Below, one piece after another: positions 1 to 32,147 of a stretch of 32,147 bases of DNA. Under the pieces are notes generated by a model. That model was not told the origin of the DNA and did not search any database. It was given only the letters and a program-made list of their open reading frames with translations. Each line of letters opens with the position of its first letter. The first letter of the stretch is position 1. Source of the stretch: Candidatus Zhuqueibacterota bacterium (GTDB lineage: Bacteria; Zhuqueibacterota; Zhuqueibacteria; Oceanimicrobiales; Oceanimicrobiaceae); contig JAJDAE010000200.1 in the NCBI GenBank assembly GCA_029262035.1, positions 1 to 32,147 on the forward strand, in the 5' to 3' direction. The translations under genes were made by a program, and so were the position numbers.

Positions 1-169
1 TTGTTCCTGCAATGAGCGGCGCCTTTCGATGCGGGCATTGGTTTTCAATCGCATAAAAATCGGCACCAACTTTAAAGATAGCTATTTCTTTTTGTGCGTG
101 ATGAGTGATTTTATACGAGCGTTTCTCAAAATCACCCACCGTGGCAACTTTTTTAAACCCATTATTCAT
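1..169 (-). CDS. Rieske [2Fe-2S] domain protein, N-terminal part (partial at window edge)
   Basis: Reading the minus strand from an ATG at 169-167 gives an open frame of 56 residues with no stop up to the window edge. It starts MNNGFKKVATVGDF and contains YAIENQCPHRKAPLIAG. The CPHR box (Cys and His two residues apart, followed by a Pro-Leu loop) is the first cluster-binding half of a Rieske domain of the small NirD/ferredoxin-like type; the second Cys-x-x-His half lies outside the window. The ATG follows directly after the TAG of the sigma-54 regulator (170-172), so the two genes are almost certainly cotranscribed and probably translationally coupled. Proteins of this type act as electron carriers or as small subunits of nitrite reductase and oxygenases; which applies here cannot be told from the fragment. 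Confidence 0.82.
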   Translation of the reverse strand, partial: MNNGFKKVATVGDFEKRSYKITHHAQKEIAIFKVGADFYAIENQCPHRKAPLIAGT

Positions 170-2131
170 CTAATTGGCAATTTCATATTCTTTCATTTTT
201 CGCCACAATGTGGTTCTACCGATGCCAAGAATTTTGGTTACCAAGTCATAGTTCCAATCATGTTCAGTCAAAAGCGCTGCAATGTGGTGCTTCTCCAAGT
301 CTTTGAGCGTCATATTCAAAGCCTGTCCCGGGAAACTATTGATTGGCTGCAAATTAGTTAGAGAAGGCGGTAAATCCTCCGGGCCGATCACCGTTCCGGG
401 AGTGAGCGCTATGGCGCGCTCGACTGCATTTTCAAGTTCTCTTATATTGCCAGGCCAGGAATACTTCATCATTAGCTCCTTCGCCTTTTCGTCCAACCCA
501 TGCACTGTTTTGTGGTTCAAATCTGAATATTTTTTTTGAAAGAATTCTACCAAAGGTAAAATATCATCCTGGCGGCTTCGAAGTGGCGGAATGGTTATTT
601 GAATCACATTCAGGCGGTAAAACAGATCCCGACGAAAGCTATCCTCTTCGACCATTTCCCCCAAATTACGATTTGTAGCAGTAATCACCCGAACATCCAA
701 GTCGAGGGTTTCATTGCTGCCAACAGGTTTCACTTCACCTTCTTGCAGAAAACGCAGCAACTTCACCTGCATGGCCAATGACATTTCCCCGATTTCATCC
801 AAAAAAATTGTGCCCTTATTAGCCGCTTCAAACAATCCTTTTTTATTTTGTGCGGCACCGGTAAAGGCGCCCTTGACATGCCCGAACAACTCACTTTCCA
901 GCAAGGTTTCGGGAATAGCACCACAATTTACCACGATAAACGACTCTTGCACTCGCAAACTGTGTTGATGAATCGATTTTGCAATTAACTCTTTGCCCGT
1001 GCCACTTTCGCCATCTATCAGGATGGAAATGTCTGTTTGAGCAATCCGAGCAACCATTTCCATAATTTTTTGCATCGGTTCGCTTTTGCCAATAATATCC
1101 CCGAAACGGTACTGCTCCTTTGAGTGTACCCACTCATAGAAACTCTCAACCTCCTGAGCGATGAGACTATCGACTACACCCTTTATCTTTTTGTGTTCCT
1201 TTAAATTCTCTAAAACAATGCTTTCCAGATCTTCACGTGAATAGTTATAAACATTATGAAATTTTGAAAAATCTATGGCGCTTTTTTTATGCTCTCCGGA
1301 TTCCAACAACTCAAGCCAAAGTAAAGGCGCGTTACGGCGCTTTTGCAGAACATCCCATAAGCCCGTTTCGTGAAAGAACCCATTTAGAGGCGTATCAAAA
1401 ACCAATAAAATATCCGCTTTTGACAAGGAATCAAGCAACCCGTCTTGCTCTATTTTTTGAGCGGAATACCTGGCCGAAATGCCTTTAGCTGCTTTCAACG
1501 AACTTAGAAAATGAATTTCTCCAACACCCCGCTCTTTCAATTTTCGGATATATTTTTCACAATCTGCATTATTCGAAACAACCAGCGCGGTATGTTTTTT
1601 CAAGTCACCAAATATCTTTTTGGCCAGGTCAAGAAAAACAGATTCCCGGGTCACTGCATTTTTGTTTAGGTTCAAATCGATCCGGACTTTTTCAGCTAAC
1701 CAAACACCGCGCTGGTACAGTTTATTTAATTGAGGCCCAACCCATTTTTGTTCCCGCGCATAAGCGTAATTTTCTCGAAATTCCTGCAAATCCTTCACGG
1801 CAATTTCGGATTCCTGCAGCCCAATCATCTTTTTTAAAAAGTAGCTGATGGCTTCTGTTTCATTTCTATGCTCAGACTCAGCTTCTAATTCCGAGTATGC
1901 AATTGAAGAAATTTCAGAATAAATTTTTAAAAACTCCTCAGCTGTTTTTTCCGGAGTTAATGTGCAGGCAAAAAAATCTATAGACTTGCCATTAGGGGCA
2001 ATATAAAATTCCGTAACATCTGTTCGCTCCAACAGTTCACTAACTCTTTTTGGAGAAAACAGTTTTCCCTGCATCCCGGCTTTTGGGGAAAACTTACTTA
2101 AATTATGAATGGTTAATAAAAAAACAGACAT
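170..2131 (-). CDS. Sigma-54-dependent transcriptional activator with a degenerate glutamyl-tRNA reductase (HemA)-like sensor half
   Basis: The protein has 653 residues. The C-terminal half is a classical bacterial enhancer-binding protein: Walker A GESGTGKE (374-381), intact sigma-54 contact loop GAFTGA (421-426), Walker B FLDEIGE (443-449), WPGNIREL (559-566) and a Fis-type helix-turn-helix (about 611-649). Residues 1-335 are not a receiver, GAF or PAS domain; by eye they follow glutamyl-tRNA reductase along its length: IGLQESEIAVKDLQEFRENY (103-122) matches the GLDSMVLGE.QI..Q segment, VGPQLNKLYQRG (131-142) the GPLLNRLFQ segment, then a Rossmann-like region (about 180-245), then YNYSREDLESIVLENL (295-310) and a helix like the HemA dimerisation domain. 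The catalytic Cys of the STCNR box appears replaced (IAPNGKS, 44-50), and the glycine-rich NADPH loop reads VVSNNADC. So it is probably a non-enzymatic sensor, ligand unknown. It starts 6 bases after the ccsA stop and shares that operon. Confidence 0.88.
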   Translation of the reverse strand: MSVFLLTIHNLSKFSPKAGMQGKLFSPKRVSELLERTDVTEFYIAPNGKSIDFFACTLTPEKTAEEFLKIYSEISSIAYSELEAESEHRNETEAISYFLKKMIGLQESEIAVKDLQEFRENYAYAREQKWVGPQLNKLYQRGVWLAEKVRIDLNLNKNAVTRESVFLDLAKKIFGDLKKHTALVVSNNADCEKYIRKLKERGVGEIHFLSSLKAAKGISARYSAQKIEQDGLLDSLSKADILLVFDTPLNGFFHETGLWDVLQKRRNAPLLWLELLESGEHKKSAIDFSKFHNVYNYSREDLESIVLENLKEHKKIKGVVDSLIAQEVESFYEWVHSKEQYRFGDIIGKSEPMQKIMEMVARIAQTDISILIDGESGTGKELIAKSIHQHSLRVQESFIVVNCGAIPETLLESELFGHVKGAFTGAAQNKKGLFEAANKGTIFLDEIGEMSLAMQVKLLRFLQEGEVKPVGSNETLDLDVRVITATNRNLGEMVEEDSFRRDLFYRLNVIQITIPPLRSRQDDILPLVEFFQKKYSDLNHKTVHGLDEKAKELMMKYSWPGNIRELENAVERAIALTPGTVIGPEDLPPSLTNLQPINSFPGQALNMTLKDLEKHHIAALLTEHDWNYDLVTKILGIGRTTLWRKMKEYEIAN

Positions 2132-2137
2132 TAGATT

Positions 2138-2962
2138 TTATTGAAAATTATGTACTTTTGAAAAAAACGTTGAAACAATGATAAAAGAAAACAAAAGCCA
2201 ATTGAACCCGACAACTGAAATAATTGCCGCCTGACGACCTTGCCAACCCATGACTTTTCGGGTAACCAGATGGACAACATAAATTGCCCAGGAGATAAAC
2301 ACGGCAAATAACTTTGGATCAAAAGCCCACTGACCCTCCCAGACATTCGCACCCATAATACCACCGAGCACAATACCTAAACTCACCAGAGGCAGGCCAA
2401 TATTCACAGCCTGATTGCTCAACCGATCGAAAAAATCCAGCGAGGGTAAGCGCTCGAAAAAGATTCCCAGCTTCTTTCTCTGCATTTCACGCGCCAATAA
2501 AAGGTACATCACACTGGCGATAAAAGAAATAATAAATGCTGCGTAAGCAGAAATCATCATTGCCACATGTACCTCAAAAGTTAATTCGGTCAGGATGGGG
2601 GCTAATGGTTTTTCCGTATCGATAAAAAAGGTGGAAATTGCCTGCAACGGAATGACAACAGGCAGAAAAAACACACCCATGGTTCTCTCTTTCAGACTGA
2701 TTTCCAACACAAGATAAACGAGTGCAAAAAACCAGGCACTAGTGGTTAACACCTGAAACGTGTCACCGACTGGCAAGTGGCCTGTTCGATAGGTGAAAAG
2801 AGCGAGATATGTCGTATGCACCAAAAGCGCGCTAACCAGCCATTTCCGAATCATAGAAGCCAGACTCTGGGTTTTACTTTTAAAGTAGTAAAGATAAAAC
2901 CAAAAGCTCATACACTGCAACAACAACACAAGCCACGATAGTGAGGTCAGTAAAATTTTCAC
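2138..2962 (-). CDS. CcsA/HemX-type cytochrome c assembly (haem handling) membrane protein
   Basis: 274 residues with about eight hydrophobic spans, matching the CcsA/CcmC/HemX family of inner-membrane haem-handling proteins. The family tryptophan-rich signature is recognisable but diverged: WEGQWAFDPK (208-217), where canonical CcsA has WGxxWxWDPKE. Histidines in or near membrane spans (H49, H132, H231) could be haem ligands. The start is a GTG at 2962, with AGAGG about nine bases upstream. In many bacteria HemX lies directly before hemA and lowers HemA abundance; here it lies directly before a HemA-like regulator, so the gene order is conserved although the neighbour has changed function. 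It could take part in cytochrome c maturation (with a ResB partner elsewhere) or act as a HemX-like modulator; the sequence does not decide. Confidence 0.85.
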   Translation of the reverse strand: MKILLTSLSWLVLLLQCMSFWFYLYYFKSKTQSLASMIRKWLVSALLVHTTYLALFTYRTGHLPVGDTFQVLTTSAWFFALVYLVLEISLKERTMGVFFLPVVIPLQAISTFFIDTEKPLAPILTELTFEVHVAMMISAYAAFIISFIASVMYLLLAREMQRKKLGIFFERLPSLDFFDRLSNQAVNIGLPLVSLGIVLGGIMGANVWEGQWAFDPKLFAVFISWAIYVVHLVTRKVMGWQGRQAAIISVVGFNWLLFSFIIVSTFFSKVHNFQ

Positions 2963-3129
2963 TCTAAATACCTCTAAACTTAAAACGCATTGAAATACAA
3001 ACTTTTTTCAGATTGAAAAATATACAAACATGTAATGAAAAGCAAGACCAATTGTCTAAAATTCTTTTATTTAATAGCCAGCCCAAAATATATATTGAAA
3101 ATGTCAGACAAATTGTTTTATATCATTGC

Positions 3130-4506
3130 ATGAAAAAAATGCTTTTCACAAAAAAGGTATTCGCTCCCCTCCTGTTTATTTTTGTCTGTTTAAATTGTGG
3201 TGTGGCGAATAGTCAAGCCGGTTCAACCAAAATATTCAGCCTTGATGAATGTATCGAAACCACACTCAAAAAAAATGTTCTTTTGGATGATGCCCAAAAA
3301 GATGTAGAATTGGCACAGGCAAAATATTTTAAAAAGGCTCATGCTAAATTATTACCACGGTTTGAACTGCGAAATATTTGGGGGTTTTCAACAGAAAAGA
3401 GAGGCAGAACCAACCCCTATGGTTACCTCATATCACCCGATGATCCTGATGAAATAAGAAACCTAAGCTACCTGACTCAGACTGATGTAAAATTTTCGCA
3501 GCCGCTTTATTCATTCAACCGCTATGCCCATCTTACTGAAGCGGCGCAGCACGATATTAATGCCGAAGAAGCTGATTACCTTAAGCAAAAAAATGAACTC
3601 CGGTTTCAGGTGGAGCAGTTGTACTGGGGGCTTGTCTTTGGCAAAGAATCCGAACATGTTATTCTGGATGCTCAGGAAAAAGTTGCCAAAATCGAGAAAA
3701 AGTTAAAGGAGCAGTTGGAAGCAGGTACCGGCGAAGCAAGCCAAACAGATCTTTTCAAATTGGAAATGTCCAAGTATGAACTTAACAAACGCAGCCGGGA
3801 AGCAGAAACAAAACTTAGCATTGCCCGTTCTACCCTGGCAATGGCTCTGGGCCTAAGTGCAAGTGACTCTTTTCAAATTGAAACAGAATTTTTGGAGGCC
3901 GTCGATTTTGAATTGGCCGATATATCCGAATATCTCCATTTGGCAATGAAGCATAACCCCGAGGTAATCAAAGCCAGGGAAAGGGTCAATAAACGAAATA
4001 TGATTTTAATGGCTGAACGCAGCCAATATTATCCACAATTTTATTTTGGTGGCACTGTCACCCAGAATTTCGCTGCCGGGAGGTTTAAACCGGGAAACCC
4101 TTTTGTCACCAATAACACCAACTTTCTGCGTGTTAAACTGGGTATTGGTTTTCGGCAGAAGCTCAATTTTTTGACTATTAAAGATAATATTAAAATCGCG
4201 CTGGCAAATGCGGAATTAGCAGAAAGCAAAGTCGAAAACATTGAACGCAAAGTCGGTACAAAAGTCGAGGGTATTCATGCCAAAATTGAAAAAGTTAAGA
4301 ACAAACTCAGAGCCGGACGCCGGGCGCTGCGGGCTAGCAGAGGCTGGCTTAACTCTGCATCCATGACCTTTGATATAGGCGTGGGTGATGTCAAAAACCT
4401 TACGGATGCATATCAGGCATACAGCGCCATGCAGATTGAAAACTTTCAGAATATCTTTGAGTTCAACACCGCTGTTGCAGAGTTAAAAAGTATAATTGAA
4501 GATTAA
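3130..4506 (+). CDS. TolC-family outer membrane efflux protein
   Basis: The chosen ATG at 3130 gives 458 residues and begins with a normal export signal: MKKMLFTKK, then a hydrophobic stretch, then a likely cleavage near ANSQA. A frame extension to a TTG at 3013 would put 39 unusual residues before the signal, so it is not preferred. The mature part has the two-repeat OEP layout of TolC: it opens FSLDECIETTLKKN, has long charged helical segments (about 60-90, 150-230 and 350-430), and between them the transmembrane beta-barrel strands. It would form the outer membrane duct of a tripartite efflux pump or type I secretion system. No pump or adaptor gene is next to it; the permease at 7142 and the CusBA genes at the far end are possible but unproven partners. 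It is divergent from the ccsA operon across 167 bases. Confidence 0.85.
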   Translation: MKKMLFTKKVFAPLLFIFVCLNCGVANSQAGSTKIFSLDECIETTLKKNVLLDDAQKDVELAQAKYFKKAHAKLLPRFELRNIWGFSTEKRGRTNPYGYLISPDDPDEIRNLSYLTQTDVKFSQPLYSFNRYAHLTEAAQHDINAEEADYLKQKNELRFQVEQLYWGLVFGKESEHVILDAQEKVAKIEKKLKEQLEAGTGEASQTDLFKLEMSKYELNKRSREAETKLSIARSTLAMALGLSASDSFQIETEFLEAVDFELADISEYLHLAMKHNPEVIKARERVNKRNMILMAERSQYYPQFYFGGTVTQNFAAGRFKPGNPFVTNNTNFLRVKLGIGFRQKLNFLTIKDNIKIALANAELAESKVENIERKVGTKVEGIHAKIEKVKNKLRAGRRALRASRGWLNSASMTFDIGVGDVKNLTDAYQAYSAMQIENFQNIFEFNTAVAELKSIIED

Positions 4507-4728
4507 GACAAATTTTCGCCTGAAACTCAATTTCTGTCGCTTAAAAATGATATTGAAGAATGAATAAAACTGTTGGTTTCAATTGTTAAATCAGCAAAAA
4601 AAGTAAAGGTAAAATAACAACTCTCAATTATACATTCTCAATTTTCAATTATAAATTCAAAAGTTCCGCAACTCCAATCTAAAGTCCTTATATTAAAAGA
4701 AGTTAAACCAGAACACAAATTCTTTATC

Positions 4729-4736
4729 AGGGAGAA
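4729..4736 (+). promoter_or_regulatory. Ribosome binding site selecting a TTG start for the SulP gene
   Basis: AGGGAGAA lies six bases before the TTG at 4743. No in-frame ATG with comparable spacing precedes the first membrane segment, so this site supports TTG initiation. Confidence 0.7.
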
Positions 4737-4742
4737 CCTTTC

Positions 4743-6962
4743 TTGAAAATATTCTCGAATATCAAAGGCGATATAATGGGCGGCATTACCACGTCGGTTA
4801 TCGCTTTGCCCATGGCCATCGCATTTGGCGTTGTATCTTTTGCACCGTTAGGCGAACAATATATTGCGCAAGGCGCACTCACAGGTCTTTACGGTGTTAT
4901 CGTAGCCGGACTTTTAACCAGCCTGTTCGGCGGCACTCCGGGGCAAATCGCTGTTCCCACTGCACCGATGTCCGTTATGGTAACCTCAATTATCGCAACG
5001 TTATTAAAAGATCCTGAAATTATGGCGCTTGGCGACAACAAAGTCACCATTATTCTACTGCTGGTTTCCATGACCATTTTTATGGCCGGTATGCTGCAAC
5101 TGATTATGGGCGCTGTCGGCGGCGGCAAGCTCATCAAGTTTATCCCCTACCCCGTTATTGCCGGATTCATGAACGGCATTGCTATTATCATTTTTATCGG
5201 TCAGTTAAAACCACTGCTTGGTTTGCCTAAAGAAACGGCCTTAATGGAACTCTTTACCGGCGGCGCAGGCCTGAGGTTTGAAACTCTCATCGTCGGCGCG
5301 GTCACCATCCTCGCCATGGTTTCATCTCAAAAAATAACCAAAGCCATACCGGGCTCGCTTGTAGGTCTGCTGTGCGGAGTTGCTACTTACTTCGTTATAG
5401 GTAGTTTGTTCAACGGTGAACTGCTCAAAATCGAAGGCAATCCGTTGCTCATTGGCGCGATCCCCAGCGCTTTCCCAACGCCAAAACAAATCGGCAGTTT
5501 TATGAGCAACATGGCTTATGTGCCCATTTCAAAAATAGGTATGCTGGTGGTTCCGGCAATTACATTGAGCATTCTGGCCTCAATAGATACACTGCTTACT
5601 TCAGTTGTCACGGACATGGTCACCAAAGCCAAGCACAACAGCACCAAAGAACTCTTCGGTCAGGGCATTGGCAATGTCGCATCTGCGGCTTTTGGCGGAC
5701 TACCTGTTGCCGGGTCAACTCTGGCTACTTTGGTGAACGTAAACGCAGGCGGCCGTTCACCACTTGCAGGAGTATTTAACAGTGCAATGGTACTTCTGGT
5801 TGTGGTTTATCTGGGAAGTCTTGTACAGTGGATTCCCATGGCCGTGCTGGCAGGTATTCTGTTGGTCACATCAGTTGGAATGCTGGAAAGCGAAAGTATT
5901 AACCTGACGTTGAAAAAATCAGCCATAGGCAACCTGTTTGTGATCATCATTGTGACCGTTATCACGGTTGCAGTGGACTTAATTATCGCGGTAATGATAG
6001 GCCTGGTAATTACAGCTTTCATGTTTATTCGCGAGCAGATTAGCAAGAACATTGTGCGCAAAGTCTATAGTGGTGATAAGGTTTATTCGAAGAAAGTGCG
6101 CAGTCAGGCCGAGATGAAAATCCTGCTGGAAAAAGGCAACGTTATCAAAATTTACGAACTCAACGGCTCCCTGTTTTTCGGCACCTGCGATAAACTGCTA
6201 ACTCAAATTGAAGCTGAATTCGACAGTTTCATTGTCATACTCGATTTTAAACGGGTTCATACCATCGACCTTACCGGCGCACAATTGCTCAAACAAATTG
6301 TCGAGCGCATCCACGAAAAAGGCAATCACCTCCTCATCAGTTACCTGGATAACTATGCACATGAAGACAAGCAGCGTATGCTGCGTCTGATGAAAGATGT
6401 GGGCGTGATTCATGCCATCGGCGAGGACTTCTTCTTTCCCGACACTGATCATGCGCAAGAGTGGGCGGAAGATAAAGTTATCCTGCGTGAGCTGGAAGCC
6501 ACAAAAATTGAACACCAAAAAGTCGCTCTTAAAAATCTTTCTGTTTTTCAGGATTTGGAAGAGGAGCAACTCGAAAAAGTGCGGGAGCACATGCATCCGC
6601 AAAAATATAAAAAGGATGAAATCGTATTCAGCGAAGGCGACCCCGGTGATAAAATTTACTTTTTGCTTTCCGGTGAAGTGAGCGTGCTCACCAATATTTC
6701 CGGCAACGGCCGTGCCCGCCGACTGGCTACTTTTGGCGAAGGCGTCTTTTTTGGTGATATGGCCATTCTCGAGAAAAAAACGCGTTCAGCCACCGTGCGC
6801 GCAGACAGCAATGCTGAAGTTCTTTACATGACCGTAACCGACTTTGAAAAACTGGTGGAGAGCCATCCGCTGCTGGCTTCCAAAATGCTGCTCGGTATGA
6901 GCCGCGAACTCTCCTATCGGCTGCGTTTGACCAACACTGAGATTCGGGCGTTGGAGGAGTAG
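4743..6962 (+). CDS. SulP-family anion transporter with STAS and cyclic nucleotide-binding domains
   Basis: 739 residues. Residues 1-430 are a hydrophobic SulP core (SLC26/BicA/DauA type, usually carrying bicarbonate, sulfate or dicarboxylate), starting with the typical IKGDIMGGITTSVIALPMAIAFG. A STAS domain follows (about 460-560), with VILDFKRVHTIDLTGAQLL; the usual phosphorylatable Ser is Thr (IDLTG). The C-terminus is a cyclic nucleotide-binding domain (about 596-725) with FSEGDPGDKIYFLLSGEVSVL and the phosphate-binding cassette FGDMAILEKKTRSATV. The ribose-contacting Glu of canonical cassettes (FGE) is Asp here, while the Arg and SAT are kept. This suggests control by a cyclic nucleotide or by a related ligand. 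Translation begins at TTG. The exact substrate cannot be read from sequence. Confidence 0.9.
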   Translation: MKIFSNIKGDIMGGITTSVIALPMAIAFGVVSFAPLGEQYIAQGALTGLYGVIVAGLLTSLFGGTPGQIAVPTAPMSVMVTSIIATLLKDPEIMALGDNKVTIILLLVSMTIFMAGMLQLIMGAVGGGKLIKFIPYPVIAGFMNGIAIIIFIGQLKPLLGLPKETALMELFTGGAGLRFETLIVGAVTILAMVSSQKITKAIPGSLVGLLCGVATYFVIGSLFNGELLKIEGNPLLIGAIPSAFPTPKQIGSFMSNMAYVPISKIGMLVVPAITLSILASIDTLLTSVVTDMVTKAKHNSTKELFGQGIGNVASAAFGGLPVAGSTLATLVNVNAGGRSPLAGVFNSAMVLLVVVYLGSLVQWIPMAVLAGILLVTSVGMLESESINLTLKKSAIGNLFVIIIVTVITVAVDLIIAVMIGLVITAFMFIREQISKNIVRKVYSGDKVYSKKVRSQAEMKILLEKGNVIKIYELNGSLFFGTCDKLLTQIEAEFDSFIVILDFKRVHTIDLTGAQLLKQIVERIHEKGNHLLISYLDNYAHEDKQRMLRLMKDVGVIHAIGEDFFFPDTDHAQEWAEDKVILRELEATKIEHQKVALKNLSVFQDLEEEQLEKVREHMHPQKYKKDEIVFSEGDPGDKIYFLLSGEVSVLTNISGNGRARRLATFGEGVFFGDMAILEKKTRSATVRADSNAEVLYMTVTDFEKLVESHPLLASKMLLGMSRELSYRLRLTNTEIRALEE

Positions 6963-7141
6963 GTTTCAACAAAATAAAAAGTTTTACTTGCAACAACGTG
7001 CCATTCGCAATTGAAGTTATAATTTGGACCTTATGAGAATAAGTTAGAAATTGTAATAATATCTATCTCCATTCATGCAACCTTTTTTGAGATCTCCTGT
7101 CTTAACATAAAATCCAAAAACTCAAAGAAGGAACCATTTCC

Positions 7142-9547
7142 ATGTTTAGAAATATACTCAAACTATCTCTCCGAAATTTATGGAAGTATAAAGCCTACTC
7201 GGCGATAAACCTGGCCGGACTCGCCATTGGGATTGCGTGTTTCATGCTCATTGCGCTCTGGGTGCAGGATGAATTCAGCTATGACCGTTTCCACGACAAT
7301 GCAGACCGTATTGTGCGGGTTGCGCAGCTTGATGCCGAGGATACAGGTCAGGGAATTTGCAGGGTTGGTGCGCCATGGGGACCAGAACTGCAAGCAGCCT
7401 TTCCGGAAGTGGAACATTATGTGCGGTTTCGTTTTGTCGGACGTCCACTGGTTTCTCTGGGCGACAAGCGTTTTTATGAAAGTGAAGGCCTTTATGCGGA
7501 CTCAACTTTTTTCGAGATTTTTACTTACACGATTCTCCAGGGTGATCAAAATGCGCCGCTCGATAATCCCACCGGCATCGTTCTGACAGAAACCCTTGCA
7601 AAGAAATACTTTGGCAGCGATGATCCGATTGGCCAAACACTGACTCTGGACGGTGAGGGCAGCCGCATCGTTACTGCGGTCATGCAAGATGTACCGGAGC
7701 AGTCACACATGCAGTTTGATTTTTTGCTGCCCTTTTCAAGCTACAAGAAATGGGACCTCAACGAATGGAATGTCGGTAACTTTCACGTCTATTTGCTCCT
7801 GAGGCCTAATGTCAATCGCGCTGCGTTTGAAAAAAAGGTACACCAGTTTGTCGTGGCTCGCACCGGCGCAGACCAAATGGAGGACACACTCATCGCACTG
7901 CAACCTCTCACTGACATTCACCTGCACTCAAATTTACAGCGGGAATTTCAGGCTAACGGCGATAATACAAACGTTTCCCTCTTCTCAATCGTCGCACTTT
8001 TTATCCTGGCCATCGCTTGCATTAACTTCGTCAATCTGACAACCGCCCGATCCGCAACCCGGGCAAAAGAAATCGGCATTCGGAAAGTAGTCGGATCGCA
8101 GCGGGGTGAGTTGATCAGACAATTTTTAGGAGAGTCTGTTTTTCTAAGTTTTCTTGCGGTCGTGTTAGCCATTGGAATTGTTGAACTGGCGTTACCGTAC
8201 TTTCGGGAACTCTCCGGTAAAATATTGGATGTCAGTCCGTTGAGTCATTCCGGTTTGTTGATAATGCTACTCTCTACCGGACTTTTAGCTGGTCTCTTAT
8301 CCGGTGCATATCCGGCCTTTTTACTCTCCGCCCTTAAACCTGTGGCAACTTTGAAGGGTCGAAACCAGGCGAGCGCTAACGGTGGTGCAGGCGGAAATTG
8401 GTTGCGCAAAACGCTGGTGGTCTTACAATTTGCGATTTCCATCGCCCTGGTTGTGGGCACACTGGTCGTCCATCGGCAACTTGGTTTTGTCAGTGATACA
8501 AAGTTGGGTTATGAGCAGGAACAAATCCTGGTGATGCGAATTGATGATAGTAAAGTTCTTGAAAATATCCCCGCTTTCAGAGCAGAATTGATGAGGAGTC
8601 CAAATATATTGCAAGCTTCAGCAACTTCGAACATGCTTGGCGGCGGCGACTGGGGAATGACATATCCCTACAACGGTGAGAACGGAGAGGAACGCTTTCA
8701 CGCAAGGACATTTATAATCGATGAGTATTTCATTGAAACCATGCAAATGAAAATCGTTCAGGGCCGAGACTTTAGCACCGATTTCGGCACGGATGTGACC
8801 GCCTCAATCTTAATCAATGAGACGGCAGCTCAAGCATTGCCCTGGGACAACCCGATTGGCAAGAAAATGAAACGGACATCGGGTGAGCGGGATGAGTCTG
8901 GTGAATGGGGCTTTGTCGAGAGCACCATCGTGGGCGTGGTCAAAGATTTCCACTTTCGCTCACTCCACGAGGAAATTCGTCCAATGGTAATGTTCAGCAA
9001 ACCGGATTGGTTCACTTACCTCAGTCTCCGGGTTAACCCTCAGTCATTACCTGAAACCATGAATTTTGTCGAGGAAACCTGGCGTCAATTTGAGCCGAGC
9101 AGGCTGCTGGATACTTTTTTTCTGGAGGAGCGGTTCGACCAAATGTACAGCGCCGAGCAACGTTTTGGCAAGACGTTCACCGGCTTCGCTACTTTGGCAA
9201 TTTTTATCGCTTGTCTGGGTCTTTTTGGGCTGGCTTCCTTTGTGACTGAACAACGAACGAAAGAGATCGGAATCCGCAAGGTACTAGGCGCTTCTGCAAG
9301 CAGAATTGTGGTTCAGTTAGCCCGCGACTTTACAAAATGGGTGATTCTGGCCAACGTACTCGCATGGCCGGCTGCATGGTTTGTCATGGAAAATTGGCTG
9401 CAAGGATTCGCCTATCGTGTCGAGCTTGGGCTCGATTTGTTTCTGTTATCCGGGCTACTCGCATTAATCGTCGCGGTCTCAACAGTGTGCTACCAGTCGG
9501 TTCGGGCCTCTTTGGCAGACCCTGTATCGTCTCTAAGGTACGAATAA
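7142..9547 (+). CDS. MacB/FtsX-type ABC transporter permease (full-length double permease)
   Basis: 801 residues in the duplicated arrangement common in Bacteroidota-like bacteria: N-terminal membrane helix (about 18-42, SAINLAGLAIGIACFMLI), a MacB-like periplasmic domain, an FtsX block (about 285-405) containing ARSATRAKEIGIRKVVGS, a second anchor (about 425-450, VVLQFAISIALVVGTLVV), a second periplasmic domain, and a final FtsX block (about 685-795) containing TEQRTKEIGIRKVLGAS. The repeated EIGIRKV segments are the cytoplasmic loops that contact the ATPase. The ATG is preceded by GAAGGA. No ABC ATPase gene is adjacent, so it is an orphan permease or is served in trans. Related proteins use mechanotransmission to export lipoproteins, peptides or antibiotics; the cargo is unknown. 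Confidence 0.9.
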   Translation: MFRNILKLSLRNLWKYKAYSAINLAGLAIGIACFMLIALWVQDEFSYDRFHDNADRIVRVAQLDAEDTGQGICRVGAPWGPELQAAFPEVEHYVRFRFVGRPLVSLGDKRFYESEGLYADSTFFEIFTYTILQGDQNAPLDNPTGIVLTETLAKKYFGSDDPIGQTLTLDGEGSRIVTAVMQDVPEQSHMQFDFLLPFSSYKKWDLNEWNVGNFHVYLLLRPNVNRAAFEKKVHQFVVARTGADQMEDTLIALQPLTDIHLHSNLQREFQANGDNTNVSLFSIVALFILAIACINFVNLTTARSATRAKEIGIRKVVGSQRGELIRQFLGESVFLSFLAVVLAIGIVELALPYFRELSGKILDVSPLSHSGLLIMLLSTGLLAGLLSGAYPAFLLSALKPVATLKGRNQASANGGAGGNWLRKTLVVLQFAISIALVVGTLVVHRQLGFVSDTKLGYEQEQILVMRIDDSKVLENIPAFRAELMRSPNILQASATSNMLGGGDWGMTYPYNGENGEERFHARTFIIDEYFIETMQMKIVQGRDFSTDFGTDVTASILINETAAQALPWDNPIGKKMKRTSGERDESGEWGFVESTIVGVVKDFHFRSLHEEIRPMVMFSKPDWFTYLSLRVNPQSLPETMNFVEETWRQFEPSRLLDTFFLEERFDQMYSAEQRFGKTFTGFATLAIFIACLGLFGLASFVTEQRTKEIGIRKVLGASASRIVVQLARDFTKWVILANVLAWPAAWFVMENWLQGFAYRVELGLDLFLLSGLLALIVAVSTVCYQSVRASLADPVSSLRYE

Positions 9548-9575
9548 ACCAGGAACATGGGCTGTTCCACGACTC

Positions 9576-10964
9576 TCAATTCGTTATTGGAATATTGGTT
9601 TCTTTGATGGCGTTAAAGCCTTCTTGCACGTCTATAAAATTATGAATGCCCCTTGATTTTAATATAGAAGAAGCTATCATTGAACGATAACCTCTGGCGC
9701 AATGAACATAGAAAGTTTTATTTTTTGGGAATGTCGCCAGATGATTGTTCAACTCACTTAAAGGTGTGGTATGCGCCTCTTTGATATGCTCAGATAAATA
9801 CTCGGTGGTTTTTCTGACATCAAAAATGTAGTTTTTATTCTGAGCATATTGGGCACTTAATTCGGTGGCCGGAACAGACGTAACCGTAGCGATTTCTTTT
9901 CCGGATTGTTTCCAGGCGTCTATCCCTCCTTTTAAGTAGCCCATTGTATTATCAAACCCTACTCTTGAAAGACGAGTGACTGCTTCTTCTTCACTCCCTT
10001 TTGGCGCTATTAAAACGATAGGTTGTTGCACATTTCCAATCAACCCTCCCACCCAGGGAGCAAAACTTCCATCCAGGCCTATGAAAGTACTATTTGGAAT
10101 ATGCCCTGTTGCAAATTCCTGTGGCTGTCTTACATCCAACATCAATGCCTCAGTTTCACTGGCAATGGCTTCGAATTCATCTGGAGTTAGTGGCTTCAAC
10201 CCATTTTCTAAAACCCTATCAATACTCTCATACCCTTCTTTATTCAGCCTTACATTTTGTGGAAAATACATCGGTGGTGGCAGAAGTCCATCAGTTACTT
10301 CTTTTACAAATTCGTCTTTTGTCATATCCGCCCGGAGCGCATAGTTTAATTTCTTTTGATTGCCCAATGTATCGATGGTTTCTTTCATCATATTTTTCCC
10401 ACAAGCACTGCCGGCACCGTGGGCAGGATAGACGGTAATGTCATCAGGCAACGGCATTATTTTATTACGTAAGCTATCATATAGAAGGGCCGCTAAATCT
10501 TCCTGAGTGACTTCTCCAGCCTTTTGGGCTAAATCCGGTCTGCCAACATCGCCCAAAAACAATGTATCACCTGTGAAAATAGCGTGTTCTTTGCCATCTT
10601 CATCAATTAGTAAATAGGTAGTGCTTTCCATTGTATGTCCGGGTGTGTGTAACACTTTAATCGTAGCATCACCTAATTTAAACACCTCTCCATCTTTGGC
10701 AATGTGAGCCTCAAACGTGGGATTGGCATTGGGTCCATAAATAATCTGAGAACCGGTTTTTTCCGCCAGAGTAACGTGCCCGCTCACAAAGTCAGCATGA
10801 AAATGGGTTTCAAAAACATATTTTATTTTGACGCCGTCCTTTTTTACTCGCTCAATGTATGGAGATACTTCCCGCAAAGGGTCAATAATTGCCGCTTCAG
10901 TATCGCTTTGGATATAGTAGGCGCCCTGTGCCAAACAGCCTGTATATATTTGTTCAACTTTCAT
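9576..10964 (-). CDS. CstB-like persulfide dioxygenase fused to pseudo-rhodanese and rhodanese domains
   Basis: 462 residues in three parts. Residues 1-250 are an ETHE1-like metallo-beta-lactamase fold with metal ligands in THFHADFVSGH (53-63), TPGHT and FTGDTLFLGDVGRPDL; such enzymes oxidise glutathione or other low-molecular-weight persulfides to sulfite using non-haem iron and oxygen. Residues about 265-365 are a rhodanese-like domain lacking a Cys in the active loop (IAPKGSEEEA), i.e. a pseudo-rhodanese. Residues about 370-460 are a rhodanese with an active-site Cys in HCARGYRS. This order is that of Staphylococcus CstB, which turns persulfide into thiosulfate. It is expected to detoxify sulfide-derived persulfides in the cytoplasm. 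It stands alone, convergent with the permease gene. No sulfide:quinone oxidoreductase is visible nearby. Confidence 0.92.
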   Translation of the reverse strand: MKVEQIYTGCLAQGAYYIQSDTEAAIIDPLREVSPYIERVKKDGVKIKYVFETHFHADFVSGHVTLAEKTGSQIIYGPNANPTFEAHIAKDGEVFKLGDATIKVLHTPGHTMESTTYLLIDEDGKEHAIFTGDTLFLGDVGRPDLAQKAGEVTQEDLAALLYDSLRNKIMPLPDDITVYPAHGAGSACGKNMMKETIDTLGNQKKLNYALRADMTKDEFVKEVTDGLLPPPMYFPQNVRLNKEGYESIDRVLENGLKPLTPDEFEAIASETEALMLDVRQPQEFATGHIPNSTFIGLDGSFAPWVGGLIGNVQQPIVLIAPKGSEEEAVTRLSRVGFDNTMGYLKGGIDAWKQSGKEIATVTSVPATELSAQYAQNKNYIFDVRKTTEYLSEHIKEAHTTPLSELNNHLATFPKNKTFYVHCARGYRSMIASSILKSRGIHNFIDVQEGFNAIKETNIPITN

Positions 10965-11221
10965 AATATTTCACTTTATGATTAATTCTTTTTTGAGTAT
11001 TTATTTCTACAAATGTGAAGCCTTAAAATACTGCAAAAAGTAAATTCAATCAAGCATTTTATCCGCCATATTTCACTCAAGCCACATAGGCTTATTGTCT
11101 AAGTTCATGCAAAAGGACATCAAATTATCCACCATTTGTGTGGTTTTGCAGGTATTATACTTTCAAGGCTCATAAAATCCTATAACCACAATTCATTTCT
11201 TAAACTTACGGAGGAGAAGTA

Positions 11222-14200
11222 ATGCAAAATTTGTTCAAATCTCGTATGGTAATCCGAAAGTATGTAGATTTCGGACTCAAATTCACAGCAACAAAAATCT
11301 TAACCATGGCTCTTATCCTGCCTATTGTGCTTGGCATAGCAACGTCTGCTAAAGCCCAATCCGACTTAATTATTTCGGGAGTGGTAGATGGACCATTATC
11401 GGGCGGCGTGCCAAAAGCTGTGGAATTGCTTGTTGTGAACAATATTGCTGATCTCAGCATTTACGGTTTTGGCTCGGCAAACAACGGTGGTGGCACCGAC
11501 GGAGAAGAACTCACTTTTCCAGCGGTAAGTGCCACAGCAGGTTCTTTCATTTATGTCGCTTCCGAAGCCACGGGATTCACCAGCTTTTTTGGTTTTGCAC
11601 CCGACTATACAAGTGGGGCAGCTGCCATAAATGGTGATGACGCTATTGAGCTCTTCCAAAACGGCAGTGTTGTTGATGTATTTGGCGACATTAATGTTGA
11701 TGGAAATGGTGAGCCTTGGGAATACCAGGACGGTTGGGCAAAAAGAGTAGACGCAACCGGACCCGATGGTACAACCTTTGTTCTGGCAAACTGGACATTC
11801 AGCGGGCCTAATGCATTGGATGGCGAAATCACCAATGCATCTGCAGCAACCCCGTTCCCTATTATTTTGCCCACAATCACAAACTTGGTTATTTCGGGAG
11901 TCATCGATGGGCCTCTTTCCGGCGGCACACCGAAAGCCATTGAGTTCTTTGTCGTAAATGATATCACCGACCTTAGTGCCTATGGTTTTGGTTCGGCAAA
12001 CAATGGCGGTGGAAGTGATGGTGAAGAATTTACTTTTCCGGCGGTCAACGCTGTAGCTGGCTCTTATATTTATGTAGCTTCAGAAGTTACGCAGTTTGGC
12101 AATTTCTTTGGTTTTGCGCCGGACTATACCAGTGGCACAGCCAGCATTAATGGCGATGATGCGATTGAGTTATTCCAGGACGGCGTTGTCGTGGATGTAT
12201 TTGGCGACATTAATGTAGATGGCAATGGCGAACCCTGGGAATACCAGGACGGTTGGGCAAAAAGAGTAGATGGCACTGGGCCAGATGGTTCAACATTTGC
12301 TCTGGGAAACTGGACTTTCAGTGGGCCGAACGCATTAGATGGCGAAACAACTAATGCAACTGCAGCCACACCTTTTCCATTGCCTGGGGCGCCAGGAAGT
12401 ACAGATTTACTCATTACCGGTGTAATCGATGGACCTCTCCCGGGAGGATTACCTAAAGCCGTTGAATTCCTGGTTCTGAATGACATAACCAATCTCAGCA
12501 TTTATGGATTTGGTTCAGCCAATAATGGTGGTGGCAGCGATGGCGAAGAATTTACTTTTCCAGCCGGAACCGCAACAGCTGGATCTTTTATCTACGTAGC
12601 CTCTGAAGCTACGGAGTTCGATAACTTTTTTGGTTTTGCACCGGATTATACCGGTGGCGCAGCAAACATAAATGGCGATGATGCCATCGAACTATTCCAA
12701 AATGGCGGCGTTGTTGATGTCTTTGGTGACATCAATGTTGATGGCAATGGGCAGCCGTGGGAATACCTCGACGGTTGGGCAAAAAGAGTAGACAGTACAG
12801 GCCCGGATGGCTCCACCTTTGTTCTGGCTAACTGGACTTTTAGCGGACCCAATGCTTTAGATGGAGAAACTTCAAATGCGACCGCCGCGACTCCCTTCCC
12901 AATGGCTGGTATTGATTTACTGATCACCGGTATTGTCGATGGGCCACTCTCAGGCGGCACTCCAAAGGCGGTTGAATTTTATGTTATCCAGAATATTAGC
13001 GACCTCAGCGTTTATGGTTTTGGCTCGGCAAACAACGGTGGCGGCACAGACGGTGAAGAGTTTACATTCCCGGCCGGAAGTGCAACTGCGGGCTCCTTCA
13101 TTTATGTAGCTTCAGAAGCAATCCAGTTCAATAATTTCTTTGGTTTTTCTCCCGACCACACCAGTTCCGCTGCCAACATAAATGGCGATGATGCTATTGA
13201 ATTATTCAAAGAAGGCGCAGTTGTAGACGTCTTCGGAGATATCAATGTCGATGGCAATGGTGAGCCCTGGGAATATCTGGACGGTTGGGCGAGTAGAATA
13301 TCCGGAACAGGGCCGGATGGCTCTACGTTCATTCTTGCCAACTGGACATTCAGCGGACCCAATGCTTTGGACGGAGAAACATCCAACGCCACAGCCACAA
13401 GTCCATTTCCACTCGGCACCTATTCTACAACTTCCCCCCCTGCGTTTGCTGAAATCTTCGAAATTCAGGGGTCTGGTTTAGTATCTCCATTCGAAAATTT
13501 AATTGTCACGACCGAAGACAATGTCGTTACCGGCGTTGCTCCCAACGGATTTTTTATACAAACCCCGACAGTACGCAGCGACAGTGATTCGGAAACTTCG
13601 GACGGTATTTTTGTTTTTACAGGCGGCGCACCCGCAGTGACCATTGGCGATCAAGTAGATGTTACCGGAACAATCGTGGAGTTCTTCGAATTGACTGAAA
13701 TCGGTAGCAGTCCAACCGTCAGCATCGATTTTTCTGGTGCAGCACTGCCAGCGCCAGTACTGCTAGATGGCAACACACCCTCACCGAACCAACCTCAACC
13801 TGCTAATGAGATGGAACGTTTTGAAGGTATGTTGGTCGAGATACTGGAAGGCTTTGCCACCGGAGCGACAGATCAATTTGGCGACGTTGCAGTGGTTGCC
13901 GGGTCAAGCAGAGCTTTTCGTGAGCCGGGAATTATCTTTCCGGGACTATCAGGCTTACCCATTTGGGATGGCAATCCCGAAATTTTTGAGATCAATCCCG
14001 ATGCGCTTGGGCTTCCTAACGAATCTGTTCCAGCAGGTGCTGAAGTTAGCGCGACCGGGCCCTTATCTTTCAGTTTTGGTGATTATCAAATTCACCCAAC
14101 AACATTTTCATTTAGTGGTGCAACTGAACCACGTCCGGTTCGCGACCGCATTGCCGGAGAGTTCACAGTTGCAACCCAAAACATGTTTCGACTTTTTGAA

Positions 14201-15805
14201 GGACAGTCTGATTTTGCCGATCGGGTGACCAAATTTTCCATGCAAATCCGGGATATTCTGGGAGCCCCAGACATCATAGCAGTGCAGGAGGTCGAAAACT
14301 TGAGCGCATTGCAAGCTCTGGCAAACAAAATTCAAACCGATGATGCAGGCATCGTATATATGCCATATTTGGTCGAGGGTAACGACGTCGGCGGTATTGA
14401 TGTTGGATTTCTCGTCCGTAATACGGTTCAAGTAAATGCGGTTACACAATTAGGCGCAAACGAAATTTTCTCTTTTGACAATTCTCTCCTACATGATCGA
14501 CCACCGTTATTACTTGTGGGTGAGTTTCTAGTTAGCGGGTCACCGGTTCCAATTAGTGTGCTTGGTCTCCACCAACGCTCATTAAGCGGAATAGAAGGGA
14601 GCCAATCAACCCGAATTCGACTGAAACGCCAAACTCAGGCAACATCTGTTTCGTTGATGGTAGATAGTCTGCAAACAGCAAACCCAAACATCAATCTTGT
14701 AGTCACCGGCGACTTTAATGCTTACCAGTTTACAGATGGCTATGCAGATGTTCTCGGGCAAATTATGGGGACACCGGCTGACAATACGCAGGCGCAATTA
14801 CCCGGGACCGACGAGGTTGCTCCTGATCTGAGCAATGAAATACTTTCACTTCCAACCGAAGAACAGTATTCTTTCGTTTTTCGAGGAAGTGCACAATCGC
14901 TTGATCACATGCTCGTTTCCGAGCTATTACAATCCAAAGTAAGCGGGATTGAGTACGCCAGAGGTAACGCTGATGTGCCCTCAACGCTCATCAATGACAA
15001 CAGCACGCCACTTCGGTCCTCGGACCACGACGGTCTCGTATTGTTTCTGGATTTGACGCCACCGGAAATAGTTGTGAATCCTGACCCGGCTCAACTCTGG
15101 CCGCCAAACCATAAGTATAACACTTTCAATATCTCAGATTTTGTAGTCTCGGTCAATGACAATGGTTCGTCAGACATTTCCCTGGATGACGTTTTCGTTA
15201 CTTCAGTGACCAGTGATGAACCTGAAAATGGCAGAGGTGATGGTAATACAACAAATGACATCGTTATTGTAGATTGCCAAACTGTAGATCTGAGAGCCGA
15301 AAGAGATGGTCGCGGAAACGGTCGCGTTTATACAATTCATCTGGCAGCAGAGGACTTAAGCGGAAATACCGGAACAGCATTATTCCAAGTACATGTGCCC
15401 AAAAATAAATCGAACAACTCTGCTATAGACGATGGCCCGGTTTATGAAGTACAAAGCGGTTGCAGCGCGCCAGAAACCCTTGCTAAATCAACCCAATCGA
15501 AAGTTGCTGAGTTGAATAACATTCCAACCGTGTTTATGCTTGAACAAAATTATCCAAATCCATTCAACCCGGAAACAGTAATTCATTTTAGTCTTCCGAA
15601 AGCTAGCTCAGTTGAAATAACGGTTTTCAATATGCTCGGGCAGAAGATTCAAAATCTGTCGAATACGCGGTATGAAGCCGGTATCCACAGCATTAGCTGG
15701 AATGGAAAAGACCAAAATGGAAATTTCGTTTCCAGTGGCATTTATCTTTATCAACTTCGGGCAGGTAATTTTCTGCAGGTAAAGAAGATGACATTGCTGA
15801 GATAA
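11222..15805 (+). CDS. Large secreted nuclease: four LTD-like repeats, OB-fold, EEP nuclease domain, C-terminal sorting tail
   Basis: 1527 residues, with GGAGGAG five bases before the ATG. A long signal peptide ends near ATSAKAQ (about 45). Four tandem repeats of about 170-174 residues follow (about 48-732), each like a lamin-tail/ExeM domain and each with DINVDGNG. Next comes an OB-fold region (about 738-975) and an endonuclease/exonuclease/phosphatase domain (about 976-1278) with its key residues in place: TQNMF, QEVEN, TGDFNAY, LDHML and SSDHDG. This is the organisation of secreted DNases such as ExeM, which degrade extracellular or biofilm DNA. A beta-sandwich domain (about 1280-1400) precedes the tail FMLEQNYPNPFNP...KKMTLLR (about 1438-1527), typical of type IX-like secretion and surface attachment in FCB bacteria. 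With the alkaline phosphatase downstream it suggests phosphate scavenging, though separate terminators imply separate transcripts. Confidence 0.9.
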   Translation: MQNLFKSRMVIRKYVDFGLKFTATKILTMALILPIVLGIATSAKAQSDLIISGVVDGPLSGGVPKAVELLVVNNIADLSIYGFGSANNGGGTDGEELTFPAVSATAGSFIYVASEATGFTSFFGFAPDYTSGAAAINGDDAIELFQNGSVVDVFGDINVDGNGEPWEYQDGWAKRVDATGPDGTTFVLANWTFSGPNALDGEITNASAATPFPIILPTITNLVISGVIDGPLSGGTPKAIEFFVVNDITDLSAYGFGSANNGGGSDGEEFTFPAVNAVAGSYIYVASEVTQFGNFFGFAPDYTSGTASINGDDAIELFQDGVVVDVFGDINVDGNGEPWEYQDGWAKRVDGTGPDGSTFALGNWTFSGPNALDGETTNATAATPFPLPGAPGSTDLLITGVIDGPLPGGLPKAVEFLVLNDITNLSIYGFGSANNGGGSDGEEFTFPAGTATAGSFIYVASEATEFDNFFGFAPDYTGGAANINGDDAIELFQNGGVVDVFGDINVDGNGQPWEYLDGWAKRVDSTGPDGSTFVLANWTFSGPNALDGETSNATAATPFPMAGIDLLITGIVDGPLSGGTPKAVEFYVIQNISDLSVYGFGSANNGGGTDGEEFTFPAGSATAGSFIYVASEAIQFNNFFGFSPDHTSSAANINGDDAIELFKEGAVVDVFGDINVDGNGEPWEYLDGWASRISGTGPDGSTFILANWTFSGPNALDGETSNATATSPFPLGTYSTTSPPAFAEIFEIQGSGLVSPFENLIVTTEDNVVTGVAPNGFFIQTPTVRSDSDSETSDGIFVFTGGAPAVTIGDQVDVTGTIVEFFELTEIGSSPTVSIDFSGAALPAPVLLDGNTPSPNQPQPANEMERFEGMLVEILEGFATGATDQFGDVAVVAGSSRAFREPGIIFPGLSGLPIWDGNPEIFEINPDALGLPNESVPAGAEVSATGPLSFSFGDYQIHPTTFSFSGATEPRPVRDRIAGEFTVATQNMFRLFEGQSDFADRVTKFSMQIRDILGAPDIIAVQEVENLSALQALANKIQTDDAGIVYMPYLVEGNDVGGIDVGFLVRNTVQVNAVTQLGANEIFSFDNSLLHDRPPLLLVGEFLVSGSPVPISVLGLHQRSLSGIEGSQSTRIRLKRQTQATSVSLMVDSLQTANPNINLVVTGDFNAYQFTDGYADVLGQIMGTPADNTQAQLPGTDEVAPDLSNEILSLPTEEQYSFVFRGSAQSLDHMLVSELLQSKVSGIEYARGNADVPSTLINDNSTPLRSSDHDGLVLFLDLTPPEIVVNPDPAQLWPPNHKYNTFNISDFVVSVNDNGSSDISLDDVFVTSVTSDEPENGRGDGNTTNDIVIVDCQTVDLRAERDGRGNGRVYTIHLAAEDLSGNTGTALFQVHVPKNKSNNSAIDDGPVYEVQSGCSAPETLAKSTQSKVAELNNIPTVFMLEQNYPNPFNPETVIHFSLPKASSVEITVFNMLGQKIQNLSNTRYEAGIHSISWNGKDQNGNFVSSGIYLYQLRAGNFLQVKKMTLLR
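11363..13419 (+). repeat. Four tandem coding repeats (about 510-522 bp each) in the secreted nuclease gene
   Basis: Units begin near 11363, 11882, 12404 and 12914 with DLIISGVVDG, NLVISGVIDG, DLLITGVIDG and DLLITGIVDG. Each carries YGFGSANNGGG, GDDAIELF, DVFGDINVDGNG and NWTFSGPNALDGE. Protein identity is much higher than DNA identity: synonymous codons differ freely. The copies are therefore old enough to have drifted, yet are held by selection. The acidic DINVDGNG stretch resembles a calcium-binding loop. Confidence 0.95.
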
Positions 15806-15846
15806 ACTAATTAATCTGGGTTGCATATATTTGACATCTAAATAAT

Positions 15847-15897
15847 TCCACCTGATGCTGGGTCGCTTATAACCTAGCTCAGGTGGATCTATTTTTA
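15847..15897 (+). terminator. Rho-independent terminator of the secreted nuclease gene
   Basis: TCCACCTGA (15847-15855) pairs perfectly with TCAGGTGGA (15879-15887); inside, GCTGGGT pairs with ACCTAGC through one wobble, leaving a short loop. It is followed by a run of T (TCTATTTTTA). It lies about 40 bases after the stop of the nuclease gene. Confidence 0.88.
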
Positions 15898-15975
15898 GCT
15901 TATATCATATTCGTTTTTAAAATGTCTCCTAATTATGAATAGTCCCCAAACGGATTCCTCCTTAACTAAACTAAA

Positions 15976-16123
15976 TTAGAGTTCTGCAAAATATGGGAAA
16001 AAAGGTGTCACCTCTGCGGATGCAGGAGTCTCTATGGTGAAAATAATTAGTGGTTTATGAGATCCCTGCATTCGCAGGTATGACCGCAAACTTTGAACAT
16101 TATGGTATTTTGCAGAACTCTAA
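15976..16123. mobile_element. MITE-like element with 18-bp perfect terminal inverted repeats and a 7-bp target duplication
   Basis: Ends are TTAGAGTTCTGCAAAATA (15976-15993) and its exact reverse complement (16106-16123). Both sides are flanked by AACTAAA (15969-15975 and 16124-16130), a 7-bp target site duplication. The 148-bp element codes for nothing. Inside is a second inverted pair, CTGCGGATGCAGG (about 16014-16026) and CCTGCATTCGCAGG (16065-16078), so the strand could fold into a long interrupted hairpin. The rest of the gap to the phosphatase gene (16131-16316) is AT-rich with no gene that I can support. The element is non-autonomous; its transposase must be elsewhere. Confidence 0.88.
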
Positions 16124-16316
16124 AACTAAATATTTTATATTATCGACAGAAGTGGTATATTCAGCTCCTTACTACGAATGATGGAACCATCCAACATGCT
16201 AATATGGAATTAAAATATCCGGCATTGCGCTAAGAAGCTGCTCAGGCTAATCTGCGGGTATAACTGGGGCGACACTTGCAATTATCAACCTAACTTTGAA
16301 AAGGCGAGTAGAAAAA

Positions 16317-17456
16317 ATGCATCTTAAAAACCAAATATTTCGAAACTATTTCACCTCAAACAAACAAAATGGTTTGTCGGAAATTTTCAGTAGATTTCTA
16401 TTTCTAAGTTTAGCACTATTTTTATCTTGTTCAACTCAGCCATCTAAACCTGAAAACATAATTCTTTTTATCGGAGACGGCATGGGGCTTTCACAAGTTA
16501 CAGCGGGGAGAATCGTAAAGGGCGAATTGAATCTCGACAAATTTCCTACATCCGGATTTGTAACCACCCACTCCTCAGACAATCTCATCACAGACTCCGC
16601 AGCCGCGATGACTGCAATGGCTACGGGCTATAAGTCCTACAACGGCGCTATTTCAGTCTCTCCAAATCGCGATACCCTCAAAACACTATTTGAATATGCC
16701 AAAGAAAAAGGAATGTCAATCGGACTGGTTGTAACCTGCACTGTGACTCATGCAACACCGGCGGCTTTAGTTTCACATGTGGACTCCCGGAATAAGCATA
16801 CTGAAATTGCCAAGCAAATCAGCGAAAATGATATTGATGTTCTTATGGGCGGCGGCAGATCATATTTTCTACCGGCAACTCATGACAGCAGCAAAAGAAA
16901 AGATGATTTGGATTTAATTGAAAAATTAAATCAAAAAATGAAAGTTGTTTACTCTACTGAAGAAATGTATAAAAATGAAAATACGCCGAAGCTGGCTGTA
17001 TTCCTGGCGAATGCCAACCCGCCAACCGCCACCAAAAGACCTTACGCTTTATCGGAACTTACAAGGGTAGCATTGAAGATTCTATCCCAAAATCCTAAAG
17101 GCTTCATTCTTCTGGTTGAAGGCTCTCAAATAGATTGGGGCGGCCATGATAATCTCCCAACTAAAATTATAAACGAAATGGTAGACTTTGATGATGCTAT
17201 TGGCACCGGGCTTGATTACTACAACAATAACCCGAACACTCTCATTGTTGTAACTGCCGACCATGAAACCGGCGGTTTTGCTATCCACGGCGGGTCAATT
17301 GCCGAACAAAAAGTTGACTCAACCAATTTTACCTGGACACATCATACCGCTACAATGGTTCCCATTTTCTCAAAGGGACCAGGCAAAAATGCTTTTAGCG
17401 GAATCATCGACAATACGGATATTGGCAAGACACTTAAAGATTACATCGTGAACTAA
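16317..17456 (+). CDS. Alkaline phosphatase (PhoA family), probably a lipoprotein
   Basis: From the ATG at 16317 the protein has 379 residues; a TTG at 16296 in frame would add seven residues without improving the signal. After a hydrophobic segment, LALFLSC followed by STQPSKP suggests lipid attachment at Cys, though the lipobox is loose. The alkaline phosphatase signatures are present in order: metal-binding FIGDGMG, the nucleophile Ser in TDSAAAMTAMATG, THATPAALVSHVDSR, metal-binding VEGSQIDWGGHDN, VVTADHETGGF and a final His in THHTATMVP. It hydrolyses phosphomonoesters in the periplasm or at the cell surface. It follows the secreted nuclease and would release phosphate from nucleotides freed by that enzyme. 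No PHO-box-like site was recognised upstream. Confidence 0.93.
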   Translation: MHLKNQIFRNYFTSNKQNGLSEIFSRFLFLSLALFLSCSTQPSKPENIILFIGDGMGLSQVTAGRIVKGELNLDKFPTSGFVTTHSSDNLITDSAAAMTAMATGYKSYNGAISVSPNRDTLKTLFEYAKEKGMSIGLVVTCTVTHATPAALVSHVDSRNKHTEIAKQISENDIDVLMGGGRSYFLPATHDSSKRKDDLDLIEKLNQKMKVVYSTEEMYKNENTPKLAVFLANANPPTATKRPYALSELTRVALKILSQNPKGFILLVEGSQIDWGGHDNLPTKIINEMVDFDDAIGTGLDYYNNNPNTLIVVTADHETGGFAIHGGSIAEQKVDSTNFTWTHHTATMVPIFSKGPGKNAFSGIIDNTDIGKTLKDYIVN

Positions 17457-17500
17457 AGTAAGAATAAAAGAGAATTGTCTTAAATTATCGATTGGTGGGA

Positions 17501-17558
17501 CAAAAAAAAGCAACTTAACTAACTCATGCAGATTTCAATGAATTAAAAAAGTTGCTTT
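17501..17558 (-). terminator. Terminator for the small unknown gene, between convergent genes
   Basis: AAAGCAACTT (17507-17516) pairs with AAGTTGCTTT (17549-17558). On the minus strand the stem is followed by a run of eight T, as expected for a terminator of the gene ending at 17582. On the plus strand the T-run is weak. The loop is long (32 bases). Confidence 0.65.
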
Positions 17559-17581
17559 CTAAGAACGGGGAACAAAAACAA

Positions 17582-17902
17582 TTAGACTATTTTAACAGCC
17601 GTGGTTTCATCAATTAATACTCGAGTAGCGGTGTCAGATTTACCGTTTAAAACATCCAAAATATTAAGTGCAAGAATTCGTGCTTGTTCTTCCGGAAGAT
17701 CGAGAATACAAGTATTGTAATTTGAATGGTTATCCCGTTGCATAATTTTTTTCAACTCCCCTTTGATAAAACACTTAATGTGTTCTTTTGAAGAAAAATC
17801 AGCAATATGTCCGTCTTTTGAGCGTTCGACAGTCAATTCATACTTGTTAATTTCGCTAATGTTGAAATGCTGACCTTCTTCCGAGTAGATGTGCACGTCC
17901 AT
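17582..17902 (-). CDS. Small soluble protein of unknown function
   Basis: 106 residues, starting MDVHIYSEEGQHFNISEINKYEL; I do not recognise the family. The gene looks real: GGAG lies about eight bases before the ATG, it ends just before a good terminator, and composition is ordinary (mixed alpha/beta, acidic, no signal or membrane segment). Two cysteines (CFIKGEL, NTCILDL) do not form a metal motif. The segment ILDLPEEQARILALNILDVLN looks like one amphipathic helix. It lies downstream of the fluoride channel and DUF190 genes on the same strand but 324 bases away, so it is probably transcribed separately. Confidence 0.6.
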   Translation of the reverse strand: MDVHIYSEEGQHFNISEINKYELTVERSKDGHIADFSSKEHIKCFIKGELKKIMQRDNHSNYNTCILDLPEEQARILALNILDVLNGKSDTATRVLIDETTAVKIV

Positions 17903-18226
17903 TGTGTTTCTCCTACCGTTAGATTACTAATCCAAGACAAAGGTGACTTTTAAGATAGAATAAAGTTGAAAAATACCAAAAGAAGTTTCCGTCATAAAAC
18001 TTAACTCTACCAAATTTTAAAAAATCATCCTAATTTTTCTAACCCCTGGAAATGGATTTTGTTCTGTAATTTAAAGAAAATATTCTTATTTTTAGCATTA
18101 TCGGCTAAATTTTAATCTTCCTAAATCGTGAAGAGTTATTCAAGACATTTCTGAACTTACACAATGGCGGTTTCTGCTAGAGCCGGGTATAAAGTTTCTT
18201 AATTTTAACAGGAATCAAAGCATATT
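17903..18226. other. AT-rich intergenic stretch
   Basis: 324 bases between the unknown small gene and the broken DUF190 gene, both on the minus strand. It presumably holds the promoter of the small gene. I see no open frame, convincing hairpin or repeat in it. Confidence 0.5.
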
Positions 18227-18562
18227 TCATGAACCCGATCGATATTTTATAACATTCACTTTTTCCATAGTAATTAATCCTTCTTTAACAGCCTCATCCA
18301 AAAAAGGCATGAGCAGATCAATTTTTTCACTTTGATCAACAATTTCGATGATAATAGGCATGTCTTCAGATAATCTTAGAATTTTAGCAGAATGCAGACG
18401 ACTCTGTGCTCCAAATCCCATAATGCCACGAATCACCGTTGCGCCGGCAAGGTTAAACTAACGTGCCTTTAGTACAATTTGTTCGTAAAGCAACTTACCT
18501 TTATACCGGTCCGTTTCACCAACAAAAATCCTAAGCAATATGCCTTTTTCTGGTAATTTCAT
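18227..18562 (-). pseudogene. DUF190 family gene interrupted by one in-frame TAG
   Basis: From an ATG at 18562 with GGAGG just upstream, the frame reads MKLPEKGILLRIFVGETDRY...EQIVLKAR, then a TAG at 18460-18458 (codon 35), then in the same frame FNLAGATVIRGIMGFGAQSRLHS...KVNVIKYRSGS to the normal stop. Apart from the stop, this is a complete, well conserved DUF190 protein of 111 codons; relatives usually have ARELGLAGAT, so a single codon (Glu-like GAG or similar) has become TAG with no frame change. DUF190 proteins accompany CrcB/FluC channels and are PII-like in fold. The C-terminal part could alternatively start at GTG 18436. Either a recent nonsense mutation, a sequencing error, or suppression or recoding. 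Confidence 0.85.
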
Positions 18563-18597
18563 GATGCCTCCGCTTGAATTTCTCCAAACTAAAGTCT

Positions 18598-18990
18598 TTA
18601 CCTAAACCCAACAACAAAGAACCGTGCTGAGACTACGCCTATAAAAACACAAACCAGTCCGGCTACAACACTGCCAATTATATTAAGCGCCGCATATCTG
18701 ATTTCACCATCCCGTAAAAGATTTAGGCTTTCGAGGCCAAAGGTAGAAAATGTTGTAAATGCACCCAACAACCCCACAAGTAAAAATATTCTCAGATTTT
18801 CAGATACAATCGTCGAGTCGAACAATTGCCATAAAAAACCAATGAGCAAGCAGCCTGTCAAATTAACTGTTAGCGTGCCAATCGGAAATATGGTTGCCAC
18901 ATATTTATGTGTAAGTCCGGCGATAGAATATCGCATTAATGCGCCAATCGCACCGCCGAGAGCAATCATCATCAATTTCATCACGTCCAA
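18598..18990 (-). CDS. crcB: FluC/CrcB fluoride ion channel
   Basis: 130 residues with four membrane helices and the family marks GGAIGALMRY (13-22), GTLTVNLTGC with the channel Asn, and GLLGAFTTFSTFGLE. It forms a dual-topology dimer exporting fluoride passively across the inner membrane. The start is probably the TTG at 18990, because AGGAG lies six bases upstream of it; the ATG at 18981 would be fifteen bases away. The DUF190 gene follows after 35 bases in the same direction, an arrangement seen widely. No crcB-type fluoride riboswitch was recognised in the 200 bases upstream. Confidence 0.92.
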   Translation of the reverse strand: MDVMKLMMIALGGAIGALMRYSIAGLTHKYVATIFPIGTLTVNLTGCLLIGFLWQLFDSTIVSENLRIFLLVGLLGAFTTFSTFGLESLNLLRDGEIRYAALNIIGSVVAGLVCVFIGVVSARFFVVGFR

Positions 18991-19152
18991 AAGACACTCC
19001 TTTTTCGGAATCTAACTTACCCGTTTACGAAAAATATACTAAATACACTTCACGTTTTCAATAATTTATCCAATAAAGTTCTCAAACCAAATTTTAAATT
19101 TTTATTTGAGATACGTTGTGATTGTATATCTTTGGTAAAATATCGGAACTTA

Positions 19153-19174
19153 TATAGGATAGGGGGGTATATTA
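19153..19174 (+). promoter_or_regulatory. Probable CsoR operator
   Basis: TATAGGATAGGGGGGTATAT is an AT-flanked G-tract (reverse strand ATACCCCCCTAT), closely resembling known CsoR operators. It lies about 40 bases before csoR and in the divergent region shared with crcB. It most likely overlaps the copper operon promoter, giving autorepression relieved by Cu(I). Confidence 0.72.
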
Positions 19175-19212
19175 TATTTAATGAAAAATAGACCCCAAAG
19201 AGAGATGTAATT

Positions 19213-19536
19213 ATGAGCAAAACCGATTCAAAAAATCATACCCATTCAGAGCATGAACATCGGAAAAGCCATCACTCTGAAAAAATCAAAACAAATCTTG
19301 TTTCCCGGTTAAATAGAATAGAAGGGCAAGTCCGCGGCGTAAAACGACTCATTGATGACGATACTTACTGTGATGATGTGCTCAACGTAATCGCTTCCAT
19401 TCAGTCCGCACTCAGCGGCGTGGGCGGCCTTTTGCTCGAATATCACATGAAAAGCTGCGTTGTTCAACAAATTAAGGAAGGCGATGAAACCGTTGTAGAT
19501 GAACTTATGAAAACCATACGCAAGTTGGCAAAATAA
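19213..19536 (+). CDS. csoR: CsoR-family copper-sensing repressor
   Basis: 107 residues. After a His-rich N-terminal tail (NHTHSEHEHRKSHH) the all-helical DUF156/CsoR core begins: LVSRLNRIEGQVRGVKRLIDDDTYC. The Cu(I) ligands are present with the exact spacing of characterised CsoR: Cys53, His78 and Cys82 (25 and 4 residues apart). It binds its operator as a tetramer in the absence of Cu(I) and is released on metal binding. The gene is followed by copZ after 17 bases and copA, forming one operon. The His-rich tail is an addition that may buffer metal. Confidence 0.94.
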   Translation: MSKTDSKNHTHSEHEHRKSHHSEKIKTNLVSRLNRIEGQVRGVKRLIDDDTYCDDVLNVIASIQSALSGVGGLLLEYHMKSCVVQQIKEGDETVVDELMKTIRKLAK

Positions 19537-19553
19537 TACAAAGGAGAAATATT

Positions 19554-19754
19554 ATGGAGTCTATCACCCTATCTGTTCAAGATATGTCTTGTAACCATTG
19601 TGTCAATGCAATTGAGACCGCCTTGCAAGACATCAAAGTCGATGGCAAAGCCGACCTTGAAAGTAAAACCGTTCAGGTAAATTTTGATGAAACTAAAGTA
19701 GACATCAGCGCTATTAAGGAAGCCATTACAGACCAGGGTTATAACGTTCAATAA
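19554..19754 (+). CDS. copZ: CopZ-like copper chaperone
   Basis: 66 residues, one heavy-metal-associated (ferredoxin-like) domain. The metal site is MSCNHC (Cys13, Cys16). AAAGGAGA lies about nine bases before the ATG. It is expected to bind Cu(I) in the cytoplasm and pass it to the CopA ATPase encoded 16 bases downstream, or to CsoR. The core matches the family with no missing parts. Confidence 0.94.
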
Positions 19755-19770
19755 TGGGGAAAAGAAACCA

Positions 19771-21984
19771 ATGAAACCAAAGCAGGCGACACTGAGTCTT
19801 TCCGGTATGACTTGCGCTGTATGCGCAAACCGAATTGAAAAGGGATTGAACAATCTCTCCGGCGTAACAAAAGCCAATGTAAATTTTGCCCTTGAAACGG
19901 CTCAAGTTGAATATGTTCAATCCGAGATAGCGCTCCCCGGGATTATTAAAAAAGTAGAGGGACTCGGATATTCAGCAGCAGATAAAAAAAATAATACTGA
20001 TATCGAGGAAACTAAAAATAGCGAGATTAGAAATCTGAAAAAAAGATTCGCTTTTTCTGTTTTACTCTCCTTTCCACTCCTCTGGACTATGGCAAGTCAT
20101 TTTACGGTGCTATCTTTTATTTGGGTGCCGGCAATATTTTTAAATGCCTGGTTCCAGTTGGCCTTGGCGACTCCGGTACAATTCATTATCGGCTATCCTT
20201 TTTACATAGGCGCTTTTAAGGCGTTACGCAACAAGAGCGCTGACATGAATATCCTCGTTGCAATGGGCACTTCCGCTGCCTACTTTTACAGTATCTTTTT
20301 AACGGTACGCGGCATTGTTGGTACAGCGCAACATGTTCAGCTCTATTTCGAAACAAGCGCAGTCCTGATTACCTTAATAATCCTTGGCAGGCTGTTCGAG
20401 GCTCTGGCCAAAGGTCGAACCTCAACAGCGATTAAAGCACTCATGGGGCTAAAACCAAAAACAGCTCTCGTACTCAGGGATGGTATAGAAAAAAATATTC
20501 CGGTGGATGAAGTCTTGGTTGGAGATATCGTCCATGTAAAACCCGGAGAGAAAATTCCTGTGGACGGTGAGATTATTGACGGCGCTTCTGCTGTTGATGA
20601 ATCCATGCTAACGGGGGAAAGTATTCCGGTTGAGAAACGCGTGGGTGACAACGTTATTGGCGCCGGTTTAAACAAACTGGGTTTTGTTAAAATCCGCGCC
20701 ACCAAGGTCGGAAAGGACACTGCGCTTGCCCAAATTATCCGGATTGTGGAAGAGGCGCAAGGCTCCAAAGCCCCGATTCAACGCATTGCGGACAAAATTT
20801 CCGGTGTGTTCGTCCCGATTGTAGTGGGCATAGCAATTTTTACTTTTCTCGTTTGGTTTTTCATCATAGCCCCAAACCATTTTGCCGGCGCACTTGAAAA
20901 AGCCATTGCGGTGTTAGTCATTGCCTGCCCGTGTGCTTTGGGTCTGGCGACACCGACGTCAATAATGGCTGGTTCGGGAAGAGCTGCTGAGTTCGGAGTT
21001 CTTTTCAAAGGAGGAGAACACCTGGAGTCTGCACACTGCGTCGATACTATGGTTTTGGACAAGACCGGCACCCTGACTCGTGGAGAACCCCAATTAACAG
21101 ATATTCTTCCCGAAGGCATTGATGAAACAACATTCCTCAAGCTTATTGGGTCTGCTGAAAAAAACTCCGAACACCCGTTGGCCGAGGCTATTGTTAAGAG
21201 CGCTGTCAAAAATGGGGCAGAGTCGATAGAAGTAGACGAATTCGAATCCATTCCGGGACACGGAATCCGCGCCGTTGTTCAAGAAAAAGCTGTTCTGGTA
21301 GGCACTCTGAAATTATTATCTCGTTTTGGCGTTGCTATCAGCGAGGCGGCGTTGAAGGAAATGAGTGGTTTGGAAGAGAAAGGCAAAACCGTAATGCTGA
21401 CTGCGATTGATGGTAAATTTTCCGGAATGCTTGCAGTTGCTGATACGGTCAAGGTCACATCACTGCAGGCCGTTTCCCGTATTCGAGCGATGGGAATTGA
21501 GGTAGTAATGATCACTGGCGATAACGCCAAAACAGCGCAAGCTATCGCAAATGAAGTGGGAATTGACCATGTCCTGGCTGAAGTGCTGCCTAAAGGTAAA
21601 GCCGATCAGATTAAGAATTTGCAAGCTTCCGGCAAAATTGTCGCCATGGTTGGCGATGGCATCAATGATGCGCCTGCCCTGGCCGTGTCTGACATTGGAA
21701 TTGGGCTTGGCACAGGCACCGATGTAGCCATCGAAACATCGGATATCACCCTGATTCGGGGAGATTTGAACAGCATTGCAGATGCAATTATTATGAGTAG
21801 AAAAACCATGACCAACATCAAACAAAATCTTTTTTGGGCGCTGGCCTACAACAGCCTGGGTATACCCATCGCGGCTTTGGGATTTCTGGCTCCCTGGCTT
21901 GCCGGTGCTGCTATGGCCATGAGTTCTGTGTCGGTTGTATTAAATGCCTTACGCCTGCAACGCGTAAAAATTGGAGTGTCATAA
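19771..21984 (+). CDS. copA: Copper-exporting P1B-type ATPase
   Basis: 737 residues. One N-terminal metal-binding domain carries GMTCAVC (Cys15, Cys18). The pump motifs follow in order: TGES in the actuator domain, [10 protein letters not shown] in the membrane (about 386-395), DKTGTLT with the phosphorylated Asp (about 430), [15 protein letters not shown] and [11 protein letters not shown]. The last helices read YNSLGIPIA and [15 protein letters not shown], the P1B-1 signature for Cu(I)/Ag(I). It exports Cu(I) from cytoplasm to periplasm using ATP. Third gene of the csoR-copZ-copA operon. No clear terminator follows; 175 bases without a gene separate it from the convergent glycyl radical operon. 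Confidence 0.95.
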
Positions 21985-22159
21985 AAATATAACGCATGGT
22001 TTAAACGGATGCAAGTGTTGCCAGGCACGTAAGCCCGTGGTTAATCCAATTTACCAGATTTACAGAACTCAGAAACAGCAAGCGGCTATTGCGGCCCGAC
22101 TTGAACCAAATGTTAGATGCTTTCCTGAGAGTACTTTTTCATTAATCTGATCCGTATTA

Positions 22160-23101
22160 TCAGTTGACTTTAGCTGGAATTCCGTAAGCCTCGAACTTTG
22201 CTACGATTTGCTTTTGCCTCTCTGCATCCGGCGAAACCATGCCGTTCGAATTATGCTCCTGACCCAGCTTATGGTGTTTATGATTTGCAATTTTGTGGTA
22301 GGGCAATAAATCGACTCTCTTTTTCTCACCTGCCAATGCACTTATAAAAACTGCGGTTTCCTCAATATTCTTATTGTCATCATTGATGTCTTTGATCAAA
22401 GGAATCCGGATTTGGATGTTCGCGCCAGATTCCGATAGAACTTTGAGATTATGGAGGATCATTTCATTGTTGACACCGGTGTATTGTTTGTGTTTTGTAG
22501 AGTCCATCATTTTGAGGTCATACAAAAATAGTTCAACTCTTTGAGCAACTTCCAGAAGTGTCTCGGTTTTCGCAAATCCGGTCGTATCTAAAGTTCGATG
22601 AATCCCTCTTTCTCCACAGGCATCCAGAAGCATGATCAAGAAATTCGGAAACATAAGAGGCTCGCCGCCTGAAAAAGTGACGCCCCCACCCGATTGATCA
22701 AAAAAGATAATTTCTTTTTCAATCACAGCCATTATGCTTTCGACATTCTCCCGGCGGCCCGACATTTCGGTGGCTTTAGCCGGGCAATTTTGGGCGCATG
22801 TGCCGCACACGATGCAGAGCTTTTTGTCGGTCACAATACCTTCCGGAGTTAAACTGCAAGCTTCCTCAGGGCATAATTCAACACACTGCCGGCAGCCTAT
22901 ACATTTTGCAACCGAATACATTTTTTCAACTTTGGGGGATCGACTTTCCGGATTGTGACACCAAACGCAGGACAGCGGACACCCTTTCAAAAAAATTGTA
23001 GTACGTATTCCCGGTCCATCGTTGATGGCGTATCGCTTAATATCAAAAACAATACCGGAGTACTTCTGGGAATCATCCACCATTTTGCCGGTCTTTGGCA
23101 T
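22160..23101 (-). CDS. Glycyl radical enzyme-activating enzyme (radical SAM)
   Basis: 313 residues. The radical SAM cluster motif is CPLSCVWC (Cys41, 45, 48). An inserted ferredoxin-like part supplies two more [4Fe-4S] sites: CIGCRQCVELCP (Cys67-77) and CIVCGTCAQNCP (Cys96-106), as in activases of dehydratase/decarboxylase-type glycyl radical enzymes, unlike the short activase of pyruvate formate-lyase. FSGGEPL is the SAM-binding GGE motif. It starts five bases after the stop of the glycyl radical enzyme gene and would install the glycyl radical on that enzyme, under anoxic conditions. The first ATG (23101) is used; a second at codon 7 is possible. Confidence 0.93.
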   Translation of the reverse strand: MPKTGKMVDDSQKYSGIVFDIKRYAINDGPGIRTTIFLKGCPLSCVWCHNPESRSPKVEKMYSVAKCIGCRQCVELCPEEACSLTPEGIVTDKKLCIVCGTCAQNCPAKATEMSGRRENVESIMAVIEKEIIFFDQSGGGVTFSGGEPLMFPNFLIMLLDACGERGIHRTLDTTGFAKTETLLEVAQRVELFLYDLKMMDSTKHKQYTGVNNEMILHNLKVLSESGANIQIRIPLIKDINDDNKNIEETAVFISALAGEKKRVDLLPYHKIANHKHHKLGQEHNSNGMVSPDAERQKQIVAKFEAYGIPAKVN

Positions 23102-23106
23102 ACGTT

Positions 23107-25575
23107 CTAAAAGGCCTCATTTTCTGTTCGAGAAATGATCTCCTCCTGAAGATCCTCATTCATGTCGTTGAAGTAGTCGCTATATCCTGCCATCCTTACC
23201 AGCAGATCTTTATAATCCCCGGGAGTTTTTTGGGCGGCTCGCAGTGTGGCAGTGTCCACAATATTAAACTGGATGTGATGCCCACCAAGCGCGAAGTAGC
23301 TTCTGATCAGGCTTGCCAGCTTGGTGATGTCTTCATCCTTTTGCAGGAGGCTTGGCAAAAAGCGTTGGTTAAGAAGTGTGCCGCCGGATTTTACTTGATC
23401 TATTTTAGTAAGAGATTTGATAACCGCTGAAGGCCCATGCGTATCGCACCCTTGTGAGGGCGAAGTTCCGTCAGAGATAGGCTTTTCTGCCAAACGCCCA
23501 TTTGGGGTCGCGCCAAGGACTTTGCCGAAATAGATATGACAGGTAGTAGATAGCATATTCAGATGAAATTTACCATTTTCTTTGATATTGGGCTTGCCAT
23601 CAATCGCATCAAATAAATCATCATACACTCTTTTGGCTATGCTATCTGCATAATCATCATCATTACCGAAAAACGGCGTTCTATTTATGATAGTCTGGCG
23701 CATGACTTCTTCGCCTTCAAAATTCTTCGAAACCGCTACTAGTATCTTATTCATGTCGAAGGTCTTGTCTTCAAAAACATGTTTCTTAAGTGCTGTCAAA
23801 CTATCCGCGACTGTCCCAAGTCCGCAACATTGTATATAATTTGTATTATACCGCGGCCCGCCATTGTAATAATCCCTGCCTTTTTTTATACAATCTTCAA
23901 TGACAACAGAAAGGAAGGGTGCGGGGGCATATTTAGCAAACATCTTGTCGATATAGTTGCTAACGCGAATTTTCTGATCAATAATAAAATTCAGTTGCTT
24001 GTGAAATGCAGCGTACAATTCATCAAAATTCTTGAAATCCCGGGGGTCACCTGTTGCAATGCCTGCAACTTTGCCCGTAACCGGATCTATGCCGTTATTC
24101 AGGGTAACTTCAAAAATCTTGGGAACATTGAGGTAGCCTGTTAGCAAGTACGCTTCTTTGCCAAAAGCTCCTGTTTCAATACAGCCACTGCAACCGCCTT
24201 CCCGCGCATCCTCAAGGGCTTTCCCGGATCGCAACATCTCCAAAATATAGACATCCGGATTGAATAAAGAAGGATATCCATGTCCCTGCCTAATAACACG
24301 GCAAGCGGCATTTAGAAACCGGTTTGGGGTTTTGCTACTTATGTGAGCGGAGCTGCCGGGCTGAAGGATATGAAGTTCTTCAATTACTTCCAGCATGATA
24401 TAGGAGACTTCACTCACCCCGTCCGAACCGTCTGTTTTAACGCCGCCGATATTGATATTTGTAAAATCATTGTAGGTTCCACTTTCCCTGGCCGTAATTC
24501 CTACTTTGGGAGGAGCAGGATGATTGTTAACTTTGACCCAGAAACAGCTGATCAATTCTTTGGCTTGACCCCGTGTCAAAGTACCTTTTGCAATTCCTTT
24601 CTCGTAAAAAGGAGCCAAATGCTGATCGAAGTGGCCGGGATTCATGGCATCCCAACCATTCAGTTCCGTGATGGTTCCCAGGTGAACAAACCAATACATT
24701 TGAATGGCCTCCCGGAAGTTACGGGGCGCGTTGGCAGGTACCCAACGACACACTTCTGCAATGCGTTTAAGTTCAGCAACTCGCTTTTCATTTTTTTCTT
24801 TTTCGGCTAGTTCATCTGCCAGGTCTGCATGGCGCGCGGCGAAGACAATAGCTGCATCGCAGGAAATATCCATGGCTTGCAGTTGTTCAGCTCTATCGGT
24901 GGCTTCAGGATCGTTTAGATAATCGAGTTTTTCAATTTGCTCTGCGATTTCCCTTTTAAAGTCCAACATGCCCTTATTGTAGATTTGCCCATCTAAACAA
25001 GTATGGCCCGGAGCCCGTTGTTCCATAAACTCGGTGAATAAACCCGCCTCATAAGCAGCCTTCCATTCTGCGGGCACATGATTAAAAATGCGCTCTCTTT
25101 GCGTCTTTCCTTCCCAATATGGGATAACTTCTTTCGCATATGTTTCGATATCTTCTTCATTAATCGTATATCTCTGTTTTTCTCTCGTGTTCAGTACTCG
25201 GAAATCTTCAACACTATGACATGTCAGCTCCGGGAAAGTCGGAACAGCTTTGGGACATGGTCCACGCTCTCCAACGATCAGCTCATCGTCACCGAGATAC
25301 AATGTCTTTCGCTTACAAATCTCGAGGAACGTTAAAGCTCTTAATACGGGAATTGAGTGCTTCCCATAATTTTTCTTGTAAAACTCCGTTTCGATAACGG
25401 CCCGCTCAATTGAAAGTGTATGTTCAGCTTCAACGCTTAATTTGCGAAGCTTTTGAATTCTCTCAGTCATACCCGGCCTAATCTTACTTGTGCGGTGGCC
25501 ATTTCCTTCGGTTTTGGTGTGCCGTTCATTGCCCGGCAGCTTTTCGTCTTTTTTCATGCTAACTTGCTCGTTCAT
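23107..25575 (-). CDS. Glycyl radical enzyme, trans-4-hydroxy-L-proline dehydratase (HypD)-like
   Basis: The start at 25575 (MNEQVSMKKDEK) has AGGGAG seven bases upstream and gives 822 residues; the frame extends further without a good ribosome site. The active-site Cys is Cys465 in GGCSGCIETGAFGKEAY, followed two residues later by the Glu acting as base, and the radical Gly is Gly797 in RMAGYSDYF. The 332-residue spacing and segments such as PAPPKVGITARES, EFMEQRAPGHT and NNGIDPVTG closely follow my recollection of Clostridioides difficile HypD, which dehydrates trans-4-hydroxyproline to pyrroline-5-carboxylate. No proC is adjacent, so the substrate remains inference; other dehydratases or eliminases of the superfamily are possible. 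About 35 charged residues at the N-terminus are extra. Oxygen-sensitive enzyme. Confidence 0.85.
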   Translation of the reverse strand: MNEQVSMKKDEKLPGNERHTKTEGNGHRTSKIRPGMTERIQKLRKLSVEAEHTLSIERAVIETEFYKKNYGKHSIPVLRALTFLEICKRKTLYLGDDELIVGERGPCPKAVPTFPELTCHSVEDFRVLNTREKQRYTINEEDIETYAKEVIPYWEGKTQRERIFNHVPAEWKAAYEAGLFTEFMEQRAPGHTCLDGQIYNKGMLDFKREIAEQIEKLDYLNDPEATDRAEQLQAMDISCDAAIVFAARHADLADELAEKEKNEKRVAELKRIAEVCRWVPANAPRNFREAIQMYWFVHLGTITELNGWDAMNPGHFDQHLAPFYEKGIAKGTLTRGQAKELISCFWVKVNNHPAPPKVGITARESGTYNDFTNINIGGVKTDGSDGVSEVSYIMLEVIEELHILQPGSSAHISSKTPNRFLNAACRVIRQGHGYPSLFNPDVYILEMLRSGKALEDAREGGCSGCIETGAFGKEAYLLTGYLNVPKIFEVTLNNGIDPVTGKVAGIATGDPRDFKNFDELYAAFHKQLNFIIDQKIRVSNYIDKMFAKYAPAPFLSVVIEDCIKKGRDYYNGGPRYNTNYIQCCGLGTVADSLTALKKHVFEDKTFDMNKILVAVSKNFEGEEVMRQTIINRTPFFGNDDDYADSIAKRVYDDLFDAIDGKPNIKENGKFHLNMLSTTCHIYFGKVLGATPNGRLAEKPISDGTSPSQGCDTHGPSAVIKSLTKIDQVKSGGTLLNQRFLPSLLQKDEDITKLASLIRSYFALGGHHIQFNIVDTATLRAAQKTPGDYKDLLVRMAGYSDYFNDMNEDLQEEIISRTENEAF

Positions 25576-25664
25576 ATTTTTTCTCCCTGTGGCAATAACC
25601 AGCCAACAATTAATTCTTTTGGTTGCCCAACAACTCCAAAGAAAAAAATCCAATTTAAATATTC

Positions 25665-25807
25665 CCTAAATTGAGCGATTTAGCCTGAAATTAATTTACT
25701 GCTGGGTACCAGGTACGTAGTACACGCTTTAGCGTGTTCCCAACCACCCCAAGCAAGCTGAAGCTTGTACTACAAACCTCACCCCCAGGAGAATCGCTCA
25801 ATTTAGG
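25665..25807. mobile_element. MITE-like element with 16-bp perfect terminal inverted repeats and inner REP palindromes
   Basis: Ends are CCTAAATTGAGCGATT (25665-25680) and AATCGCTCAATTTAGG (25792-25807), flanked by TATTC on both sides (25660-25664 and 25808-25812), a 5-bp target duplication. Inside are two oppositely oriented REP-like palindromes: 25718-25736 and 25754-25773. No coding sequence. The rest of the gap between the glycyl radical operon and the lipoprotein gene (25576-26134) holds only the repeats and terminator listed separately. Confidence 0.8.
25718..25773. repeat. Pair of inverted REP-like palindromes
   Basis: TAGTACACGCTTTAGCGTG (25718-25736) and, on the other strand, TAGTACAAGCTTCAGCTTG (25772-25754). 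Each forms its own small hairpin, and the TAGTACA/TGTACTA ends can pair with each other, as in a bacterial interspersed mosaic element. A third copy of the same consensus is at 30900-30918. Confidence 0.78.
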
Positions 25808-25900
25808 TATTCCTTAACTCATAATACTCTTTATAACAAAACTTTGCAACATAACTTTTTTTCACCGGACGCCATTACAATCTGCATTCAGTGAGCTGAT

Positions 25901-25930
25901 AATCCGTGTTTCATCTGTGCCAATCCGTGG
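25901..25930. repeat. Short degenerate tandem repeat (ATCCGTG / ATCTGTG)
   Basis: AATCCGTG, ATCTGTG and AATCCGTGG follow each other at 25901, 25913 and 25922. From memory, similar phrases recur as non-coding repeats in many environmental genomes. No function is known to me. Confidence 0.5.
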
Positions 25931-26059
25931 CTAAAAACTATTATCAAGACTTTTCAACCCACACGGTGCGACATAGAACCTTTTTTTGCTATTGTATTGT
26001 ATGGATTGGCTGTTTGGAAACGGGTTGTTTGAAAGACAATATGTGCGACACCATAAAAC

Positions 26060-26103
26060 AAAGGCTGCCTAAAAGGCCACACCAGCGCCTTGAGACAGCC
26101 TTT
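26060..26103 (-). terminator. Strong terminator of the metal-efflux gene group
   Basis: AAAGGCTGCCT (26060-26070) pairs with AGACAGCCTTT (26093-26103) through 11 positions with one wobble. On the minus strand the stem is followed by TTTGTTTTA. It lies 30 bases after the stop of the lipoprotein gene. A T-run on the other strand means it may work both ways. Confidence 0.8.
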
Positions 26104-26134
26104 TTTAAAACGATTCAGCTAACGATTCGGCATA

Positions 26135-26443
26135 CTAATTCAGGGTGGCGACGAACTTAGTGCCATCCTCACTTAAATTCGCAGAATATTTCACCGGATC
26201 TTCCTCAAATTTCGTATCACAACCGGAGCAGCAAAACCCATACTCTTTGCCGTCATAGGTAACAGTCTCAACTGTGTTGTCAACTTCTTCTCCCCGAATC
26301 GGACAAACTTTATTCCAAGATGCGTAAGTCATCTCGGCCTGTTCGTGCTCGCCCTTGTCCTCAGTTGCATGATGATCGTCCTGCTCTTGACCAGAACAAG
26401 CAACCAGAGCCAACGTCAATACCATAAAAATAAATGTACGCAT
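26135..26443 (-). CDS. YHS-type metal-binding lipoprotein
   Basis: 102 residues. The signal ends in the lipobox LVAC (Cys16). An acidic, His-rich linker (DDHHATEDKGEHEQ) is followed by a YHS-like domain: VCPIRGEEVDNTVETVTYDGKEYGFCCSGC, with Cys47, Cys71, Cys72 and Cys75, and FEEDPVKY. YHS domains in copper and other heavy-metal resistance loci bind metal; with the upstream CusBA-type pump it is inferred to capture metal in the periplasm. It is the last gene of the group and ends just before a strong terminator. Its specific metal is not established. Confidence 0.85.
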   Translation of the reverse strand: MRTFIFMVLTLALVACSGQEQDDHHATEDKGEHEQAEMTYASWNKVCPIRGEEVDNTVETVTYDGKEYGFCCSGCDTKFEEDPVKYSANLSEDGTKFVATLN

Positions 26444-26456
26444 TAAAACCTCCTAA

Positions 26457-27005
26457 TTAATTATTATTATGTGAGTGATTTATTTTGTTTGTGTTGATAT
26501 ATCCACGCAAAGTATCATACTTACTTATTTGCTCGGGCGATAACATACCTTGCATTTGCAAGTGCGCCTTTAAGTGAGCAAATCTAATTTTTGACTTAAT
26601 TTTACCGATTTCAAGCACCAGCAAATTTAGGCCTGCTTCATCGACTGACTCTTTTTCAAACCAGCGGTCCAATTCCTTCTCTTTTTGAATGTACAGTTTA
26701 CCGAGTTCCGAAGCTGCCTTGTGCATTTCATTGTAAAAGCCTTTTGTTTTTTGAACTTGCTCATTGGACAAATTCAACTCTGCGGACAACTCCAAAACAT
26801 GCTTAGGACCGGGATAATGATTCAATTCAGCTGCTTTGGCGAGGCCCATTCCTTTTGCGTTCAGGTAGCCCGCAACCTGATTCTGTGATAAGGATTTTAT
26901 TTCTCTTTTTTCCTGACCGGAATAACCCGAATGATGAGTTTGTCCAAATAGTTGTGAAATAAAAAATAAACAGACTAGCAGATTAATACCGCATATTTTT
27001 TCCAT
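26457..27005 (-). CDS. Spy/CpxP/ZraP-like periplasmic protein
   Basis: The start at 27005 has GGGAGG eight bases upstream and gives 182 residues beginning with a signal peptide (MEKICGINLLVCLFFISQLFGQ); a longer frame upstream overlaps the methyltransferase stop and lacks a ribosome site. The rest is helical, with LSAELNLSNEQVQKTKGFYNEMH resembling the LTxxQ-type segment of Spy/CpxP/ZraP proteins and a second such segment near the end (MLSPEQISKYDTLRGY). Such proteins act as periplasmic chaperones or metal buffers. It lies 13 bases before the YHS lipoprotein gene and 22 bases after the methyltransferase. Histidines flank both ends (QTHHSG, NHSHNNN). Confidence 0.75.
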   Translation of the reverse strand: MEKICGINLLVCLFFISQLFGQTHHSGYSGQEKREIKSLSQNQVAGYLNAKGMGLAKAAELNHYPGPKHVLELSAELNLSNEQVQKTKGFYNEMHKAASELGKLYIQKEKELDRWFEKESVDEAGLNLLVLEIGKIKSKIRFAHLKAHLQMQGMLSPEQISKYDTLRGYINTNKINHSHNNN

Positions 27006-27027
27006 TTTAAGAACCTCCCTTTTTATG

Positions 27028-27654
27028 TTAATTGCCAGAATTTCTTCTAAATAGCGTGTAAATATAAGGCCGGGGATCACCCCCGGGATTGATGTAGGTG
27101 AAATTTTTGTGAATGAGAAGTTGGAATTCAGATCCTAATCTTTCTGAGAGTTCATCTACCGAATATCTGTGTAGAGTCAGTCCCGCACATTTAGGCGCAC
27201 CTGTTTTTGAGAATTCAGCAAACATGGCGTAACTACCTGCCTTCAATATTGATTTTACATTCTTGAAGTATCCCTTTATATCATCTTCGTCAGTTAGAAA
27301 ATGTAAAACTGCCCTGTCAATCCAAATATCAATATTTGGCATTGTATCTTGGATCGGTTGTGCGATGTCCTGGCAAATCCAATTAATTTCATTGCATTTG
27401 TCACCCAACCTGCTCTTGACCCGGTTTAGCGCCTCAATGCTGATATCATTGAGAACTAATTTTACGCCTTTGGAGAGAAGTTCTTCTATCAGAACTGAAG
27501 TTCCCACTCCCGGAAGGAATGCCGTTGCATTTTCCAATTTCGGAATATGATTCAATAGTTCCAATGATTTGGATGCGCCCTTTTCATACCATCCTAATTG
27601 TGAATCTTCTGCGCCTGAAAAAACTGCGTCCCAATGCTTACTACTTGATTTCAT
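27028..27654 (-). CDS. Class I SAM-dependent methyltransferase
   Basis: 208 residues. It begins HWDAVFSGAEDSQLGWYEKG, has the SAM-binding motif FLPGVGTSVLIEELL (about 46-60), LVLNDISIEAL, and IDIWIDRAVLHFLTDEDD, typical of a widespread bacterial family related to thiopurine methyltransferase. FSKTGAPKCAGLTLHRYS with its Cys is also conserved in that family. The substrate is not known; relatives are sometimes linked to metalloid methylation. Its place between the CusA-type pump (15 bases upstream) and the Spy-like gene suggests a role in metal or metalloid tolerance, but this is inference from context alone. Confidence 0.88.
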   Translation of the reverse strand: MKSSSKHWDAVFSGAEDSQLGWYEKGASKSLELLNHIPKLENATAFLPGVGTSVLIEELLSKGVKLVLNDISIEALNRVKSRLGDKCNEINWICQDIAQPIQDTMPNIDIWIDRAVLHFLTDEDDIKGYFKNVKSILKAGSYAMFAEFSKTGAPKCAGLTLHRYSVDELSERLGSEFQLLIHKNFTYINPGGDPRPYIYTLFRRNSGN

Positions 27655-27668
27655 TTTCTTTGCTCTTT

Positions 27669-30600
27669 CTATGCTTCCTCAACCCAACTGTCCCGATTCT
27701 CCCAGCTTTTCCATAAAAAATAAATAGCCGGAATCACAATTAATGTTAAAATTGTAGATGACATCATACCGCCGATCATGGGCGCTGCGATGCGCTTCAT
27801 CACGTCTGAGCCGCTGCCGTGCCCCCACATAATTGGGAACAAGCCCAGCATGGTCGAAGCAACCGTCATAATTTTTGGGCGAACTCTATCCACAGCGCCT
27901 TCCATGATGGAGCTTGTCAGGTGTTCGTGCGTTTCCATTTCTCCGCGCTTTTTCCATTTATCATAAGCATGATCGAGATAAATGATCATAATCACGCCCG
28001 TCTCCGCAGCCACGCCGGCAAGCGCAATAAATCCAACAGCCACCGCCACGCTGAAGTTGTAGCCGAGCACATACATAAACCAGATCCCACCCACCAACGC
28101 AAACGGCAGCGAAAACATGACAATAAGACTTTCCGTGAAATTCTTAAAATTCATATAAAGCAGCACAAAAATAATGATGAGGGTAACGGGAATAACGATC
28201 TTCATCCGCTCTTTTGCGCGCTGCATATATTCGTACTGACCGCTCCAAACCATGGTGTAGCCGGTTGGTAAATCAATACGATTGTTGACCACTTCCTGAG
28301 CATTTTGGACATAAGTTCCAACATCTACATCTTTAATATCCACATAAAGCCAGGCGGTTCGGCGTGAATTTTCACTCTTTATACCGGGAGGTCCTTTGGT
28401 GATAGAAATATCTGCAACCTGCATGATCGGAATTTGAGCGCCGGTTGGCGTCGCTATCAAAACGCGTTTGATCGATTCGAGGTTGTCGCGCAATTCCCGG
28501 CTGTAACGCACGTTGACGGGATAGCGCTCCAGACCTTCCACCGTGTAGGTCACGTTCATACCGCCGATTGCGCTTTTAATAACGTCCTGCACATCGCCAA
28601 CATTCAGGCCGTAGCGCATGGCTTCCTCGCGCTTAATTTCAAAGTCGATGTAATTGCCGCCCACTGTTTTTTCGGGGAAAACACTTAGCGTGCCCGGGAC
28701 ATCTCTTACAACCGCAGCTACCTCCTGCGCCAAATCAGCCAAAACCTGAAGGTCGTTGCCCAGCAATTTTATCCCTACGGGCGTTTTAATGCCGGTTGAA
28801 AGCATATCGATGCGCGTTTTAATCGGCATGGTCCAGGCATTGGTTAATCCCGGAAATTGCATAGCGGCATTCATCTCATCGATCAGCTTTTCGGGCGTCA
28901 TTCCGGGCCGCCATTCATCTTCGGGTTTAAGCATAATTGTGGTTTCGATCATGGAAAGCGGCGCAGGATCGGTGGCTGTTTCAGCCCTACCGATTTTGCC
29001 GAATACGTGGTGCACCTCAGGAAATTGCTTGATAATTTTATCAGTTTGCTGCAACAGCTCACGTGCTTTTGTGATACTGATGCCGGGATCGGTGGTTGGC
29101 ATGTAGAGTAAATCTCCTTCATACAAAGGTGGCATAAACTCAGAGCCAAGTTTCTTTAACGGGAAAACTGTTACCAATAAAATCACAGTTGCAATGGCCA
29201 TGGTTAGAATTTTAAAACGCAGCACAAACCGGATTACCGGCCGGTAAATCGCAACTAAAAACCGGTTTACAGGATTGGCTGTTTCGGGCTTTATTTTACC
29301 ACGTACCATATAACCCAAAAGCACAGGTACTATCGTAATAGCGAGAAAAGCCGATGCGCCCATGGCATAGGTTTTGGTAAAAGCCAGTGGTTTAAACAGC
29401 CGCCCTTCCTGGGCTTCCAGGGCAAAAACCGGCACAAACGAAACCGCAATAATCAGTAAAGAATAAAACAGCGCCGGGCCTACCTCTTTGGACGAGTCCA
29501 GGATAATTTGCCAGTGGTTCTTTTTGCCGGCATCATGCTCCAAATGCTTGTGCGCATTTTCGATCATCACGATGGCCGCATCAACCATCGCTCCCACGGC
29601 GATGGCAATGCCACCCAGCGACATAATATTTGCGTTGATGCCCTGGTTATACATAATAATGAATGAGATCAAAATGGCAACCGGCAAAGTGAAAACCGCA
29701 ACGAACGCACTTCTAAAATGCATGAGAAAAAGAATACAGACCAAAGTAACGATTGCCATTTCCTCAAACAGCTTTCCGCTCAGGTTATCAATCGCACGTT
29801 CGATAAGCCCGGACCGGTCATAGACTTCAACGATTTCAACACCTTCCGGCAGACTTTTTTGCAATTCCGCGAGTCGTTTTTTAACGCCGCTTATTGTCTT
29901 AAGTGCATTCTCACCATAGCGCATCACGATGATACCGCCCACTACCTCACCCTCACCATTTAGCTCTGATAAGCCCCTGCGCAACTCTGGCCCAATCTGA
30001 ATATTGGCGACCTGGCGCAGACTGATGGGAACGCCGTTTTCATTCACTCCGAGGGAAACATTTTCCAGATCCTCTATGGATTTTATATAACCCAAACCTC
30101 GAACCATAAACTCGGCTTCACCCATTTCAAGCAAGCGCCCCCCAACATCGCTGTTCGCGTTTTGAATCGCCATTTTTATTTTTTTCAATGGGATGTTGTA
30201 AATCAGAAGTTTGTTGGGATCGACTTCAACCTGGTATTGTTTGACGTAGCCGCCGATACTGGCGACTTCAGCAACGCCCTGAACCGCTGTTAGTTCATAG
30301 CGCAAAAGCCAGTCCTGTATTGAGCGCAATTGCGCCAAATCATGCCGGTCGCTTTTAAGCGCATACTCGTAAACCCAGCCGACGCCGGTGGCATCGGGGC
30401 CAAGGCTTGGCGTAATGTTGGCAGGTAACTTTTTTGATACATAATTCAAATATTCCAAAACCCGACTCCGCGCCCAGTACAAATCGGTGCCATCTTCAAA
30501 AATAATATATACCATTGAAAAGCCGAAGAATGAATAGCCGCGCACGACTTTTGCAAACGGCACGGCCAGCATCGATGTTGTAAGCGGGTACGTAACCTGA

Positions 30601-30788
30601 TCTTCAACTACCTGCGGCGCCTGTCCGGGATATTCGGTAAAAACAATAACCTGCACATCAGACAAGTCCGGGATTGCATCTACCGGCATATTAAATACCG
30701 CGATCAACCCAATTAAAATTATGAACAGGGTTGCAAGAATAACCATAAATCGATTATTCAACGACCACTCGATTATTTTTTCTAACAT
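27669..30788 (-). CDS. CusA/CzcA-type heavy metal RND efflux pump
   Basis: 1039 residues, the full length of heavy-metal RND inner membrane pumps. The N-terminus MLEKIIEWSLNNRFMVI and the motifs YPGQAPQVVEDQVTYPL, DATGVGWVYEYAL, and GAMVDAAIVMIENAHKHLE (proton relay region) are characteristic. The periplasmic cleft segments ETATDPAPLSMIETTIMLK, EWRPGMTPEKL and TRIDMLSTGIKTPVGIK closely follow E. coli CusA, including Met residues of the Cu(I)/Ag(I) pathway, so monovalent copper/silver is favoured over Zn/Co/Cd. It would trimerise with the CusB-like protein encoded upstream and an outer membrane channel not found next to it. No strong ribosome site precedes the ATG. Confidence 0.93.
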   Translation of the reverse strand: MLEKIIEWSLNNRFMVILATLFIILIGLIAVFNMPVDAIPDLSDVQVIVFTEYPGQAPQVVEDQVTYPLTTSMLAVPFAKVVRGYSFFGFSMVYIIFEDGTDLYWARSRVLEYLNYVSKKLPANITPSLGPDATGVGWVYEYALKSDRHDLAQLRSIQDWLLRYELTAVQGVAEVASIGGYVKQYQVEVDPNKLLIYNIPLKKIKMAIQNANSDVGGRLLEMGEAEFMVRGLGYIKSIEDLENVSLGVNENGVPISLRQVANIQIGPELRRGLSELNGEGEVVGGIIVMRYGENALKTISGVKKRLAELQKSLPEGVEIVEVYDRSGLIERAIDNLSGKLFEEMAIVTLVCILFLMHFRSAFVAVFTLPVAILISFIIMYNQGINANIMSLGGIAIAVGAMVDAAIVMIENAHKHLEHDAGKKNHWQIILDSSKEVGPALFYSLLIIAVSFVPVFALEAQEGRLFKPLAFTKTYAMGASAFLAITIVPVLLGYMVRGKIKPETANPVNRFLVAIYRPVIRFVLRFKILTMAIATVILLVTVFPLKKLGSEFMPPLYEGDLLYMPTTDPGISITKARELLQQTDKIIKQFPEVHHVFGKIGRAETATDPAPLSMIETTIMLKPEDEWRPGMTPEKLIDEMNAAMQFPGLTNAWTMPIKTRIDMLSTGIKTPVGIKLLGNDLQVLADLAQEVAAVVRDVPGTLSVFPEKTVGGNYIDFEIKREEAMRYGLNVGDVQDVIKSAIGGMNVTYTVEGLERYPVNVRYSRELRDNLESIKRVLIATPTGAQIPIMQVADISITKGPPGIKSENSRRTAWLYVDIKDVDVGTYVQNAQEVVNNRIDLPTGYTMVWSGQYEYMQRAKERMKIVIPVTLIIIFVLLYMNFKNFTESLIVMFSLPFALVGGIWFMYVLGYNFSVAVAVGFIALAGVAAETGVIMIIYLDHAYDKWKKRGEMETHEHLTSSIMEGAVDRVRPKIMTVASTMLGLFPIMWGHGSGSDVMKRIAAPMIGGMMSSTILTLIVIPAIYFLWKSWENRDSWVEEA

Positions 30789-30899
30789 TTTATTAGCCCT
30801 CAGCTTTCAGCAATTAGCTTTCAGCTTTCGATTTTATTCAATTATTTTTCTTGAGTTCGTAGTCCAGTTTTTAGCCTGCATTTACTCACTCATTCAAGC

Positions 30900-30920
30900 C
30901 AAGCTAAAGCTTGTACTAGG
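30900..30920. repeat. Third copy of the REP-like palindrome, inside the cusB-cusA spacer
   Basis: CAAGCTAAAGCTTGTACTAG matches the copy at 25754-25773 (CAAGCTGAAGCTTGTACTAC) with two differences. It lies in the 162 bases between two genes of one operon; the same spacer also has repeated AGCTTTCAGC phrases near 30800-30830. Confidence 0.75.
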
Positions 30921-30950
30921 AACGCATCAATCCAACATTCCGGCGCTCTA

Positions 30951-32147
30951 TCATTCCAACTTCGCCTGCTTCTCTGCCAGCATTTTTTGAATCGCTTCGC
31001 GTAACCGGCTTTCCGAGTCTAATAAAAACTGGGAGCTGGTTACAATTTTTTGGCCTTCTTCCAAACCGGCTATAACTTTTACCATGCCGTTTTCACCTTC
31101 GGGGCCAACGATAATATCCCTTGGCTGAAACCTGCCGCCACCTTCGGCCAGAAATACAATATTGCGTTTCCCGGAGCGGATAATTGCCTCAGAAGGGATC
31201 ACCAGTACATTTTCACCGCCTTCGGATTCAATTTCGATATTTGCATACATCTGCGGTTTTAGTTTCAGATCCGCGTTATGAAAAACCAATCGGATCTTTA
31301 CATCCCGGGTTTTGGGATCGAGGTAAGGATAAATGTAATCTACAGACCCAATAAATTTATTGCCCGGTATGTATGGCAGCTCCATTTGTACTTTTTGGCC
31401 GACTTCAATCCAGGGTAGTTCGTATTCAAAAACATGAGCCAGCACCCAAATTTTGGACAGATCGGCGATTCTGAATAAATCGGAACCGGCTTTGACAAAG
31501 GCACCTTGCACCGCATTTTTATGCGCCACGATGCCGTTGGCCGGAGAGAAAATCTTCAACGTTCGTTTCACTTCGCCGGTCTTTTCCAATTCCTCGATTT
31601 GTTTTTGGGTAATATCCCAATATTTAAGCCTTTGGCGGGAAGCCTTGAGGACGTCTTCTGCTCCGGCTCGCACCTGCTCAAAACTGCTATCAGACAGTTT
31701 GTCTTTATTTTTTAGCGCCAGCAAATACTCTTCCTGGGTTGCCACCAATTGCGGCGAATAAACTTCAAACAACGGCGTCCCTTTTTTTATAAGTTCACCA
31801 GTCTTATTCACGAACAATCGCTCAATCCAGCCATCGAATTTCAGATTGACTAAATGTACAGTCTCCTCATCATAATCAATATGGCCCACCGTTCGAATGA
31901 TTCGGCGAAACGGCGCACGTTTCACAACATCGGTTCTAACACCCATATTTTGCACGACTGCGGGATCAATCTTGATGCTTGCTCCGCCGGACTCTTCACC
32001 TTCATAAACCGGGACTAAGTCCATGCCCATAGGTGATTTCCCCGGCTTTTCAGAAATGTAAGTCGGGTCCATCGGTGCCCGCCAATAGGCGATTTTTTTA
32101 TCGCTCTCTTCTTGATTGTCAGAATGTTCATGCTGTTTTTCTGATTT
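30951..32147 (-). CDS. CusB-type membrane fusion (adaptor) protein, 5' end outside the window
   Basis: The frame is open from the stop at 30951 to the window edge (398 codons); an internal ATG at 32072 is not the true start, because the codons before it continue the domain: IAYWRAPMDPTYISEKPGKSPMGMDLVPVY is the heavy-metal-binding N-terminal domain of CusB-like adaptors. It is preceded by a charged stretch (KSEKQHEHSDNQEESDKK). The rest shows the adaptor layout: beta-barrel strands, a helical hairpin (about the middle, EEYLLALKNKDKL...DVLKASRQRLKYWDITQKQIEEL), the lipoyl part (GIVAHKNAVQGAFVKAGSDLFRIADLSKIWVLAHVFE) and a C-terminal barrel (VIPSEAIIRSG...). It links the CusA pump to an outer membrane channel. 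It precedes cusA by 162 bases on the same strand. Confidence 0.92.
   Translation of the reverse strand, partial: KSEKQHEHSDNQEESDKKIAYWRAPMDPTYISEKPGKSPMGMDLVPVYEGEESGGASIKIDPAVVQNMGVRTDVVKRAPFRRIIRTVGHIDYDEETVHLVNLKFDGWIERLFVNKTGELIKKGTPLFEVYSPQLVATQEEYLLALKNKDKLSDSSFEQVRAGAEDVLKASRQRLKYWDITQKQIEELEKTGEVKRTLKIFSPANGIVAHKNAVQGAFVKAGSDLFRIADLSKIWVLAHVFEYELPWIEVGQKVQMELPYIPGNKFIGSVDYIYPYLDPKTRDVKIRLVFHNADLKLKPQMYANIEIESEGGENVLVIPSEAIIRSGKRNIVFLAEGGGRFQPRDIIVGPEGENGMVKVIAGLEEGQKIVTSSQFLLDSESRLREAIQKMLAEKQAKLE

Follow-up and report, generated by a model that had tools for sequence, protein, structure and literature searches.

A MITE with a REP-dimer interior in Candidatus Zhuqueibacterota and the insertion sequence group that shares its ends

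Introduction

Between the gene of a large secreted protein and an alkaline phosphatase gene, a genome of Candidatus Zhuqueibacterota carries a short sequence whose perfect inverted ends enclose a second, inner inverted pair. What is this element, what could move it and how did it come by its interior? The window, as we call the whole stretch of DNA analyzed (32,147 nucleotides), is contig C112 of genome G000, an assembly of 5.3 Mb in 372 contigs that is 96% complete. Here we describe the anatomy of the element, its copies in the same and in other genomes and the insertion sequences (IS) with which it shares its ends.

Anatomy of the element and its locus

The element is 146 bp long (Table 1), thus below 500 bp, and no open reading frame (ORF) of at least 80 aa is listed across 15977-16122. 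The sequence-only reading had described a 148-bp MITE with 18-bp perfect ends and a 7-bp target duplication, AACTAAA. Its classification as a MITE agrees with the dispersed copies, inverted ends (TIRs), target duplications (TSDs) and end-sharing IS group reported below; its measures needed correction. The perfect 18-bp pair exists (15976-15993 and 16106-16123), but the TIR proper is 17 bp, the outermost T/A of the 18-mer being assigned to the target because other ends have A, T or G at that position. The AACTAAA repeat is likewise present, but the full TSD is 9 bp. The TIRs of the window copy match IS ends of other genomes across 10-16 nt.

Table 1. Features of the element and of its immediate surroundings (positions in the window).
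Feature	Position	Strand	Description	Basis
MITE	15977..16122	.	146 bp	alignment of 8 same-genome copies
Left TSD	15968..15976	.	AAACTAAAT, 9 bp	direct repeat; register set by other copies
Right TSD	16123..16131	.	AAACTAAAT, 9 bp	direct repeat; register set by other copies
Left TIR	15977..15993	+	TAGAGTTCTGCAAAATA	perfect pair; aligned across 8 copies
Right TIR	16106..16122	-	17 bp	perfect pair; aligned across 8 copies
REP unit A	16006..16032	+	tag TGTC, stem ACCTCTGC/GCAGGAGT, loop GGAT, tail CTC	window sequence, 8-copy consensus, pairing counts, genome-wide unit count
Spacer	16033..16058	.	A+T-rich, 26 nt, REP unit A to unit B	
REP unit B	16059..16085	-	tag GGTC, stem ATACCTGC/GCAGGGAT, loop GAAT, tail CTC	window sequence, 8-copy consensus, pairing counts, genome-wide unit count
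Upstream neighbor	11222..15805	+	large secreted protein, Exo_endo_phos_3, FlgD_ig, Por_Secre_tail; stops 171 bp short of the MITE	
Downstream neighbor	16317..17456	+	alkaline phosphatase (PF00245); first in-frame ATG 194 bp past the MITE	

The upstream terminator that had been proposed is visible by eye as a long imperfect hairpin followed by TTTTT, but a consensus scan of 15780-16400 returned no terminator. A promoter pointing outward from the right end is unsupported (1 match against 2.4 expected). Besides an endonuclease/exonuclease/phosphatase domain and a Por secretion tail, the 1,527-aa protein encoded upstream has four N-terminal repeats that look similar by eye. The start of the alkaline phosphatase is ambiguous, the listed ORF opening at a TTG (16296) and an in-frame ATG lying at 16317.

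Copies in the same genome

A DNA search for further copies in the same genome recovered eight full-length copies, the window copy included, the seven others being 86-93% identical to it; the element is therefore not a chance arrangement. All eight are intergenic and none overlaps an ORF of at least 100 aa. Seven are flanked by TSDs of 8-11 bp, exact or with one mismatch (C112, 9 bp; C20, 8; C33, 8; C134, 9; C10, 11; C91, 10/11; C357, 8/9), and inspection of the flanks of the C182 copy revealed no recognizable TSD. Each copy carries 1-10 substitutions relative to the consensus, and those of C20 and C33 share 98.6% identity. With nine substitutions, two of them in one REP stem and one in the other, the window copy is not among the youngest, and the recent insertion first read from its perfect ends and duplication finds little support.

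The inner REP dimer

The interior is a head-to-head dimer of palindromes tagged TGTC with 8-bp stems, of which the eight elements of G000 hold 16. The consensus reads TGTC-ACTCCTGC-GGAT-GCAGGAGT-CTC, followed by the 26-nt spacer and an inversely oriented unit of the same type with another stem, ATACCTGC/GCAGGTAT, and again the tag TGTC. The inner inverted pair noticed in the window was correctly seen, its two units each having one or two broken stem positions relative to this consensus (compare Table 1).

The pairing was compared across 13 aligned MITEs, namely the eight copies of G000 and five of genome G022. Two separate hairpins keep 92.8% of their pairs, versus 81.5% for one long fold-back, in which three pairs are never formed in the 13 copies. 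Covariation is thin: a single compensatory pair was found in the separate hairpins, and shuffles matched the observed pairing percentage in 61 of 500 cases. The elements of both genomes have separate 8-bp stems, and each REP palindrome is predicted to be able to fold as a hairpin of its own.

Similar units also occur outside such elements. In G000, units of the same type and lacking a clear TIR lie on contigs C8, C229, C60, C181 and C256, with TIR-like words nearby in three cases (3 mismatches at C229, 4 at C8 and C256). In genome G015, a strict 8-bp-stem search over 391 kb, a sample chosen partly around earlier matches, listed 20 free head-to-head pairs tagged GTCA, some overlapping and none within a TIR pair. 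The same sample lists 12 TIR pairs, one of them a second pairing and some weak, whose palindromes failed the strict 8-bp test. Dimers and MITEs can therefore exist apart, and the resemblance of the inner pair to a widespread dispersed repeat, suggested from the window sequence, is borne out by the lone units of G000 and the free dimers of the same build in G015. In the latter genome, GTCA-tagged 8-bp-stem units and head-to-head dimers devoid of TIRs form clusters of up to 24 units per 20 kb, as at L378 (G015:C15:50000-69999), L368 and L377.

Had the element captured this repeat or derived from it, as the sequence-only reading left undecided? The REP kind inside the MITEs of G000 and G022 is the kind found free in G015; this favors acquisition of the dimer by capture or exchange, which seems likelier than derivation but is unproven, the near-constant offset of the REP from the end weighing the other way.

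The family across genomes

Matches to the element or its parts were obtained at E 0.01 in 12 of 60 genomes, and an exact 15-mer of the end in 10 of the 60, the own genome counting in both. Around exact ends, 29 loci were retrieved; in 24 of them an inverted partner lies a short distance away, and none was seen at L084, L088, L090, L092 and L109, the last lying at a contig edge. A scan of a species-genome collection with the exact 17-mer returned 63 stretches. Short-distance pairs come from MAGs named candidate division KSB1 or Calditrichia and from one named Desulfobacteraceae, and weaker ones from Omnitrophota and Armatimonadota. The same ends occur in a Calditrichia MAG and elsewhere in the class, including genomes filed under candidate division KSB1; the KSB1 label of the class rests on identical elements in titled records (L100/L195, L088/L142 and L087/L199).

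Sixty-six TIR-pair records were collected and 55, from 13 genomes or MAGs, were kept, including the weak L156 and L188 (Omnitrophota, Armatimonadota). The 11 dropped comprised three second pairings that reused a TIR of another record and eight pairs from Streptococcus, Bacilli and Nostocales loci, the latter attributed to chance. Two longer candidates were also discarded: a 723-bp element at G000:C276 proved to be two TIR-like words inside ordinary genes, and a 2,077-bp pair in L195 is actually two separate short elements.

The 55 elements measure 89-181 bp. At a threshold of 70% identity (the 99th percentile of shuffled comparisons is 63%), the interiors form 15 groups, and six multi-member groups cover 46 of the 55. 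Five divergent copies were found in G022, and G007, from the family of the window's genome, contributes seven of the 55 MITEs, mostly with TAGACTTCTGCAAAA ends. TSDs of 8 bp or more, one mismatch being allowed, flank 29 of 54 elements (one more being dropped at a contig edge); over 2,000 permutations of the flanks, the number averaged 0.84 and never exceeded 5.

Several members of the family display features of their own. Three REP-carrying MITEs lie almost head to tail, 1-10 bp apart, in L095 (G015:C19, 1197-1645), as if inserted serially. In G040 the right-hand REP has either a short loop (GGAGTCGAACC) or an extra palindromic loop insert (GGAGCGGTCCGCCGCTGCGGTCGAACC), the loci L251, L253, L255 and L258 contrasting with L065 and L259, and in G007 one REP arm is replaced between L226 and L229; REP hairpins seem to turn over within otherwise alike elements. 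Very similar 142-bp elements occupy different target sites in L194 (MVDB01000144.1, from a MAG named Desulfobacteraceae) and L177 (MZGM01000131.1, from one named KSB1), reflecting either horizontal transfer or a misbinned contig. Such ends lie beside REP-like hairpins in MAGs named for other groups as well (L138, L148, L151, L156 and L188), single-ended or with an imperfect second end.

Could the whole be a conserved regulatory RNA or terminator element instead of mobile DNA? Folding is indeed strong, the whole interior folding better than shuffles (z < -2) in 43 of the 55 elements, and the absence of ORF overlap at the eight own copies fits such a role. Against it, the target duplications differ in sequence from site to site, and no Rfam family was assigned, the one match having E 0.6 and 18.6 bits versus a gathering score of 130. 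We regard this explanation as very unlikely, though an inserted copy may yet have come to serve the host.

The REP-likeness of the interiors might also be coincidental, since any MITE interior would fold back on itself and hairpins are thus to be expected. Many interiors form one long palindrome and few pass two-hairpin tests: both halves reach z < -1.5 in only 13 of 55 elements, and a strict test demanding a 6-bp net hairpin in both halves was passed by 14 of 55, against 20 of 1,100 shuffles. The latter result is only moderately positive, as bulged or fold-back palindromes are common among the interiors. The G015 sample, in which free dimers and no element palindromes passed the strict 8-bp test, points the same way. 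On the other side stand the lone units of G000 and the free head-to-head dimers of G015, the separate 8-bp stems of the own and G022 elements, and the tags: a tag-like word occurs on both sides in 44 of 55 elements and GTCA on both sides in 24, by patterns written after inspecting the elements and counted with no chance control, the first such word mostly standing 26-40 nt inside the ends. Coincidence thus appears to us a very poor bet.

The partner insertion sequences

A transposase gene with the same ends, which the sequence-only reading had advised to look for, was found in a relative's genome and in those of distant bacteria (on both sides in G007, G416 and G414) but not in the own assembly. 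That reading had also proposed that the element would lose its standing if neither a second copy nor matching transposase ends turned up; both were found, the matching transposase outside the own assembly.

The IS of G007, at G007:C2, is 1,647 bp long and encodes a 438-aa transposase with DUF772 and DDE_Tnp_1 domains. Its ends are TAGACTTCTG on both sides, continuing as CAAAATAG on the right only, and it is flanked by a 10-bp duplication, ATGTCCAGCA. None of 20 shuffles of the locus yielded a 10/10 end pair together with a duplication of at least 9 bp. It is the only one of 22 DDE_Tnp_1 loci from six genomes that is bounded by MITE ends, and reading 30 further DUF772 loci gave no additional IS of this kind. 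Most genomes used are multi-contig assemblies, from which repeated IS copies may be missing.

Homologues identified by protein alone were then inspected for this end: two copies in G168 (66 and 69% identity) and one each in G155 (61%), G416 (46%) and G414 (44%). An end of the form AAGRCTYCTGC lies directly behind the transposase gene in all five. The G416 IS has it on both sides, as a 30-bp perfect TIR (AAGGCTTCTGCAAAATAG...) with a 10-bp duplication; that of G414, in which 435 aa matched, has it on both sides imperfectly and lacks a duplication. The other copies show the right end only, one of G168 being cut at the N-terminus and the other at a contig start, and that of G155 being a fragment with a stop. 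In G152 and G293, whose homologues are 35% identical, no such end was seen with up to 3 mismatches allowed. Because the five homologues at 44-69% identity keep the end and those at 35% do not show it, the AAGRCTYCTGC-type end seems to characterize this transposase group. End likeness within the superfamily is not exclusive, since the DUF772 genes of L272 (G026, 1238-2440) and L274 (G023, 775-1982) have GARACHTCTGAAAAATTG ends about 1.2 kb apart, similar but different, with a 6-bp repeat in L272; these loci were set apart as a neighboring IS group.

Among NCBIfam models, IS1182 (NF033551) is the best for the G007 transposase, below its cut-off: transposases of the group score 123.6, 90.1 and 35.4 bits against a cut-off of 270, and for that of G414 the IS5_4 model scores better than IS1182.

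Both G168 copies carry a REP-like unit, e.g. GTCATCGCGATGAGCGAAGCGAGGAAGCGATCTC, beginning 30 nt inside the end, the offset at which the MITEs carry their REP. Its tag is GTCA in one copy and TTCA in the other, it resembles the GTCATTGCGAGTGAGCATGCGAACGAAGCAATCTC units of Calditrichia MITEs and its predicted fold is weak (-6.1 and -6.7 kcal/mol). In 261 kb of G168, the unit pattern matched only the copy at the IS end; a pair of TIR-like words found there, each deviating at 3 positions, was put down to chance. No REP unit was seen near the ends read of the G007, G416, G414 and G155 copies.

The evidence leads us to consider it highly probable that the window feature is a non-autonomous MITE with a REP-dimer cargo, moved in trans by the transposase of this DUF772 + DDE_Tnp_1 IS group. 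An IS of the group, whose nearest curated model is IS1182, would supply the DDE transposase in trans; the enzyme would recognize the 17-bp ends and move the entire 146 bp, and insertion would duplicate 8-12 bp of an A+T-rich intergenic target. The cargo is the head-to-head dimer of CGTC/TGTC-type REP palindromes.

Another, unseen transposase with similar ends could instead mobilize the MITE, the IS group found here being merely a cousin. A protein search of the own assembly (96% complete, 372 contigs) gave no homologue of the G007 transposase; among 63 class genomes including the own, the full protein occurs only in G007, with weak partial matches in G022 and G031, and a scan of a plasmid collection found nothing. 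Moreover, the own TIR, TAGAGTTCTG, is to be set against TAGACTTCTG in the G007 IS, and the G026/G023 group illustrates how similar ends can serve a different IS, one with a 6-bp repeat. Yet ends matching those of the MITE are carried by six IS copies of the G007 group, and in the two where a duplication can be read it measures 10 bp, within the 8-12 bp range of the MITEs. We judge this alternative improbable. The own genome does contain another IS, L201 (G000:C358), in which ends CACTAGTGTCCGG and a 9-bp repeat TCCCATCAT surround a DDE_Tnp_1 gene; these ends are unrelated to those of the MITE.

Paired palindromes are also reported to spread as miniature mobile DNA in the REPIN/RAYT system, and the element might be a REPIN that a RAYT (Y1) transposase mobilizes, its outer TIRs being incidental. 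All six genomes tested have RAYT-type genes (PF01797), the own genome at five places, and the interior is a head-to-head REP dimer. However, the target duplications flank the TIR-bounded unit, the REP tag of the MITE is TGTC and not GTAG, and GTCA-tagged perfect 8-bp hairpins are found at none of the 12 RAYT loci read among 22 such places, against three for GTAG-tagged ones. Mobilization by RAYT was rejected and is in our opinion very unlikely. In contrast to a REPIN, the element lacks the GTAG tag, has TIRs with target duplications and points to a DDE instead of a Y1 transposase. RAYT-type genes lie near GTAG-tagged hairpins in L301 (G040:C192), L298 (G000:C48) and L300 (G022:C71); L301 presents two such hairpins in opposite orientation, resembling a REPtron.

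Comparison with known systems

The nearest described element that we found, and a close precedent judging from the parts of the report consulted, is QMITE2 of Coxiella burnetii, a MITE of 150-190 bp with direct repeats of 7-11 nt of variable sequence and a REP palindrome inside (PMC5896051). According to the same parts, QMITE2 is mostly intergenic or in 3' untranslated regions and its small copies resemble plain REPs (PMC5896051); a review, in the portion seen, agrees that this MITE holds a GTAG REP (PMC10969869). QMITE2 differs in its GTAG-type REP, its TIRs of 23-29 nt (as given in table rows) and a parent transposase that is unnamed in the sections available (PMC5896051), whereas the element described here has CGTC/TGTC-type head-to-head dimers, 17-bp TIRs, many different dimers within a single type of TIR and an IS group sharing those ends.

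The REP units themselves recall the CGTC-1 class, defined, in the sections consulted of the survey by Di Nocera and colleagues, by an 8-bp stem, a 4-nt loop, a CGTC tag that often reads TGTC instead and head-to-head dimers (PMC3733652). The survey counts dRS3 and RPE-6 within CGTC-1, describes, for H. neapolitanus, 41-bp palindromes that contain CGTC dimers and, in those sections, reports no dedicated transposase for CGTC REPs (PMC3733652). The element shares the TGTC tag, the 8-bp stem, the 4-nt loop, a 3-nt tail and the head-to-head arrangement, and both consensus units agree with the CGTC-1 pattern of a CGTC, TGTC or CCTC tag, 8-bp stem and 4-nt loop. The first two stem positions are AT in unit B and AC/GT in unit A, compared with A-T 'almost invariably' in CGTC-1, and both units have the tail CTC, while most, though not all, CGTC-1 tails fit CCA in the text seen (PMC3733652). 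We therefore name the units 'CGTC/TGTC type' and not CGTC-1 members, as their tail CTC does not fit CCA.

On the transposase side, IS1182 is the best model for the G007 and G168 enzymes, that of G007 having DUF772 and DDE_Tnp_1; the partner IS differ in scoring far under the curated cut-off and in their 10-bp duplications, whereas IS1272, a family member cited in PMC5678879, replaces stem-loops. A limited literature search, covering few subscription journals, found no description of TIR-bounded CGTC REP dimers with a transposase; in PMC12306157 and PMC6006769, CGTC appears in the reference lists only.

Evolution and significance of the REP cargo

Throughout the class, the same ends enclose dimers of several unlike REP sequences, mostly starting 27-40 nt inside. 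That REPs stand at a near-constant offset from the end speaks for an ancient common architecture. The most economical reading would be one such architecture in which REPs of the host genome, time and again, took the place of the palindromes or were swapped with them. Riding in a MITE would give a spreading route to a REP type for which no dedicated transposase has been described.

A wider scheme is conceivable, and we hold it to be rather doubtful: CGTC-type head-to-head dimers, in these phyla and perhaps generally, might spread as the inner part of DDE-transposon ends. An IS would carry a REP about 30 nt inside its end, as seen in G168, a TIR-REP-REP-TIR MITE would arise when two such ends are joined, and free dimers like dRS3 or RPE would be what is left once the TIRs are lost. 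If true, the 'transposase-less' CGTC REPs would gain their missing mobilizer.

The family joins features of QMITE2 and of CGTC REPs, combining dimers of CGTC type with TIRs, target duplications and a transposase group that shares the ends. CGTC-type palindromes occur in many bacteria, and what moves them was left open in the sections seen of the survey that defined them (PMC3733652). With one kind of ends, target duplications and a candidate transposase group around unlike dimers of CGTC build, that question becomes testable at the bench, where the experiment would have a named enzyme and a 17-bp substrate.
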